64,000 nucleotides of DNA from NCBI RefSeq assembly GCF_000185805.1, contig NC_014926.1:1296501-1360500 (forward strand), in the 5' to 3' direction. Source of the DNA: Thermovibrio ammonificans HB-1. Its GTDB lineage: Bacteria; Aquificota; Aquificia; Desulfurobacteriales; Desulfurobacteriaceae. Every line of letters begins with the position of its first letter. The first letter of the stretch is position 1. Shown one piece after another: positions 1 to 64,000 of the stretch. The notes beneath the pieces are model-generated. The model saw nothing but the letters and a program-made list of their open reading frames with translations, did no database searches and had not been told where the DNA came from. Made by a program: the position numbers and the translations under genes.

Positions 1-270
1 CTCGGAGGTTATCTGGCACGCCTTACCGCAGCTCTTTAAGCTCTCGAGCAGGATTTCGTTTGCAAGCTCGTCGAGCTTCTGAACCTCCTCACCCTGAACG
101 TTAACCTTACCGGCACTGCCCAGAACTCCCAAAAGGCCGGCCTTTCTAACCTTTCCGGCAATCTCCTTGGTGGCCGCCGCAATCTCGTTAAGCAACAGAA
201 CCAGCTCGTCTGTAACGTGGGGAAGCTCCCCTTTCTGCTGGAAAAGGTAAGAGGTGAGTGTAACCGCCAT
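1..270 (-). CDS. fbp: Fructose-1,6-bisphosphatase class I, N-terminal part (truncated by window edge)
   Basis: The minus strand from 270 to 1 reads 90 codons without a stop, starting MAVTLTSYLFQQ and continuing through VTDELVLLLNEIAAATKEI and a KLDELANEIL segment. This is the usual N-terminal order of class I fructose-1,6-bisphosphatase, the gluconeogenic enzyme removing the 1-phosphate of fructose 1,6-bisphosphate in the cytoplasm. A GGGAGGG ribosome binding site lies just upstream of the ATG at 270. The active site is outside the window, so the assignment rests on the N-terminus only. An autotroph fixing CO2 to acetyl-CoA and pyruvate would need this step to make sugars. Confidence 0.75.
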   Translation of the reverse strand, partial: MAVTLTSYLFQQKGELPHVTDELVLLLNEIAAATKEIAGKVRKAGLLGVLGSAGKVNVQGEEVQKLDELANEILLESLKSCGKACQITSE

Positions 271-294
271 CCGTCCCTCCCGTTTCAGTGTTAT

Positions 295-1332
295 TTAAGC
301 GCTACACGCCTTCTCCTTTGTTCTGAGCATACCACAGGCGGCAGAGATATCCTGCCCCCTGGAGTCCCTTATGAAGGCCGCAATGTTATGGTCCCACAGA
401 ACTTTCTGGAAGGCCTCTATCTGCTCCCTCGGAGTGGGCTCAAACTCGGCACCCGGGTAGGGGTTAAAGGGAATGAGGTTCACCTTAACGGGGATGCCCT
501 TTACGAGCTTCACCAGCCTTCGGGCATCCTCAAGGGAGTCGTTAACCCCTTTTAGCATTACGTACTCAATCATTATCCGCCTGTTGTTGTCGGCCGGATA
601 GCGCCTCAGGGCGGCCATAATCTCCCCTATGGGGTACTTTCTGTTCAGGGGAACGAGCATGTTTCTCACTTCATCGGTAGTTGCGTGAAGGGAAACGGCC
701 AACTTAACCTTGTTCATCTCCTTGGCCATTCGGTCTATGCCCGGAACTATCCCCACGGTGGAAACGGTCACCTTCCTCGTTGAGAGGTCGAGCATATCCC
801 TGTGGGTCATAATCTCAACGGCCTTTTTCACGTTGTCGAAGTTCAGCAGAGGCTCTCCCATACCCATGAAAACAACGTTGGAGATGCGCCTGTTCTCACC
901 TACATCCCTCTGAACCTGGATGTACTGGTCCACTATCTCGCCGGCAGTCAGGTTCCTGGTGAAACCGTCTTTGGCAGTAAGGCAGAACCTACACCCGGCC
1001 GGGCAACCCACCTGAGTGGAAACGCACAAGGTGTTCCAGTCCTTCTCGGGTATGAAAACCGACTCTATGCGGCTGCCGTCTTCAAGCTCAAAAAGGTACT
1101 TCCTGGTGCCGTCTTTAGACTCCTCAACCTTTACAAGCTTCAAAAGGTCTATCTGCGCCTTCTCGGAAAGGAGCTTCCGCGCCTCCTTAGAGAGGTTGGT
1201 CATCTGGTCAAAAGAGGAGACCCTCTTCTTGTAGAGCCACTGGGCTATCTGCTTGGCCCTGTAAGGCTCAAACCCCAAAGAGGTAACGAATTCCTTAAGC
1301 TCAGGAAGGGTCAGGTCCTTTACCTTTACCAT
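295..1332 (-). CDS. rlmN: 23S rRNA (A2503-C2)/tRNA (A37-C2) methyltransferase RlmN
   Basis: Radical-SAM methyltransferase of 345 residues, the normal family length, that methylates C2 of A2503 in 23S rRNA and of A37 in some tRNAs. The CxxxCxxC cluster motif is C110, C114 and C117 (GCPAGCRFC). The two catalytic cysteines are visible as C103 in TLCVSTQVGC and C333 in ISAACGMLR, matching E. coli C118 and C355. The start MVKVKD follows GGTGAGGAGAG. Its first 32 bases overlap the small ORF upstream on the same strand (1301-1429), suggesting one transcript from 1599 leftward. Confidence 0.95.
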   Translation of the reverse strand: MVKVKDLTLPELKEFVTSLGFEPYRAKQIAQWLYKKRVSSFDQMTNLSKEARKLLSEKAQIDLLKLVKVEESKDGTRKYLFELEDGSRIESVFIPEKDWNTLCVSTQVGCPAGCRFCLTAKDGFTRNLTAGEIVDQYIQVQRDVGENRRISNVVFMGMGEPLLNFDNVKKAVEIMTHRDMLDLSTRKVTVSTVGIVPGIDRMAKEMNKVKLAVSLHATTDEVRNMLVPLNRKYPIGEIMAALRRYPADNNRRIMIEYVMLKGVNDSLEDARRLVKLVKGIPVKVNLIPFNPYPGAEFEPTPREQIEAFQKVLWDHNIAAFIRDSRGQDISAACGMLRTKEKACSA

Positions 1333-1429
1333 CTCTCCTCACCTTAAAGGTTCTGTAAATACCGTAGGCCGTTGAGCCCAGAAAGGCAACGGTTATAAAG
1401 AGTGCCAGTAAGAAGCTCAGCCAGCCCAC
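1301..1429 (-). CDS. Small single-pass membrane protein, unknown function
   Basis: A 42-codon frame opens with GTG at 1429, which overlaps the TAG stop of the upstream gene (bases 1429-1431), and closes with TGA inside the start of rlmN. The translation begins MGWLSFLLALFITVAFLGS, a clean hydrophobic helix at residues 3-24, then a basic tail (YRTFKVRRDGKGKG), as expected of a small inner-membrane protein with a cytoplasmic C-terminus. No family is recognised. Translational coupling on both sides supports it; the main doubt is its size. Confidence 0.5.
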   Translation of the reverse strand: MGWLSFLLALFITVAFLGSTAYGIYRTFKVRRDGKGKGPDPS

Positions 1430-1599
1430 TACTCCTCCAGAGGCTCGGCTTCGTCGGGCAGCATCACGGGGATATCGTCTATTACCGGATAGGCAAGCTT
1501 ACACTTGTGGCACACCAACTTCTGCTCCTTCTCCCTGTACTCAAGGTCCCCCTTACACTTGGGGCAGGCCAGGAGCTTCAGCAGCTCTTCGGGCAACAT
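1429..1599 (-). CDS. Trm112 family (UPF0434/YcaR-like) zinc-ribbon protein
   Basis: A 56-residue protein starting [17 protein letters not shown], with a second CHKC pair at residues 30-33 and the family ending [15 protein letters not shown]. The two CxxC pairs form the zinc ribbon typical of bacterial Trm112-like proteins. Eukaryotic Trm112 activates methyltransferases; the bacterial function is unproven. It lies directly upstream of rlmN with a small membrane ORF between, so a link to RNA methylation is possible but only suggested by neighbourhood. The ATG at 1599 follows GGAGGTGTAG. Confidence 0.85.
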
Positions 1600-1621
1600 C
1601 TACACCTCCGGGAAAGCTCTC

Positions 1622-1650
1622 TTGACACGATAAAACATAAGGACTATTTT
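1622..1650 (+). promoter_or_regulatory. Sigma-70-type promoter of the tRNA cluster
   Basis: A perfect -35 TTGACA at 1622-1627 and -10 TATTTT at 1645-1650 are separated by 17 bases. The expected transcription start is near 1657, about 9 bases before tRNA-Ser. This is among the best -35/-10 matches seen in the window and fits strong stable-RNA transcription. Confidence 0.75.
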
Positions 1651-1665
1651 TCTTTACCGCAACGC

Positions 1666-1760
1666 GGAGGGGTGGCCGAGTCTGGCTGAAGGCGGGTGAC
1701 TTGAAATCACCTGAGGGTCTAAACGGCCCTCCGGGGGTTCAAATCCCTCCCCCTCCGCCA
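1666..1760 (+). tRNA. tRNA-Ser (anticodon TGA)
   Basis: Acceptor GGAGGGG (1666-1672) pairs with CCCCTCC before discriminator G and an encoded CCA ending at 1760. The anticodon loop CTTGAAA (1700-1706) between GGTGA and TCACC gives anticodon TGA at 1702-1704. A long variable arm, as in class II serine tRNAs, and a T-arm GGGGGTTCAAATCCCTCC are present. Confidence 0.95.
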
Positions 1761-1766
1761 GCCAGT

Positions 1767-1842
<76 letters not shown>

Positions 1843-1853
1843 CTTTCTTAAGT

Positions 1854-1950
<97 letters not shown>

Positions 1951-2036
1951 TACCCTCCCTCTCCCGGAACTCCCCGCCTACCCTTCCCGCCCAATCCCTT
2001 ATAATTGTTGCCAACTCTTAGCAAGCGGGAGCGGCC

Positions 2037-3368
2037 ATGAAAGTTGTTAACCTTCGCAAAGAGAACTGGCAGAAAGACCCCGACCTCCTGAGAATAAAAA
2101 CCAGAGGGCAGGGCTTAGAGAGCAGATACGCACCTGCCGTTCTGGAGATAATCGAAAACGTTAGGCAGTTCAGGGACACAGCCGTATTCGGCTACGCAAA
2201 GAAGTTCGACCGAGTAGAGCTCACCCCCGAGAACGTAAAGGTCTCCGAAAGGGAGATAGAGGAGGCCTTCAACAGAGTTCCAAAAGAGGTGGTAAAGGCG
2301 ATAGAGTTCGCCGTAGAGCGGGTCAGGCGGTTCCACGAGCACCAAAAGGAGAACTCCTACTTTGTAACAGAGCCCGGAATAGTGCTGGGTCAGAAAGTTA
2401 CACCGCTGGACTCTGCCGGCATCTACGTTCCGGGAGGAAAGGCCTCTTACCCCTCTTCGGTGGTTATGAACGCCGTACCCGCAAAGGTTGCAGGCGTTGA
2501 AAAGGTTGTAATGATAACCCCGGCAATAGGCTCCCTCGAGGTCAACCCCTACACGCTGGTTGCCGCGAAGCTCTCGGGAGTAAACGAGATATACAGAGTA
2601 GGAGGCGCCCACGGGGTTGCGGCGGTAGCCTTCGGAACAGAGTCCATTCCCAAGGTAGACAAAATAGTTGGGCCGGGGAACATATACGTGGCACTGGCCA
2701 AGAAGTTCCTCTTCGGCACCGTAGATATAGACATGGTTGCCGGACCCAGCGAAATCCTGGTAATAGCCGATGAGTCTGCAAACCCCGACTGGGTTGCAAC
2801 CGACCTCCTCTCTCAAGCCGAGCACGACGAGCTTGCAGGGGCGTTCCTCGTAACCCACAGCGACCGGGTAGCCCAGGAGGTTGTTAAGGCGGTTGAGGAA
2901 AAGCTGAAGAAGCTCTCCCGTAAGGAGATAGCCCGAAAAGCCATAGAGAACTTCGGAACGGTATTCCTTACAGAAGACGTAAACCACTCCTGCGACGTGG
3001 CAAACGAGATTGCCCCGGAACACCTGGAGGTTGCAACGAAGGAGCCTTTCGGCCTGCTGGACCGGATTAAACACGCAGGTGCCATATTCTTAGGACACTA
3101 CACCTGCGAGAGCCTGGGCGACTACGTATTGGGGCCGAACCACGTCCTCCCGACCGGAGGAAGCGCAAGGTTCTTCTCACCCCTGGGCGTTTACGACTTC
3201 ATAAAGCGCTCCTCGGTAATCTACGTAACTCCCGAAGGGTTCAAGCAGGTGGGCTGGGCCGCAAGGGAGCTTGCAGAGTGCGAGGGGCTTGAAGCCCACA
3301 GGCTTGCAGTTGAAGTTCGCGAAGCCTTCAAGATAATTGCCAAGTCGTTAGCAGAGGAAAAGAGATGA
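2037..3368 (+). CDS. hisD: Histidinol dehydrogenase
   Basis: Catalyses the last two NAD-dependent oxidations of histidine synthesis, L-histidinol to L-histidine. At 443 residues it has normal length. Family motifs include [17 protein letters not shown] near residue 130, the GPGNIYV stretch, [17 protein letters not shown], and the zinc/catalytic segment [11 protein letters not shown] near residue 260. The ATG follows GCGGGAGCGGCC and a TATAAT -10 box at 2000-2005, whose -35 is weak, so readthrough from the tRNA cluster is possible. It is the first gene of a nine-gene run and overlaps pyrB by four bases. Confidence 0.96.
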
Positions 3369-4300
3369 GAGACCTCATCTGTGCCCAGCAGATAACACCG
3401 GAGCTCTTTTCAGAGATATACGAAACCGCCCTAAAGGTAAAAGAGGCCCTAAGAAGGGGCAGGAAGAAGTTCTCAACCCTAAGGGGAAAGTGCGTAGTTA
3501 ACCTCTTTTTTGAACCCTCAACCAGAACCAGAACCTCCTTTGAGAAGGCCGGAAAGTTCCTCTCGGCCGACGTTATAAACGTGAGCGCCTCGGCAAGCTC
3601 CGTTAAAAAGGGCGAAAGCCTCATAGATACAGTGAGAACCCTCGACTCAATGCACCCGGACGTAATAGTCCTCCGCCACCCGTGTGAAGGGGCACCCCAA
3701 ACAGTCAAAAAGTTTACAAGGGCCTCCATCATTAACGCCGGAGACGGACGCCACCAGCACCCCACCCAAGCCCTGCTCGACGCCGTTACACTCAAAGAGC
3801 ACCTTAAAGAGCTAAAGGGAAAGCGGATAACCATAATCGGCGACATAGCAAACAGCAGGGTGGCCCGTTCCGACGCGGCACTGCTAAAGAGCCTCGGAGC
3901 GGAAGTGGCGGTTTTCGGTCCCTCTACCATGATGCCCCGGTATCCCGAAGCGCTGGGAGTTAAAAAACTCAACTCCTTTGAAGAGGTGGCGGCCTTCTCA
4001 GACGCAGTAATCCTGCTGAGGATTCAGCTGGAGAGGCAGAACGCCAAGAAAACCTTCCCCTCCATAAGGGAGTACGCAACCCTGTTTGGGCTGAACGGCC
4101 AAAAGCTGGCAAAACTCCTTCCCCACACCCTCATACTCCACCCCGGCCCCTTCAACAGGGGAGTTGAGCTGAACAACGCAGTTGTAGAGTCACCCCGCTC
4201 CCTCATATTCAACCAGGTGGAAACGGGCCTTGCAGTAAGGATGGTGGTGCTGTCGATGGTGTGTAATCGCATAGACCAACTCAAGGAGGAAGTGCAATGA
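3365..4300 (+). CDS. pyrB: Aspartate carbamoyltransferase catalytic subunit
   Basis: Condenses carbamoyl phosphate with aspartate in pyrimidine synthesis. The 311 residues carry the carbamoyl-phosphate loop FFEPSTRTRTSFEKA near residue 48, HPTQALLDAVTL near 136, and the late signature HPGPFNRGVEL near 260. There is no pyrI regulatory gene here. In Aquifex, ATCase and a class I dihydroorotase form one dodecamer, and the matching pyrC is two genes downstream. Start and stop overlap both neighbours (ATGA junctions), so expression is probably coupled with hisD and the cytochrome gene. Confidence 0.96.
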   Translation: MRDLICAQQITPELFSEIYETALKVKEALRRGRKKFSTLRGKCVVNLFFEPSTRTRTSFEKAGKFLSADVINVSASASSVKKGESLIDTVRTLDSMHPDVIVLRHPCEGAPQTVKKFTRASIINAGDGRHQHPTQALLDAVTLKEHLKELKGKRITIIGDIANSRVARSDAALLKSLGAEVAVFGPSTMMPRYPEALGVKKLNSFEEVAAFSDAVILLRIQLERQNAKKTFPSIREYATLFGLNGQKLAKLLPHTLILHPGPFNRGVELNNAVVESPRSLIFNQVETGLAVRMVVLSMVCNRIDQLKEEVQ

Positions 4301-4647
4301 AAAAGAAAGTAGCAGTAGCAGCTGCGGCAGTCCTATCGGCCGCTACCCTCGTTGCAGGCTGCTTCAAGGGAGGGGTGTTAAACAGGGATTTGGTGTTTAA
4401 AACAAAAAACGGAGATGTGGTCTTCAGCCACGTCTACCACGTAAAGGTAAAGAAGATGCACTGCTCCTACTGCCACCCGAGGCTGTTTAAGAAACGCTTC
4501 GGAGCAGACCACTTCACAATGAGGGATATCTGGCAGGGTAAGTACTGCGGTGCTTGCCACAACGGCAAAACCGCCTTCAGTGCAAGGGACCCGAGGAACT
4601 GTTCAAGGTGCCACAAACAGAAAGCTGCAGAGGGAGGCAATGGCTAA
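4297..4647 (+). CDS. Small triheme c7-type cytochrome, predicted lipoprotein
   Basis: A 116-residue secreted protein: a Lys-rich start, hydrophobic segment (residues 6-20) and lipobox VAGC put the mature N-terminus at about C22. Three heme-binding CxxCH motifs follow (CSYCH, CGACH, CSRCH), with extra His residues (HVYH, HF) as possible sixth ligands, the pattern of c7-type triheme cytochromes. It would carry electrons at the periplasmic face. It is embedded between pyrB (4-base overlap) and pyrC (8-base overlap), an unusual place for an electron carrier. The partner is not evident in the window. Confidence 0.85.
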   Translation: MKKKVAVAAAAVLSAATLVAGCFKGGVLNRDLVFKTKNGDVVFSHVYHVKVKKMHCSYCHPRLFKKRFGADHFTMRDIWQGKYCGACHNGKTAFSARDPRNCSRCHKQKAAEGGNG

Positions 4648-5923
4648 GAGGCTTCTCATAAGGGGAGGAACGGTTGTTGACCCTTCACTGGGGCTCAACG
4701 GCCGGGCAGATATCCTCATAGAGGGTAGCACGGTAGTAAAGGTAGAGAAGGAGATTCCCAAAGCGGAAGCTGAAGAGGTTTTAGACGTTGGGGGCCTTAT
4801 TGTGGCCCCCGGCTTTATAGACCTCCACTCCCACCTGAGGGAGCCCGGTCAGGAGTGGAAGGAAGACATCGAGAGCGGCTCCCACGCAGCCGTTGCAGGG
4901 GGAATTACCTCGGTCTGCTGTATGGCCAACACCGACCCTGTTAACGACAACCCGGTTGTAACCCGCTACATCGTAGAGCGAGCAGAGGAAGTGGGACTGT
5001 GTGACGTTTTCCCGGTGGGAGCCATAACTAAGGGGCTCAAGGGAGAGGAGCTTGCCGAGATAGGTCTAATGGTTAAGGCCGGAATCGTTGCCATATCCGA
5101 CGACGGAGAGACCCCTAAGGACAGCAAGGTGCTGAGAAACGCAATGGACTACGCAAGGAGTTTGGGCATACCGGTGTTCACCCACTCCGAAGATAAAACC
5201 CTCTCTGAAGGCGGTCACATGAACGAGGGAGAGCTCTCGAGCCTGCTGGGCATACCGGGAATGCCGCCCGAGGCAGAAGAGATAGGGACCGTTCGGGACC
5301 TGATAGTGGCAAAGTTAACGGGAGTACACATCCACGTGTGCCACGTATCAACGGAAGGGGCCCTGAAGGCCATAGAGGCGGCAAAACGCGAAGGTGTAAG
5401 GGTGAGCTGCGAAATCACGCCCCACCACTTTACGCTGACGGAAGAGGCCGTTAGGGAGTTTGACACAAACGCAAAGATGTGCCCGCCCCTAAGGAGCAAA
5501 AGGGACGTTGAAGCCTGCAGGGAAGCACTCAAAAACGGTGTAGCCGACGTTATAGCAACAGACCACGCTCCCCACTCCGAAGACGAGAAACTGGTGGAGT
5601 TCTGTAAGGCTCCGTTCGGGATAATAGGCTTCCAAACTATGCTTCCTCTCTCTTTGGAGCTTGTAAGGAAAGGTTACTTGAGCCTTGAGGAGATGGTGAG
5701 GAAGCTCTCTTTAAACCCGGCAAAGATAATAAACAGAAACGATATAGGAACCTTAAAGCCCGGAGCACGGGCAAATGTAGCCATATTCGACCCCGACGAG
5801 ACGTTCACCCTAACAAGGGAGGAGATTCGCTCCAAAAGCGTGAACACTCCGTTCCTTAACAAAACCCTTAGAGGAAGGGTAAAGTTCACTGTTTACAATG
5901 GTAAAATAGTGTTTAAATCTTAG
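4640..5923 (+). CDS. pyrC: Dihydroorotase, class I
   Basis: Zinc amidohydrolase closing carbamoyl-aspartate to dihydroorotate. The ATG at 4640 (MAKRLLIRGG) is chosen because GGGAGG lies just upstream; it gives 427 residues, the class I length. Metal motif DLHSHLREPG lies near residue 60, with HSEDKTLSEGG, HVCHVSTEGAL, CEITPHHFTL and ATDHAPHSEDEK following in family order. It overlaps the cytochrome stop by eight bases. By analogy with Aquifex it probably assembles with PyrB. Confidence 0.96.
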   Translation: MAKRLLIRGGTVVDPSLGLNGRADILIEGSTVVKVEKEIPKAEAEEVLDVGGLIVAPGFIDLHSHLREPGQEWKEDIESGSHAAVAGGITSVCCMANTDPVNDNPVVTRYIVERAEEVGLCDVFPVGAITKGLKGEELAEIGLMVKAGIVAISDDGETPKDSKVLRNAMDYARSLGIPVFTHSEDKTLSEGGHMNEGELSSLLGIPGMPPEAEEIGTVRDLIVAKLTGVHIHVCHVSTEGALKAIEAAKREGVRVSCEITPHHFTLTEEAVREFDTNAKMCPPLRSKRDVEACREALKNGVADVIATDHAPHSEDEKLVEFCKAPFGIIGFQTMLPLSLELVRKGYLSLEEMVRKLSLNPAKIINRNDIGTLKPGARANVAIFDPDETFTLTREEIRSKSVNTPFLNKTLRGRVKFTVYNGKIVFKS

Positions 5924-5935
5924 GTTGGAGAGCCT

Positions 5936-6808
5936 ATGGCCCAACAGGGAGTTAGCCCGTTTGATATCTTCTGGATTATTATCATCTTCTTCTCTCTCTG
6001 GCCCCTTTTTCAGCAGAAAAACCTCGAGTGGGCAAGGCTTCGTTTAATCCGCGAGATAGAGAAAAAGAGGAAGTCCCGCGTAATAACAATGATTCACCGT
6101 CAGGAGCGGCTGGCGTTTATGGGCTTCCCCATAGTCAGGTTCATAACAATAGAGGACTCCGAGCGCGTTCTGAGGGCCATAAGGATGACCCCCGACGATA
6201 TGCCTATAGACTTCATAATCCATACGCCGGGAGGCCTTGCCCTTGCGGCAACCCAAATCGCATCCGCCCTCGTTAAACATAAAGCTCCCGTAAGGGTCAT
6301 AGTGCCCCACTACGCAATGTCGGGGGGAACGCTTATAGCACTTGCGGCAGATGAAATAGTAATGGACCCAAACGCGGTGTTGGGCCCCCTCGACCCGCAA
6401 ATAGGGCAGTTTCCGGCACCCTCAATAGTGAAGGCCGTAAGGGAGAAGCTACAACAGGAGAAGGGAAGCGTTAAAGAGGAGAGCCTGATTCTTGCAGACG
6501 TTGCAGAGAAGGCACTCTTTCAGATGAAGCAGACAATAGAGAGAATTCTGGCATCTAAGGGTCACAGTCCGGAGAAGGCCAGGGAGATTGCCGACCTTCT
6601 TACCAGCGGTTACTGGACTCACGACTACCCTCTGACCGTGGAGGTACTTAAAGAACTGGGCCTGAAGGTCTCAACAGAAGTTCCGAAAGAGGTTTACGAC
6701 CTTATGGAGCTCTACTACCAACCTTCAGGTCAGGCCTCCGTCCAGTTCATTCCAGTTCCCTATGGGGAGCCGAAGAAGGGGGAAGTGCCCGTCAGAAAAC
6801 CGCATTAG
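5936..6808 (+). CDS. SDH-family membrane-anchored Clp-fold serine protease (PF01972-like)
   Basis: A 290-residue protein with one N-terminal membrane helix (about residues 10-28), then a ClpP/crotonase-fold domain. The TPGG oxyanion segment is at 97-100, the nucleophile Ser129 is in AMSGGTLIALAADEI, and DPNAVLGPLDPQIGQ follows. These match the SDH protease family related to SppA and NfeD-type proteases, presumably cytoplasmic-side membrane protein quality control. It sits 12 bases after pyrC and 9 before the CarD gene. The substrate is unknown. Confidence 0.85.
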   Translation: MAQQGVSPFDIFWIIIIFFSLWPLFQQKNLEWARLRLIREIEKKRKSRVITMIHRQERLAFMGFPIVRFITIEDSERVLRAIRMTPDDMPIDFIIHTPGGLALAATQIASALVKHKAPVRVIVPHYAMSGGTLIALAADEIVMDPNAVLGPLDPQIGQFPAPSIVKAVREKLQQEKGSVKEESLILADVAEKALFQMKQTIERILASKGHSPEKAREIADLLTSGYWTHDYPLTVEVLKELGLKVSTEVPKEVYDLMELYYQPSGQASVQFIPVPYGEPKKGEVPVRKPH

Positions 6809-6817
6809 GAGACTGCT

Positions 6818-7309
6818 GTGTTTAAAGTGGGAGACAAAGTGGCCTATCCCCCTCACGGCGTGGGCGTTATTGAGAGCACAGAGGTAAGGGTCGTAGGGGG
6901 AAAAGAGGTCACCTACTACAGAATCACCCTCCTGGGGAAGAACATGTCTATATTGATTCCCGAGGTAGGGCTCGAAAGCTCCGGCGTTCGACCAGTTCTA
7001 TCGGAGGAGGAGATAGAGGAGGTTTTCAGCTACTTGGCCGAGAAGCCGACCAACATAAGCGAGAAGTGGACTATACGCCACAGGTTAAACGTAGACAGGC
7101 TGAAAACCGGCAACATCAGGGAGTTGGCAACTGTAGTAAGGAACCTCTCTTACAGGTCCAAGGACAAGGAGCTATCTTACTCAGAGAAGAGGATGTTCGA
7201 AGAGGCTTTCAGCAAGCTGGCAGAGGAGATAGCTCTATCGCTTGGGGAGCCGGTGAGAAAAGTTAAGCAGAGGATTCGCAAAATCCTCAAAGAGGCTCAG
7301 AAGTCGTGA
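6818..7309 (+). CDS. CarD/CdnL-family transcription regulator
   Basis: A 163-residue protein opening MFKVGDKVAYPPHGVGVIES, the RNA-polymerase-interacting Tudor-like domain of the CarD/CdnL/TRCF family, followed by a helical C-terminal domain (about residues 65-163). CarD and CdnL bind RNA polymerase beta and stabilise open complexes, notably at rRNA promoters. The GTG start at 6818 is supported by TTAGGAGAC upstream. A CarD-PIN/TRAM-ispD order recurs in several phyla, which supports the assignment. Its stop overlaps the next start. Confidence 0.88.
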   Translation: MFKVGDKVAYPPHGVGVIESTEVRVVGGKEVTYYRITLLGKNMSILIPEVGLESSGVRPVLSEEEIEEVFSYLAEKPTNISEKWTIRHRLNVDRLKTGNIRELATVVRNLSYRSKDKELSYSEKRMFEEAFSKLAEEIALSLGEPVRKVKQRIRKILKEAQKS

Positions 7310-8286
7310 TGTCCAAGATTATCGGGGCATTCTTCCTGGTCCTTCTCCTTGTGGTTCTGATAGTTTTTAAGAACTACGGGTTTACCCTAACCCAGTCTCT
7401 CATTCTGAGCATTTTTATAACCGCCGCCTCTTTCCTCTTCTACCAGTTCGTTTTGAAAAGGCGGATAACGGTCAAGATAGTTGTCCTCTTCTCGGCAGGT
7501 TTCTTCCTGGGTCTATACCTGGCCAAGGGGATAACTCTATCGCTCTACTCGCTTTTCAGCGCTTTTCCCTACCTGCAGGAGATTATCTTTCTAACACTCC
7601 CCTACCTGTTTGGATTTCTGGCGGTAGAGGTCGGGAGGAAGCGGCCGCTTTCGGAGATTTTTAAAGATGAAGCTCCCCTTTACTGCTCTGTAAAGGTTGT
7701 AGATACAAGCGCCCTGATAGACGGCAGGGTTTACGAAATTGCGAAGATAGGGTTTATAGAGGGCAAGATAGTTATTCCGAGGTTCGTTTTAGAGGAGCTT
7801 CAAACCCTCGCCGACTCCACAGACCCGATGGTAAGAACAAAGGGGAAGAAGGGGCTCGAGATAGTCTCCAAGCTGAGAACCCTCGAAAAGCCCCCCGTGG
7901 AGATTTACGAAAGGGATTTCCCGTGGATAAGGGACGTTGACGCAAAACTGGTTGAGCTCTCCAAAAGGCTCGGGGCAAAGCTCATAACAACTGACTACAA
8001 CCTAAACAAAGTTGCCTCCATAAAGGGAATAGAAATTCTCAACATAAACGACCTCGCAAACGCCCTGAAGCCAGTTGTTGCCGTTGGAGAAGAACTCGTG
8101 GTATTCCTCGTTAAAGAGGGTAAAGAGAAAAACCAGGGAGTTGGATACCTCGACGACGGCACAATGGTTGTAGTAGACAACGCCAAACACCTGATAGGAC
8201 ACAAAGTAAAAGTTTTGGTCAACAACATACTCCAAACTTCCGCCGGCAAGATAATCTTCGGCAGGCTGAAAGAGGTGGTGAAGTGA
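7309..8286 (+). CDS. PIN/TRAM-domain membrane protein (YacL-like)
   Basis: About 325 residues, taking the ATG at 7309 that overlaps the CarD TGA; a GTG one codon earlier is possible. Four hydrophobic helices (roughly residues 4-105) precede a PIN domain starting VVDTSALIDGRVYEI, with further acidic residues in LEELQTLAD, RDVDAKLVEL and LITTDYNLNKVA. A C-terminal TRAM domain ends the protein. This is the YacL architecture: a membrane-tethered predicted RNase. The active-site acidic residues look intact. Confidence 0.88.
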   Translation: MSKIIGAFFLVLLLVVLIVFKNYGFTLTQSLILSIFITAASFLFYQFVLKRRITVKIVVLFSAGFFLGLYLAKGITLSLYSLFSAFPYLQEIIFLTLPYLFGFLAVEVGRKRPLSEIFKDEAPLYCSVKVVDTSALIDGRVYEIAKIGFIEGKIVIPRFVLEELQTLADSTDPMVRTKGKKGLEIVSKLRTLEKPPVEIYERDFPWIRDVDAKLVELSKRLGAKLITTDYNLNKVASIKGIEILNINDLANALKPVVAVGEELVVFLVKEGKEKNQGVGYLDDGTMVVVDNAKHLIGHKVKVLVNNILQTSAGKIIFGRLKEVVK

Positions 8287-8984
8287 GGGTTGCCGTTGTA
8301 CCCGCAGCTGGGCTCGGGAAACGCTTCGGAGGCAAAAAGCAGTTTTTCACGGTTATGGGAAAAAAGTTACTGGAGTACCCCCTGCTCGTTATGGAGAAGT
8401 CTGAACTTGTAGACGGCGTAATCCTCGTCCTCCCGGCCCAAGACTTAGAAACGGGCAGAGAGCTCCAATCCCGCTTCAGAAAAGTGGTAAAAATTGTAGA
8501 GGGGGGTAAAGAGAGACAACACTCTGTTTACAGAGGGTTACTCGCCGCAAAGGAGCTGAGCCCCCAAGAGGTGTTCGTCCACGACGGCGTAAGGCCCCTA
8601 ATAACGCCGGCCCTCCTAAACGACCTTGTGGTGGCACTGTCGGACTATCAGGTAGAAGGGGTTATACCGGCGGTGAAGCCGAAAGAGACCGTTAAAGAGG
8701 CGGGAGCCCCCCTTGAGCCCGGCGACTTCATGGTAAACAGAACGCTGAACAGAGACAAGCTGCTGCTTGCCCAAACACCCCAGCTCTTCCGCTTCGACGT
8801 TCTCCTGGAGTGCCACAGAAAGGCCCTCGAGGAGGAGTTCATAGCGACCGACGACTCCGCCCTCATAGAGCGTTACGGGTATCAAACAGTGGCAATTCCC
8901 GGCGATTATAGAAATATAAAGGTAACAACCCCGGAAGACCTCAAAATCGTAGAGCTCTTTCTAAAGGAGTTCTACCTGGTGTAA
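8283..8984 (+). CDS. ispD: 2-C-methyl-D-erythritol 4-phosphate cytidylyltransferase
   Basis: Third step of the MEP isoprenoid pathway, coupling CTP and MEP. The 233 residues carry the nucleotide loop VPAAGLGKRFGGKKQF at the N-terminus, HDGVRPL near residue 100, the LAQTPQLF segment near 160 and the ending TTPEDLKI. The GTG start at 8283 overlaps the TGA of the PIN/TRAM gene. No ispF follows. Confidence 0.95.
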   Translation: MRVAVVPAAGLGKRFGGKKQFFTVMGKKLLEYPLLVMEKSELVDGVILVLPAQDLETGRELQSRFRKVVKIVEGGKERQHSVYRGLLAAKELSPQEVFVHDGVRPLITPALLNDLVVALSDYQVEGVIPAVKPKETVKEAGAPLEPGDFMVNRTLNRDKLLLAQTPQLFRFDVLLECHRKALEEEFIATDDSALIERYGYQTVAIPGDYRNIKVTTPEDLKIVELFLKEFYLV

Positions 8985-8986
8985 CC

Positions 8987-9637
8987 ATGGTGAAGGAGTT
9001 TCTCAGACAGCTGCCGCTCTTTTCAAAGCTCACAGAGAGGCAACTGGAGGAGCTCTCCCGAATTGCGGTAAGCAGAAAGTTCAACAAGGGAGAGGTGATA
9101 TTCCATCCCTCCCAAAAGGCCGACGCCTTCTTCATACTTAAATCGGGCAGAGTAAAAATATTCAAAACCTCCAAGGGAAAAGAGCAGATTTTAAGGATAT
9201 TCGAACCTCCCATAATCTTTGGCGAAGCGGCAAGCTTCACCGGAGGCTACTTCCCCGCCTGGGCAGAAGCCGTTGAGGAGTCGGAAGTACTAACAATTCC
9301 CCGAAACCAGATGCTCAACCTCCTGAAGAAAGACCCGGAAGTGGGAATGAAACTACTGGCGGTTATGGCCCAGAGGTTGATTCACCTTACAAACGTTATA
9401 GAGAGCCTCTCGCTCAAAAGCGCCCTATCGAAAGTCGCAAGCTACCTCTACAGGAGAATGGAGGAAGAGGGAGAGAGCTTCAAATTCAGCACAACAACCG
9501 CCTCCCTCGAGCTGGGCCTTACAAAAGAGACCGTTTCCCGGATGCTCGGGAAACTGAAATCCCTCGGGGTTGTGGAGAAAAACGGAAGCACCGTAACAGT
9601 TAAAAAACCTAACGCTTTAAAAGACCTGGCCTCCTAA
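8987..9637 (+). CDS. Crp/Fnr-family transcription regulator without cysteines
   Basis: A 216-residue cyclic-nucleotide-binding-fold sensor (about 1-120), dimer helix (about 120-145) and winged HTH. The recognition helix reads LTKETVSRMLGK with E181, S184 and R185, the residue pattern FNR uses to contact TTGA half-sites. There is no cysteine at all, so it cannot hold an FNR-type [4Fe-4S] cluster; a heme- or ligand-sensing DNR/CooA-like mode is open. It ends the hisD operon, converging on a YgbA_NO gene, and a TTGAC-N4-GTCAA palindrome lies at the nearby cooS promoter, a likely target. Confidence 0.9.
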   Translation: MVKEFLRQLPLFSKLTERQLEELSRIAVSRKFNKGEVIFHPSQKADAFFILKSGRVKIFKTSKGKEQILRIFEPPIIFGEAASFTGGYFPAWAEAVEESEVLTIPRNQMLNLLKKDPEVGMKLLAVMAQRLIHLTNVIESLSLKSALSKVASYLYRRMEEEGESFKFSTTTASLELGLTKETVSRMLGKLKSLGVVEKNGSTVTVKKPNALKDLAS

Positions 9638-9938
9638 AGCGCTCCTTAATCTCATGACGGAGCCAGCCAAAGGGGTCGTAAATAAGCAGCCTGGGACCGC
9701 TAAAGCGCATAACCTCCTTAACCTTGCGCCGCATATTCGGAGAGTAACAGTGAACCGGACACTTCTTACAGGTGGGCTTTTCCTCACCGAAAGGGCACAA
9801 GTCGAGCCTCTTAAAGGCGTAGTTCAGTAGCTTCTCACACTCGGGACACAGCTCTCCCCGCCTGCTGCCGTGGCGCCTCCAACAGTAAATCTCAACCATA
9901 CGGCGAATAGTCTCCTTCTCACGCTCAATAACCGACAT
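9609..9938 (-). CDS. YgbA_NO family protein (nitrosative-stress associated)
   Basis: A 109-residue Cys-rich protein: MSVIEREKETIRRMVEIYC, then CPECEKLL, LCPFGEEKPTCKKCPVHCYSP and a C-terminal PFGWLRHEI. This matches the nitrous-oxide-stimulated promoter family typified by E. coli YgbA, an NsrR-controlled gene induced by NO. The conserved cysteines may bind a metal or Fe-S cluster. Its 3' end overlaps the convergent Crp/Fnr gene by 29 bases. It is transcribed in the same direction as cooS, but a terminator lies between them. Confidence 0.85.
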   Translation of the reverse strand: MSVIEREKETIRRMVEIYCWRRHGSRRGELCPECEKLLNYAFKRLDLCPFGEEKPTCKKCPVHCYSPNMRRKVKEVMRFSGPRLLIYDPFGWLRHEIKERFRRPGLLKR

Positions 9939-9949
9939 GCTCTACCCCT

Positions 9950-9985
9950 AAAGGTAAAAATAAAAGGGCCCTCCCGAAGGAGGGC
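9950..9985 (-). terminator. Rho-independent terminator of cooS
   Basis: On the minus strand GCCCTCC-TTCG-GGAGGGC (9968-9985) is followed by CCTTTTATTTTTA. A seven-pair GC-rich stem on a UUCG tetraloop with a T-rich tail is a strong intrinsic terminator, lying 50 bases past the cooS stop. Confidence 0.85.
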
Positions 9986-10034
9986 AAGCGGCGCGACGGA
10001 GGGAGGAGATGAAAAAAACGGGCCGAGAGCCTGC

Positions 10035-11990
10035 TTATATGCCAAGAAGCTCCCTCTTCTTCATAATGTGCTCCTCTATGCCGTCTGCAGCCTGAACCGG
10101 GTCGTCTCCAACTGCAATCTTACCGCCGGTAAGAGCCTCAACCTCCTCGGTAAGAAGCTTAACAACCTTATCGGAACCCGTAACCGGAGGAACGGGAGAA
10201 ACGTGGGTGTAAAGCCCCATTGCAACCGCAGAGAAACCGTCGATAACGGCCTTCTGCTCCATATACTCAGGAGCGGTAACCGCAACCGGAAGCTGAGAGG
10301 GGTCAACCCTCAAGGCGTTTGCAATCGCAACAACGGTCATAATAATCCTCCCCGTGTCGGTACAGGTTCCGAAAGACAGAACGGGAGGAATACCGAGGGC
10401 CTTGCACACGCTTGCAAGCCTTGGACCGGCGTATTTATCTACAGCTTCCAAAGTTTCAAGGCCGGCCTTCTGAAGGCCCGCGTTACCGCAACCTGCACCT
10501 ATAACGAGGATATCCCTCTTGATAAGCTCCTTGGCAATCTGAACGGTCATGCTGTCCTGAGGACCGTTACCGAGGGAAGTACAGTTAACCAGAGCGACAA
10601 CCCCCTTAATGTCTCCGCTCTTAATAACCTCAAGCAGCGGGTCGAGGGTACCGCCAAGGGCTTCAACTATCGCTTCGGCAGAAAAGCCCACTATTGCATT
10701 CTGCTTAAAGCGGGAAACATCGGCCTTTTGAACCTCCTTACGCTCCTTAAAGTTCTCTATGGCCAGCTTAATAATCTCTTCAGCAACCTTAGCCTCGTTA
10801 CCGGGCTTATACTCAAGCCTTATAGAGCCCGGAACCCCTATAATGTTAGACACTGCAATAAGCTTGAAGCGGTACTTATCGGCGTACTCCTTAAGGTTTG
10901 CAAGGGAGCAGTTCATATCCATAACAAAGGCGTCAACTGCACCGGTAGAGAGGAAGTACTCGATTGAAATCCAGTTGGAAGTTAAACCCGGGAAAACATC
11001 GCCACACTCAAGGCGGGCCATCATCTCCTGACCGGTCTCAATAGAGCCGACAATCCTTATCCCCTTAGCGCCGGCCTCCCTCGCCATCTGCTGGAACTTC
11101 TCATCCTGAGCGAGCTTCACAAGGGCCATTCCGACAAAAGGCTCGTGACCGTTGGGCAGAATGTTAACGTAGTCAGGGTCGAGAACGCCGAAATCAACGG
11201 TACACTGGTGGGGAGAAGGCGTACCGTAGAGAGCGTCCTGAATCATCTCCAGGGGAACGAGAGCACCAAAAGCAGAAGCCACACCGTTCCTGAGGGCTGC
11301 AAGGGCAAGAGTTACGTAGTCGCCGTCTATGTTGGTCATAGAGCGGGTAACAGAGTCAACGAGCTCGTTCATCGGCCCTTTTGGCATAATGCCCAGCTTC
11401 CTGAACACCTCCTTCCTGCTCTCGGGTGCCAACTTCTCAACGAAAACAGAAGTGTCGTTCTGAGAGAGGCTCTTCAAAACACCCTCGGCCACAGCCTCGG
11501 CCTTCTTGTCAAGAGGCAAGTTGGGGTCTACGCCCAAAACCTGCGCAAGGGCATCGATTTTGGCCGGGTCTTTAATCTCGTAAACGGTGTTGCCCCTTGC
11601 AGTTTCAAGTAGCGTAAGAGCAGCTTCCCTACAGTGGTAAGTGTAGGCGGCAAGGCCCATATTCGCCTTGATGAGGAGGTTCCTCATAACAATACCGTGA
11701 GCGTCTATACCGCAAACTCCCCTGGGGGTCTGCGGAGTTATACGGCACGGTCCCATTGAACAGAGCTGACACGAAACCCCTTCCTTACAGAACTTACACC
11801 TGACCTTCTCCATTGCCTCAAAACGGTCTGCAACGTTCGAGAGGCCCGCCTCCTTTACCTGCTTGTACATGTAGTTAACGCTCTCGTGGAAAGAGGGCAT
11901 CTTGATTCCTACCCCTTTGGCAAGGTCGGACTCAACGCAGAAGTTCTCCTCCTTCTTACCCCCGTTCCCTTTCTTAAAGAACCCAAACAT
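10035..11990 (-). CDS. cooS: Ni-CO dehydrogenase catalytic subunit homologue with an altered C-cluster site
   Basis: A 651-residue CooS-family protein. ATG at 11990 (MFGFFKKG) is chosen because AAGGAGG precedes it; an in-frame start at 12056 has no such site. B/D-cluster cysteines are C65, C68, C74, C77, C82 and C93. C-cluster candidates are H282, C361, C470, C501 and C543, with acid-base Lys580 in YMEQKAV. The segment that normally reads CCTGNE reads SIETGQE, so Glu318 replaces a usual ligand cysteine. CooS interconverts CO and CO2 via ferredoxin, but that change leaves activity uncertain. No acetyl-CoA synthase or cooC/cooF is nearby. Neighbours are a divergent nifX-like gene and a downstream YgbA homologue. 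Confidence 0.9.
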   Translation of the reverse strand: MFGFFKKGNGGKKEENFCVESDLAKGVGIKMPSFHESVNYMYKQVKEAGLSNVADRFEAMEKVRCKFCKEGVSCQLCSMGPCRITPQTPRGVCGIDAHGIVMRNLLIKANMGLAAYTYHCREAALTLLETARGNTVYEIKDPAKIDALAQVLGVDPNLPLDKKAEAVAEGVLKSLSQNDTSVFVEKLAPESRKEVFRKLGIMPKGPMNELVDSVTRSMTNIDGDYVTLALAALRNGVASAFGALVPLEMIQDALYGTPSPHQCTVDFGVLDPDYVNILPNGHEPFVGMALVKLAQDEKFQQMAREAGAKGIRIVGSIETGQEMMARLECGDVFPGLTSNWISIEYFLSTGAVDAFVMDMNCSLANLKEYADKYRFKLIAVSNIIGVPGSIRLEYKPGNEAKVAEEIIKLAIENFKERKEVQKADVSRFKQNAIVGFSAEAIVEALGGTLDPLLEVIKSGDIKGVVALVNCTSLGNGPQDSMTVQIAKELIKRDILVIGAGCGNAGLQKAGLETLEAVDKYAGPRLASVCKALGIPPVLSFGTCTDTGRIIMTVVAIANALRVDPSQLPVAVTAPEYMEQKAVIDGFSAVAMGLYTHVSPVPPVTGSDKVVKLLTEEVEALTGGKIAVGDDPVQAADGIEEHIMKKRELLGI

Positions 11991-12021
11991 TGAAACCTCC
12001 TTAATTTTGTTTTCAACTTTA

Positions 12022-12063
12022 ATGTTACCCTCGGCAAGTTGAAAAAGGTTTGACATTCGTCAA
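12022..12063 (-). promoter_or_regulatory. FNR/CRP-type operator and putative cooS promoter
   Basis: TTGAC-ATTC-GTCAA at 12050-12063 is a perfect 5-base inverted repeat with FNR/DNR geometry (TTGA-N6-TCAA). On the minus strand a weak -10 box TAACAT lies at 12022-12027, predicting transcription from about 12015. The palindrome centre is then 41.5 bases upstream, the class II activator position. The remaining cooS-nifX intergenic DNA (11991-12170) is AT-rich; a TATATT at about 12126 could serve nifX. Confidence 0.65.
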
Positions 12064-12170
12064 CGATGATTAGAGTTCTATAAACTTGTGCAGATTATCA
12101 GTAGTTAAGCTGTATCACACGCCTTATATTTGAGTTACACAATTAAATCTTTCTCTGAAGGAGGATAACT

Positions 12171-12542
12171 ATGAAAGTGGCAGCTCCCGTACTGGAAACA
12201 GAGGTAAAGGGAAAAAGGCTTATTAACGCTCACTTCGGCAAATCGAGCCTGTTTGCCGTTGTCGATACCGACTCCAACGCCGTTGAAATCGTTGAAAACC
12301 CCGGCCTTCACGTTCAGAGGGGAAGGGGAATCTACATAGCCCAAATGTTCAAGGAAAAGGGAGTAGAAGCCGTCCTTGTAAAGGAGATGGGTCCGGGAGC
12401 ATTCGACAAAATAAGAAACGGCTTGGGTATAAAGGTCTACCTCGTACCGGAAGAGGTTAAGTTCTTAGACGAAGCATTAGAGCTATTTAAGAAAGGAGAG
12501 CTTCCGGAGCTCACCGAGCCCAACGAGGAGGAGCACAGATGA
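12171..12542 (+). CDS. NifX/NifB-type iron-molybdenum-cofactor-binding domain protein
   Basis: A 123-residue single-domain protein of the dinitrogenase FeMo-cofactor family (NifX/NafY/VnfX fold): MKVAAPVLE at the start, HFGKSSLFAVVD near residue 25, and the end AVLVKEMGPGAFDKI leading to a C-terminal acidic tail. Members bind metal-sulfur clusters or precursors, often outside nitrogen fixation. It follows AAGGAGGAT and overlaps the DUF1847 gene by four bases. Divergence from cooS suggests a role in handling the NiFeS cluster, which is inference. Confidence 0.85.
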   Translation: MKVAAPVLETEVKGKRLINAHFGKSSLFAVVDTDSNAVEIVENPGLHVQRGRGIYIAQMFKEKGVEAVLVKEMGPGAFDKIRNGLGIKVYLVPEEVKFLDEALELFKKGELPELTEPNEEEHR

Positions 12543-13114
12543 AGTGCCACAACTGCAACTCCCCCGACTGTTACAGGGGAGGCAAAGTGTGTGCCCCCGG
12601 AGGCGAAGAGCTCCTCAGGAGCTTAACTCCCGCCGAGGAGCAGATGCTCAAAGTGGCATCAGACGTTGAGCGGGAATTCTACTGCAAACTTACACGTGTT
12701 GAAGAGCTCATAGAGTTCTCACGGCGAATGGGGTTTAAAAAAATCGGCGTGGCCTTCTGCATAGGGCTCTTTGAAGAGACCAGAGTGCTGGTAGAATACC
12801 TGGAAAAGGCCGGGTTCAGCGTTTTTTCTGCAGCCTGCAAAGTTGGAGCCGTAGATAAATCCCTCCTAAAAATCGAGAAGATGAGACCCGACTCCTTAGA
12901 AGCCACGTGCAACCCGGTGCTTCAGGCCCAGGCTCTAAACAGAGCAGGAACGGAGCTGAACGTGATAGTCGGGCTCTGCATAGGTCACGACATCATCTTC
13001 CAGAACCACTCCAAGGCACCCACAACAACGCTGATAGTTAAAGACAGGGTCCTTGCCCACAACCCGGCGGGAGCCATATACAGCAACTACTACAAGAGGA
13101 GACTCGGAGGTTAA
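12539..13114 (+). CDS. DUF1847 domain protein
   Basis: A 191-residue protein with an N-terminal metal-site cluster C3, C6, C11 and C17 (MKCHNCNSPDCYRGGKVC), then a domain with KKIGVAFCIGLFEE, CKVGAVDK, ATCNPVLQAQALN and VGLCIGHDIIF. This motif series is that of DUF1847, an uncharacterised family of anaerobes. Eight or more conserved cysteines suggest a metal or Fe-S function. It is coupled to the nifX-like gene, so the two probably act together. Confidence 0.85.
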   Translation: MKCHNCNSPDCYRGGKVCAPGGEELLRSLTPAEEQMLKVASDVEREFYCKLTRVEELIEFSRRMGFKKIGVAFCIGLFEETRVLVEYLEKAGFSVFSAACKVGAVDKSLLKIEKMRPDSLEATCNPVLQAQALNRAGTELNVIVGLCIGHDIIFQNHSKAPTTTLIVKDRVLAHNPAGAIYSNYYKRRLGG

Positions 13115-13143
13115 AAAAAAGGGCCCCCAACCGCTTTGGGGGC
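13111..13143 (-). terminator. Intrinsic terminator, strongest on the minus strand
   Basis: GCCCCCAA (13123-13130) pairs with TTGGGGGC (13136-13143) across a five-base loop. Read leftward it is followed by CCTTTTTTTTAA, a classic terminator for minus-strand transcripts such as sfsA. Read rightward it lacks a T-run, though it directly follows the DUF1847 stop and may act in both directions. Confidence 0.75.
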
Positions 13144-13307
13144 AGCCCAAACAGTGAGGAGGGAGAGATGGAGCATCTGGGAAAGAAATAATAGGCGGCC
13201 TTTGTGAAAAAATCAAGAGTGGCTCCTGATAAAGTCGGTGAAGGTTAAGACATAACTTCCTTAAAATTAAGGGTATCAACCGACACAAACAGACAAAGCG
13301 AGGGGAT

Positions 13308-13448
13308 ATGACAGAGTACCGGAAAATCCTTGAAGCCTGGATAGAGTATTTGGAGCTGGAGAAGCTTCACAACTTAAAAATAGACGCTTCAAAACTCTCA
13401 GAAGAGAAACGGAAAAAAACCTACAAACTGGAAGCGATTTCTTCGTAG
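13308..13448 (+). CDS. Small hypothetical ORF
   Basis: 46 codons, MTEYRKILEAWIEYLELEKL then a Lys/Glu-rich helix ending LEAISS. GAGGGG precedes the ATG with good spacing and an AT-rich promoter-like stretch (13261-13279) lies upstream. It could be a small protein or the remnant N-terminus of a larger gene. The 385-base gap between DUF1847 and sfsA otherwise holds the terminator and a seven-codon micro-ORF at 13168-13191 behind GAGGAGGGAGAG. No family recognised. Confidence 0.35.
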   Translation: MTEYRKILEAWIEYLELEKLHNLKIDASKLSEEKRKKTYKLEAISS

Positions 13449-13499
13449 CCAAACATGATTAAAATTCTCAGGAAAGTGAAAAAAGAAGGAATCAGTATG

Positions 13500-14201
13500 T
13501 CATACAGGGATTTCCTCGACAGCCCAAACCTCTCCGCTCAACGGCTTAAGGACAAGGCGGAAGGCGAAAAAGTCCACTCCTGAGAGTTTAGCCTCACTAA
13601 AAACTTCGGCAAAAGCCGAGTCGGTCTCGGCATTGGGACGGAGAGAAAAACAGCTCCTAAAAGCCAGGAAGAGAACTCCCGCCCTGAAACCTTCTCTTTT
13701 AAGCCTAATCAGCTCCTCAAGGTGCTTCCTGCCCCTCTCGGTAGGAGCATCGGGGAAAAGGCATACCCCCTCTTTTACCAAGTTGCACCCTTTAACCTCG
13801 AGATAGAAGTCCCCGTCAATTAGAAAGTCTATTCGGCTCCTTCCCCTTTTAACCTCACGCAGAATCTCCTTAGGCTTAAACCCAAGGCAGCCGGCCTCTA
13901 TTAGACCTTGGGCGATTTTAGGATGAACCTGGGTATTTATCAGGACCCACTCACCTCCACTCTTAACGGCAACCACTTTGTAATCGAGCTTCCCGCGGGG
14001 GTTGGGTGCAAGTAAAAGGGGAGCCCCCTCAACCAGGAGCTCCCTGAGCCTTCCCGTATCGGAAAGGTGGGCCTTTTTCAGCTCGCCGTTTACAAGCAGG
14101 AGAACGACAAACCGGTTGAGCCTCTCAACAAAAGTTCCAAAGGTGAGCTGTCCAAACTCCTCTTTTAGGTCTAAAACTTTAAAGGGACTTCTGAACCTCA
14201 A
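13500..14201 (-). CDS. sfsA: SfsA-family DNA/RNA nuclease
   Basis: A 233-residue protein with the SfsA order: FVERLNRFVVLLLVNGE near residue 25, HLSDTGRLREL near 45, APNPRGKLDYKVVAV near 65, and the nuclease core SRIDFLIDGDFYLEVKGCNL near 120-140, then FPDAPTERGRKHLEEL. SfsA proteins are PD-(D/E)XK nucleases once thought to be sugar-fermentation regulators; D124 and E133-K135 fit the core. A TTG start at 14201 is likely, overlapping the upstream phosphatase gene by 23 bases. Confidence 0.93.
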   Translation of the reverse strand: MRFRSPFKVLDLKEEFGQLTFGTFVERLNRFVVLLLVNGELKKAHLSDTGRLRELLVEGAPLLLAPNPRGKLDYKVVAVKSGGEWVLINTQVHPKIAQGLIEAGCLGFKPKEILREVKRGRSRIDFLIDGDFYLEVKGCNLVKEGVCLFPDAPTERGRKHLEELIRLKREGFRAGVLFLAFRSCFSLRPNAETDSAFAEVFSEAKLSGVDFFAFRLVLKPLSGEVWAVEEIPV

Positions 14202-14826
14202 AGTCTATGTCCTTCCCCAAATGGCCGGTTGCGTTCGCAACGTGAACCACAACGTTTCCGGTTTCGGGGCTGTACTCAAGAACCGTAATTCCGCAGTTTG
14301 CCTGTTTAAAGGCCCAGAACTTATTAAGGTCTACCCCGAGGAGGTGGCACATGAGAACCTTATTTGTGGCGTCGTGCCCCACTATTACAATCAGGTCTTC
14401 GTCGGAGTGGGAAGAGACAACCTCGTTAAAAGCCTTAACGGCCCTGTCGTAAACGTCCCGAAGGCTCTCCCCTCCGGGCATTTTAACCTCTGCCGGCCTT
14501 GTGCGCCAAAGTTTAAGAAGTTCCGGGTACTTCTTCTCTACCTCGGAGGCAAGCAGACCTTCCCACTCGCCGTGGTCTATCTCCTTAAACCCTTCCTTTA
14601 CCTGAACTTCAAGGTTGTGGTGTTTGGCAATCTCTGCAGCGGTATCGCGGCAGCGGGAAAGGGGACTCGAGTAAACGGCCTTTACGGGGAATCCTTTCAG
14701 GGCCTCGCCCACTCTTCTCGCCTGCTCTTTACCCTCCTCGTTCAGGGGGATATCCATCTTTCCCTGGTAACGCCCCTCGGCGTTCCATACGGTTTTTCCG
14801 TGGCGAACGAGTATTATCCTGGGCAT
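14179..14826 (-). CDS. Histidine phosphatase superfamily protein (phosphoserine or alpha-ribazole phosphatase type)
   Basis: 215 residues from ATG 14826, preferred over an upstream TTG because GGAGG is six bases before it. The catalytic RHG motif is at residues 8-10 (LVRHGKTVWNAEGRYQG), with SSPLSRCRDTA, the acid residue in EIDHGEWEG and the late VGHDATNK. In Hydrogenobacter an enzyme of this superfamily is the metal-independent phosphoserine phosphatase, so serine synthesis is plausible; a CobC-like role is the alternative. A TATAAT box at 14856-14861 (minus) suggests a promoter. Confidence 0.85.
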   Translation of the reverse strand: MPRIILVRHGKTVWNAEGRYQGKMDIPLNEEGKEQARRVGEALKGFPVKAVYSSPLSRCRDTAAEIAKHHNLEVQVKEGFKEIDHGEWEGLLASEVEKKYPELLKLWRTRPAEVKMPGGESLRDVYDRAVKAFNEVVSSHSDEDLIVIVGHDATNKVLMCHLLGVDLNKFWAFKQANCGITVLEYSPETGNVVVHVANATGHLGKDIDFEVQKSL

Positions 14827-14872
14827 CCTCAACCTCCGGCTCGAATGTGGCCAGAATTATACAGAAGGTGTT

Positions 14873-14902
14873 TTTACAAAACTGAAACAGTTCAGATAAA
14901 AT
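14873..14902 (+). promoter_or_regulatory. Putative promoter of the GltA-type flavoprotein gene
   Basis: TTTACA at 14873-14878 and TAAAAT at 14897-14902 are separated by 18 bases, about 45 bases before the ATG at 14948. A divergent TATAAT lies at 14856-14861 on the minus strand, so the intergenic region drives both sides. Confidence 0.5.
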
Positions 14903-14947
14903 TGTCTCGAGAAAGGAACTACCTACACGAGGAGGAGGATGAAAGAG

Positions 14948-16375
14948 ATGAAAAAGCGCCTTGACAGGTGGATGGACAGGATGCCCATGCCCGTTCTCCC
15001 TCCGGATGTGAGGAAGAGAGTATTTAACGAGTACGTTCTCGGCTACGGACACACGGCGGCAAAAGACGAAGCCATAAGGTGCCTACTGTGCAAAACTCCT
15101 ACCTGCATGGACTCTTGCCCCGTAAACAGCAGAATCCCCGAGTGGATAGAGACAATCCAGAAGGAGAACGTGTTAGAAGGTTACAAAATCCTGAGGGACA
15201 GAAACCCGTTCAGCTCCGTGTGCGGAAGGGTGTGTCCCCAGGAGAGGCTGTGTGAGAGCACCTGTATACTGCTAAGGAGGAAGAACGGAGAGGCCGTTGC
15301 AATAGGCGGGCTCGAAAGGTTCATCGCCGATAACGTAAGGATGTCGGGCGTTGAGTGGAAGGATGAAGTTGAGCCCGACACCGGTAAGAAGGTTGCGGTA
15401 ATCGGCGGCGGGCCGGCAGGACTTGCGGCTGCCTACTTCCTGAGGAAGAAGGGCCACAGCGTTACCATATTTGAAGCTCTCCCCTACCTGGGCGGCGTGA
15501 TGCGCTACGGAATCCCCGAGCCCCGCCTCCCGAGGGAGGCTCTCGACTGGGACATAAACCACATAATCAACCTCGGCGTTGAGGTTAAAACCAACTGCGT
15601 TGTAGGCGAGGACATCACCCTCGACCAGATAAGGAAAGAGTTCGACGCGGTCTTTATAGCGGTAGGCTCCGGAAGGGGTAAGAAGATGAATATTCCCGGA
15701 GCCGACCTTAAAGGGTGTTACTCTGCAATTGGATTCCTAATGAAGGTGAACACAGGTGAAACCCACCCGTTACTTGCACCGGAGAAGGAGGTTGAGCTTC
15801 CCCAGGATAAGAAAGTGATAGTTGTCGGCGGAGGCTTTACAGCCGTTGACTGCGCAATAGTTGCGGTAAGACTGGGGAACGACGTTGAGGTGGTTTACAG
15901 GCGTACAAAGGACTCCTCTTCGGCCCGGGAGGACGAGTGGGAGATGCTGGAAGAGGAGGGCGTAAAGATAAACTGGCTCACCCAGCCGGTAGAGGTGATA
16001 GGCGACGAAGAGGGCAAAGTTAAAGCCCTCAAGTGCGTTAAGATGAAGCTCATACCTCAGGAGGGCAGAAGGCCAAAAGTTGAACCCATTCCGGGCTCCG
16101 AGTTTGAGATACCGTGCGACGTTGTAATCTTCGCCGTAGGACAAGGCGATAACCCCACCGCCTACAAAGACCTCGAGGGACTCAAGATAGATAAGTGGAA
16201 CAACCTCTCTACGGTAGATGAGGAGTTCAGAACCAACGTAGAGGGTGTTTGGGCCGGCGGCGACGTGGTAAACGGCGGAGACTTGGTTGTAACGGCCATA
16301 AAACACGCCAAAATTGCGGCCCAGTCTATCCACAAGTACCTGACAACCGGCAAGTGGGAGTACAAAGGGGAGTAG
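14948..16375 (+). CDS. gltA: NADPH-dependent glutamate synthase small-subunit-type flavoprotein (GltA/NfnB-like)
   Basis: 475 residues from the second ATG (14948), which is nine bases after GAGGAGG; the ATG at 14939 abuts it. N-terminal Fe-S cysteines (CLLCKTPTCMDSCPVNS and CGRVCPQERLCESTC) are followed by an FAD motif VAVIGGGPAGLAAAY and an NAD(P) motif VIVVGGGFTAVDCA, ending with VWAGGDVVNGGDLVVTA. This is the beta-subunit-type electron-transfer protein of glutamate synthase, also used in NADH-dependent ferredoxin:NADP oxidoreductase. No partner large subunit or NfnA is adjacent, so the exact reaction is open. Confidence 0.88.
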   Translation: MKKRLDRWMDRMPMPVLPPDVRKRVFNEYVLGYGHTAAKDEAIRCLLCKTPTCMDSCPVNSRIPEWIETIQKENVLEGYKILRDRNPFSSVCGRVCPQERLCESTCILLRRKNGEAVAIGGLERFIADNVRMSGVEWKDEVEPDTGKKVAVIGGGPAGLAAAYFLRKKGHSVTIFEALPYLGGVMRYGIPEPRLPREALDWDINHIINLGVEVKTNCVVGEDITLDQIRKEFDAVFIAVGSGRGKKMNIPGADLKGCYSAIGFLMKVNTGETHPLLAPEKEVELPQDKKVIVVGGGFTAVDCAIVAVRLGNDVEVVYRRTKDSSSAREDEWEMLEEEGVKINWLTQPVEVIGDEEGKVKALKCVKMKLIPQEGRRPKVEPIPGSEFEIPCDVVIFAVGQGDNPTAYKDLEGLKIDKWNNLSTVDEEFRTNVEGVWAGGDVVNGGDLVVTAIKHAKIAAQSIHKYLTTGKWEYKGE

Positions 16376-16394
16376 CCTTCGGGGGCTCTCCCCC

Positions 16395-16943
16395 TTACCT
16401 TCCCAGCAACCTGTCGAAGATTATCGAGGCGGCAGAGCGAACCGACAGGTGGTTGTAGTCGGTAGGCCCCTCTATCGGTTCAAGGATGTAGTCAGCCTGT
16501 TTTATAAACTCTTCGGTTAGTCCCCAACCGGTTCCAAAACAGATTATCAGGTCTTCGGTTTTCAGCCTGTCCCGCAGGAAGTCGTAAGAGACAGCCCCGG
16601 GGTAACGCTTGGCAGAGGTAACAACAACTTTGGGTTTTACGCCGTCGAGCTCTTCTATTCTCTTCAGGGCATCTTCAAAGTAGGGAACGGCCTCTACAAG
16701 CTTTAAGGCCTCCCACCGTTTGGGGTTGTACTCTCTGCCGTGGCCTCCCTGCCAGAAGGAGAGGAGCTTCCTGGCAAGCCACAGGTGGTTCTCTATCGGC
16801 TGAACGATAAAGTAGCGCTTTACCCCGTAAGTTCTCGCCGCTCTCGCTATGTCGTGGATATCGAGGGTGGTCAGGGAAGTTGCAACAACTTTCCCCGACT
16901 TGTTGTAGACCGGGTAGTGGAGAAGGGCAGCGTAAAGGGCCAT
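16395..16943 (-). CDS. SPOUT-fold RNA methyltransferase of the COG4752 type
   Basis: 182 residues: MALYAALLHYPVYNKSGKVV, ATSLTTLDIHDIARAARTYG, a Lys/Arg-rich middle, then CFGTGWGLTEEF and EGPTDYNHLSVRSAASI. The last two segments are the knotted SAM-binding region of this SPOUT subfamily, known from an Aquifex structure but with uncertain RNA target. Start ATG follows GGAGCTTAAA. It converges with the flavoprotein gene, 19 bases away. Confidence 0.8.
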   Translation of the reverse strand: MALYAALLHYPVYNKSGKVVATSLTTLDIHDIARAARTYGVKRYFIVQPIENHLWLARKLLSFWQGGHGREYNPKRWEALKLVEAVPYFEDALKRIEELDGVKPKVVVTSAKRYPGAVSYDFLRDRLKTEDLIICFGTGWGLTEEFIKQADYILEPIEGPTDYNHLSVRSAASIIFDRLLGR

Positions 16944-16981
16944 TTTAAGCTCCTCTGCAAGTTTTGGACTCTATTATAGAG

Positions 16982-18514
16982 TTACTTTCTCGTAACGGGG
17001 ACGGCCCTCTTGGCCATTTTGTAAGAGAGGAAAAGGGCCGGCAGGTAAACGGCAACCAGCTTCGGAGTAAAAACGAGAACCAGGGAGAAGCCCAAAAGGG
17101 CAAAACCCCAAAAAATCGAGAAGGTGGTCTGCTCGGGCTCCTTCTCCACCTCTTTTAAGAGGGAGGGTAGCTCCCTTACAAGCTCCCCGTAGGAGAAGAG
17201 CAGGTTCATCCCCTCCCGCTTCACCATAGAGACGGCAAAGCAGGGAGCCACCTTCATAAGGTAGGGCTTGAGAAGGGGAGGCAGCCTGAAGTCGGGATAG
17301 ATTAGGCGGGCTATCGATTCGGTATGGGCGATGGTTTTCATAAGGACTACAAGCTCTTCCGGCAGAACTATTTTGAACCGCCTGGCGGTTGCAAGCTCCT
17401 CGTAGAAGAGCTTCTCGGCGTCTATCTGGGAGAGGGGCTTGTTGTAGTACTTATCCAGAAACACCAGAATTTCACGCTTCAAGAGCCGCTCGTTCACTTT
17501 GTCGGGAAGGGCCCCTATTCTCCTCAGGGCAGCAACTATGAGATCGGGGTCGCGGTTCATAACTCCCACGGAAAAGAGGAAGAACTGGTTCAAGGTGTCG
17601 GGGGAGAGCCTGCCGACTATGCCGAAGTCGACGAGGGCTATCCGGCCGTCGTCGAGGAGGAAGACGTTGCCCGGGTGGAGGTCTCCATGGAAAACCCCGA
17701 GCTCGAAAATCGTCCTGTGAACGATGTTAACAAAACGCCTTGCAAGCTCCTCCCTCTCTTTACCGGTGAGGCCCGCCCCGGTGAACTCTGTCAGCTTCTT
17801 CCCCTTAACAAACTCGGTAACGAGAATCCTCCTACCAGAGAGCTCCCAGATAACCCCGGGGACAAACAGGGAGGGTTCTTCGGCCGAGAATTTCCTGAAA
17901 AGCTCCATATAGGCGGCCTCTGCAGAGAGGTCGAGCTCCGAAAGGAGCATCCTCTCTATCTCGGAGACTATCTGCGGCAGCCTGAACTCCTTGAAGAACG
18001 GGACAAAGAGGGTAAGGAACGAGACGCTCCGCCTGAGAATTGCAACGTCTTGTTTTATCAGCTTCTCTGCCTGGGGCCGGATAATCTTAACCGCCACTTC
18101 CTTGCCGTTTTTAAGAACGGCCCTGTGAACCTGGGCAACCGAGCCCGAACCTATCGGCTCAGGGTCTATTCGGCGAAAAACCCCTTTAAGCTCGGGATAG
18201 GCAGAGAGGAGCTCCTCGAGGGGCTGGGGCGGAACTCTGTCCTGGAGCTTCTCAAGCTCCTTTATGAACTCGGGAGGCAGTATGTCTACCCTGGTGGACA
18301 GGAGTTGCCCCACCTTAACGAAGGCCCCACCTAAACGCTCAAAGGCGACCCTTACCCTTACGGGCTGAGGGAGGTTCAAAAGCTCCCTGTAAGGGTAGAA
18401 GAGCAGGAGGGCAACGGCCTTTGCGAGGGGCTCTCCCACCAGGGAGGAGACGTGCTCGAAGGCGCAAAGGTAGGTGAAAGCGATAACCTGCCAGAGGCGC
18501 TTGAAGCTCCCCAT
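16982..18514 (-). CDS. UbiB/AarF/ABC1-family atypical kinase, membrane-anchored
   Basis: A 510-residue protein kinase-like enzyme. The KxGQ motif appears as FVKVGQLLSTRVDILPPEF near residue 70, the A-rich loop as PIGSGSVAQVHRA near 121, the catalytic segment as HGDLHPGNVFLLDDGR near 275 and the metal loop as LVDFGIVGRL. Two hydrophobic C-terminal helices (about 465-505) anchor it. UbiB proteins support quinone synthesis, here presumably menaquinone. ATGA overlap with the phasin-like gene indicates coupling. Confidence 0.9.
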   Translation of the reverse strand: MGSFKRLWQVIAFTYLCAFEHVSSLVGEPLAKAVALLLFYPYRELLNLPQPVRVRVAFERLGGAFVKVGQLLSTRVDILPPEFIKELEKLQDRVPPQPLEELLSAYPELKGVFRRIDPEPIGSGSVAQVHRAVLKNGKEVAVKIIRPQAEKLIKQDVAILRRSVSFLTLFVPFFKEFRLPQIVSEIERMLLSELDLSAEAAYMELFRKFSAEEPSLFVPGVIWELSGRRILVTEFVKGKKLTEFTGAGLTGKEREELARRFVNIVHRTIFELGVFHGDLHPGNVFLLDDGRIALVDFGIVGRLSPDTLNQFFLFSVGVMNRDPDLIVAALRRIGALPDKVNERLLKREILVFLDKYYNKPLSQIDAEKLFYEELATARRFKIVLPEELVVLMKTIAHTESIARLIYPDFRLPPLLKPYLMKVAPCFAVSMVKREGMNLLFSYGELVRELPSLLKEVEKEPEQTTFSIFWGFALLGFSLVLVFTPKLVAVYLPALFLSYKMAKRAVPVTRK

Positions 18515-18837
18515 CAGTCGGTTCCCTTAGAGAGCTTCTCCTTCAGCTCTTTCAGCTCGCTCTCAAGCTTCTCAAGCCTGAGCTTCAGCTCCTCAAACTC
18601 CTCCCTCGTAACAACGTTCAGCTCCTTTAAAGCCTTGGCAACCTCTTTGGCAATTAACTCCTTCTGCTTTTCGAGGCTCTCCTTAAACTGCTCCAAGAGC
18701 TTCTTCCCCTCTTCCTCCGTAAGTTTTCCCTTCTCCTCAAGCTCCTCTATGAGCTTCTCGACCTTTTCCGAAACGAGGGCTATGGCTCCAATCTGGAGCA
18801 GTGCAACCTTCTTAACAAACTCGGAAGGCTTTAACAT
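18514..18837 (-). CDS. Phasin-like coiled-coil protein
   Basis: 107 residues from ATG 18837, five bases after GGAGG (an earlier GTG is less likely). A short hydrophobic/amphipathic start (FVKKVALLQIGAIALV) is followed by heptad-rich coiled coil (residues 25-105) dominated by Lys and Glu. This matches the small phasin-superfamily proteins found beside UbiB genes. It may tether UbiB or lipid assemblies at membranes; no PHA synthase gene is present, so a granule role is not implied. Confidence 0.65.
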   Translation of the reverse strand: MLKPSEFVKKVALLQIGAIALVSEKVEKLIEELEEKGKLTEEEGKKLLEQFKESLEKQKELIAKEVAKALKELNVVTREEFEELKLRLEKLESELKELKEKLSKGTD

Positions 18838-18904
18838 GGCCACCTCCTAATCGATTTAGTTTTCAGATTAAAATTAAGGTTATCAAAGCGAAAGGGGACC
18901 TGAC

Positions 18905-20851
18905 TTGAGGATTGGGCTTCCTACCGTTACGCTCGTCCTTGCTCCTTCTGTGTGCCTTGCGGCGGCGTCTCAGCCGGTAGAAATCACGGCCCAGAAGGTT
19001 TGGGGAAACGCAAACACGCAGGTCAGGGCAACCGGGAAGGTAACGGTAAAGTTCAAAGACGTAACCATAACGGGCAACAACGCCCTATACGACAGGGAAA
19101 AAGGGATACTGAGGGTTTGGGGAAACGTAACCGTAACGGAACCTCCGGCAAGGCTGAAGTGCTCAAACATCGTCTATAACCTGAAAACCAAGAAGGCCGT
19201 TCTTGAGAAGGTTGAAGGGTGGCTCTCGAGCACCGATAGGATTAAAGCCCAGAGGGTAGAGAGGCTCAACGAGAAAGAGTGGATAGCCTACGACGGCGAG
19301 TACACCCCTTGCAGCCACTCCTGCCCCGACTGGTCGGTAACGGCCAAGGAGTTTAAGGTTCTGCTGGGGGAGTCGTTTCAGGGGAAGTGGGTTGCATTCA
19401 GGGTTAAAGAGGTTCCCATTCTCGTTTCTCCCTACCTGTCGGGACCGTTAAAGAGGAAACGGAGCTCGGGACTGCTCTTTCCCCGCTTCGGCTACGTAAA
19501 CAAAGACGGGTTTATCTACAAGCAGCCCCTTTACATAGTTTTGGGAAGGAGCGCAGACCTCACGGTTACCCTCGAAAAGCGCACCAGAAACGGCAAAGGC
19601 TTAGAGGCCAACTTCCGCTACGTTCTCGGCAAGGAGAACAGAGGAGAGCTCGACTACTACCAGATAGTAAAGAAGGAGCGGAAGGACTGGAAGCTCAACT
19701 TCAGCCACTACTACTTCCCATCCGACTACCTCTACGGCAGCGCAAAGGCATCGGTGGTGAGCAGCAGGAACTACTACACGAGCAGCACCTCCTTCAACGT
19801 GGAAGAGGAGACCCAGCTCTACTCAAAGTCGGACGTTACGGGCTCGAAGCTCTGGGAGCACGCAATCTTAAACGTTAACGCCGTTTACCTGCGCTACCTG
19901 AACGGCGCGGCAGACACCATATACCAGAAGCTCCCAAACGTAAACTTTTACCTTATGGACACCCCTATACCCAAAACCCCCTTCACCTTCAACCTCGACT
20001 CAGAGGTAACCTACTTCTACAGAAAAGCCGGCGGCAGCAGCTACAGGCTGAACGCAACGCCGGCGGTCAGGTACTCAAGGAACTTCGGAGTTGTCAAAGA
20101 GTCGGCCCTCCTCTCATACCTATTTACAAGCTATCAGCACGGCGGAAGCAGACACCTGTGGAAGTTTACAAACAGCCTCCGGACAAACCGCTTCTACCCG
20201 CTGGGAAACTACGCCCTCTCGGTTAACCCGGAGCTTCTGTTCACCTACGTAGAGAGCAAAGACCAAAGCAACCTCCCCCTGTTTGACACAACAGACCGAA
20301 TTCCGGGTGAAAAGAGCCTCTCCGTTTCCGTAACCAACTACCTGTACGGCCCCAAAGGGAGGGTAGCCAGAGGTTCACTGTCTACCACCTTCAACATGTA
20401 CAGCCAGAGCTGGCAGAGCGTTAAGGGAGACCTTGAACTCTCTCCGCTGAAGTGGCTCAGCCTCCGGGAAACCGTTCAGTTCAGCCCCCAGGAGGGAAGA
20501 GTAGAGTTTAGCAACACCTACACCTCTGTAAGCCTTTTCGGAGTTAACCTGTGGAGCAACTACTACTATCAGTCGATTCCGGAGGGGCTCAGGTACTTAA
20601 GGTGGGGAACTTCCGTTCCGCTGGGCAGGTACCTAACGTTCAGCTACTCCCAGCGTTACGACCTTAAACTCTCCCAAGATAGAGAAAAGGAGTACGCCCT
20701 AACCGTGAACAGGGGTTGCTGGAGCGGCGTTCTCTCCTACAGGTGGCTGAAAACCTACGACAACACGATTAAGTACCAGATAATGCTGAGAATAAACCTG
20801 GTGAAGCTGGGAAGCTACGGATACAAACTCAGCGGCGAGAGGAATCCTTAA
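18905..20851 (+). CDS. lptD: LPS-assembly outer-membrane protein LptD
   Basis: 648 residues from a TTG start behind GGGGACC. A signal peptide (residues 1-20, ending CLAAASQ) precedes an OstA/LptA-like periplasmic domain (VEITAQKVWGN through NNALYDREKGILRVWGNVTV), the family element YTPCSHSCPDWSVTA with a cysteine pair, then a long beta-barrel of alternating Tyr/Ser strands ending KLSGERNP. It is shorter than the E. coli protein (about 780). It inserts LPS into the outer membrane; lptE is at 31.4 kb. Confidence 0.9.
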   Translation: MRIGLPTVTLVLAPSVCLAAASQPVEITAQKVWGNANTQVRATGKVTVKFKDVTITGNNALYDREKGILRVWGNVTVTEPPARLKCSNIVYNLKTKKAVLEKVEGWLSSTDRIKAQRVERLNEKEWIAYDGEYTPCSHSCPDWSVTAKEFKVLLGESFQGKWVAFRVKEVPILVSPYLSGPLKRKRSSGLLFPRFGYVNKDGFIYKQPLYIVLGRSADLTVTLEKRTRNGKGLEANFRYVLGKENRGELDYYQIVKKERKDWKLNFSHYYFPSDYLYGSAKASVVSSRNYYTSSTSFNVEEETQLYSKSDVTGSKLWEHAILNVNAVYLRYLNGAADTIYQKLPNVNFYLMDTPIPKTPFTFNLDSEVTYFYRKAGGSSYRLNATPAVRYSRNFGVVKESALLSYLFTSYQHGGSRHLWKFTNSLRTNRFYPLGNYALSVNPELLFTYVESKDQSNLPLFDTTDRIPGEKSLSVSVTNYLYGPKGRVARGSLSTTFNMYSQSWQSVKGDLELSPLKWLSLRETVQFSPQEGRVEFSNTYTSVSLFGVNLWSNYYYQSIPEGLRYLRWGTSVPLGRYLTFSYSQRYDLKLSQDREKEYALTVNRGCWSGVLSYRWLKTYDNTIKYQIMLRINLVKLGSYGYKLSGERNP

Positions 20852-21686
20852 CCGGGCGAAGGTTGCTGGTTGTCCACACCCTACACCCTTCACGGATTAC
20901 GAAACGCCCCCCGTAAGGGTCCTTGGGGATAGAGGAGAGAATCCCCTTCCTTACCAGCTCCTCAAGGGAAGAGGGACAGGTCTTAAACCTGCTTACGTAG
21001 AAGTCGACCGCCCGCTGAAGCAGGAGCATACGCTCAAGGGCCCGGAGCCGGCGGCGGAGCTCCTTCCTTAACTTTTCGTCTTTTACCCTCTTCAGCTCCT
21101 CCTCGGTTGCGGCAACTGCAAGTTCCAAACGGCCCGACTTCGCGTATAGCCTGGGAACCAAAAGTTTCAGGTAGCTCGGTGCTCCCTTCATAGAGGCAGC
21201 CCTCTTCAGAACGGCCGCCCCCTTAGCCCTCTCCTTCTGGAAGTAGAAGTAGTTAAAGCCTATGAAAAAGGGGATACGCCAGTCGTCTATAAACTTCTCT
21301 CCCCTCAAAAGGGCTCCGTTTATCTCTTCAAGGGCTCCCTTGCACCCCTTTACTTTCCAGGGAAGGTAGGCACCGAGCATATAGTAGGGGTCGAAAAAGC
21401 GGGGGTCGAGGCGGGTTGCAACTTCAAGGTTTTTAACTACCCTCATCCACTCCTTACAGGAGAGGGAAAACTTCCCGACAGCCTCGGCCCCTAAAAGGTA
21501 ACTGGTGTAGATGTAAACGGCATCGGCTGCGGCACCTTTAAAGGTTGGAAAGGATAAAAGGAGCTTCTCGTAGGAGAACAGGGGAACCGTAAGCTCTGCA
21601 GGAGGCACGGGCTTAAACCTTTCGGCCCTCTCCATCACAAAGTAAGAGAGCACAACCAACAGAACGGCTGCAACGAGCCTAAACAC
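20829..21686 (-). CDS. Membrane-anchored TPR-like protein linked to the pilin/ABC operon
   Basis: 285 residues: one N-terminal membrane helix (about 2-18), then helical repeats including LEVATRLDPRFFDPYYMLGAY, GFNYFYFQKERAKGAAVLKRA and KLLVPRLYAKSGRLELAV, a basic coiled segment and a C-terminal part (TCPSSLEELVRKG, IPKDPYGGRFVI) resembling the C-terminal domain of some pseudopilin-like proteins. It is last in the pilin operon, one base overlapping the permease, and its end overlaps lptD by 23 bases. Function unknown. Confidence 0.65.
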   Translation of the reverse strand: MFRLVAAVLLVVLSYFVMERAERFKPVPPAELTVPLFSYEKLLLSFPTFKGAAADAVYIYTSYLLGAEAVGKFSLSCKEWMRVVKNLEVATRLDPRFFDPYYMLGAYLPWKVKGCKGALEEINGALLRGEKFIDDWRIPFFIGFNYFYFQKERAKGAAVLKRAASMKGAPSYLKLLVPRLYAKSGRLELAVAATEEELKRVKDEKLRKELRRRLRALERMLLLQRAVDFYVSRFKTCPSSLEELVRKGILSSIPKDPYGGRFVIREGCRVWTTSNLRPVKDSSRR

Positions 21687-22486
21687 TACAGCTCTCTCCT
21701 TGAAAACAGGAAAGTAGAGGCAAGGAAAAGGGCTCCCGAGTAGAGCAGAGAATAAAGGGCCGTGAGAAGGAAGAAGGGAGAGTGAACCTCTACCCCGAGG
21801 TGAACAACCGCGCTTTTAAAGTCGAACAGGGAGAAGTTGGGGTAGAAGTAGTAAACCGCATTTACAACGGCCCTGTTAAAGGCAGAAACAAAGGGGGAGC
21901 CGTTAACAATCTCCTTTACGGCAGATAGCTCAAGCCCCGCAAAAAAGCCCAAAACGGCAACTGCAAGGGCGAGGGTTTGACTTGTAAAGAGAAGGGAGAT
22001 GAAAACCGTAAACGATGCAAGCAGAACAGACATAAAAAAGAGCTCCAGGAAAAAAAGCAAGAGCCTTCCCAGGAGAACAGGGTGGGGCGTGTAGAGCGGT
22101 ATCAGCCAGCTGTAAACAATAAAGGCAATACCGGTAAGGGCGTAGGAGATAACAAGGAAGAGAAGCAGGGTGAGAAAGATACCCAAGAGCTTCCCTCCCA
22201 GGTAGTCGCTCCTGCTAACGGGCCTTGAGAGAACGAGGTAGACAAACTTCTCGTTTAAATCTTTAAAGAGCGTTGCGGTGGTAAACGCAGCCGCAAAAAA
22301 AGCAACGAGCAGAGTAACAAACGAAAGGGCAAAGTCCATCGCAACCTTTACAGAGTCACCGGGGGCCAGCTGCGACAGATAGTAGCTCGCCGCAAGGAGC
22401 AGAAGCTCGGCAACGAGCATCCCTATAAAAAAGCGCTCCTTAACTCCCTGAAGGAGCGTCAGCTTCGCAACAGGCCAAACCCTCAA
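21686..22486 (-). CDS. ABC-2-type transporter permease
   Basis: A 266-residue integral membrane protein with about six hydrophobic segments (near 20-35, 55-75, 100-130, 145-175, 180-195, 235-262) and the cytoplasmic KDLNEKFVYLVLSRPVSRSDYLGGK loop typical of ABC-2 permeases. It overlaps the ATPase gene by four bases and must form the exporter with it. The substrate is unknown; the pilin context suggests a role in pilus or surface biogenesis. Confidence 0.88.
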   Translation of the reverse strand: MRVWPVAKLTLLQGVKERFFIGMLVAELLLLAASYYLSQLAPGDSVKVAMDFALSFVTLLVAFFAAAFTTATLFKDLNEKFVYLVLSRPVSRSDYLGGKLLGIFLTLLLFLVISYALTGIAFIVYSWLIPLYTPHPVLLGRLLLFFLELFFMSVLLASFTVFISLLFTSQTLALAVAVLGFFAGLELSAVKEIVNGSPFVSAFNRAVVNAVYYFYPNFSLFDFKSAVVHLGVEVHSPFFLLTALYSLLYSGALFLASTFLFSRREL

Positions 22487-23361
22487 GAGTCCTCCTCCTT
22501 AATGTAGGAAACCAGTATATCCTCCAGAGAGCGCCTGTCGGGCTCTACGGCAACAATCTCCCAGCCCTCCTTCCAAAGCCGCTCAAGCAGCGACCAAAGC
22601 CGCTCCTTACTCACCCTCTCCGTGAGAAGTGAGTCGCCTCCGGGCTTCCTGTAGGTAACCGTGTACCCGGCTATAAAGGTGTGAACAAGGTTAGCGACCG
22701 AATCGACAAGCTTCACCTCTCCGCCTACGATAATCGCAACCCTGTCTGAAAGCCGCTCTACATCCTGGATTATGTGGGAGCTGAAGAAAACGGCCTTCCC
22801 CCTTGCAGAGAGCTCCCTTATAACCGAAGCGATTATACTCCTGCCAACCGGGTCTAAGCCACTCATAGGCTCGTCGAGAATGAGAAGCTCGGGGTCGTTT
22901 ATAAGCGTAGCAGCAAAGAGCAGCCGCTGAACCATCCCTTTGGAGTAAGAGGAGATAGGCCTGTTCTCAACCCCTACAAGCCCAACAAGCTCAAGGAGCT
23001 TCAAGTAGAGCCGTCTCCTTTCAAAGGCGGGAATCCCAAAAAAGTCTGCGTTAAAGTCGAGGAACTCCTTCCCCGTAATAGAGCCGTAAACGTAGGGGCG
23101 CTCCGGAAGGAAACCGACCTTAAAGCGAACGGAAGGCTCTTCCGGCGGAGAGCCAAAAATCGAAATCCTACCGCCATCGGGCCTTATAAAGGCCATAATC
23201 GCTTTTATAGTTGTTGTTTTGCCTGCACCGTTGGGGCCTATAAAACCGAAAACCTCGCGCTCTACAGAAAAAGAGACCCCTTTGAGAGCTTCAACCTTAA
23301 CCTGACGGAAAAAGCCCTTTCGGAAGCTCTTCCTAAGGTTCTCAACCTCGAGAACGGCCAC
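22483..23361 (-). CDS. ABC transporter ATP-binding protein
   Basis: 292 residues with Walker A GPNGAGKTTTIKA near residue 40, signature YSKGMVQRLLFAATL near 138, Walker B LLILDEPMSGLDP near 158 and the switch His in FFSSHIIQDVERL. The signature starts SKG instead of SGG, a tolerated variant. It follows the second pilin gene by a one-base overlap and pairs with the ABC-2 permease. Similar pilin-ABC arrangements are known near pilA in Geobacter (recalled, not checked). Confidence 0.93.
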   Translation of the reverse strand: MAVLEVENLRKSFRKGFFRQVKVEALKGVSFSVEREVFGFIGPNGAGKTTTIKAIMAFIRPDGGRISIFGSPPEEPSVRFKVGFLPERPYVYGSITGKEFLDFNADFFGIPAFERRRLYLKLLELVGLVGVENRPISSYSKGMVQRLLFAATLINDPELLILDEPMSGLDPVGRSIIASVIRELSARGKAVFFSSHIIQDVERLSDRVAIIVGGEVKLVDSVANLVHTFIAGYTVTYRKPGGDSLLTERVSKERLWSLLERLWKEGWEIVAVEPDRRSLEDILVSYIKEEDS

Positions 23362-23897
23362 TAATACACCCCTTTATCTACGTAAACTATCCTCTTAGGA
23401 GGCTCATCGGGGACAAAGAGCTTGCCGACTCGACCGTCTCCGTCGAGGTCACCCTCTGCCTTCACGAGAATATCTATTATCCCTCCCCTGGGCAACACCT
23501 TGCCGTTCTCCACAACGGAGTCGTTGTAACACTTAACAACATCCGCAAGGCACTCCTCGGTAGTGTAGTTGCCCAAGCTTCTTGCCACACCGTAACGGTA
23601 GCGAACCTTACCCTTAGGCTTAAAACCGAGGAGTGTAAAGTAAGAATCGCTATTCCAATCGTAAGTACCCGATGGAGGGGGGATATTAAGGGGAGACCAC
23701 TGACACGAGAGATAGTAGTTGTTCTCCGCCCTGTAGGTCTCCTCCATCTGCCTTATATTTCCCAAGTTCTCAAGGGCCTCTACCCTCTTTGCATCGAGTA
23801 GAAATTTTTTAAAGATAGCTACCGAAACCGAGGATATTATTGTTATTAACGCAACTACAACTATAAGCTCGAGGAAGGTAAAACCCCTTCTTCGCAA
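23361..23897 (-). CDS. Type IV pilin-like protein (second paralogue)
   Basis: 178 residues from a TTG start. The prepilin leader MRRRG is cleaved before FTFLELIVVVALITI, with Glu at mature position 5. The helix carries ENLGNIRQMEETYRAEN, shared with the upstream pilin. The C-terminal domain has four cysteines (C65, C116, C123 and others), N-glycosylation-like sequons N110-Y-T and N125-D-S, and a DLDGDG loop at 150-155. A terminator separates it from the major pilin, so it is probably expressed at a lower level. Confidence 0.88.
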   Translation of the reverse strand: MRRRGFTFLELIVVVALITIISSVSVAIFKKFLLDAKRVEALENLGNIRQMEETYRAENNYYLSCQWSPLNIPPPSGTYDWNSDSYFTLLGFKPKGKVRYRYGVARSLGNYTTEECLADVVKCYNDSVVENGKVLPRGGIIDILVKAEGDLDGDGRVGKLFVPDEPPKRIVYVDKGVY

Positions 23898-23912
23898 ACT
23901 CTTACCCTAAAA

Positions 23913-23942
23913 AGGTTAGGCTGGGGAACTGGTCCCCAGCCT
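23913..23942 (-). terminator. Terminator between the two pilin genes
   Basis: AGGCTGGGG pairs perfectly with CCCCAGCCT across a seven-base loop (23918-23942). On the minus strand AACCTTTTTAGG follows. A nine-pair stem with a T-run placed between a major pilin and downstream genes suggests partial readthrough that sets the pilin:accessory ratio. Confidence 0.8.
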
Positions 23943-23987
23943 GAATTTTAGCAGACAGGTTGGAACCCGCCAGGGGAAAGAGAGCTA

Positions 23988-24566
23988 TTAGAACTTACCG
24001 GGGTTGGCATCAACAATCTTTGTATCTTCATCTGTTGTGTAGAATCCACCATCATTAGTGTTAGTAAGCGTTACACTAACAGTTGCAGTCGGACCTGTAC
24101 CAGAGATTGTAACGGAAGAACCAGCTGCACTTCCAGCAGCTCCGTCTCCGTCAAGATCTCCTTCAGCAAGCATTACAATATTTATATTGTTATCTGCGGT
24201 AAACGCCTTACCATCTGTGTTGTCACCGGTTCCTGCGTTGTTTCCAAACACCGTGTAAGAGTAATAGACTTTTCCTGCAGGCTCAAAACCAATCTTGGAG
24301 AAACCAACAGAAGTAGCATTCCAAGAGGCAGGAGTCGGCCCAGGAATATCTGCCGGGTCATAGGTAGCAGCTAAATAAACATCGTTCTCGGCGGAGTAGG
24401 CCTCCTCTGCGGTTCTGATGGCTCCGAGGTTCTCCTTGGCCTCAGAGGTTTTTGCCCTCAGCTGGAACTTCTTGTACTGAGGGATTGCAATAGCCGCAAG
24501 GATTGCGATGATGGCAACAACAACCATCAACTCGATAAGGGTGAACGCTTTTCTCACCTTTTTCAT
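23988..24566 (-). CDS. pilA: Major type IV pilin candidate
   Basis: 192 residues. MKKVRKA is followed by FTLIELMVVVAIIAILAAIAI, the pilin N-terminal helix with Glu at mature position 5. The residue before the cleavage site is Ala7, not the usual Gly. The globular domain is rich in Thr, Asn, Gly and Ala, has one sequon N83-A-T, a DLDGDG loop at 137-142 (possibly calcium binding) and no cysteines. AGGT precedes the ATG, and a sigma-54 promoter lies 49-65 bases upstream. First gene of the pilin-ABC-TPR operon. Confidence 0.92.
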   Translation of the reverse strand: MKKVRKAFTLIELMVVVAIIAILAAIAIPQYKKFQLRAKTSEAKENLGAIRTAEEAYSAENDVYLAATYDPADIPGPTPASWNATSVGFSKIGFEPAGKVYYSYTVFGNNAGTGDNTDGKAFTADNNINIVMLAEGDLDGDGAAGSAAGSSVTISGTGPTATVSVTLTNTNDGGFYTTDEDTKIVDANPGKF

Positions 24567-24614
24567 GGTAACCTCCCGAATCGGTTTTTTCAGTCACGTT
24601 CACCAGTAGTAATT

Positions 24615-24631
24615 AGCAATATCCGTGCCAA
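24615..24631 (-). promoter_or_regulatory. Sigma-54 (-24/-12) promoter of the pilin operon
   Basis: The minus strand reads TTGGCACGGATATTGCT, a full match to the consensus YTGGCACG-N4-TTGCW. Predicted start of transcription is near 24604, giving a leader of about 38 bases to the pilin ATG. I found no other sequence of this quality in the window. Confidence 0.9.
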
Positions 24632-24680
24632 ATTTGGAAAGCCAAAAAAACCGGCCTTCCCGGCCGAGACGACCAGGAAA

Positions 24681-24720
24681 GTGACAAAATTTGTCACTTC
24701 AGTGTGACACCAATTGTCAC
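24681..24720. promoter_or_regulatory. Two tandem GTGACA-N5-TGTCAC palindromes, candidate sigma-54 activator sites
   Basis: Perfect six-base inverted repeats lie at 24681-24697 and 24704-24720, centres 23 bases apart, so on roughly the same helix face. They are about 85 and 108 bases upstream of the inferred pilin transcription start, the usual place for NtrC-type enhancers. The first palindrome extends to ten-base arms. The second overlaps a possible -35 region for the divergent STT3 gene, whose -10 TATAAT is at 24739-24744. Confidence 0.75.
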
Positions 24721-24768
24721 TCTTTGAAGACAGTGCCTTATAATTAACAGAGCCTTCCGGAGGAGAAG

Positions 24769-26775
24769 ATGAAGAACAAAATCTCGGCACTCTTCCTTGT
24801 AGTGGCCCTAATCGTTCCCCTCGGACTCGGCCTCTTCGTAAGGCTAAACGACGTGCCCGTTTGGGAGAAGCACAAAGCGCTCTTTTTCTTCCACAACAGG
24901 CCTCTATTCACAAGCTACGACGCCTACTACTTCGCCTACTACGCCAAAAGCTACAGCAGCGGCACGTACAAACCGGGAGGGAAAGACCCCTTAACATTTG
25001 TTCCCGACGGCTCCCGCTTTCCGAAACTGATACCGATGGAGAGCTGGTTAGGAGCCCAGCTAACGAAGTTAACGGGAGCAAGCCTTGAAGAGGTGGCTCT
25101 CTGGATGAGCCCGATATTCGGAGTCCTCTTTACGGTTCCCTTTGTCCTCTTCCTCTTCAGACAGAGGCTCTGGTTAACAGGCCTGGCAGGGGCAACTTTA
25201 GGCGTACTCTCCCTGCTCTACCTTGCAAGGACATCAATAGTCAGGTTCGACACAGACAGTCTAAACCTCTTCTTCCCGTTCCTTATAGCCCTCTTCAACC
25301 TGCTGGCAGTAGAGAGTAAGGGATTTAGAGAAACACTCCTCTGGATAGCGGCAGCAGGAGTAACGGCAAACCTATACTACTGGTGGTACCAGCACCCCGG
25401 CCTCGTTTTGGCGTCGCTGATTCCGTTACTTCTACTTCTGCCTTTTAAGAAGGAACTCTCCTTAAAGGAAAAGGCCGTTGCGGCAGTAGCGGCGGTAGCC
25501 GCTTTCAACCCCTTCGTTCTCGCCTCAAGCGTTTCAAGTATTATGACTAAGGTTTACTTCTACATTCTGAGCTACATCGGGGCGGAAACGGCCAAAAAAG
25601 AGGCATTTCCCAACGTCCTTAAAACCATCTCGGAAGCAAGGCACTTTCAGCTCTACGTAACTGCAAATATAACGGCCGGGAACTTGTGGCTCTTTATAGT
25701 GGGACTTGCCGGCACGGCCCTCCTTACAATCAGGGAGTTTAAGAGGTTCATTTTAGTTCTGCCGTTCCTGCTGGTCGGATGCCTGGTCTTCATAAGCGGA
25801 AACAGGTTTGCCATGTACTTGGCACCCTTTGTCGGGGCGGGTTTGGGGTACTTTTTTGACGCGGGGTTACAGCGCTTTAAGAACTGGAGGTTAATCTCCT
25901 TTGCAGTTGCCCCGGTTCTGGTAGCAGCCATAGCTTACGCAAACGCCGACTCTTTTAAGTACTTAGCAAGGCCCAAAATTCCACCGCAAGTGGTGGCAGA
26001 GCTCTACGCCCTTAGAAAAGATACTCCGCAGGGAAGCTGGATATGGACCTGGTGGGACCTCGGAACAGCCATTAAGTACTACGGGGAAAGGGGCGTTTAC
26101 CACGACGGCCAGAGCCAGTTTTCCCCTAAAACTTACTTTATAGCGCTGTCGTTTGTTGAGCCGAGCCTCAAGGCTGCATACAACGTTACCCTCGGAATAA
26201 GCAAGCTCGGGGAGAAGGGAATTAAAAAACTCCTGAAAGAGGGAGTAAAGCCCGACAGGTTGAAGCGTGAGCTTGAGGAAGGTAAGTTCAACGGCCCGGT
26301 GGGTCACCCGGTTTACTGGCTTTTTACCCAGGACCTACTGGGTAAGTTCTACTGGATAAGCTACCTCGGGACCTGGGATTTTAAGAAGGAGAAAGGGATT
26401 AACCTTCCGCTGAAAGGGTATCTGTGTGTGGAGGTGAGGCCGGGACTCCTGGAGTGCCGAGGAAACGTGCTCTTAGACCTTAACAAGGGAATCGTGGCCG
26501 TGAAAGGCAGGAGGTTACAGCTGGGAAGCCTCGGCATAAGGAACGCTTACGGAGAGGTGGTGAAAAAGAGCTTCCCCACCCCGAGCAAGCTCTCTGCAGA
26601 CGTTATCTACGACCCACTCAAACCTCAGGTTGCGGTTTGTTTCCTCATGCCCCAACGGGCTTTCGAGTCTGCGTTTAACAGGCTCTTTATTCTCCGAGAG
26701 CCGAACCCCTACTTTAAGCTCGTAAGGGACAGGTTCCCCTTCGGGGTTCTGTACAGGGTTAAAACTCCAGGGTAG
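24769..26775 (+). CDS. STT3/PglB/AglB-family oligosaccharyltransferase
   Basis: A 668-residue membrane protein: about 11-13 hydrophobic helices over residues 1-400, then a soluble C-terminal domain. The catalytic-loop acid appears in FTSYDAYYFAYYAK near residue 55, and the sequon-binding WWDxG signature appears as TWWDLGTAIKYYG (WWD at about 428-430; WWDYG in Campylobacter PglB). It transfers a lipid-linked glycan to Asn in N-X-S/T outside the inner membrane. It is divergent from the pilin operon, whose products carry sequons, so pilins are the likely acceptors. GGAGGAG precedes ATG. Confidence 0.9.
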   Translation: MKNKISALFLVVALIVPLGLGLFVRLNDVPVWEKHKALFFFHNRPLFTSYDAYYFAYYAKSYSSGTYKPGGKDPLTFVPDGSRFPKLIPMESWLGAQLTKLTGASLEEVALWMSPIFGVLFTVPFVLFLFRQRLWLTGLAGATLGVLSLLYLARTSIVRFDTDSLNLFFPFLIALFNLLAVESKGFRETLLWIAAAGVTANLYYWWYQHPGLVLASLIPLLLLLPFKKELSLKEKAVAAVAAVAAFNPFVLASSVSSIMTKVYFYILSYIGAETAKKEAFPNVLKTISEARHFQLYVTANITAGNLWLFIVGLAGTALLTIREFKRFILVLPFLLVGCLVFISGNRFAMYLAPFVGAGLGYFFDAGLQRFKNWRLISFAVAPVLVAAIAYANADSFKYLARPKIPPQVVAELYALRKDTPQGSWIWTWWDLGTAIKYYGERGVYHDGQSQFSPKTYFIALSFVEPSLKAAYNVTLGISKLGEKGIKKLLKEGVKPDRLKRELEEGKFNGPVGHPVYWLFTQDLLGKFYWISYLGTWDFKKEKGINLPLKGYLCVEVRPGLLECRGNVLLDLNKGIVAVKGRRLQLGSLGIRNAYGEVVKKSFPTPSKLSADVIYDPLKPQVAVCFLMPQRAFESAFNRLFILREPNPYFKLVRDRFPFGVLYRVKTPG

Positions 26776-28132
26776 AGTAAAGTTCGGGCATGTAAACAGG
26801 GAGCTGAAGCTTTCCCTTCACCTCAAGGGCAAAGGGTTCCATACTGCTCTCCTCTCCGTGAACAAGGACAACTTCCGTGTTCTCCTTAGAGGCCCGCCGG
26901 AGCCACTCAAAAAGCTGGGGACCGTCGGCATGGGAGGAGAAGCCGTTTATCGTGTAAACAGAGGCCTTAACGGCAACTATCTCGTTAAAGACCTTAACCT
27001 TCTTAGCACCTTCCACAATGGCCCTTCCCAGAGTTCCTTCGGCCTGATAGCCAACGAATACGATTGAGTTTCTCGGGTCCCAGATTCTGTGCTTGATGTG
27101 GTGGAGGATTCTGCCTCCCGTACACATGCCGTTTCCGGCGATTATGATGGCCCTCCCCCTGTAGTCGTTAATTCTCTTAGACTCCTCAACGGTCCTCGTA
27201 AACTCAAGGTAGGGAAAGGAGAAGATGTCCCCTCTCTCCTTTAGCTCCCTTAAAACCTTATCCTCCAGACACTCGGGGTGTTTCCTGAAGGTTTTTGTAA
27301 CCGATATGGCAAGGGGAGAGTCGAGGAAAACTCTGCAGGGGGGAAGCTCCCCTTTCTCATACATATTTTTCAGGATGTAGAGGATATCCTGAGCCCTCTC
27401 GAGGGCAAAAGTGGGGATAAGGACCGAACCTCCCCTCTCGAAAGTAGAGAGGACCGCCTCTTTAAACTCCCTCACAGACTCTTCAAAACTCTTGTGGCGT
27501 CTGCTGGCGTAAGTGGTCTCTATAAGAACAACATCGGCCTTAGGGGGCGGTTCCGGGTCCCTTATAAGGGGCTTCCCCCTGTTGCCTACGTCTCCGCTGA
27601 ACAGAAGGCGCTTTCCCTCCACCTCCAGCTCAATGAACTCCGAACAGAGTATGTGGCCGGCGTCGTGGAAGCGGAATTTAACCGGCCCTACAGAGTACCA
27701 CCTGTTAAACTCGCACCTTGTAAAGTGGGAGAAGGTGTCGAAAACGTCGTCTACGGTGTAGAGGAGCTCCTTGGGCTTCTTCCCCTCCCTCAGGCGTTTC
27801 CTGTTGGCTGTTTTAACGTGTTCCTCTTGAACCTGGGCGGCGTCAAGGAGGATGAGGTGGGCGATATCAACGGTTCCGGAGGTTGCATAAATCTTCCCGT
27901 TAAACCCCTTCTTCACAAGGTAGGGTAAACGGCCGCAGTGGTCCAGGTGGCCGTGGGAGAGGATTACAAAGTCCACCTCGGAAGGGTCGAATGTGAACTT
28001 CGGGTTAAGGTCTTCAAGCTCTTCACTCCCCTGAAAGAGCCCGCAGTCGAGGAGGAATCTAACTCCCCCCGCTTCAACGAGGTGACAACTTCCCGTTACA
28101 ACCCTTGCCGCTCCGTTAAAGGTTATTCTCAC
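26759..28132 (-). CDS. MBL-fold/beta-CASP RNA-processing nuclease
   Basis: 457 residues. The metallo-beta-lactamase site is SHGHLDHCGRLPYL near residue 60, with FHDAGHILCSEFIEL and FSGDVGNRGKPLI; the beta-CASP part has IPTFALERAQDILYIL and GNGMCTGGRILHHI; the C-terminal KASVYTINGFSSHADGPQLFEWL and VLVHGEESSMEPFA form the RMMBL region. Members are RNA endo/exonucleases of the CPSF73/TTHA0252 type. Its 3' end overlaps STT3 by 17 bases; it overlaps the thioredoxin gene by four. Confidence 0.92.
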   Translation of the reverse strand: MRITFNGAARVVTGSCHLVEAGGVRFLLDCGLFQGSEELEDLNPKFTFDPSEVDFVILSHGHLDHCGRLPYLVKKGFNGKIYATSGTVDIAHLILLDAAQVQEEHVKTANRKRLREGKKPKELLYTVDDVFDTFSHFTRCEFNRWYSVGPVKFRFHDAGHILCSEFIELEVEGKRLLFSGDVGNRGKPLIRDPEPPPKADVVLIETTYASRRHKSFEESVREFKEAVLSTFERGGSVLIPTFALERAQDILYILKNMYEKGELPPCRVFLDSPLAISVTKTFRKHPECLEDKVLRELKERGDIFSFPYLEFTRTVEESKRINDYRGRAIIIAGNGMCTGGRILHHIKHRIWDPRNSIVFVGYQAEGTLGRAIVEGAKKVKVFNEIVAVKASVYTINGFSSHADGPQLFEWLRRASKENTEVVLVHGEESSMEPFALEVKGKLQLPVYMPELYSTLEF

Positions 28133-28557
28133 TTCAGCCTCTCCCTGAGGACTCCTTCTGTCACAGGACCAACCAGTCCATCTTCTATCCTACCATCTTT
28201 AACTATGAGGAGCGTCGGAGTGGCCAGTATCCCGAACTTCCTGGCAAGCTCGGGCTTTTCCGCAACGTTCACCTTCACAAAGTGAACCCTCTTCAACTCC
28301 TTACTCAGCTTTTTCACAACGGGGTCAACCATCATACAGGGCCTGCAGTTGGGGGCCGAGAAGTAGATTACCCCCTTACCCTTCTTGAGCTTCGCAAACT
28401 CCCCTTCAAGGGGTATCTCCTGCCCCTTCATCCTCGACGACTTCCACTTCCAGTAGACCCTTATACCGAAGACGAAAAGTAGGGAGAAAACGATGAGAAC
28501 CAGGATAACGTCAAAGAATATGGCCGCAACCTTTAAAAGAGGCTCCGGAATAGACAT
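28129..28557 (-). CDS. Membrane-anchored thioredoxin-like protein
   Basis: 142 residues with one membrane helix (about 10-32) and a thioredoxin fold: IYFSAPNCRPCMMVDPVVKKL holds the active site CRPC, and FGILATPTLLIVKDG contains the cis-Pro. With a basic segment after the helix (WKWKSSR) the domain is predicted cytoplasmic. It may reduce disulfides of membrane-proximal partners. Coupled to the beta-CASP gene by a four-base overlap. Confidence 0.85.
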   Translation of the reverse strand: MSIPEPLLKVAAIFFDVILVLIVFSLLFVFGIRVYWKWKSSRMKGQEIPLEGEFAKLKKGKGVIYFSAPNCRPCMMVDPVVKKLSKELKRVHFVKVNVAEKPELARKFGILATPTLLIVKDGRIEDGLVGPVTEGVLRERLK

Positions 28558-28621
28558 AGCTCCTCCTCGGCGTTAAAATTTGTGGCAACTATTATTGCAC
28601 AAGCGTTCGGGAGGTTCCGGA

Positions 28622-31375
<2,754 letters not shown>

Positions 31376-31377
31376 CC

Positions 31378-31902
31378 TTGAGAGTAGCTCTCATTGCGGC
31401 ACTTTTACCGGTGGTGGGGTGTGCATCCCTCCCCGCCGCCTCGGTTCAAAAACCTAAAAAGGTTGAGCACGTTTACATAGAGCCGGTAACCAACAGAACC
31501 TCCGAAGAGGGGCTTGACGTAATATTCACGCGGGCCGCCGATAACGCCTTCTACACAGACCCGAGGTTCAAGGTAGACTTAATTCCGGTTCCCGACAGAA
31601 CCGTAGTAGTGAAGACCACCGTTGACTCAATCTCCACCTTCCCCGTAGGATTTGACTCAAGAGACGTTGCCAGGAAGTACAGAATGACGATAGGCGTTAC
31701 GGTGAAGCTCATAAAGTACGGCTACAGACACCCCTTCCTCACCTTCCACATAGAGCGATACGACTTCTACGACGCCTACGGAACGGCTTCGGAAGTTGAG
31801 GCAAAGCGGAAGGAGTGTATGGAGAGAATAGCAAGGGAGATATTCAACGAGGTGGGGGAGAGGCTCTACGTTGAGAGTGCTAAGGAAATTCAGAAACGGT
31901 AG
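31378..31902 (+). CDS. lptE: LPS-assembly lipoprotein LptE-like
   Basis: 174 residues from TTG at 31378. The signal ends in lipobox VVGC (C15). The mature part has HVYIEPVTNRTSEEGL near the start and a beta-rich body typical of LptE, ending in a helix. leuS-lptE adjacency is widespread in diderm bacteria and supports the call. LptE plugs the LptD barrel; lptD is 10.5 kb upstream. Its end overlaps the next ORF by 32 bases. Confidence 0.8.
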   Translation: MRVALIAALLPVVGCASLPAASVQKPKKVEHVYIEPVTNRTSEEGLDVIFTRAADNAFYTDPRFKVDLIPVPDRTVVVKTTVDSISTFPVGFDSRDVARKYRMTIGVTVKLIKYGYRHPFLTFHIERYDFYDAYGTASEVEAKRKECMERIAREIFNEVGERLYVESAKEIQKR

Positions 31903-32185
31903 GTTCCTCCTGGTAGAGGCAGAGTGGAAAGGGGAGCGGTTCATATACCTGAAGGATAAAAAGCAGGGAAGCGTATCCCTGGGAAAGGCCAAAAGTGAGC
32001 TCAACCTTGAGAGAGAGTGGGAGAGCTACCTAAAGGGGGAGAACAGCTGTTTGCCCTGCACTCTACTTTTGAACCTGACGGACAAAGTTGTGGCGGCCGG
32101 AGAGCTCTCTTACGAAGACGGCCTGACCCTTAAAGAGCTGGAAACTTTTGAAACCCTGCTGAGTAGGGAGGTAGAGGATGGTTAA
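31871..32185 (+). CDS. Hypothetical protein, 104 residues
   Basis: Starts at TTG 31871 or GTG 31877; the former is seven bases after GGGGGAGAGG. The product begins with a beta-rich segment (GRFLLVEAEWKGERFIYL) and ends in an acidic helix (SYEDGLTLKELETFETLLSREVEDG), with one CLPC pair at about residue 60. No family recognised. It overlaps lptE upstream and yedF downstream by eight bases, so it belongs to the leuS-lptE-yedF transcription unit. Confidence 0.65.
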   Translation: MRVLRKFRNGRFLLVEAEWKGERFIYLKDKKQGSVSLGKAKSELNLEREWESYLKGENSCLPCTLLLNLTDKVVAAGELSYEDGLTLKELETFETLLSREVEDG

Positions 32186-32786
32186 GGTTGACTGTAGAGG
32201 GCTCGCCTGCCCTATACCGGTTCTCAAGACCAAAGAGGCCCTTGAGAAGGGAGCCACAGAGCTCCTCGTAATAGTGGACAACAAGGCATCAAGGGAGAAC
32301 GTTAAGCGGTTCGCCTTAAAGGAAGGCTGCTCGGTAGAGGTTGAGGAGAGGGACGGCCTCTTCTACCTGAAAATCACCAAACAGGGAGCTTCCGCCCCTT
32401 CTACCTCCGCCTCCGAAACCAAAAAGGGCCCCGACAGCCGAGGGAAAAAGTCGGTAACGGTCCTCATAGCCTCCACCTACGTGGGGGAAGAAGAGGAGCT
32501 GGGAAGAATACTTATGAAGGGGTTTTTAAACACATTCATCAACGCAGACCCTATGCCATCGAGAATCGTTTTGATAAACGCAGCCGTGAAAATGGCGTGT
32601 GAAGGGGCAGAGCCGGAAATTCTTCAGGCACTTAAAAAACTCGAGGAGGCCGGGGTAGAGGTAATCTGCTGCGCCACCTGCCTTGACTACTACAAGCTCC
32701 TTGAGAAAGTAGCAGTGGGAACCCCCTCAAACGCCTACGACGTGGTTCAAGCGCTTGTCACCTCCGACCTTGTTGTAAGGCTGTAG
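32178..32786 (+). CDS. yedF: YedF-type sulfurtransferase-like selenium metabolism protein
   Basis: 202 residues in two domains. The N-terminal TusA/SirA domain has CRGLACPIPVLKTKEAL with the CPxP motif; after a Ser/Thr linker (about 73-90) a DsrE-like domain carries GRILMKGFLNTFINADPMPSRIVLINAAV and EVICCATCLDYY. This two-domain form is the YedF family, linked to selenium metabolism. It hints that the organism uses selenocysteine, but no sel gene is in the window. The last 40 bases overlap a convergent membrane-protein gene. Confidence 0.88.
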   Translation: MVKVDCRGLACPIPVLKTKEALEKGATELLVIVDNKASRENVKRFALKEGCSVEVEERDGLFYLKITKQGASAPSTSASETKKGPDSRGKKSVTVLIASTYVGEEEELGRILMKGFLNTFINADPMPSRIVLINAAVKMACEGAEPEILQALKKLEEAGVEVICCATCLDYYKLLEKVAVGTPSNAYDVVQALVTSDLVVRL

Positions 32787-33508
32787 GCAGCCGCCGCAAA
32801 AGCCCCGAAGAGAACCGACGAAAAGTAAAAGAGCACCGCAGAGGCCGGTGAGAGGACAACGGAAACGGCAAATACAAGGGCCATAAAGGTGGTGACCGTA
32901 AGGATGACGGTTGCCACCGTTACCACCTTAAAGTAGCCGAAGGAGAGAGTCTTCAGGTAGTTTGAAGGCAGGTAGGAGGTCACAAAGGCGGCAAAGGAGC
33001 CTCCAAACCCTTCCCTGCTCAGCGCAGCACCAAAGGCCAAGAAGTAGCCGTAAAAGTAGAAAGACCACAGCAGCGAAACGGCCAAGAAGACGAAAAAGCC
33101 CCTGAGAACAAGCTCCTCCGGCTTCACACCATCCTCAACCATCGGGACGATTCCCGACGCCAAAACAACAGCTCCGGAAAGGGCAGAGAGAAGGACGGAA
33201 ATAACGGTGGAGCCGAGGATGATACCCCAGGTTGTGGAAGCTCCTTCCGTAAACACCTTAAGGGAGTTACTCTCGCCTATAAACCGGTAAAGCTCCTCCG
33301 GTGGAGGACTTTGAACAAGGGGTCTGCCGAAGTAAACGGCAAGCTGAACCCCCAGGTAGGAAATCAGTAGCGATAGAACAGGAGAGAGTAGGTGGAGGAA
33401 ACCGGAAAAAGCAGAAGCGGTAAAAACAGAAACGTAGACCACAAGGGGCTTCCAGCATTTGAAGGTGGCGTTGAACGAGTAATCGAGGAGCGAGGAGATG
33501 CGGGACAC
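32747..33508 (-). CDS. Hypothetical multi-pass membrane protein
   Basis: 253 residues with about five or six hydrophobic segments (near 20-55, 95-120, 130-165, 190-215, 215-240). It starts MSRISSLLDYSFNATFKCWKP, reminiscent of DUF4013/YciC-like membrane proteins, but I cannot assign a family. The ATG is followed 3' by convergent yedF, and tRNA-Thr begins only 18 bases upstream on the same strand. Confidence 0.7.
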   Translation of the reverse strand: MSRISSLLDYSFNATFKCWKPLVVYVSVFTASAFSGFLHLLSPVLSLLISYLGVQLAVYFGRPLVQSPPPEELYRFIGESNSLKVFTEGASTTWGIILGSTVISVLLSALSGAVVLASGIVPMVEDGVKPEELVLRGFFVFLAVSLLWSFYFYGYFLAFGAALSREGFGGSFAAFVTSYLPSNYLKTLSFGYFKVVTVATVILTVTTFMALVFAVSVVLSPASAVLFYFSSVLFGAFAAAAYSLTTRSEVTSA

Positions 33509-33525
33509 CTTCCCTCCGTTAAAAG

Positions 33526-33601
33526 TGGTGCTGGCGGGGGGACTTGAACCCCCGACCTGGGCATTACGAGTGCCCCGCTCTGCCAGCTGAGCTACGCCAG
33601 C
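33526..33601 (-). tRNA. tRNA-Thr (anticodon CGT)
   Basis: Minus strand: acceptor GCTGGCG pairs with CGCCAGC, discriminator A and encoded CCA. The stem GGGCA/TGCCC encloses CTCGTAA, anticodon CGT (reads ACG). D-arm TAGCTCAGCTGGCAGAGC and T-arm GGGGGTTCAAGTCCCCC are canonical. Confidence 0.95.
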
Positions 33602-33604
33602 ACG

Positions 33605-33856
33605 CTACTTCTTCTCGTTACAGTAGCGCTCAAGCTGCGACGGCACGCCCATCTTATGGATAAGTATAGAAGATGGACAGATGCCTGTCACGGCGTAGAA
33701 CATTAACATAAATCCTACAAAAGCGGTAAAGTAGAAGAAGTACTTGTTACCGGTAATCAGGCCGAGAAGAACGCTGAAGAAGACGAAAAAGCCTGCCAGG
33801 AAAGAGGTTATCCGCTCAACGTACCAGCTATCGGTTTTAGCCCTGTAAATCGCCAT
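33605..33856 (-). CDS. DUF2892-like small membrane protein
   Basis: 83 residues from ATG 33856 (MAIYRAKTDSWYVERI), chosen because GGAGGGAGCAGG precedes it; a longer frame would overlap the upstream gene further. Two hydrophobic helices (about 18-38 and 42-62) with FMLMFYAVTGICPSSIL match the DUF2892/YgaP membrane region, found alone or fused to rhodanese. Function unknown. It overlaps the upstream gene by 20 bases and ends just before tRNA-Thr. Confidence 0.7.
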   Translation of the reverse strand: MAIYRAKTDSWYVERITSFLAGFFVFFSVLLGLITGNKYFFYFTAFVGFMLMFYAVTGICPSSILIHKMGVPSQLERYCNEKK

Positions 33857-34586
33857 TGCCTGCTCCCTCCTTCGTGTAGATAAGCCTGCACCCTCTCGGA
33901 ACGGCACTGTAAATTTTATCGGCACTTATAAAATTACCTCCGAAACAGACTCCGGCAAGCTCCCCCGCAAAGTCGAAGACGAAACCGTTCAACATGGGAG
34001 AGCACTCGCCCGTAAAGGGCTCGTAGGAAACGGCCCCGTAACTCTTAACGGCGGCAAGGGCTCCAAACTGTTCCACCTCTCCCCTTTGAACCTCTGCAGG
34101 GGGAATGCCGCCGATGTCGTACTCGGCAACGAGCAGCCCCCGGCACAGGTAAACCTTGTCGGGAGGGCCGAAGTTGTAGCCGTTTAGCCTGAGCGTAACA
34201 GAAGACCAGTTAACAGGGTAGATGGAGAGGAGGAAGACCGCACTCTTTCCTCCCCCCAGGGGCTTAACTTTGAGGACGAGGGCGGGGAAGCTCTTGCTCC
34301 TTCCCTTAAGGTTAACAAAGTAGGTCGGAATAACCTGTGAAAGCTGCTCTACCCTCTGCTCCACCTCCGGAGGGAGCCCGGTGCCGTTAGAGCTCTGAAG
34401 AGCCTCGGTAGAGTTAGCGGAAACCGGAGGGTTCAAGCTCTCCTTGGGGCGGATACTCGCCGCCTTTAAGCTCTTTCCGTTGGAAAACGGACCGTAAGAC
34501 GGAGAGTAAAGAACGAACGCAACAAACAGAAAGAGGGCCGTTAAAGCCGCCAAAACGGCAGAGATAAGAGCCACAGGTCTACTCAT
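33837..34586 (-). CDS. Membrane-anchored protein with a degenerate trypsin-like domain (tentative)
   Basis: 249 residues with one N-terminal helix (about 8-28), a Ser/Asn/Pro-rich linker (30-75) and a beta-rich domain. The end of that domain, GECSPMLNGFVFDFAGELAGVC, resembles the GNSGGPLLNLKGEVVGV region of trypsin-like S1C proteases but lacks the GxSGG nucleophile motif, so the protein is probably non-catalytic. It is coupled to the PilF-like gene (eight-base overlap), suggesting an envelope role. The family link is my inference. Confidence 0.6.
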   Translation of the reverse strand: MSRPVALISAVLAALTALFLFVAFVLYSPSYGPFSNGKSLKAASIRPKESLNPPVSANSTEALQSSNGTGLPPEVEQRVEQLSQVIPTYFVNLKGRSKSFPALVLKVKPLGGGKSAVFLLSIYPVNWSSVTLRLNGYNFGPPDKVYLCRGLLVAEYDIGGIPPAEVQRGEVEQFGALAAVKSYGAVSYEPFTGECSPMLNGFVFDFAGELAGVCFGGNFISADKIYSAVPRGCRLIYTKEGAGNGDLQG

Positions 34587-35376
34587 TCATCTCCTCTAAG
34601 AGCCTTGTTGCATCGGCGGCAAGGGGAGTTGTGGGGTTCACGTTCACACACTTTCTGAGGAACTTTACCCCGTTATCCCTGTCGCCGACTTTCAGGTAGA
34701 GCTTCCCAAGGGCACAGTAAGGATACTGCAAGTTGGGATAGAGGTTTATAAGCCTAAAGTAAAGGTCTTGAGCCCTTCCGTAATCCCCCTCTTTCTCAAA
34801 AATCTTTGCAAACTCTACGTAGGCTGGAACGTAGTCGGGGTTGTTCCTGATTGCAAGGGCGAGGTTCCTCTTGGCCCCCTTCAGGTTACCCTCCTTCTCG
34901 TCAAGGAGGGCAAGGTGGTAGTAGGCAACCTCCGGGGTAAGGTACAAGGGGTTGGAAAGGGCCTTCTCGTAACAGCGCCTCGCCTCTTTTAGGTTTCCCT
35001 CCTCCTCGTAGAGCATTCCAAGGTTCAGCCAGGCTTCGGAGAAGTTGGGTTTAAGGCGTAAAGCCTTCTGAAGGTTCTCTCTTGCCCTCTTCAGGTCTCC
35101 CCTCTTTAAGAAGGCAAGGCCCAAGGCGTTGTATATCTTAGGGTCGTTAGGCTCGAGTTTCTTCGCTTTATAGAGGTAGTTAAGGGCAAGCGGAATCTCT
35201 CCGAGGTTAAGGTAGGCCACGGCTATCTGGTAGTACCCTTGAGCCTTCTCCTTCGGAGAGGGTTTGGGAGGAGCCTGAGCAACGGGTACCTGAACTTTCG
35301 GCTTTTCCTTTCCTCCAAAAGGCAAACAGCCGCCGAGAAGCGCTGCAGAGAGGAGAAGGGGTAAAAACCTTTTCAT
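34579..35376 (-). CDS. TPR lipoprotein, PilF/PilW pilotin-like
   Basis: 265 residues: signal and lipobox LLGGC (C17), then about six tetratricopeptide repeats (LNLGEIPLALNYLYKAKKLEPNDP; ALGLAFLKRGDLKRARENLQKAL; LNLGMLYEEEGNLKEARRCYEKAL; LALLDEKEGNLKGAKRNL; IFEKEGDYGRAQDLY; ALGKLYLKVGDRDNG). PilF/PilW lipoproteins of this form pilot the PilQ secretin to the outer membrane. No PilQ gene is nearby, so a general TPR lipoprotein is the alternative. It follows folE by one base. Confidence 0.75.
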   Translation of the reverse strand: MKRFLPLLLSAALLGGCLPFGGKEKPKVQVPVAQAPPKPSPKEKAQGYYQIAVAYLNLGEIPLALNYLYKAKKLEPNDPKIYNALGLAFLKRGDLKRARENLQKALRLKPNFSEAWLNLGMLYEEEGNLKEARRCYEKALSNPLYLTPEVAYYHLALLDEKEGNLKGAKRNLALAIRNNPDYVPAYVEFAKIFEKEGDYGRAQDLYFRLINLYPNLQYPYCALGKLYLKVGDRDNGVKFLRKCVNVNPTTPLAADATRLLEEMNE

Positions 35377-35377
35377 C

Positions 35378-35938
35378 TTACCTGCCCTTTATCAGAAAGA
35401 GAGCTTCCATCCTGGTAGGCTCATGCCTCATAACACCCTTCACGGCGCTGGTCACGGTAAACGAGCCGGGTTTCTTAACTCCCCTCATAATCATACACAG
35501 GTGCTGGGCCTCAACCACCACCATAACTCCCTTTGCCCCCAGCTTCTCCATAATTGCGTCCGCAATCTGCTGGGTCATCCTCTCCTGAAGTTGGAGCCTT
35601 TTGGCGTAAACGTCTACAATCCTTGCAAGTTTTGAGAGGCCGGTAACTTTATCGTTACCGGGAATGTAAGCCACGTGTGCCTTTCCGAAGAAGGGGAGCA
35701 TGTGGTGCTCACACATGGAGTAGATGGGAATATCCCGAACTATTATCATCTCGTCGTAGCGCTCGGTGAACAGAACCATGTGGTTCTCGGGGGAGTCGCC
35801 GTAGCCCGAGAGCACCTCTTCGTACATTTTGGCAACGCGCTTCGGGGTATCCCTGAGACCCTCCCTGTCGGGGTCCTCACCGATGGCAAGGAGAATCTCC
35901 CTAACGGCACGCTCTATCCTCTCCCTGTCGAAAGCCAA
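35378..35938 (-). CDS. folE: GTP cyclohydrolase I
   Basis: First step of folate (and pterin) synthesis, GTP to dihydroneopterin triphosphate. 186 residues, usual length, with [20 protein letters not shown], the zinc/catalytic [18 protein letters not shown] and [15 protein letters not shown], and a late [12 protein letters not shown] holding the third zinc ligand. The TTG start lies four bases after GGAGGCG, directly after the ftsH stop, so it is read with ftsH. Confidence 0.96.
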
Positions 35939-35939
35939 C

Positions 35940-37835
35940 TTACGCCTCCAGCTGCGGACTCAAGCCGAAATCGTCAACGTCCCCCTTCCTCTCCTTCTCC
36001 TCCTTCTTCCCCTCCGAGCCGCCTTTGTCGGGGCCGTTGCCGGAGCTCTTGGTGAGCTCCCCCTTTATCGCAAGGTCTATCTCCTCTCCGGTAAGGGTCT
36101 CCCTCTCTAAGAGGGCCCTCGCAAGGTTCTCCAGCTTGTCCATATTCTGGGAGAGGAGCTCCTTCGTCCTGTTGTAGGTCTCGGTGATTATCCTCTTAAC
36201 CTCTTTATCGATGAGCCGCCTCATCTCCTCGCTGACTATCTCTACCGGCTCTCCCAGCTGCTCCCTAATCTTAACCGAAATGGGGCCGATTTTCTCGCTC
36301 ATACCCCACTCTGCCACCATTCTGCGGGCAAGCTCGGTGGCCCTCTCTATATCGTTACCGGCACCGGTAGAGATTGTTCCCAGCGCCAACTCCTCGGCAA
36401 CCCTTCCGCCGAATAAAACGGCGAGCCTATCGAGCAGGTACTCCTTGGTGTAGGTGTAGCGGTCTTCCTCGGGAAGCTGCTGAGTAACGCCGAGAGCCTT
36501 ACCGCGGGGAATAATGGTAACCTTGTGAACCTTATCGGCGTTCGGCAGGAGCTTCGCCACAAGGGCGTGCCCGGCCTCGTGGTAGGCGGTGGTTATCTTC
36601 TCCTGCTCGGAAAGAACCATGCTCTTACGCTCTATACCCATAGTTACCTTGTCTTTGGCCTCTTCAAAGTCCTCCATGGTTATCTTGCCGTGGTTCTTCC
36701 TGGCGGCTATGAGGGCCGCCTCGTTCACTATGTTGGCAAGGTCAGCACCGGAAAAGCCCGGGGTAGAGCGGGCAATAACCTCAAGGTCTACGTCGTCTGC
36801 CAGGGGCTTGTTCCTGGTGTGGATTTTGAGTATCTCCAGCCTCCCCTTAACGTCGGGAAGGGGAACGAATATCTGCCTGTCGAAGCGGCCCGGCCTTAAA
36901 AGGGCGGGGTCGAGGATATCGGGCCTGTTGGTTGCGGCTATAACTATTATGCCGTCGCTACTTTCAAAACCGTCCATCTCTACAAGGAGCTGGTTGAGGG
37001 TCTGCTCCCTCTCGTCGTGGCCGCCGCTTATACCGGCCCCCCTTTTGCGGCCTACAGCGTCTATTTCGTCTATGAAGACTATACAGGGGGCGTGTTTCTT
37101 GGCCTGGTCGAATAGGTCCCTGACCCTTGAGGCACCAACGCCCACGAACATCTCGACGAACTCGGAACCGCTAACCGACAGGAAGGGAACGTTGGCCTCA
37201 CCGGCTATCGCCTTGGCAAGGAGGGTTTTACCGGTTCCCGGGGGGCCTGCAAGGAGAACCCCTTTCGGAATCCTTCCGCCGAGCTGCTGGTACTTCTTGG
37301 GGTTCTTGAGGAAGTCAACGATTTCGGAGACCTCCTCTTTAACTTCGTCTATACCGGCAACGTCCTTGAAGGTAACTTTAGGCTTGTTGTCTATGAACAC
37401 CTTTGCCCTGCTCTTTGCGAAGGAGAGGGCCTTACTGCTGCCGGCGCTCATCTGGCGCATCATGCTGAACCACAGGAGTATTAGGAATATCATCGGCAGC
37501 CAAGAGACCAAAACGGTGATGTACCAAGGGCTTCCCTCTTCGGGCTTCACCTCAATCTCAACGCCCTTCTTAGACATCTCCTTCACTATTTCGTTGTAGC
37601 CGGGGGGAAGGTAGGTTTCAAAGGGCTTACCGTCTTTGGTGAGACCTATAACCTTTTGTCCCTGAATAACGACCTTTTTCACCTCTCCCTTTTGAACTTG
37701 CTGAACAAAGGTGGAGAAGGGCTCTGTAGGCGTCTTGAAGTTATTGGAGTTAAAGAAGTTAAAGGCAAGGATAATCATAAGGGCTATGGCGAGCCACAGC
37801 GCCAAGCTCTTACCTATCGCTTTAAATTTGTCCAT
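35940..37835 (-). CDS. ftsH: ATP-dependent membrane metalloprotease FtsH
   Basis: 631 residues: two membrane helices (about 10-28 and 105-125) flank a small periplasmic domain; the AAA module has GPPGTGKT near 200, [15 protein letters not shown] and the second region [21 protein letters not shown]; the zinc site [16 protein letters not shown] lies near 425. The C-terminus is a Lys/Glu/Gly-rich tail. It degrades misfolded membrane proteins and regulators. Upstream hpt overlaps by 14 bases; tilS-hpt-ftsH is a common bacterial order. Confidence 0.97.
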
Positions 37836-38349
37836 CTTCCTCTCCTTCTACCGTTGCTATGTAGGGGAGTTGTCTGTAGGTCTCGTTTAAATCTAAGCCG
37901 TAACCGACAACAAAGTAGTCGGGCACCTTAAAACCTACGAAGTCCGGCCGGAAGTCGGTATCCCTGCCGAGCTCCTTCTCGAGGAGAACGCAGGTGAGAA
38001 CCTTAGAGGCTCCCATCTCCTTCAGCTTCTCTGCTACAGTTTCAAGGGTCTTTCCCGAATCGAAGATGTCGTCTACAAGGAGGACCGTTTTCCCCTCAAC
38101 GGGAAGCTCCGGTCCGGCAACTACGGAGAGCTCTCCCCTCTCTGCTCCCCGATAGCTCTTGGCCCTTATGAAGTCCACCTGAAGGGGAAGGGACAGGTGC
38201 CTGACGAGGTCAGCGGTAAAGACAAAAGCCCCTTTAAGGAGGGCGATTACGAGAAGCTCTCCCTCTACTTGTGAGGCTATCTCCCGGGCGAGCTCTTTAA
38301 CCCGATTCTCAATCTCCTGCTGGGGAATCAGAACTTTTACGCTCTTCAA
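37822..38349 (-). CDS. hpt: Hypoxanthine (guanine) phosphoribosyltransferase
   Basis: Purine salvage enzyme, 175 residues from a TTG start. The PRPP loop VLLVDDIFDSGKTLETV is near residue 100, and the early LLVIALLKGAFVFTADL and late FVGFKVPDYFVVGYGLDLNETYRQLPYI segments match HPRT. The start overlaps the end of tilS by 41 bases. It lies between tilS and ftsH, the classic order. Confidence 0.95.
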   Translation of the reverse strand: MKSVKVLIPQQEIENRVKELAREIASQVEGELLVIALLKGAFVFTADLVRHLSLPLQVDFIRAKSYRGAERGELSVVAGPELPVEGKTVLLVDDIFDSGKTLETVAEKLKEMGASKVLTCVLLEKELGRDTDFRPDFVGFKVPDYFVVGYGLDLNETYRQLPYIATVEGEEDGQI

Positions 38350-39640
38350 ATTCGACCCCTACAAAAGGTTGGGGAAGCTCCCTACGGGGCAGGCTCACAA
38401 AGGGCACGTAGAGAACCCGACCGCCGAACTCTACAACCGGCAGCCCGTCCCTCTCAAGAACCGGGACTTTCGCCTCGTTAAGGAGCTTCTTAAGCGGCCT
38501 CGTGTGCCGGCCGAGGTCTACCCTGTCTCCGGGTTTTCTGTTTCGGACAATTATACCTTGGCCCTTAAACTTTTTTAGGGGTATCAAGGGGTATCCCCGA
38601 TTAAGGGAGAACCTTAAAACCCCCGAAGGAGTTTCAATTTCGGCCGGAAGGTCTGTAACTCTAAATTCAAAAGGTTTAAGGCCTTCCTGCTCGGGCAGGA
38701 TACAGGCCCTCCCGGCGTCTACAACGAAGGTGAGCCCGTTTCCCAACGAGTAGCGGGCAAAGCTCCCCTTTTTTATAAGCTCCAAGCACTTCTCGACCTT
38801 CCTAAAGGAGAGCCCCTTCCCGGTAAGGCGCTTTACCGCCCCTATGAGAAGCTCTCCCTGCAGAACTTCGGGGAGCTTAAGGAGCTCCTCTAAGGGGGCG
38901 CAGAAGTGTCCTCCCGCCGTGAACCTCTCAAGGAGGGCCTCAACTTGAGAGTTCAGGAAAAACTCAATGCCCCTCAAGGTTGAAGTAAGCCTCAAAACGG
39001 ACTCTTCAAACCTGGGGTTCAGCCGCCTCAGCCGGGGAACAACCTCGATTCTGATTAAGTTCCTCTCAAAGTCGGTAGAGAGGTTGCTGCTGTCTACTAT
39101 ATAGGGGAGCCCTTTTAGCTCTAAGTACTCCTCAACTTCCCGGCGGGTCACCTCAAAGAGGGGCCTAACGTAGCGGTCCCTTTTGGGGAGGAATCCCCTG
39201 AGCCCCCTGATGCCGGTTCCCTTGGCAAGGTTGAGGAGAACCGTTTCTGCAAGGTCGGAGGCGGTATGGCCAAGGGCAACGTAGTCGCCCTTCCAGAGCC
39301 TGAGGACTCTATCAAAAACCCTGTAGCGCTCCTGTCGGGCGGCGGCCTCTACCCCTTTCCCTTTGGGGTTTACCGTAACCCTTTCGGTAAAAAGGGGAAC
39401 TCCCAGCTGCCCGCACAGCTCCTTTACAAACCGCTCATCCCTTTCGGACTCGGCTCCCCTGAGCTGGTGGTTCACGTGAACGGCGGCAAGGGAGCTGAGT
39501 TGAAGCTCTCCACGGAGTTCAAGGAGGACGTTTAGAAGGGCTACCGAGTCCGGGCCTCCGGAGAGGGCAACGAGGAGCTTGGAACCCGGAGGAATCAGGT
39601 TGAACTTTTGGCAGGTGGAGAGAACCTTCTCTTTAAACAT
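38309..39640 (-). CDS. tilS: tRNA(Ile)-lysidine synthetase
   Basis: 443 residues. The PP-loop LVALSGGPDSVALLNVL is near residue 25, with HVNHQLRGAESERDERF and GHTASDLAETVLLNLAKGTGIRGL. A C-terminal TilS domain includes RNRKPGDRVDLGRHTRPLKKLLNEAKVPV. It converts C34 of tRNA-Ile(CAT) to lysidine so that it reads AUA. It is 23 bases downstream of a CAT-anticodon tRNA on the same strand. Confidence 0.95.
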   Translation of the reverse strand: MFKEKVLSTCQKFNLIPPGSKLLVALSGGPDSVALLNVLLELRGELQLSSLAAVHVNHQLRGAESERDERFVKELCGQLGVPLFTERVTVNPKGKGVEAAARQERYRVFDRVLRLWKGDYVALGHTASDLAETVLLNLAKGTGIRGLRGFLPKRDRYVRPLFEVTRREVEEYLELKGLPYIVDSSNLSTDFERNLIRIEVVPRLRRLNPRFEESVLRLTSTLRGIEFFLNSQVEALLERFTAGGHFCAPLEELLKLPEVLQGELLIGAVKRLTGKGLSFRKVEKCLELIKKGSFARYSLGNGLTFVVDAGRACILPEQEGLKPFEFRVTDLPAEIETPSGVLRFSLNRGYPLIPLKKFKGQGIIVRNRKPGDRVDLGRHTRPLKKLLNEAKVPVLERDGLPVVEFGGRVLYVPFVSLPRRELPQPFVGVEFEERKSSDSPAGD

Positions 39641-39662
39641 TCAGGCCGGAAAAATAAAAAAT

Positions 39663-39739
39663 TGGTGGCGACGGGTGGAGTCGAACCACCGACCTGGCGG
39701 GTATGAGCCGCCCGCTCTAACCACCTGAGCCACGTCGCC
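39663..39739 (-). tRNA. tRNA with CAT anticodon (elongator Met most likely; Ile2 possible)
   Basis: Minus strand: acceptor GGCGACG pairs with CGTCGCC, then A and encoded CCA. The stem GGCGG/CCGCC encloses CTCATAC. A fully paired first acceptor pair (G1-C72) excludes an initiator. The acceptor resembles elongator tRNA-Met (GGCTACG in E. coli), but tilS lies right behind it, so tRNA-Ile2 cannot be excluded. C at position 38 is unusual. Confidence 0.85.
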
Positions 39740-39803
39740 ACTTGCAGTGCAAAATATAGCCCTTATCCCCTACCGTGTCAACAAGTTGTATAATCGCCAC
39801 TCC

Positions 39804-39833
39804 TTGAGATTGAAGTAGAAATTGCCGTAAAAT
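39804..39833 (+). promoter_or_regulatory. Putative argG promoter
   Basis: TTGAGA at 39804-39809 and TAAAAT at 39828-39833 with an 18-base spacer, predicting transcription from about 39840, just before AGGAGG. A second TATAAT at 39789-39794 may add another start. Confidence 0.5.
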
Positions 39834-39865
39834 TCCAAGCCTGAAGGAAAAGGCAGGAGGAGAAA

Positions 39866-41074
39866 GTGGGTAAGAGAGTAGTTCTTGCTTACTCGGGAGG
39901 ACTCGACACCTCGGTAATAGTCAGGTGGCTGGCAGACAGGGGATTCGAAGTGATTACCTACACCGCCGACGTAGGCCAAGGTGAAGAGCTCGACGAGATA
40001 CCAGATAAGGCAAAGGCCTCCGGGGCGGTAGAGGCGATAGTAGACGATATAAAAGAGGAGTTTGCACGGGACTACTGTATGCCCCTGATGAGGGCGGGAG
40101 CCCTTTACGAGGGCAAGTACCCCCTCATATCGGCCCTCTCAAGGCCCCTCATAGCGAAGAAGCTCGTTGAGGTGGCCCACAGGGTAGGGGCAGACTACGT
40201 GGCCCACGGCTCAACCGGAAAGGGGAACGACCAGGTAAGGTTCGAGGCCTCGGTTTGGGCACTCGACCCCGATATAGAGGTTCTCGCCCCCGTGAGGGAG
40301 TGGGAGTTTAAGTCCCGGGAAGAGGAGATAGAGTACGCTAAAAAGCACGGAATTCCGGTTGTTGCCACCAAGGAGAAGCCCTACTCCTACGACAGGAACC
40401 TGTGGGGAGTTGCCATAGAGGCAGGCCCCCTTGAGGACCCTTACGTTGAACCTCCGGAGGACGCCTTCGTTATAACCGTAGCGCCGGAGAAGGCACCCGA
40501 TACTCCCGAGTACGTTGAGATTGAGTTTGAGAGGGGAACACCGGTTGCCCTCAACGGTAAAAGGTACGATGAGCTGTGGAAGCTCATCTGGGACCTTAAC
40601 GAACTGGCCGGAAGGCACGGATACGGCCGAATAGACATGGTTGAGAACAGGCTCGTAGGGATAAAGTCGAGGGAGGTTTACGAGTCTCCGGCCGGACTGC
40701 TTCTGATAAGGGCCTACGACGAGCTGGAGAGCATAGTGCTCGACAGGTTCACCTACCACTACAAGCAGAGCCACGTTAAACACCCGTACGCCGAGGCAGT
40801 ATACGAGGCCCTCTGGTTTACACCGCTGAGGGAGTCTTTAGACGCCTTTAACAACCGCATAGCGGAGTTGGTAACCGGAACCGTAAGGTTCAAGCTCTTC
40901 AAGGGGAACGCTCAAGTGGTGGGAAGGAAGTCCCCCAACTCCCTCTACGTTGAAGACCTTGCCACTTACAGCCCCAAAGACGCCTTCGACCATAAAGACG
41001 GTGCAGCCTTTACAAGGGTGTGGAGCCTTCCGTTGAAAGTAATGGGAAGAGTTAGGAAAAAAGGAGGGAAGTGA
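39866..41074 (+). CDS. argG: Argininosuccinate synthase
   Basis: Joins citrulline and aspartate with ATP in arginine synthesis. 402 residues with the PP-loop VVLAYSGGLDTSVIVRWL at the start, VAHGSTGKGNDQVRFE near 112 and YSYDRNLWGVAIEAG near 172. The GTG at 39866 follows GGCAGGAGGAGAAA. The stop overlaps the trigger-factor ATG. Confidence 0.97.
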   Translation: MGKRVVLAYSGGLDTSVIVRWLADRGFEVITYTADVGQGEELDEIPDKAKASGAVEAIVDDIKEEFARDYCMPLMRAGALYEGKYPLISALSRPLIAKKLVEVAHRVGADYVAHGSTGKGNDQVRFEASVWALDPDIEVLAPVREWEFKSREEEIEYAKKHGIPVVATKEKPYSYDRNLWGVAIEAGPLEDPYVEPPEDAFVITVAPEKAPDTPEYVEIEFERGTPVALNGKRYDELWKLIWDLNELAGRHGYGRIDMVENRLVGIKSREVYESPAGLLLIRAYDELESIVLDRFTYHYKQSHVKHPYAEAVYEALWFTPLRESLDAFNNRIAELVTGTVRFKLFKGNAQVVGRKSPNSLYVEDLATYSPKDAFDHKDGAAFTRVWSLPLKVMGRVRKKGGK

Positions 41075-42384
41075 TGAAATACCAGCTGACCCAAGAGAGT
41101 CCGGTAATCTACAAACTCACTTTAGAGCTCGAACAGGATGAGGTTCAACCTGCAGTAAACGCAGCGGCGAAGGAAATCGGTAAGCAGGCCAAGATACCCG
41201 GCTTCAGGCCCGGGAAAGCCCCCGTTCACGTGGTTAAGAAGTTCTACGCTCAGGAAATAAAGAGCGCCCTCATCAACACGCTTCTGGCCCAGAAAATAGG
41301 CGAGGTGATTGAGAAGGAAGGGCTCGAGCTGATTGGAGAGCCCCGACTTGCCGAGTTCGACGTTGACCTGAAGAACAACACGGCTAAAGCCGTTGTGATT
41401 CTTGAGGTTAAACCTCAGATAGAGCTTAAACCCGAAGACTACAAAGGCATAGAAGTTAAGGTTCAGAAGAGGGCCGTAGGGGAGAAGGAGGTTGAGAGGG
41501 TTATTGAAGGCCTCAGGAACCAAGCGGCCCAGTGGAAAGAGGTAGAGAGGGAGGCAAAAGAGGGAGACCTTGTAGAGCTTGAGTACGAAACGGCCGTAGA
41601 GGGGATAGAGGAACCCCAAAAGGGTGAAGTTGCCGTTGTGCTCGGAGCAAACCAGCTGTGGCCCGAGGTTGAGGAGGCAGTAAAGGGTAAGAAAGCGGGA
41701 GAGGAAGGAGAAGTTGAGTTTGAAGCTCCCGAAGATGAGAAGTACGGTGATGTGGCCGGGAAGAAGGTAAAGGTTAAGTTCAAGGTAAAGGCGGTTAAGG
41801 AGAAGGAGCTTCCCGAAGTTAACGACGAGTTCGCAAAGCGTTTCGGCTTTGAGAGCTTAGAGGATATGAAAAAGCGAATCCTCGAGGACATAGAGATAGC
41901 CGAGGAGACCAGGGAGCAGGAGGAGATAGAGGACCAAATCGTTGACGCCCTCCTGAAGAAGGTAGACGTTCCCGTTCCGCCCTCTATGCTTGAGCTTGAG
42001 ATTCAGGCCCAGGCCCAGAACCAGCTTACAAGGCTTGCACAGGCCGGGTTCAACGTTAACCAGCTGAACCCGCAAACTGTTGTAGAGATGGTAAGGCCAA
42101 CGGCCGAGAAGACCGTTAAGGTGAAGCTCCTGCTCGAGAAAGTGGCAGAGCTTGAAGGGATAGAGGTAACTGAAGAGGACCTTGAAGAGGAGATTAAGAA
42201 ACTGGCAGACGCCGCCTTTAACGGAGACTACGTTCTCGCCCGCAAGTCCCTGGAAGAGAGGGGACTGATTGAGATGATTAAAAAGGATATCCTCCGTCAG
42301 AAGGCTCTGGACAGGCTCGTTGAGCTGGCCAAGATAGAGGAAGTGGAGCCCGAAAAAGAGGAGAAAGAAGGCGATAAAGAGTAA
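41074..42384 (+). CDS. tig: Trigger factor
   Basis: Ribosome-associated chaperone and prolyl isomerase, 436 residues from ATG 41074, overlapping the argG TGA. The ribosome-binding signature GFRPGKAP appears as IPGFRPGKAPVHVVKKFY near residue 42; a PPIase domain (about 150-240) and a helical C-terminal domain with a Glu/Lys tail follow. AAGGAGGGAAGTG upstream supports the start. Coupling with argG is unusual but clear. Confidence 0.95.
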   Translation: MKYQLTQESPVIYKLTLELEQDEVQPAVNAAAKEIGKQAKIPGFRPGKAPVHVVKKFYAQEIKSALINTLLAQKIGEVIEKEGLELIGEPRLAEFDVDLKNNTAKAVVILEVKPQIELKPEDYKGIEVKVQKRAVGEKEVERVIEGLRNQAAQWKEVEREAKEGDLVELEYETAVEGIEEPQKGEVAVVLGANQLWPEVEEAVKGKKAGEEGEVEFEAPEDEKYGDVAGKKVKVKFKVKAVKEKELPEVNDEFAKRFGFESLEDMKKRILEDIEIAEETREQEEIEDQIVDALLKKVDVPVPPSMLELEIQAQAQNQLTRLAQAGFNVNQLNPQTVVEMVRPTAEKTVKVKLLLEKVAELEGIEVTEEDLEEEIKKLADAAFNGDYVLARKSLEERGLIEMIKKDILRQKALDRLVELAKIEEVEPEKEEKEGDKE

Positions 42385-42402
42385 CCATCTCTCAGGGGGA
42401 GG

Positions 42403-43731
42403 CTACTCCTCCCCCTCCCTATCTACCAGTTTCCCAAACCTGTAGCGAAACTCCCTAAAGGTAAGGCCGAGAAGCTCGGCAGCCTTTTTCTTCTTGCCTC
42501 CCGCCTTCTCAAGGGCAGCAAGGAGGTAGCTTCTCTCAATCTCTTGAAGGAGCTTTTTAAGGTCAACCCCCTCATCGGGAATCTTAACGGAGGCCACAGA
42601 CCCCAAAGAGCCGCTGGAGTGGCCGGCCCCAAGAACTCCTCCATCCATCAGGATAACTTCTCTCTCTACTATGTTGCGAAGCTCCCTAACGTTACCCTCA
42701 AGGGGAAGCGACATTAAATACTCTATAAAGCTGCTCGAGATTCTCTTTACCTGTTTACCGTACTTGGAGGCAAACTCCCTGGCAAAGTGCTCCACGAGAA
42801 TCGGGATATCCTCCCGCCTCTCCCTCAAGGGGGGAAGCTCAACAACAATGGTGGCAAGCCTGTAGTAGAGGTCTTCCCGGAAGTTTCCCCTCTTTATTTC
42901 CTCTTTCAGGTCTTTGTTAGTTGCAGAGACGATTCTCACATCTACGCTCTTTTCCTCTGTAGAGCCGAGGGGGATGAACTTCTTGGTCTCAAGAAACCTT
43001 AAGAGCTTGGCCTGTAAGGGCAGCGGCATGTCGCCTATTTCGTCTAAAAAGAGCGTCCCTCCGTCTGCCTTCTCTATAAGCCCCTTCTTATCGGAAGTCG
43101 CTCCGGTAAAGGCCCCCTTTTTATAGCCGAACAGCTCGCTCTCGAGGAGCTCGGGGGGCAGGGCCGCACAGTTGATTGCAACGAAGGGCTTATCCTTACG
43201 GGGGCTGAGTTGGTGAATCGCCCTCGCAACAACCTCCTTACCCGTTCCGCTCTCTCCGAGAATTAAAACGTTCACGTCGTAAGGGGCGATTTTCTTTATG
43301 GTCTCCTTAAGTCTCTCTACGGCCGCAGAGCGGCCGAGAAGGCCGGGAACTTCCTCTTTGTTTTTTTTCAGCTTTATCTTGTCGGTGACGTTCCTTATGA
43401 GGATTCGAAGCTCGTCTATCTGGAAAGGCTTCTCAACGTAGTCGTAAACGCCGAGCTCAAAGGCCTCTTTAACAGTCTGGGTAGAGGCAAAGGCCGTTAT
43501 TATTATCACTTCGGTGTCGGGGGTCTCCCCCTTTACCCTCCTTACAAGCTCCATACCCGAGCCGTCGGGAAGGCGTAGGTCAACGAGTATCAGGTCGAAG
43601 TAAGACTCCTCCACCTTCTTAACGGCCTCCGACAGCGTTCCGGCCTCTTCAACCTGGTAGCCGAACTCCTCCAGGACAATCTTCAGAATCTCCCTCAGAG
43701 AGACCTCATCCTCGAGAATCAGAACCTTCAC
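42403..43731 (-). CDS. NtrC-family sigma-54-dependent response regulator (PilR-like)
   Basis: 442 residues: receiver domain (1-115) with D8, phospho-acceptor D51 and K101; AAA+ domain with Walker A GESGTGKE (159-166), the sigma-54 contact loop GAFTGA (206-211) and Walker B LFLDEIGDM; and a Fis-type HTH ending LLGLTFREFRYRFGKL. The FRYR ending resembles PilR proteins. The intact GAFTGA loop means it can activate sigma-54 promoters such as that of the pilin operon. It overlaps the kinase gene by 26 bases. Confidence 0.92.
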   Translation of the reverse strand: MKVLILEDEVSLREILKIVLEEFGYQVEEAGTLSEAVKKVEESYFDLILVDLRLPDGSGMELVRRVKGETPDTEVIIITAFASTQTVKEAFELGVYDYVEKPFQIDELRILIRNVTDKIKLKKNKEEVPGLLGRSAAVERLKETIKKIAPYDVNVLILGESGTGKEVVARAIHQLSPRKDKPFVAINCAALPPELLESELFGYKKGAFTGATSDKKGLIEKADGGTLFLDEIGDMPLPLQAKLLRFLETKKFIPLGSTEEKSVDVRIVSATNKDLKEEIKRGNFREDLYYRLATIVVELPPLRERREDIPILVEHFAREFASKYGKQVKRISSSFIEYLMSLPLEGNVRELRNIVEREVILMDGGVLGAGHSSGSLGSVASVKIPDEGVDLKKLLQEIERSYLLAALEKAGGKKKKAAELLGLTFREFRYRFGKLVDREGEE

Positions 43732-44899
43732 CGCTTCTCCTTAAAGGGAGTTTGAGAGTAAACCGGGCCCCTCCCAAGGGGCTGTCTCCGACGGATACGT
43801 AACCGCCCGAGTCTATGGCAAATTTCTTAACTATAGAGAGCCCGAGTCCGGAGCCTTCGGAGCGGCGGGAGTAAAAGGGCTCAAAAACTCTGTTCCTTTC
43901 GGAAGGGGGAACGCCGGGGCCGTCGTCGTCAAAGTGGATAACGGCCCAACCGTCCTCTTTCAGAACCGTTATTTCAACCCTTCTCCTCGCCCACTGGAGG
44001 GCGTTCCTGAGCAGGTTATCGAGGGCCGAGGAGAGGAGCTTCGGGTCACTCTCAACAAAAACCTCCTCCCCCTTCACCGAAACCTCCTTCCCCATATGGC
44101 CCACACTGGAGATGAGCCCCTCCAGTGTAGACTTAAGGGAGAGCCGTGCCACTTCCCCCGTAGAGGGCCTGGCAAGGTTCAGGAAGTCTTTAATTATTGA
44201 GTCGAGCCGCTTTGTCTCCCTGTAGATAATATCCACAAGCTTCGGGCTGTTCTTCCCCTCCCTCAGGAGCTCAACGGCTCCCCGTATAGAGGCCAGGGGG
44301 TTTTTAAGCTCGTGGGCAAGGTCTGCACTGATTTCGTAGAGGCGCTTGTAGAGCTGGGCCTCCTCCCTTTCAACCTCAAGGGAGCGAATGTACAGCTCCT
44401 GAGCTTCAAACCTCACCCTGAGCTTTTGGGCGGCAAGAAGCATAAACAGTAGGGCAAGGGCGTTTAAAAACAGCTGTATAACCCCCTCGTAAGAGAGGCC
44501 GCCGTAGAGGACTATAAAGTAAAAGAACTGCAACGTAAAGGCGAAAAGGAGGGTAAGGTAGCTGTAGGGGGCCCCTAAGAATATAACCGAAAAGAAAACG
44601 GGAAAGAGCAGGAATATGGAGAAGAAAGCGTAGGAGAAAGCTCCCTTCACAACGAGCAGGAAGAGGAAGAGCTCGTCAAGGAGAAACTCGTAAAAGTGGG
44701 GCTTCTTAGAGAGCGCAAAGAGGAGCAGGCTCACAAGGGAGTAAACCGCCAAAACCGCCAGTGAGAAAGAATCGACTATGGAACTCCCGAGGGAGGAGAG
44801 GGAGAAGAGCAAAACCAGAAGGCCCGCCGAAAAGGCGAACCTCCCGACTTTATAAAGCAGGTAGAACCTTTCCGTAAAGCTGTAGTTAGTTACCCTCAC
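43706..44899 (-). CDS. Membrane sensor histidine kinase (PilS-like)
   Basis: 397 residues with about six membrane helices in residues 18-158, no large sensor domain, a coiled linker, then HisKA with phospho-acceptor H196 ([12 protein letters not shown]) and HATPase with [31 protein letters not shown] and [12 protein letters not shown]. This layout is that of PilS and related NtrB-type kinases. Partner of the adjacent NtrC-type regulator. Its start overlaps purL by 14 bases. Confidence 0.9.
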
Positions 44900-47117
44900 C
44901 AGAGAGAGCCTTTTCCAACGCCGTTTCGTAGATTTCCTTCGCCTCTTTTACTGGTATCTCTACCAGCCTTTTCCCCTTGTGTTTAATTACTCCAACCCCC
45001 GAGTCTGTAACCCTGCCGATAACTTTAACAGGAACCGTCTTCTCTGTAAAGAAGGCAAGGGCCTCCTGGAGCTTCTCGGGAGAAACAGAAACCACAACTC
45101 TGCTCTGGTCTTCACCGAAGAGCAGGAAGTCGCTCCTTAGGTCGTCGTCTAAATCCACCTCGAAGCCGAGCTCCCTCTCGAAGGCAGACTCAAAAAGGTT
45201 AACGGCTATTCCGCCTTCACTAACGTCGTGGGCGTGCTTTAAAAGCCCGCGGCCTATAGCCTCAACGAGGGCATCCTGAAGGGTCTTCTCGAACCTTAAA
45301 TCGATTGTCTGGCCCCGCCCTTTAAACTCTCCCTCTACAAGCTTCTGGTACTCGGAACCGGAAACGTTCCCCACGTTTTCACCCAGGAGAAGGATGTAGT
45401 CTCCGGGCTCCTTAAAGAAGGAGGTCATCCTCTTCTCAACGTTGTCAAGAACGCCTACGCACACAACCGTGGGGGTGGGGAAAACGGCCCTCTTTCCCTC
45501 CTCTGTTTTCGTCTCATTGTAGAAGCTGACGTTTCCGCTTACCACCGGAGTCTCAAGAACTTTACAGGCATCGGCCATACCGTCGGTGGCCTTTACGAAC
45601 TGCCACATAATCTCCGGGTCTTCGGGGCTTGCAAAGTTGAGGCAGTCGGTTATCGCTCTTGGAACGGCACCGGTGCAGGCAACGTTCCTTGCGGCTTCGG
45701 CCACGGCGATTTTGCCCCCCTCGTAGGGGTTCAAGTAGCAGTAGCGGGAGTTACAGTCGGAGCTTATGGCTATACCCTTTTCGCTCTCTTTCACTCTGAG
45801 AACGGCGGCATCTCCGCCGGGGTAAACAACGGTGTTTATCTGAACCATGTGGTCATACTGCTCCCATATCCAGCGCTTGCTTGCTATAGTGGGGGAGGCA
45901 AGGAGCTTCCTCACAACCTCCGCGTAGTCGGAAGGCTCGGGGATGGAGTTCTGGTCGTAAGAGGCGTTTTCGAGTATGTAGTGGGGAACCTTGAAGGGCC
46001 TGTAGTAAACCGGAGCCTCGTCCGTAAGAGCTTTTATGGGCAGCTCAGCAACTTTCTCGCCGTGCCAGAAGAGCCTTAAAACGGGCTCCTCTATAACTTC
46101 ACCTATGACAACGGCGTCGAGGTCCCACTTACGGAAAACCTCCATAATCTCCTCTTCTTTACCCCGCTCGCAGACCACAAGCATCCGCTCCTGAGACTCC
46201 GAAAGCATTATCTCGTAAGGGGTCATTCCCTCTTCCCTGGTGGGAACCCTATCGAGCCAGAGCTCTACTCCCACGCCTCCCCGGGAGGCCATCTCAACAG
46301 ACGACGACGTCAGTCCGGCAGCTCCCATGTCTTGAATGGCAACGATTCCCTCCTTCTCCATCGCCTCCAGGCAGGCCTCTATGAGGAGCTTCTCCATAAA
46401 GGGGTCACCCACCTGCACGTTCACCTTCTTTTCAACCTCTTCCTCGGAGGAGAACTCCTCCGAGGCCATAGTGGCCCCGTGAATCCCGTCCCTTCCGGTC
46501 TTTGCACCCACGTAAATCACCGGGTTTCCGACGCCGGCGGCACGGGCGTAGAAAATCTTGTCCTTTCTCACTATCCCCAGGGCAAAGGCGTTCACAAGGG
46601 GGTTCGTCTGGTAGCAGGGGTCGAAGTAAACCTCTCCGCCTACGGTGGGCACTCCAACGCAGTTACCGTAGTGGCTGATACCGGAAACCACCCCCTTTGC
46701 CACGTAGCGCATCTTGGGGTCGGAGAGCTCTCCGAACCGCAGGGAGTCCATACAGGCAACCGGGCGCGCTCCCATGGTGAAAACGTCCCTGAGGATACCG
46801 CCCACTCCGGTTGCAGCGCCGTGGAAGGGCTCTATGTAGGAGGGGTGGTTGTGGGACTCAACTTTAAAGGCGGCACATATCTGCTTCTCCTCATCTACCA
46901 TTATGATTCCGGCGTTCTCTCCCGGCCCCTGAACCACCCAGGGAGCCTCGGTGGGGAACTTCTTAAGGTGGGGACGGGAGGATTTATAAGAACAGTGTTC
47001 ACTCCACATTGCCGAGAATATTCCAAGCTCCACAAGGTTGGGTTCCCTGCCCAGGAGCTTCTTTATCTTTTCGTACTCCTCCCAGGTAACGTGCTGCTCT
47101 ATCAGCCTCCTGTCCAT
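44886..47117 (-). CDS. purL: Phosphoribosylformylglycinamidine synthase subunit II
   Basis: 743 residues, the small PurL type needing PurS and PurQ. Segments include [18 protein letters not shown] near residue 31, [42 protein letters not shown] in parts near 80-115, [16 protein letters not shown] near 263, and [17 protein letters not shown] near 640. ATP-dependent amidation of FGAR in purine synthesis. A GGAGAG site precedes the ATG. Confidence 0.96.
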
Positions 47118-47163
47118 TTACGCTCTCCTTGAGGGTTTAGGGTTAAGGGAATTATAGCCGCCG

Positions 47164-47192
47164 TTGATACAATAAGGCAAAAGCCCTAAATT
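47164..47192 (+). promoter_or_regulatory. Promoter of the histone-fold gene
   Basis: TTGATA (47164-47169), 17-base spacer and TAAATT (47187-47192), about 33 bases before the ATG at 47225; AAAGGAGGGAG follows. A good sigma-70-type match that suggests strong expression. Confidence 0.65.
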
Positions 47193-47224
47193 TCCTTAGT
47201 CAAATTCCCAAAAGGAGGGAGAAG

Positions 47225-47674
47225 ATGGCAGTTGTAGGCTTTGCAAAGCTGGAGGCCCTCTTCAGGAAGGCTGCAAGCATCGACATCGACAAGAACAAGG
47301 CCAAGGAGATTACAGACATCGTAGAGAAGAAGCTCTACGACCTGCTCCTCATCGGCGAGAGGAACGCAAAGTACAACGGACGTGAGGTTATCTGGGAAAG
47401 CGACGTCCCCCTCACAAAGGGGTTCCTCGAGTCCATCCAGCAGTTTAAGAACCTTGAAGAGGAGCTTCCCCTCCAGGACATCCTCAACTTCCTGGCAACA
47501 AAACCTCCGCTCAAGTACCCCCTCGAGGCAGAGCTCGAGCAGAAGCTCCCCGAAATCGTAGGAGCGCTCCTTTACATCCTTGCCCGCATAATGAAGGAGG
47601 TAGACCCGGGCGTAAGGAAGCCCTCCTCCGAAGACATCGAAAGGGCCGGAAGGATTCTCGACCTCACAATGTAA
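47225..47674 (+). CDS. DUF1931 histone-fold protein
   Basis: 149 residues: MAVVGFAKLEALFRKAASIDIDKNKAKEI, KKLYDLLLIGERNAKYNGREVIWESDVPLTKGF, then PLQDILNFLATKPP and a C-terminal helix pair. This is the family of Aquifex AQ_328, a single chain with two histone folds (established structurally). Whether it binds DNA is not known; the chain has many acidic residues. It stands alone between a good promoter and a terminator, as for an abundant single-gene product. Confidence 0.9.
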   Translation: MAVVGFAKLEALFRKAASIDIDKNKAKEITDIVEKKLYDLLLIGERNAKYNGREVIWESDVPLTKGFLESIQQFKNLEEELPLQDILNFLATKPPLKYPLEAELEQKLPEIVGALLYILARIMKEVDPGVRKPSSEDIERAGRILDLTM

Positions 47675-47678
47675 GGCA

Positions 47679-47700
47679 AGGGGGCCGCAAGGCCCCTTAA
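47679..47700 (+). terminator. Hairpin after the histone-fold gene
   Basis: GGGGCC-GCAA-GGCCCC (47681-47696), extended by weaker pairs, followed by TTAATCC. The stem is strong and the loop is GCAA, but the T-tract is short, so termination may be partial. Confidence 0.55.
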
Positions 47701-47715
47701 TCCAAAGGAGGAAGC

Positions 47716-47922
47716 TTGAAAGAGCCCAGCCTTCAGATGACCCTAAGGGAGTGTTTAAAGAGCTTCCCCCAACTGGAGGAGAAGCTCTACCAGCTCATAG
47801 AGGAGTGTATCTACTGCGAAGGGTTCCAAGACGAACCCCTCGAAGAGGTCTTTAGAGCCCACCGGCTTAACCCCCAAAAGGCCTTAGAGGAGCTGAAAAA
47901 GGCCCTCAAAGAGTCCGAGTAG
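47716..47922 (+). CDS. DUF1858-like small protein
   Basis: 68 residues from TTG after AAAGGAGGAAGC. LQMTLRECLKSFPQLEEKLY, CIYCEGFQDEPLEEVFRAHRLNPQKALEEL follows the DUF1858/ScdA-N pattern (a helical domain with a CxxC and a DEPLEE-type helix start), often attached to redox or Fe-S proteins. It precedes the DUF2148 gene by 64 bases. Role unknown; a protein-interaction or cluster-binding module is plausible. Confidence 0.6.
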   Translation: MKEPSLQMTLRECLKSFPQLEEKLYQLIEECIYCEGFQDEPLEEVFRAHRLNPQKALEELKKALKESE

Positions 47923-47986
47923 TTAAGCGTTTCCCCTCTCCGTTCCGGTGATAGAATTTCCCTGCCAACACACTCAGGAGGAGGCG

Positions 47987-48505
47987 GTGTTCCCCTACTA
48001 TAGCGCAGTTAAAACCGTTGCAGAGCTTATGTGCTGCAGTGCGATTACTGCCCCCAAGGGCAAGGGTGTAAACCTGCTATACACGAAAATCTTTGAGGGA
48101 ACCGAAAAAGACCAAGTGGCAGACCTCATGGAGAAAATAGGCCGGGAAAAGGAGATACCCTTCTTCGTAAGGGACGCCGCAAACGTCAGAGACTCGCTCC
48201 TTGTGGTCTTCATAGGAACCGAGGTTAAACCCCGGGGCGTTCCGTTTTGCGGGTTCTGCGGGTTTGAGAACTGCGAAAAGTCCCAAGCGGCCGGCGCCTA
48301 CTGTGCCTACGCAGTAGGAGACCTGGGAATAGCCATAGGCTCGGCAGTTAAAGTGGCCTCGGACAACAACGTAGACAACAGAATAATGTTCTCCTTCGGC
48401 AAAGCCGCCATAGAGGGAGGGTTCGTTCCGGAAAGCGTAAAGCTCGGCTACGGGATTCCGCTATCGGTAAGCGGCAAAAACATATTCTTCGACAGGAAGC
48501 GTTAA
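47987..48505 (+). CDS. DUF2148 ferredoxin-like protein
   Basis: 172 residues from GTG 47987, two bases after AGGAGGAGG; an upstream GTG in frame lacks such a site. Two cysteines C16-C17 and the cluster motif CGFCGFENCEKSQAAGAYC near residues 93-111 match DUF2148, annotated as ferredoxin-domain proteins of anaerobes. Probably an Fe-S electron carrier or assembly protein. Its stop overlaps corA by one base. Confidence 0.82.
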   Translation: MFPYYSAVKTVAELMCCSAITAPKGKGVNLLYTKIFEGTEKDQVADLMEKIGREKEIPFFVRDAANVRDSLLVVFIGTEVKPRGVPFCGFCGFENCEKSQAAGAYCAYAVGDLGIAIGSAVKVASDNNVDNRIMFSFGKAAIEGGFVPESVKLGYGIPLSVSGKNIFFDRKR

Positions 48506-49464
48506 TGGAGAACGTTGCCTGGATAGTAACGCCGTCGGGGGATACGGTTACAACCGTAACAACACCCCTCTCTACCCTCTTAGAGAACAGGCAACTGCTG
48601 AAGAAAAAACCCCTCTGGATTCACCTCAGAAGGCTGGACGAAAAGGCAGAGGAGCTTCTAACCGAAACCTTCGACATAAACGAGCTCTCGGTTGAAGACT
48701 GCAGAACCGAAGGGCGCTCCAAAGTGGAGAACTTCGACACCTACCTGTTCCTGCTTCTCATTTACTACGACGGCGGAATAAGCAGGCACAAGAGGCTGTG
48801 CGCTTTCTGGGGGAAAGACTTCCTCATAACGGTAGGGAGCCGCCGCCTCTTTGAAGAGACCAAGAAAGAGCTCCTCCTGGAGGAGAAGCCCTTCGGAGAG
48901 GGAATCGAGCACATAGTTTGGCTCTTCTCCAGCATAATAGTTGAGAAGCTCAAAAGGGTTACAGACATCCTGGAAGAGCAGGCAGACGAAATTGAGGCCA
49001 AAGTGTTCAAGGAGCAGAACCCGGAGCTCCTTGAAGATATCTCCGACCTTTCCTACGAAATACTCACCCTGCGGAGGACCCTAAAGCAGATAAGGGATAC
49101 CTATAAACACCTGCTCTCCTACGCCCCCAAACTCATCCACACCGAGAACATCCACTACTTCAGAGACCTGCTGGACGAAATCAGCATACTCTACGATAGG
49201 GCCGAAACCCTCCACGAGTTTATCCAGAACGTCTTAGACGTTTTCTCATCGCTGGTCTCCTTTAAACTCAACGAGATAATGAAAACCCTCACAATCTTCG
49301 TCGCCGTTTTAGAGCCCCTGATGTTCATCTCCTCCTTCTACGGCATGAACGTAGAAGACCTCCCCTTTGCACAGTGGCGGTTCGGTATCGTTTTAATTTC
49401 TCTATTTATGGCTATCATAAGTATAGGTTTGATATATTATTTCAAGAGGAAGCGCTGGATTTAA
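48505..49464 (+). CDS. corA: CorA-family Mg2+/Co2+ transporter
   Basis: 319 residues: soluble N-terminal funnel domain, a long helix (about 140-255) and two C-terminal membrane helices with the pore signature SSFYGMNVEDLPF near 280 and a basic YYFKRKRWI end. The GMN motif is intact. Mg2+ uptake is the default; Co2+ or Ni2+ transport is possible. It is coupled to the DUF2148 gene and 19 bases before the acyl-CoA synthetase. Confidence 0.94.
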   Translation: MENVAWIVTPSGDTVTTVTTPLSTLLENRQLLKKKPLWIHLRRLDEKAEELLTETFDINELSVEDCRTEGRSKVENFDTYLFLLLIYYDGGISRHKRLCAFWGKDFLITVGSRRLFEETKKELLLEEKPFGEGIEHIVWLFSSIIVEKLKRVTDILEEQADEIEAKVFKEQNPELLEDISDLSYEILTLRRTLKQIRDTYKHLLSYAPKLIHTENIHYFRDLLDEISILYDRAETLHEFIQNVLDVFSSLVSFKLNEIMKTLTIFVAVLEPLMFISSFYGMNVEDLPFAQWRFGIVLISLFMAIISIGLIYYFKRKRWI

Positions 49465-49483
49465 CCTCAATTAGAGAGAAAGG

Positions 49484-51475
49484 TTGTTCCTCACCGAACC
49501 GCAAGTTTACGAGCTCCTTGAGCGCTACGGCATAGAAACGCCCCGCCACAGAACCTTCAAAAGGGGGGAGGAGGTTGAGTGGCACCTGTTCCCGGCCGTT
49601 GTTAAAGTTGTATCGCCGAAAATCGTCCACAAGAGCTCGGTAGGGGGAGTGGTATTCGTTGAAGGTCCGAAAGAGCTTCAAAGGGCCGTAGAGGAGCTGT
49701 TTCGGAAGTTCCCCGACGCCCAGCAGGTTATAGTGGAGGAGAAGCTCTCGGGAATAGAGGCCTTCCTGGGGGTGAAAAGGGACCCCTCCTTCCTCCACCT
49801 GATAGCCGTAGGACTGGGAGGGGTGCTGGTTGAGCTCCTGAAAGACCCGGTTTTCATCCCCTTAAGTGCAAGCAGGAGCGAAACCGAAAAGAAGATAGCG
49901 GAAACGAAGCTCTACAGGCTCGTTAAAGGGTACAGGAACTTCAAAGGGAACCTCGACCTGCTCCTCGAGCTCATAGAGAAACTGAAGAAACTCCTCAAAG
50001 AGAACCCCGAAATCGCCGAAATGGACCTGAACCCCCTGTTCATCACCGAAAACCGCGTAGTGCCGGCAGACGGCAGGGCCGTTACCGAACCACCACCCGA
50101 AAGGCCGAAGTTCCGGCCGCTCCCGAAGGAGCTCTTCAGGCCAAGAACGGTTGCGGTAATAGGCGCCTCTACAAACCCAAAAAAAGTGGGCTACGCCTTA
50201 GTCAGGAACCTTGAACAGTTCCAAGGGAAGGTTTTCCCCGTTAACCCGAAACACGAAAAAGTCCTCGATTTTAAATGCTACCCTTCAATACTGGCAGTAC
50301 CCGAACCGGTAGACTGCGCCCTCGTAGCGATACCGGCAAAGGGCGTGCCGGAAGTTATAAGGGAGTGCGGGAAGAAGGGGGTAAAACTCGCCGTTGTTAT
50401 ATCTGCGGGCTTTGGTGAAACCGGAGAGGAGGGCAGAAAACTACAGGAAGAGCTCAAAAGAGCGGCCGCCGAATCCGGGATAAGGGTGTTGGGGCCAAAC
50501 ACCCTCGGCTTTATAGTGCCGGGGTTGAAGCTCAACGCCTCCTTCTCAACCGTCACCCCGCCGCCGGGGGAAACCTCCTTCCTCTCCCAGAGCGGAGCCC
50601 TCATAACCGCAGTAATAGACAAGGCCGCAGAGGAGCGGTTCGGCTTTTCGGAAATCATAAGCCTCGGGAACCAGGCCGATATAGAGATAACAGAAACCTT
50701 AGAGCTTGCCACCCGCGACCCCTCAACGAAAGTTGTCCTCTCCTACGTTGAGGGGCTCAAACTGGGGGCAGAGCTCCTGAACTTCCTGAACCGAAAACCC
50801 TGCATATTCATAAAAGCGGGACGGAGCGAAAGCGGCAGGCGGGCGGCGGCCTCCCATACGGGCTCACTTGCGGGAAACTACAAGCTCTTCAAAGACGCCG
50901 TTGAGACCAAAGGGGGAATAGTCGTAGACTCCCTCGAAGAGGCCTTCGACACCGCAAACCTCCTGAGCACCTACGGCGGAATCCGGGGCAGGAGGCTACT
51001 CGTAATAACAAACGCAGGGGGGCCCGGAACCCTCGCAGCCGACTACGCAGAGGCAGAAGGGCTGAAGCTCGCAGACATCTCGGCAGCAGTTGAAGAGCTA
51101 TCAAGGGGGCTGCCCCCGAACTGGAGCCGCATAAACCCGATAGACCTAATAGGCGATGCAACCTCAGACCGTTACAGATTCGCCTTTAAAACAGTTGAAA
51201 AACTGAACACCTGGGACGCAGCCCTCGTAATAGTAACGCCCCAGTCTATGACCGACGTCCCGGAAATAGCCTACGAGATAGTCAAGTTCAAAGAGCGGAG
51301 CAGGAGAGCGGTTGTGGCCTGCCTCATGGGGGGCCACTCGGTAAAAGGGGGCAGAGAGATACTGAAAAACAACCGAGTCCCGAACTACCCGGACCCCTAC
51401 AGGGCCGTTAAGTCTATAAGGAGGGGAGTATGGAACGGTCTGTCATCATCGGAGGCCAGGCAGGAGAAGGCATAA
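49484..51475 (+). CDS. ADP-forming acyl-CoA synthetase, beta-alpha fused
   Basis: 663 residues from TTG. Domain order is ATP-grasp (about 1-215; H49 in PKIVHKSSVGG), CoA-binding (about 220-345; VAVIGASTNPKKVGYALVRNL) and ligase-CoA (about 360-640), with the phospho-His loop AASHTGSLAGN at H458. NDP-forming acyl-CoA synthetases interconvert acyl-CoA + ADP + Pi with acid + CoA + ATP. Fusion in beta-alpha order is the reverse of the more common order. It overlaps the oxidoreductase alpha gene by 46 bases, so the 2-acyl product of that enzyme is the likely substrate. Confidence 0.9.
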   Translation: MFLTEPQVYELLERYGIETPRHRTFKRGEEVEWHLFPAVVKVVSPKIVHKSSVGGVVFVEGPKELQRAVEELFRKFPDAQQVIVEEKLSGIEAFLGVKRDPSFLHLIAVGLGGVLVELLKDPVFIPLSASRSETEKKIAETKLYRLVKGYRNFKGNLDLLLELIEKLKKLLKENPEIAEMDLNPLFITENRVVPADGRAVTEPPPERPKFRPLPKELFRPRTVAVIGASTNPKKVGYALVRNLEQFQGKVFPVNPKHEKVLDFKCYPSILAVPEPVDCALVAIPAKGVPEVIRECGKKGVKLAVVISAGFGETGEEGRKLQEELKRAAAESGIRVLGPNTLGFIVPGLKLNASFSTVTPPPGETSFLSQSGALITAVIDKAAEERFGFSEIISLGNQADIEITETLELATRDPSTKVVLSYVEGLKLGAELLNFLNRKPCIFIKAGRSESGRRAAASHTGSLAGNYKLFKDAVETKGGIVVDSLEEAFDTANLLSTYGGIRGRRLLVITNAGGPGTLAADYAEAEGLKLADISAAVEELSRGLPPNWSRINPIDLIGDATSDRYRFAFKTVEKLNTWDAALVIVTPQSMTDVPEIAYEIVKFKERSRRAVVACLMGGHSVKGGREILKNNRVPNYPDPYRAVKSIRRGVWNGLSSSEARQEKA

Positions 51476-53052
51476 AAGAGGCCGCCAACCTGCTGGCCAA
51501 AGTTCTGGTAAACCTCGGTTACTCGGCCTTCACCTACCACGACTACCCGTCGCTCATCAGGGGAGGGCACAACTTCTCCCAGGTCAGGTTCTCAAACGAA
51601 CCGGTAGCCGCCCCCGTAGAGAAGGCGGACTACATAGTGGCCCTCGACGAAAGGAGCGTTAAAGAGCACCTAAAAAACGCCAAAGAGTCAACCGTATGGA
51701 TTGTAGATGAAGCGGTCTCCTCGGTTGAGGGGATAAAACTGCCCCTGAGAAAACTGGCAAAGGGGGTTATGAGAAGCTCTGCAATCCTGGGAGCGCTGCT
51801 GAAGGCCTTCAGAATAGAGAGGAGCGCAGGCGAGGCGGTAATCGAGCAGCTCCCGCAACCGGAAGAGAACAAACAGGTCTTTAACAAAAGCTACGACCTT
51901 GCCCCGGAAGTTGAAGAGATAGTAGAAGTAGAGGGGATAAAGGGAACCTACATATCCGGCAGCGAAGCAACGGCTCTCGGGGCGGTAGACGGGGGTCTAA
52001 ACGTTTACATAGCCTACCCTATGACACCCGCATCGCCGGTGCTCCACTACCTTGCCGCCCACAAAAGAGAGTTCGGAATAAAGGTGGTCCAACCGGAAAA
52101 CGAGATAGGAGTGATAAACATGGTCCTCGGGGCCGCCTACGCCGGAGGCAGGGCGATGACGGGAACTTCGGGAGGCGGCTTCGCCCTCATGACAGAGACC
52201 TTGAGCCTTGCCGGCATGAGCGAAACGCCGGTTGTAATCTACGAAGCCCAAAGGGGAGCTCCCTCTACAGGCGTTCCCACCTACACGGAGCAGGCAGACC
52301 TGCTGTTTGCCCTGTTTGCCGGCCACGGAGACTTCCAGCGGATAGTGGTGGCCCCCTCATCTGCAAGAGAGTGCTACCTGTTAACCAGAGAGGCCCTCAA
52401 CTTGGCCTGGAAATTTCAAGTACCCGTGATTATCCTGACGAGTAAAAACGTGGCAGAGAGCTTCTTCACAGAACCCATAGAGAGAGAACGGGTAGTTGAA
52501 GAGCCAAAACTTTGGAACGGAGAGGGAACCTACAAACGCTACACGATAACCGAAGACGGAATCTCCCCCTTGGCCTTCCCGGGAACAAAAGGGGCAGTGG
52601 TGAAATCAAACAGCTACGAGCACGACGAAGTCGGAATAACCACCGAGCGCCCCGAAGTGATAAGGGCCATGAAGGAGAAGAGGGAGAGAAAAAGGCAGAC
52701 CATTTACAACTACTTCAAAGACAGGAGCGACACGGTCACAGTGGGCGGAGATACAAACTCCAACCGGGTCCTTGTAACCTGGGGCGAGAACTGGGGAGTG
52801 TGCTGTGAAGTGGGCGAAGAGCTGGGCTACAAAGCGGTAAAACCCAACTACCTCGAACCCTTCCCCGCCGAGAGGCTAAAGCAGGAGCTTCAAGGAGCCC
52901 GGGAAATCATCGCTGTTGAGCTATCGATTACAGGGCAGTTCGAAAAACTCCTGAAGCTAAACGGTATAGAGGCAACCCGCCGCTTCAGGAAGTACGACAC
53001 CCGACCAATCTTCAAAGAAGAGCTAACCCGCTTTTTAAGGGGGGAGAGATGA
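51430..53052 (+). CDS. 2-oxoacid:ferredoxin oxidoreductase, gamma-alpha fused subunit
   Basis: 540 residues behind AAGGAGGGGAGT. The N-terminal gamma domain has IIGGQAGEGIKEAANLLA and YPSLIRGGHNFSQVRFS; the alpha part has GSEATALGAVDGG, YPMTPASPVLHYLA, QPENEIGVINMVLGAAYAG and TGTSGGGFALMTE. This is the two-subunit (KorAB-type) layout. It reduces ferredoxin while splitting, or carboxylates acyl-CoA using reduced ferredoxin as in reductive TCA. 2-Oxoglutarate is the best guess; substrate not provable here. Confidence 0.9.
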   Translation: MERSVIIGGQAGEGIKEAANLLAKVLVNLGYSAFTYHDYPSLIRGGHNFSQVRFSNEPVAAPVEKADYIVALDERSVKEHLKNAKESTVWIVDEAVSSVEGIKLPLRKLAKGVMRSSAILGALLKAFRIERSAGEAVIEQLPQPEENKQVFNKSYDLAPEVEEIVEVEGIKGTYISGSEATALGAVDGGLNVYIAYPMTPASPVLHYLAAHKREFGIKVVQPENEIGVINMVLGAAYAGGRAMTGTSGGGFALMTETLSLAGMSETPVVIYEAQRGAPSTGVPTYTEQADLLFALFAGHGDFQRIVVAPSSARECYLLTREALNLAWKFQVPVIILTSKNVAESFFTEPIERERVVEEPKLWNGEGTYKRYTITEDGISPLAFPGTKGAVVKSNSYEHDEVGITTERPEVIRAMKEKRERKRQTIYNYFKDRSDTVTVGGDTNSNRVLVTWGENWGVCCEVGEELGYKAVKPNYLEPFPAERLKQELQGAREIIAVELSITGQFEKLLKLNGIEATRRFRKYDTRPIFKEELTRFLRGER

Positions 53053-53852
53053 GCATCCAGCTGAAAGACCTAAAGACCTACGCCGAGAACACCTGGTGTC
53101 CGGGATGCGGCAACTTCGCAATCCTCAAGGCCTTTGAAGAAGCCGTAGTTGAGCTCTCGGAAGAGATAGCTCCCGAGAACTTCGTAATATCCTCCGGCAT
53201 AGGGTGCCACGGCAAAATCGTTGACTACATAAACCTTAACAGCTTCTACTCCATACACGGCAGGGCACTGAACAACCTTGAAGGAATGAAGCTGATAAAC
53301 GACAACCTCAGGTGCGTGGCCTTCGTAGGAGACGGCGACATCTACGCCGAGGGCATCTCGCACCTCATATTTGCGGCCAAAAGGAACGCAGACATCACGG
53401 TAATCGTCCACGACAACAGGGCCTACAGCCTCACAACCGGACAGTTCACACCCACAAGTCCCTCAAGGTTCAAGGGAAAGTCAACACCGGAAGGGCCCCC
53501 CGAAGACCCGATGAACCCGATTCTCCTGATGCTCTCAGCAGGGGCGACCTTTGTTGCAAGGGGGTTTGCAGGCGACATTCCCCACCTGAAGGAACTCATA
53601 AAGGAGGCCGTAAAGCACAGAGGCTTTGCTTTCATAGACGTTTTACAGCCCTGCGTAACCTTCTTCAACACATTCCCCTTCTACAGAAAGCACTGCTACA
53701 AACTCGAAGAGGCCGGCCACGACCCGACAGACTTCAACGCCGCCATCGAGAGGGCAAGGGAGTGGGACTACAACAGCGACGACGAGAACACAAAAATACC
53801 GATAGGGGTGTTCTACAGGGTAAGGAAACCCACCTTCGAGGAGAGGGTATAG
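53049..53852 (+). CDS. 2-oxoacid:ferredoxin oxidoreductase beta subunit
   Basis: 267 residues: cluster cysteines in TWCPGCGNFAIL (C18, C21) and SGIGCHGK, the TPP site GDGDIYAEGISHLIFAA with VIVHDN, YSLTTGQFTPTSP and a final cysteine in LQPCVTFF. Matches KorB/two-subunit OFOR beta. Four-base overlap with the alpha gene. A second oxidoreductase (pyruvate type) is at the right edge. Confidence 0.93.
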   Translation: MSIQLKDLKTYAENTWCPGCGNFAILKAFEEAVVELSEEIAPENFVISSGIGCHGKIVDYINLNSFYSIHGRALNNLEGMKLINDNLRCVAFVGDGDIYAEGISHLIFAAKRNADITVIVHDNRAYSLTTGQFTPTSPSRFKGKSTPEGPPEDPMNPILLMLSAGATFVARGFAGDIPHLKELIKEAVKHRGFAFIDVLQPCVTFFNTFPFYRKHCYKLEEAGHDPTDFNAAIERAREWDYNSDDENTKIPIGVFYRVRKPTFEERV

Positions 53853-53885
53853 TTTAAAAGGGAGCAAAACTACAAGGAGGGAGAG

Positions 53886-54125
53886 ATGAGCTACGAGGTA
53901 ATGATTAACCCCAGAACAAAAGAGATTCACATCTTCCAGGTGGGAGCCGAGAAGTCCATCTGCAACCAGGTGAGCAGAGAGGGGCTTGAGGTTGTGCAGA
54001 TAGTCCACATAGATGCCGACACCTTAAGCGGCATAGAGCTGTGTCAGGTAACAAGCCTCTTCGCAGCCCTAAAGTCGGTGGGCCTTAACACCTGCGGGAA
54101 CTGTGCAAAAGTCCTCTACAAGTAG
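53886..54125 (+). CDS. Small cysteine-containing hypothetical protein
   Basis: 79 residues behind AAGGAGGGAG. Cysteines C26, C53, C70 and C73 (NTCGNCAKVLYK) could bind a metal or Fe-S cluster. The first half is strand-rich (MINPRTKEIHIFQVGAEKSI). It follows the oxidoreductase beta gene by 33 bases on the same strand and may be an accessory of that enzyme. No family recognised. Its end overlaps the convergent gene by ten bases. Confidence 0.65.
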   Translation: MSYEVMINPRTKEIHIFQVGAEKSICNQVSREGLEVVQIVHIDADTLSGIELCQVTSLFAALKSVGLNTCGNCAKVLYK

Positions 54126-54898
54126 GATATAAAGTCCTCTATCGTTATAAGCTCCAGGTGGAGCTCTCCCTTCCCGCACTCTGAAGCGTAACGGAGGGAG
54201 AGCTCCCTACACCTGTCTATGTCTATATCCGGGGCAAAACTTGCAAGGTAGATGTGAACCTCGGAGAACCTGTTCTTAAGGGCCAGAGCAAGCTGGTTAA
54301 GGTACTGTACCTTCTCCCTGACCTTCCTTGCCTTCTCCCCCCTACCGAGGCCGAGTTCAAGGAAGAACTGAACATTCCCCTTACACTCGTACCCTTCAAC
54401 GTATCCCCTACCCCAGAAAACCACATCGAGGTTCTTGCCGGAAAGCACCTTAGAGCGGCACCTTATTTGGAGCTTCTTCCTGTTAACCATCGGCTGGCAG
54501 TGCATCGACGTAAGCTCCACCTTCTCCCTGTTAACGGGCCCGAGGTGGTAAACCAACTCCTCAAAAAGCCTCCCCTTCCTCAGGGCTATAAGGTCGTCTT
54601 GGGGAATCTCCTTACCGGACGAGTTCTCTGAGTGTTTTAGAAAGAAGTTCTCCAGCAGATGCCACAGGATTCTCTTCTCAGCAGTAGAAACGGGAAGAGA
54701 GGAGAGGAACTCCTCCTTTCTCTCCCGGCGGAAGTTGTAAAACTGGGAAACGTGCTCAACCTCTTGAAAAAAACGGGCTATCTGGACAATAACCGGGAAC
54801 CGCTCCCTGCGTCTCAAACAGACGAGGAAGTGAACAAGCTCCTTTACCGGCTCACCCAGAAAACGCTCTACATCTACGTAACAGCTGAACAGGGCCAT
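54116..54898 (-). CDS. Hypothetical protein with PD-(D/E)XK nuclease-like core
   Basis: 260 residues. A helical N-terminal half is followed by KGRLFEELVYHLG (E114), NLDVVFWGRGYVEGYECKGN with D158 and E171-x-K173, and a final strand-helix part (EVHIYLASFAPDIDIDRC). E, D, ExK in that order match the PD-(D/E)XK fold of restriction-like nucleases. No methyltransferase or helicase accompanies it. On the minus strand a TAAAAT box at 54905-54910 would start transcription at the A of the ATG, so the mRNA may be leaderless; no ribosome site is visible. Confidence 0.65.
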   Translation of the reverse strand: MALFSCYVDVERFLGEPVKELVHFLVCLRRRERFPVIVQIARFFQEVEHVSQFYNFRRERKEEFLSSLPVSTAEKRILWHLLENFFLKHSENSSGKEIPQDDLIALRKGRLFEELVYHLGPVNREKVELTSMHCQPMVNRKKLQIRCRSKVLSGKNLDVVFWGRGYVEGYECKGNVQFFLELGLGRGEKARKVREKVQYLNQLALALKNRFSEVHIYLASFAPDIDIDRCRELSLRYASECGKGELHLELITIEDFISYL

Positions 54899-55001
54899 AG
54901 GACAATTTTACACACAGCAGCAGAGGTTTAATATCAATTAATCAAACCCGTTCAACGGTTCTATAAACTTAAAAGTATCAAAATAGTTATCGGTGGGCTC
55001 A

Positions 55002-55277
55002 ATGAAAGACAACGATATAGTATTGCCAAATTTCAGAGCTCCCAAGAAGGCAAAGAAAAAGCGAAAGGAACAAGACAGAAGTAGGGCTCTGAAGGTAAAA
55101 CTGTCTCTCTATGGGAAAACTACACGGTACGCAACGCATAAACCCACTACAAGAGTAAGAAGAGGCGGCAGGAACAGGCCACAATCTGCCTCTACCCAAA
55201 CCTTCGCAAGTAAACAGAATTTGACAGAAGCCTTTAATATATTTGACGAGCTTGGAGAGCTCCTAAAGGACTTATAG
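55002..55277 (+). CDS. Probable antitoxin of a VapBC-like pair
   Basis: 91 residues from ATG 55002 (a GTG at 54993 is possible). The N-terminal part is very basic (APKKAKKKRKEQDRSR, TRVRRGGRNRP), and the C-terminus is a hydrophobic-acidic helix (FNIFDELGELLKDL), the pattern of antitoxins with a DNA-binding start and toxin-wrapping tail. Not a recognisable AbrB or RHH fold. An interrupted repeat CCGTT-C-AACGG lies at 54948-54958 upstream. It precedes the PIN gene by 28 bases. Confidence 0.5.
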   Translation: MKDNDIVLPNFRAPKKAKKKRKEQDRSRALKVKLSLYGKTTRYATHKPTTRVRRGGRNRPQSASTQTFASKQNLTEAFNIFDELGELLKDL

Positions 55278-55305
55278 AGAACACCTCAAATCAAACGGTA
55301 GTGGG

Positions 55306-55791
55306 ATGTATCTACTCGATACTGCCGCGTGTAAAACCATAATAAGAGCAAACGTTTTAGAGGATCCCCTTGAAAAAGCGATTGCAGTTGAAGCCAGAGA
55401 AAAACTCAAAAAGCTTGCAGAAAAAAGGCTAATAGCAGTCTCCTTTATCACAGAGGCCGAGCTTCTCTTCAGCGTTCTAAAAAAAATCAAAGAGGCAAAA
55501 TCGGAACAAGCAATAATGGAGCTTTTCAAACTTAAATGGGGAGTAAAGCTGTTCCTCTCTGGGATAAACGTTTTAAGAAACACAGCCAAAGACAGTGAAC
55601 ACTACGCCGCCAAAATGGCAGAGATTTGGTCAAATAACGAAAAAATAGACCCCTGCAGCTGTTTCATTGCCGTGCAGGCCCTAACGAGAAACGCCTACCT
55701 GGTAACCGATAACACCGATGAGTTCTCAAAAGTCAGCGGACTAAAAACCCTGACTCTCGAGGAGTTTTCAAGAATCACTTCAAGAAGTTAA
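55306..55791 (+). CDS. PIN-domain VapC-like ribonuclease toxin
   Basis: 161 residues with the PIN acidic residues D5 (MYLLDTAACK), E50 in SFITEAELL, D115 in KIDPCSCFIA and D135 in LVTDNTDEF. VapC toxins cleave tRNA or rRNA in a Mg-dependent way when freed of the antitoxin. Small gap to the preceding basic ORF suits a toxin-antitoxin operon. The 3' end overlaps flgL by 17 bases. Slightly longer than typical (130-145). Confidence 0.75.
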   Translation: MYLLDTAACKTIIRANVLEDPLEKAIAVEAREKLKKLAEKRLIAVSFITEAELLFSVLKKIKEAKSEQAIMELFKLKWGVKLFLSGINVLRNTAKDSEHYAAKMAEIWSNNEKIDPCSCFIAVQALTRNAYLVTDNTDEFSKVSGLKTLTLEEFSRITSRS

Positions 55792-56713
55792 GCAGGGAAA
55801 GCTGCTTAAGGTCGGTATAGGTTGAAAGTAGGGCCTGATAAGCCGTTTTCGCCTTATCGTAGTCGGAGATAACAGAGGCAAAGTCGGCGTCCCCTATCTT
55901 TGAGCGCAGCTCCTTGGCGTGAAGGGCCACGGCCTCGTTCTGGGTTTTAAGGTCGTCTACAAGGGCTACCTGGGTACCCAAAATGGAGCGGTACTCCATT
56001 ATCTTTGAAAGGCCCGCATCGAAAGCATCAAGGAGCTTCATAGTCTGGGGCCCGTCGCCCAAGTCTACCGTTACGGTTGCGCTGTCCAGCTGGGAGAGGT
56101 CTCCAGACTGAATTATCTGAACGATTCTATCCAGAACCTCAACAACCGTAATCTTACCGCTCACCCTGTTTACACCGAAGTAGTTCTCGCCGTTATAGTT
56201 GGTGCTAACTTCAACGCCGTTTGCCACCGGAACAGTGGTCTCCCTTGTCTCTCCCTGGTAGGTGCCGTCGCTGTCGAAAGGCGGAGACTGGGTTTTAACA
56301 CCGCCGAAGAGGTATGCATCCCCCACCTTCTCGTTACCCATCTGGATGACGTAGTCTTTTACGCTCTCAAAGTAGTCTGCGAGGGTTTTCGCATCTTCGC
56401 CGTTAAGGGCACCGGTGTTTAGAATCTGGATAATCTTCACCCTTGCAGCTTCAAGCGTTTGAACGGTAGAGGCCAGAGCGCTCTCTGCAGTGTCCATGTT
56501 GGCCTTAACAAGGTCTATGTTGCGGTTGAACCTGTCCAGGTTCTCAACGAACCTGTCGAGCCTTAAGAGTCTTGCGTAGTCAACCGGGGAATCGGAAGGC
56601 CTTAAGATAGACTTCCCGGAGGAGAGCTCCTCCGCCTTACGCTTTATCTCGGCGCTCTTGAGCCTGTCGTAACGGATAAACAGGTCGAACAGCTCGCCCG
56701 TAGATATCCTCAT
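55775..56713 (-). CDS. flgL: Flagellar hook-associated protein 3
   Basis: 312 residues with flagellin-like ends: MRISTGELFDLFIRYDRLK, SSGKSILRPSDSPVDYARLLRLDRF and C-terminal ALHAKELRSKIGDADFASVISDYDKAKTAYQALLSTY in shorter pieces, coiled-coil at both termini. It forms the hook-filament junction with FlgK, secreted by the flagellar type III system. It follows flgK by three bases. Flagellin and core genes are outside the window. Confidence 0.92.
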   Translation of the reverse strand: MRISTGELFDLFIRYDRLKSAEIKRKAEELSSGKSILRPSDSPVDYARLLRLDRFVENLDRFNRNIDLVKANMDTAESALASTVQTLEAARVKIIQILNTGALNGEDAKTLADYFESVKDYVIQMGNEKVGDAYLFGGVKTQSPPFDSDGTYQGETRETTVPVANGVEVSTNYNGENYFGVNRVSGKITVVEVLDRIVQIIQSGDLSQLDSATVTVDLGDGPQTMKLLDAFDAGLSKIMEYRSILGTQVALVDDLKTQNEAVALHAKELRSKIGDADFASVISDYDKAKTAYQALLSTYTDLKQLSLLNFLK

Positions 56714-56716
56714 AGC

Positions 56717-58066
56717 TTACCCCGCCATGTTCAGAATTGTTTGGAGAAGCTCATCTGTAACCGTTACAACCCTTGCCGCAGCCTGGTAGGCCCTCTGATA
56801 ACGGGTAAGGTTTACAAGCTCCTCATCCGTATTCACGCCCGAAAGCTCTTCAACTTTCTGTTTTATGGCGTCGAGCTGAAAGTCGCTGTTTTTCAACAGG
56901 TTGTCGTTGGACTCAACTTCTTGGCCAATCCACGAAGTTATCTGGGTGCCGTAGTACTCGGCAAAGCTGAGGCCGTTAAGCTGAGTGTAGGTTTTATCCG
57001 CCAAAGCCATAAGGGCCTTAACGTTTCCGTTATCGGAGTCGAGGTAGTTGGGGTCTGAGGCCGCAGCAAACTTCTTCGGGTCGTTAAAGGCGAGAACAAT
57101 ATTTGAAGCGTCTATAGGCTGGCCGTTATCGGAGGCGAATAGGTCTATACCGGTCTCTCCGTAAAGGTTGTAACCCTGTTCGTGCTGGGCGTTAACTTCG
57201 TTTGCAATGGTAGAGGTGAGGGTGTTGAGCCTCTCCATCGCAGACTCAACAACGTTCAGGGCACTTACAAGCCCGCCTACGGAGCCTCCCGAGAGGTCGG
57301 AGGTGATATCCCTACCGTCGGCAAGGACTTTAACGCCGGAATCGGTGTTTTTAACAGTGACTTTAAAGGTTCTGTCTCCAAGGACAAGGGCAAAACCCTT
57401 TGCAGTGTAAAGGTTAACCGTGCCATCGCTGTTGAACTGAACCTTGGCATCTATGATGGAGCTTATCTCTTTTATGGTTCTGTCCCTTTCGTCCAGGTAC
57501 TGGTTGAGCCTGTCGGGGGAGTCGGCAAAGAGGGGAATGTTCCTGTTGATGTCTGCAAGTTTCTCAAGGAGCTGGTTGAGGTTGGAAACGCTCTCTGCAA
57601 CCTGTTTGGAGTAGGTGCTCTTTATCTCCTGAAGGGCAGAGTAGGAGTCTCTGATGCGGCCTACGAGAACCTGGGCTTTAGAGAGGAGCTCCTGACGTGC
57701 AGCAAGGTCTGCAGGGTTAACGGCAACGTCGTTCATAACGCTGAAGAAGTCGTTTATCGCCTGTGAGAGGCCGCTCCCCATTTGGTCGTTGAAGAGGGAC
57801 TCAACTTGTGAGAGCACTTCGCTTTTCGCCTTCAGGTAGGCGTTATTCTGGTTCTCCGAGATGAACCTCTTGAAGAGCACCGAACTGAAAACCCTACGTA
57901 GAGTGGCAACTGTTACGCCTCCGCCGGGAATATCGGCGAAAACCGGCTCTTCCCGGGAGTAGCCGTCGGTGTTAACGTTGGAGAGGTTTCTGTTGGTAGT
58001 GTTAACCGCTATCTGCTGAGACAGAAGCGCCTGGCTCGCCAAAGAGAGGGCACCGAAAAGGGCCAT
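56717..58066 (-). CDS. flgK: Flagellar hook-associated protein 1
   Basis: 449 residues from ATG 58066, six bases after GGGGG (an ATG two codons earlier abuts it). N-terminal LSLASQALLSQQIAVNTTNRNLSNVNTDGYSREEPVF in family form and C-terminal ELSGVNTDEELVNLTRYQRAYQAAARVVTVTDELL mark a rod/hook axial protein of the FlgK type. It joins hook and filament. Smaller than E. coli (547) with a short D2/D3 region. Confidence 0.94.
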   Translation of the reverse strand: MALFGALSLASQALLSQQIAVNTTNRNLSNVNTDGYSREEPVFADIPGGGVTVATLRRVFSSVLFKRFISENQNNAYLKAKSEVLSQVESLFNDQMGSGLSQAINDFFSVMNDVAVNPADLAARQELLSKAQVLVGRIRDSYSALQEIKSTYSKQVAESVSNLNQLLEKLADINRNIPLFADSPDRLNQYLDERDRTIKEISSIIDAKVQFNSDGTVNLYTAKGFALVLGDRTFKVTVKNTDSGVKVLADGRDITSDLSGGSVGGLVSALNVVESAMERLNTLTSTIANEVNAQHEQGYNLYGETGIDLFASDNGQPIDASNIVLAFNDPKKFAAASDPNYLDSDNGNVKALMALADKTYTQLNGLSFAEYYGTQITSWIGQEVESNDNLLKNSDFQLDAIKQKVEELSGVNTDEELVNLTRYQRAYQAAARVVTVTDELLQTILNMAG

Positions 58067-58121
58067 TTCCATCCCCCGTAGTGGGTGTTAAGGCCCATTA
58101 TCGGCAAGGGGAGCCCTCTCT

Positions 58122-58448
58122 TTAAGCCTTACCTCTGAAGAGGGTTGGAGCGGGTTTAGAGGAGTAGGTAGCACTCCGCTCAGGGAAGAGGGCCTCAAAC
58201 ACCTCTTCGTAAAGGGACAAGGCGTTTCTGATGAGGAGCTCAACTTCGGAGTTGAGCCTCTGAATCTCCTTAAGGAGCTCCTCCTCTCCCTTAAAGGAGG
58301 AGGGGTCAAGTTGGGAGAGCTTTTTTAAGATTTCGAGCTTCTCGTTTTCGAGCCTCTCCAGCTCCTCTACCTCTTTCAAACCCTTCAACAGCTCCTTCTC
58401 CTTTAAGAGGAGTTGTTTCAAGGTTTGAAGCTCTCTTCTCACTTCCAA
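58122..58448 (-). CDS. FlgN-like flagellar chaperone
   Basis: 108 residues, almost wholly coiled coil: LQTLKQLLLKEKELLKGLKEVEELERL, ILKKLSQLDPSSFKG and LIRNALSLYEEVFEALFP, matching FlgN-family export chaperones for FlgK and FlgL. It lies immediately upstream of flgK in the operon order flgN-flgK-flgL. Sequence identity is weak by eye; the context is the better evidence. Confidence 0.75.
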   Translation of the reverse strand: MEVRRELQTLKQLLLKEKELLKGLKEVEELERLENEKLEILKKLSQLDPSSFKGEEELLKEIQRLNSEVELLIRNALSLYEEVFEALFPERSATYSSKPAPTLFRGKA

Positions 58449-58453
58449 GTTGC

Positions 58454-59122
58454 CTACTCCGCAATCATTCTAATTTTATCAAGTATCTCACGCTGACGGG
58501 CCATCACGTAACGGTTCAGCAGGGAGCGGGCGTTACGGGGAAGTTGCGTAAACTTCAGCCCGTACTTCATCTTGTCTCCGAAGGGTTCAACCGAAACCAC
58601 TTCCGCCTCTCCCGAGAAAGAGCCGAAGGGCAGTTCAAGGGTGAACTTGAGCCTGTCGCCGAGCTTGAAGAGCTCTTTCGGGCCTATTACGCCGATTCCG
58701 CCTTCGGAGAGGTCTCTGACCTGAAGCTCCTGCTTTGGAGGGTCGGGCTCTTCAAAAGTTACTTTAACCGGCAAGGTCGGTGAAACGGTAACCCTTAAGG
58801 TCTCTCTCCTGAAGGAAGGGTCTTCGTAGGGCTTGGGAACTGTTGTCTCAACCATAGAGGAGCCGCGGTAGGTTACGTCGGCACCGAGAATGCGCTCCTG
58901 GCCGTAAGCAGGGTCGTTAAACTTTACGTAAAGGCGCCCGCAATCTTCCACGGCCAGGAGCAGTTTCGGATTGGACTCCCACTGAACGAACTCTCTATCG
59001 AGGTCGAGAACGCGAACTTTGCAGCGAACCGGAAGTTCGTTATAGAAGCTTATGACCTCTACCGGAGCTTCCTTCTCTTTTAGCTCCCTGAGCCAGTTCA
59101 ACACTCTATCTAAAACCGACAC
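58454..59122 (-). CDS. PilZ-domain cyclic-di-GMP effector (YcgR-like)
   Basis: 222 residues from GTG 59122, four bases after AAAGGAGG; the open frame upstream runs through tRNA-Pro and is not coding. An N-terminal YcgR-type domain (about 1-100) is followed by a PilZ domain with RRETLRVTV (RxxxR) near residue 108 and DLSEGGIGVIG (D/NxSxxG) near 140. Such proteins slow flagella or control surface behaviour on binding c-di-GMP. Placed before flgN, it probably tunes the flagellar operon's product. Confidence 0.85.
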   Translation of the reverse strand: MSVLDRVLNWLRELKEKEAPVEVISFYNELPVRCKVRVLDLDREFVQWESNPKLLLAVEDCGRLYVKFNDPAYGQERILGADVTYRGSSMVETTVPKPYEDPSFRRETLRVTVSPTLPVKVTFEEPDPPKQELQVRDLSEGGIGVIGPKELFKLGDRLKFTLELPFGSFSGEAEVVSVEPFGDKMKYGLKFTQLPRNARSLLNRYVMARQREILDKIRMIAE

Positions 59123-59217
59123 GTTACCTCCTTTTTCGGCTTTGGAGTGGAAAATTTTAACCGACGTTTCACCGTTGCCAAGAAATCCCCTTTTTCCTAT
59201 ATTTTCGAAAGCAGGTC

Positions 59218-59295
59218 CGGGGCATAGCTCAGCTTGGTTAGAGCGCGTGCCTTGGGAGCACGAGGTCGCCCGTTCAAATCGGGCTGCCCCGACCA
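59218..59295 (+). tRNA. tRNA-Pro (anticodon TGG)
   Basis: Acceptor CGGGGCA pairs with TGCCCCG, then A and encoded CCA. C1 is typical of tRNA-Pro. The stem CGTGC/GCACG encloses CTTGGGA, anticodon TGG. D-arm TAGCTCAGCTTGGTTAGAGC and T-arm GCCCGTTCAAATCGGGC are present. Confidence 0.95.
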
Positions 59296-59315
59296 CCACA
59301 AGCGGAGCTCCACTC

Positions 59316-60136
<821 letters not shown>

Positions 60137-60145
60137 CGCCTCCTC

Positions 60146-61078
60146 TTAGGGCTTGAGGTTGCTGCTTAAACCAAGGTCTTTTATCATCTGAGCGTCGTCT
60201 TTCAGCTGACGCCCCTTGGTCGTTAGGTAGTTACCCACCATAAGGGAGTCTGAAACCAGGAGGGAGAGGGGTTGAAGCTCCCTCAGGTTGAACTCCCTGC
60301 CTCCGCAGACCCTCAGGCTGGTTTCGGGCAGTAAAAACCTTAAGGCAACCAACACTTTCAGCGCCTTCAGAGGAGTCAAGAAGCGTGCTCCCTCAAGGGG
60401 AGTTCCCCTTATGGGGTGGAGGAAGTTTACGGGTACAGAGTCCACCTGAAGCTCGGCAAGGGATTCTGCAATAGAGCAGATATCTTCAGCAGACTCCCCC
60501 ATGCCAAAAATTCCCCCCGAGCAGACGGAAAAGCCCACCTCCTTTGCAAGCGCAACCGTTTTGTAACGGTCGTGCCAGCTCTGACGGGTTGCTATAAGCG
60601 GGTAGAACTCCTTTGAAGTCTCAAGGTTGTGGTGGTAGCGGTCGAGCCCGCTCCTCTTTAAAAGGAGCAGCTGCTCCTTCCCGAGCTGGCCCAAAGAGGC
60701 GCAGAGCTTCACCTCCGGGTTCAAAGACTTAAGCTCCTCAACAACCGAGGCAACCGCAGAGAGCTCCCTATCGGACAGAGCAATGCCGCTTGTCACAAAG
60801 CTGAACCGGTCTATCCCCTTAGAAAAGGCGGCAAGCGCTCTCTCTTTAAGCTCCTCTTTGGTCATTAAGGGGTAAACCGTTACCCGTGTTTTAAAGTGAA
60901 CCGACTGGGCACAGAACTTACAGTCGGAAGGACACCTACCGCTCTTTGCGTTAACTATTGCGCAGGTTTCAACCCTACCGGAGAAGGCTTTAAAGCGAAG
61001 GGAAGTGGCCTTCGGCAGGAAGGAGGTAAAGAAGACATCTGCAGGGGAATTAAAGAGCTCCTCGATAAACGCTCTCAC
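60146..61078 (-). CDS. bioB: Biotin synthase
   Basis: Radical-SAM enzyme inserting sulfur into dethiobiotin, 310 residues from GTG that overlaps the mglA-like stop. The motif CPSDCKFCAQS near residue 50 binds [4Fe-4S]; GIFGMGESAEDICSIAESL, VNFLHPIRGTPLE and LRVCGGREFNLRELQ follow in order, with the [2Fe-2S] ligand region KLCASLGQL. No other bio genes nearby. Confidence 0.96.
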   Translation of the reverse strand: MRAFIEELFNSPADVFFTSFLPKATSLRFKAFSGRVETCAIVNAKSGRCPSDCKFCAQSVHFKTRVTVYPLMTKEELKERALAAFSKGIDRFSFVTSGIALSDRELSAVASVVEELKSLNPEVKLCASLGQLGKEQLLLLKRSGLDRYHHNLETSKEFYPLIATRQSWHDRYKTVALAKEVGFSVCSGGIFGMGESAEDICSIAESLAELQVDSVPVNFLHPIRGTPLEGARFLTPLKALKVLVALRFLLPETSLRVCGGREFNLRELQPLSLLVSDSLMVGNYLTTKGRQLKDDAQMIKDLGLSSNLKP

Positions 61079-61656
61079 TTTTTCAACTTCTGCAGAACTT
61101 GCCTTGTTATCTCTTTGAAGGTCTCAAGAACGCCTATACCTTTTGAGGCAACCGCCTCAAAGTCGGGCCTGTTCCACCTGTTCAGGTCCCTCCTCAGAAC
61201 CTCTACGGGGAGTATGTTGGGAAGGTCCCGCTTATTATACTGGAAAACGAGGGGAAGGTCCTCTATATCGATTTCGTACTCCTTCAGGTTCTCTATCATG
61301 TCGTCTAAGGTGTCTAAGTTGGCGTCGTGGCGCTCCTCTTGGGAGTCTGCAACGAACACAACCCCGTCGACACCCTTGAGTATCAGCTTTCTGCTGGCCC
61401 TGTAGATTATCTGACCGGGAGTGGTGTAAAGGTGGAACCTTACCTTAAACCCCCTAACGTTGGAGACCTCTATGGGCACAAAGTCGAAAAAGAGGGTCCT
61501 CTCGGTCTCGGTGGCCAGGGTTATCATCTCGCCCTTGTTCTCGGGCTTAATGTGGTCGTATATCCACTTAATGTTGGTAGTCTTTCCCGAAAGCCCCGGA
61601 CCGTAATAGACTATCTTGCAGTTAATCTCTTTAGTCGCAAAGTTTATAAAGGGCAT
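61075..61656 (-). CDS. MglA-like small GTPase
   Basis: 193 residues of the Ras-like superfamily. P-loop YYGPGLSGKTTN at about 18-29, switch II LYTTPGQIIYRAS (TxPGQ in place of DxxGQ, as in MglA) and base-specificity loop FQYNKRDLP. MglA controls cell polarity of type IV pili and gliding machinery. The neighbouring roadblock protein is the expected partner. Fits a cell that has pili and flagella in the same window. Confidence 0.9.
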   Translation of the reverse strand: MPFINFATKEINCKIVYYGPGLSGKTTNIKWIYDHIKPENKGEMITLATETERTLFFDFVPIEVSNVRGFKVRFHLYTTPGQIIYRASRKLILKGVDGVVFVADSQEERHDANLDTLDDMIENLKEYEIDIEDLPLVFQYNKRDLPNILPVEVLRRDLNRWNRPDFEAVASKGIGVLETFKEITRQVLQKLKK

Positions 61657-61665
61657 TAACGCTCC

Positions 61666-62139
61666 TTATTCAAAAAGAGTATCCAAGTCTATATCGTCCA
61701 GGTTAATGTCTTCGGGAACAGCGCTCTCCCTCTTTATCCTCTCCTCTATCTCCCTGAGAATGGAGACAAGCTCACGGTAGTACTTCTTGATTTTTATCCT
61801 AACAATGCCGAGGTTGGTAACCTGCTTATCGAATATGGCAACGAGGATGTACTTGCCGTCTATGAGAATCATGTAGATGCCCTCTTTCTCGGTCTCGGTG
61901 AAAAGGTGGTTAAGGTCTTTGTCACCGAGGAGCTTGGAGAGGGCCTCCGATGCCGCCACGTTTCCGGCAGTAAGCGAGGCAAAAGTTACATCGTCAGAAG
62001 AAAAAGCCGGAGACTCGCTCCGGCTTATAAGCTGACCCGACTTATCTATCAGGAGAACTATTTTCGACTTGCTCTCCTCATTTAAGCTGGTTAGAAGCTC
62101 CCTTAACTTCTTATCCTCTTCCGGCTTAAGACTAAGCAT
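61666..62139 (-). CDS. Roadblock/LC7-domain protein (MglB-like)
   Basis: 157 residues from ATG 62139, which overlaps the porB stop. The roadblock domain (about 5-110) has LLIDKSGQLISRS, FASLTAGNVAASEAL and IYMILIDGKYILVAIFDKQVTNLGIVRI; a short acidic tail (INLDDIDLDTLFE) is extra. Roadblock proteins such as MglB are GTPase-activating partners of MglA. Nine bases separate it from the GTPase gene. Confidence 0.87.
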   Translation of the reverse strand: MLSLKPEEDKKLRELLTSLNEESKSKIVLLIDKSGQLISRSESPAFSSDDVTFASLTAGNVAASEALSKLLGDKDLNHLFTETEKEGIYMILIDGKYILVAIFDKQVTNLGIVRIKIKKYYRELVSILREIEERIKRESAVPEDINLDDIDLDTLFE

Positions 62140-63119
62140 CACCCTTCCCTGTTAGTTAATTCCTCCATCTTGTTGAGCCACTCCCAGCGCCTGTCGACCT
62201 CGGCCTGAAGCTCGGCCAGCTTATCCTCGTTTCCGGGCTTAAAGAGGTGCTTAAACCTCCCCTGCTTCTTGAGGAACTCAACAACCGGCTTCGGGTTCTT
62301 CGGCTTGTAGGTAATCCTCCACTTGCCGTTTTCAACCTCAAACAAGGGCCAGTAATTGGTCTCTACGGCAAGCTTCGTAATAAGTATACCTTCTTCCTCC
62401 TTTGAACGCCAGCCCCTGGGGCAAACGCAGAAGGCGTTTATGTAAGAAGGACCTTCGGTGAGAAGTGCCTTCTTAAACTTCTCCATGAAGTCCTTCCAGT
62501 GGGAGGGGGCCACTTGAGCAACGTAGGGGATACCGTGGGCGGCAGCCACCTCGGGCATCCACTTCTTGTGCTGGGGCTTACCTAAGCTCTCAGAGCCCAC
62601 CGGCTGGGTTGTGGTGTTTGCGTACTTGGGAGTGGCGGAGGAGCGCTGAATACCGGTGTTCATGTAAGCTTCGTTGTCGTAGCAAACATAGATGAAGTCG
62701 TGTCCCCTCTCAAGGGCACCGGAGAGAGACTGGAAACCGATATCGTAAGTTCCGCCGTCTCCGCCGAGGGCAACAAACTTCACCTTCTTGCCGCTGGGAA
62801 GCTTCCCCTTTCTCTTGAGCGCCTTGTAGGCCGCCTCTACACCGGCTATTGTGGCGGCTGCGTTCTCAAAGGCGTTGTGAATCCAGGGGCTTCTCCAAGA
62901 GGTGTAAGGGTATATCGAGGTACAAACCTCAACGCAGCCCGTAGCGTTTGCAATTATCAGCTCGTAACCGAGGGCGTTGGCCGCCATGTACATCTGCCTC
63001 ACAATAATGGAGGCACCACAGCCGGCACAGAGCCTGTGGCCGGGAGCAAGCTTCTCAGGGTAGTTTGTGAGCTTCTTAAGCGGAGGTATCTTAACCTCAG
63101 CAGCGTTAACCTGTGCCAT
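62139..63119 (-). CDS. porB: Pyruvate:ferredoxin oxidoreductase beta subunit
   Basis: 326 residues: LCAGCGASIIVRQMYMA near residue 31, NATGCVEVCTSIYPYTSW, the TPP site ALGGDGGTYDIGFQSLSGALERG with CYDNEAYMNTGIQRS, and a C-terminal CVCPRGWRS cysteine. This is the PorB of four-subunit pyruvate oxidoreductases. In reductive TCA autotrophs it carboxylates acetyl-CoA to pyruvate. It follows porA by 16 bases; gamma and delta would be to the right. Confidence 0.94.
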   Translation of the reverse strand: MAQVNAAEVKIPPLKKLTNYPEKLAPGHRLCAGCGASIIVRQMYMAANALGYELIIANATGCVEVCTSIYPYTSWRSPWIHNAFENAAATIAGVEAAYKALKRKGKLPSGKKVKFVALGGDGGTYDIGFQSLSGALERGHDFIYVCYDNEAYMNTGIQRSSATPKYANTTTQPVGSESLGKPQHKKWMPEVAAAHGIPYVAQVAPSHWKDFMEKFKKALLTEGPSYINAFCVCPRGWRSKEEEGILITKLAVETNYWPLFEVENGKWRITYKPKNPKPVVEFLKKQGRFKHLFKPGNEDKLAELQAEVDRRWEWLNKMEELTNREG

Positions 63120-63135
63120 AACTCTCCTCCAACAA

Positions 63136-64000
63136 TTACTCGTTTAGATTAAGGTAGTTGATAAGGGGAACTTCCTTACCGGCCGCCTTCTGCATAACCT
63201 TATCTATGGCCTCCTCTATGTGGTGAACGTTGGTGTCCCTTCCGCCGAGGCCGTAGATAAAGCTGACCATCGGGTAAGTTTTGCCCCTTAAGTACATGGC
63301 AGTGGCTATATCACTGTAGAGGGGACCTCCAACGGCACCGAAAGTCTCGGCTCTGTCGAAAACACCGATAGCCTTACAGTTAGAGGCCTCTATTGCGTCC
63401 ATAACGTCGTAGTAGGGGAAGGGCCTGTAGGTCCTAATTTTAATAAGTCCAACCTTTATACCCTTCTCCTTGCGAAGCTTGTCTATCACGAACTTGGCAG
63501 TTCCGGCGGTAGAGCCGATGATAATCAGAATGTAGTCGGCGTCGTCGGTCTTATAGGTCTCTATGTGCTCGTACTTCTTACCAAAGGCCTCCTCAAAGGC
63601 CTCCCCAACCTCCCTTATTACCTTGTAGGCGTTCATCATGGCTTCCCGCTGCTGACGCTTAAACTCCATGTAGGAGTCGGTCATGGCAACGGGACCGTGG
63701 GTTACTGGGTTGTCAACGTCGAGAAGGGGGTAAAAGGGCTTCAGCTCTCCGATAAACTCCTCAACGGCCTTGTCGGGCAGAAGTCTCACCCTCTCTATAG
63801 CGTGGGAGATGACAAAGCCGTCCATACCGACCATAACGGGCAGGCGGGTCCTTTCGTCCTCGGCGATTCTGAGGGCCTGAATGAGGTTGTCGTACTGCTC
63901 TTCGGCGTTCTCGGAAAAGAGCATTATCCAGCCCTGGTCCCGGGCTCCCATGGCGTCGGACTGGTCGCCGTGAATGTTGATGGGAGCAGAAAGGGCCCTG
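63136..64000 (-). CDS. porA: Pyruvate:ferredoxin oxidoreductase alpha subunit (truncated by window edge)
   Basis: The minus frame is open to the right edge and reads SAPINIHGDQSDAMGARDQGW then IMLFSENAEEQYDNLIQALRI, the PorA segment preceding the domain boundary. Further MVGMDGFVISHAIERVRLL and the C-terminal KTYPMVSFIYGLGGRDTNVHHIEEAIDKV end are PorA-like. About 288 C-terminal residues are visible. It binds pyruvate/CoA with porB and drives CO2 fixation or pyruvate oxidation. Confidence 0.93.
   Translation of the reverse strand, partial: RALSAPINIHGDQSDAMGARDQGWIMLFSENAEEQYDNLIQALRIAEDERTRLPVMVGMDGFVISHAIERVRLLPDKAVEEFIGELKPFYPLLDVDNPVTHGPVAMTDSYMEFKRQQREAMMNAYKVIREVGEAFEEAFGKKYEHIETYKTDDADYILIIIGSTAGTAKFVIDKLRKEKGIKVGLIKIRTYRPFPYYDVMDAIEASNCKAIGVFDRAETFGAVGGPLYSDIATAMYLRGKTYPMVSFIYGLGGRDTNVHHIEEAIDKVMQKAAGKEVPLINYLNLNE

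Follow-up and report, generated by a model that had tools for sequence, protein, structure and literature searches.

Does the only CODH-like gene of Thermovibrio ammonificans encode an enzyme that interconverts CO and CO2, or a protein with a different cluster and a different task? The question is raised by one gene of the window, i.e. the whole stretch of 64,000 nt that was analysed:

10035–11990, minus strand: cooS (D-1 / CooS-V type), 651 aa, probably Theam_1337

Theam_1337 is the “type V CodH” of the 2017 eLife reconstruction of T. ammonificans metabolism, and it was detected in the proteome of nitrate-grown cells (PMC5441870). That study credited it with conserved NiFeS ligands and with a possible reduction of CO2 to CO (PMC5441870).

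The coding sequence runs from 11990 to 10035 and begins with an ATG that has AAGGAGG just 5′ of it. In profile searches the product scored 492 bits against PF03063 and 787 bits, above the cut-off, against the CODH profile TIGR01702. The score against the HCP profile TIGR01703 was 54.8 bits, with a cut-off of 360.8, so that by sequence the protein is no HCP. The closest solved structure was 7b7q (674 bits, HMMER), i.e. the CooS-V of C. hydrogenoformans (CooS-V Ch), with an identity of 53% over 611 residues. The initial annotation of this locus had proposed a structure prediction. The AlphaFold model, which was computed from an alignment of the product's own relatives, has a pLDDT of 83, and its best fold matches are CooS-V (7b9a/7b7q, TM 0.93, rmsd 1.7), followed by true CODHs (TM about 0.9).

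The following active-site positions were assigned by alignment, with the equivalents in characterised proteins in parentheses:

11025–11045, minus strand: motif SIETGQE, residues 316–322, where CODHs have CCTGNE
11037–11039, minus strand: Glu318, codon GAG, CTC on the plus strand (CODH-II C295, CooS-V E295)
11145–11147, minus strand: His282 (CooS-V H259)
10908–10913, minus strand: Asn360-Cys361 (CooS-V N337, C338)
10581–10583, minus strand: Cys470 (CooS-V C449)
10488–10490, minus strand: Cys501 (CooS-V C480)
10362–10364, minus strand: Cys543 (CooS-V C521, persulfide-forming)
10257–10259, minus strand: Glu578, second HCP-like ligand (CooS-V E556, HCP E494)
11712–11798, minus strand: D-cluster Cys65/Cys68 (type III) and B-cluster Cys74/77/82/93

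The initial annotation had placed Glu318 at the position of the second C-cluster cysteine, C295, and had listed H282, C361, C470, C501, C543 and K580 as present. Both statements were borne out. In the HMMER alignments, E318 lies opposite the second Cys of CCTGNE in the solved canonical CODHs and opposite Glu295 in the GSIESGQE motif of 7b7q, and all of the listed residues were found. One Cys of the canonical C-cluster set (five Cys and one His) is thus replaced by Glu318. Two residues had been missed, namely E578 and C68. E578 is part of YMEQKA, which aligns with W(Y/M)EQKA of HCP, and the canonical-type CODHs of Desulfurobacteriaceae carry Thr in this column. C65 and C68 correspond to C38 and C41 of the CooS-V D-cluster, and C68 is a second mark of the CooS-V subclade. 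The position of the acid-base His is occupied by Tyr118, and the Lys563 equivalent is kept as K580. The alignment showed that all cluster ligands of CooS-V Ch, including the D- and B-cluster cysteines, are conserved. In the sequence alignment the HCP Glu268-type ligand falls at column 322 and not at 318, a four-residue ambiguity; the equivalence of the E318-type Glu and HCP Glu268 comes from a published structural superposition (PMC9311411).

Two other accounts of the Glu were rejected. A frameshift or sequencing error, which had already been discounted on the basis of the codon, is ruled out by the confirmed GAG and by the presence of Glu in all 47 D-1 rows of the alignment. The suggestion that C329 might be the substitute ligand, which had been named beforehand as an objection to the reading of Glu318, also fails, as Cys is found at this column in 29 of the 47 D-1 rows and is confined to most Desulfurobacteriaceae; elsewhere among these rows the residue is P, I, K, L, V, T or M.

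A survey of the clades that share the Glu had also been proposed. The 47 rows, which include some duplicate records of the same genome, come from Aquificota, Bacillota, Nitrospirota and Archaea. In a tree of 38 sequences, the Glu-bearing rows, including CooS-V Ch, formed one clade with one change (support 99/98). The same tree contained a separate CODH-like group from the Aquificota families f3 and f4 (L083–L096, L098), sister to the Glu clade. Its members retain the acid-base His and the full set of five C-cluster Cys (GSLCTGQE), but Lys563 is replaced by Asp (YYNNDA) and the second D-cluster residue is Gly. This combination of residues is missing from the structural groups in the table of Inoue et al. 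(PMC6344411).

The exchange of Cys for Glu is a published trait, and the residue itself is not novel. Structural group D-1 was defined by this Glu in combination with a D-cluster of type III, a Tyr where the acid-base His would be, and conservation of the Lys; HCP-like properties were predicted for the group (Inoue et al. 2019, PMC6344411). We found no structural difference between this group and the T. ammonificans protein. The crystals of CooS-V Ch (7B7Q, 7B7T, 7B95, 7B97, 7B9A; Jeoung et al. 2022) contain a Ni-free [4Fe-3S-nO] cluster that rearranges with the redox state, and the protein has a redox-gated channel (PMC9311411). It catalyses neither CO oxidation nor CO2 reduction, is a slow NH2OH reductase (kcat 0.13 s−1), and shows NO reduction not above background (PMC9311411). 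Compared with HCP its potentials are lower by about 300 mV, which led the authors to infer a different function (PMC9311411). The C295E variant of CODH-II, as cited in PMC9311411 and PMC6344411, is Ni-deficient and has lost CO activity, and its NH2OH reductase activity is raised.

The T. ammonificans protein shares with CooS-V Ch the fold, the ligands including E295 and E556, the D-cluster Cys41 and the B-cluster motif. It differs in the B4 spacing (CX10C versus CX12C) and in the additional C18, C120, C263 and C329, which are common only in Desulfurobacteriaceae. With canonical Ni,Fe-CODHs (CODH-II, AcsA, CooS) it has in common the fold, the B-cluster, five of the six C-cluster ligands and Lys563. 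In contrast, it has Glu for Cys295, Glu for another residue at 578, and Tyr for the acid-base His. The Glu/Glu/His/Cys ligand set (E268 by the published superposition, E494) is HCP-like, whereas the CODH-type dimer with its bridging D-cluster is not; the low potentials and slow NH2OH turnover of CooS-V Ch are further differences from HCP. The product is therefore, with high confidence, of the CooS-V/D-1 type, with a CODH fold, a Ni-free hybrid cluster and no CO/CO2 interconversion, the hybrid cluster itself being expected by analogy with CooS-V Ch. The initial expectation that an altered C-cluster may change the metal content or the reaction is supported by this 53% identical protein, for which both changes have been shown.

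What else could handle CO or reactive nitrogen in this organism? A PF03063 search of the T. ammonificans genome identified cooS as the sole member, and no other CODH or HCP was found. In this respect T. ammonificans differs from the host of CooS-V Ch, which has HCP and several true CODHs. We extended the inventory to 22 genomes of Desulfurobacteriaceae. The D-1 gene is present in all of them and is the sole prismane-family member in 20, while two (G123, G129) have a second, canonical-type CODH (GMCCTGLE). ACS (PF03598) was found in none of the 22 genomes, including that of T. ammonificans. CooS-V relatives have been said to occur only alongside a second CODH (PMC9311411); this is not general, because most Desulfurobacteriaceae carry the D-1 gene alone.

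The surroundings of cooS are as follows:

9609–9938, minus strand: ygbA, directly downstream of cooS, YgbA_NO family, 109 aa (PF11756, 131 bits; NF007714)
8987–9637, plus strand: Crp/Fnr-family regulator, convergent with ygbA (HTH_Crp_2 match)
9968–9985, minus strand: terminator-like hairpin between cooS and ygbA (the count of such sites is not above that in shuffles)
12171–12542, plus strand: NifX/Nitro_FeMo-Co family gene, divergent from cooS with a common intergenic region (profile match)
12539–13114, plus strand: DUF1847 gene, following the NifX-family gene (profile match)

Within the T. ammonificans genome HTH_Crp_2 has a single match above the cut-off, namely this regulator. The protein contains no Cys, which excludes an FNR-type 4Fe-4S cluster, and neither Cys nor His is conserved in it. 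Its recognition helix has the sequence ETVSR, which we take to resemble that of FNR, and its solved relatives include DNR. cooS, ygbA and crp occur together in all 22 Desulfurobacteriaceae genomes, with cooS adjoining ygbA in each of them; in genus g4 crp is co-directional with the other two. The NsrR regulon of Salmonella and E. coli comprises ygbA, which has no assigned function, as well as hcp, hmp and ytfE (PMC2884951; PMC1274295), and in Salmonella ygbA and hcp share one NO-responsive NsrR regulon (PMC2884951). The ygbA–crp context and the promoter box described below are absent from the description of D-1 by Inoue et al. (2019). Linkage to ygbA was not found for the D-1 genes of archaea, Bacillota and Nitrospirota, and the D-1 genes of the Aquificota family f5 are also without ygbA. 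In the latter family, FNR-like palindromes are present upstream of cooS, mostly with mismatches and at other distances. The pair of NifX-like and DUF1847 genes (12171–13114), the intergenic region of which contains the box and is shared with cooS, is widely conserved in Desulfurobacteriaceae.

Two promoter elements were identified upstream of cooS:

12050–12063, minus strand: palindromic TTGACGAATGTCAA, an FNR/HcpR-type box that begins 73 nt before the cooS ATG and is kept in relatives
12022–12027, minus strand: −10-like TAACAT, 22 nt past the box

The pattern TTGAYnnnnRTCAA has 20 sites in the 206,512 bases of 19 family loci, with about 0.8 expected. Each locus has one box in the cooS promoter or, in two loci, ahead of a cupin gene that precedes cooS, and there is one extra site. 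In 17 of the 19 promoters a TANNNT hexamer begins at an offset of exactly 36 nt from the box start, and the mean match to TATAAT at this offset is 3.9 of 6, versus about 2 at most other offsets. As predicted from these sequences, the spacing is that of a promoter activated by Crp/Fnr in the class II manner, in which the centre of the box is at −41.5. Chance occurrence of the box is ruled out by its conservation and the fixed spacing across the family loci. The genus g4 loci with the cupin gene between box and cooS (L062, L073) have the order cupin–cooS–ygbA–crp, with the box before the cupin gene.

In the T. ammonificans genome alone the search yielded six sites, versus one for the reversed control pattern, which is weak by itself. 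One of the six is inside accC, one is between convergent genes, and one is inside a plasmid gene. Another copy lies upstream of a gene for an 85-aa ferredoxin (C2:1084573–1084827), and an exact TTGAY-N4-RTCAA precedes this gene in 10 of the 18 family genomes that have the ferredoxin. ygbA has no box of its own. A perfect palindrome, TTGATTTAAATCAA, was seen around 1501–1514 of L106 (C2:1589675), about 80 nt before a roadblock/LC7-like gene and, on the divergent side, next to a glycyl-tRNA synthetase alpha gene (names assigned by eye).

The box matches the motif of HcpR, wyTTGACnnnnGTCAArw, which was predicted in deltaproteobacteria and two cyanobacteria; the core targets of HcpR are hcp and the ferredoxin-like frdX (PMC1274295). 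The predicted cooS/ferredoxin regulon resembles this set, cooS taking the position of hcp. The box is probably recognised by the Crp/Fnr protein encoded next to ygbA. The box class is common to FNR-type O2/redox regulation, and NO is a putative signal.

Taken as a whole, we consider it likely that cooS encodes a hybrid-cluster CooS-V that stands in for HCP and acts on NO and/or hydroxylamine. With Glu in place of Cys295 (E318) and with E578, the active site would bind a redox-morphing, Ni-free [4Fe-3S-nO] cluster rather than a NiFe C-cluster. The trigger would be the appearance of reactive nitrogen species: a Crp/Fnr-type activator, probably encoded by the adjacent gene, would then recognise TTGAY-N4-RTCAA and switch on cooS, with ygbA alongside and, in many species, the ferredoxin gene elsewhere in the genome. 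For the reduction of NO and/or hydroxylamine, CooS would draw on low-potential electrons. These compounds would likely stem from nitrate ammonification by Nap and an octahaem HAO-type cytochrome without NrfA. That activator-induced CooS substitutes for HCP in this reduction, in T. ammonificans as in all Desulfurobacteriaceae, is rather probable. The cellular substrate and the identity and signal of the regulator are inferred. In other anaerobes, cooS genes that may belong to other structural groups are responsive to NO or to nitrosative/oxidative stress.

Several observations count against a substitute for HCP. CooS-V Ch is slow with NH2OH, shows no activity above background with NO, and has potentials far below those of HCP. 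The D-1 protein of M. acetivorans may share in CO oxidation, according to a genetic study cited by Inoue et al. (PMC6344411). The hairpin at 9985–9968 lies between cooS and ygbA, making their co-transcription putative. Outside Desulfurobacteriaceae the contexts of D-1 genes are diverse and without ygbA. The lack of conserved Cys or His in the regulator and the FNR-type character of the box also belong here, as does the nitrate proteome, for which no contrasting condition is apparent in PMC5441870.

A narrower form of the HCP-substitute reading would make CooS-V the terminal hydroxylamine reductase of a reverse-HURM nitrate ammonification, consisting of Nap, an octahaem HAO-type cytochrome and CooS-V, like Hcp in Nautilia. 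In T. ammonificans, for which napCMADGH has been listed (PMC5441870), the gene for an octahaem HAO-type cytochrome with eight CxxCH motifs (L174:4812–8758; C2:381311–385257) lies directly upstream of the nap operon; it is followed by two genes for TPR-like proteins and then napC, napM and napA (nap genes recognised by eye). NrfA is absent from the genome. The reverse-HURM set of Nap and octahaem cytochrome without NrfA is thus present while Hcp/Har is absent, and CooS-V is the only prismane-superfamily candidate for a hydroxylamine reductase. As there is no HCP, hydroxylamine or NO would most obviously be handled by CooS-V. For Nautilia, such a set of enzymes was proposed to convert nitrite to hydroxylamine, which Hcp would then reduce (PMC3701875), and the expression of CooS on nitrate (PMC5441870) is compatible with a comparable pathway here. 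The HAO-type Pfam family occurs in 21 of the 22 family genomes, a match by one Pfam family with predicted HAO function. Octahaem HAO-type enzymes may also yield ammonium directly (PMC3701875), the 2017 reconstruction left the nitrite reductase open and named a NirA candidate, Theam_1000 (PMC5441870), and the turnover of NH2OH by CooS-V Ch seems too low to sustain respiration. We regard this narrower form as possible but rather unlikely.

It is unlikely, but compatible with a hybrid cluster, that CooS is a sensor of redox state or oxidative stress, or a scavenger of another small molecule, and not the NO/hydroxylamine reductase of the cell. Such a role would fit CooS-V Ch, whose channel is redox-gated, whose potentials are low and which turns NH2OH over very slowly; redox sensing was suggested by the 2026 survey (PMC13056359), and C. 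difficile cooS is under sigmaB control along with oxidative-stress genes. Redox-type neighbours were seen by eye at two nearly identical archaeal D-1 loci (L165, L166; G332, G382): both start with a small protein resembling a ferredoxin-thioredoxin reductase subunit, which in L165, where the contig reaches further, is preceded by flavodiiron-like and rubrerythrin-like proteins. Against this role, the ygbA partner, the HcpR-like box, the co-regulation with ferredoxin and the lack of HCP fit a catalytic substitute for HCP better.

The 2017 proposal for T. ammonificans, in which CooS would be a working type V CODH making CO from CO2 as a relic of a reductive acetyl-CoA pathway, is very improbable. 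The CODH annotation with its TIGR01702 score above the cut-off, the published statement of conserved NiFeS ligands and expression (PMC5441870), and the M. acetivorans genetics, as cited, speak for it. Against it, Glu replaces the Cys that ligates Fe1, CooS-V Ch, whose ligands are identical, and CODH-II C295E both lack Ni and CO activity, none of the 22 family genomes has ACS, and the promoter and neighbours point elsewhere.

What is new here is the genomic and regulatory evidence for a role with reactive nitrogen and the correction of the published CODH reading. As judged from the alignments, the statement that Theam_1337 conserves the NiFeS ligands does not hold. The CO2-reducing role, and with it the ancestral hybrid carbon-fixation pathway in Aquificota, was partly built on this statement, and the role is further contradicted by cooS being the only prismane-family gene and by the lack of ACS. 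The inference of CO2 reduction is to be withdrawn for this gene; two relatives do have a canonical-type CODH. There is about an even chance that the following two statements hold together: that in Desulfurobacteriaceae a CODH-derived hybrid-cluster protein replaced HCP as inducible NO/hydroxylamine reductase, with a Crp/Fnr activator, ygbA, ferredoxin and possibly the last step of nitrate ammonification, and that the “CODH” of T. ammonificans carries no weight as an argument for an acetyl-CoA pathway ancestral in Aquificota. The physiological role of D-1/CooS-V proteins is an open question; a 2026 survey of gene contexts left clade D aside after seeing no clear pattern among its neighbours (PMC13056359). 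In T. ammonificans the conserved surroundings of cooS point to coping with reactive nitrogen compounds. Desulfurobacteriaceae are a lineage in which this role is directly testable, because the D-1 gene is mostly the sole prismane gene, ygbA and the Crp/Fnr gene are constant companions, and the activator-type promoter is conserved.
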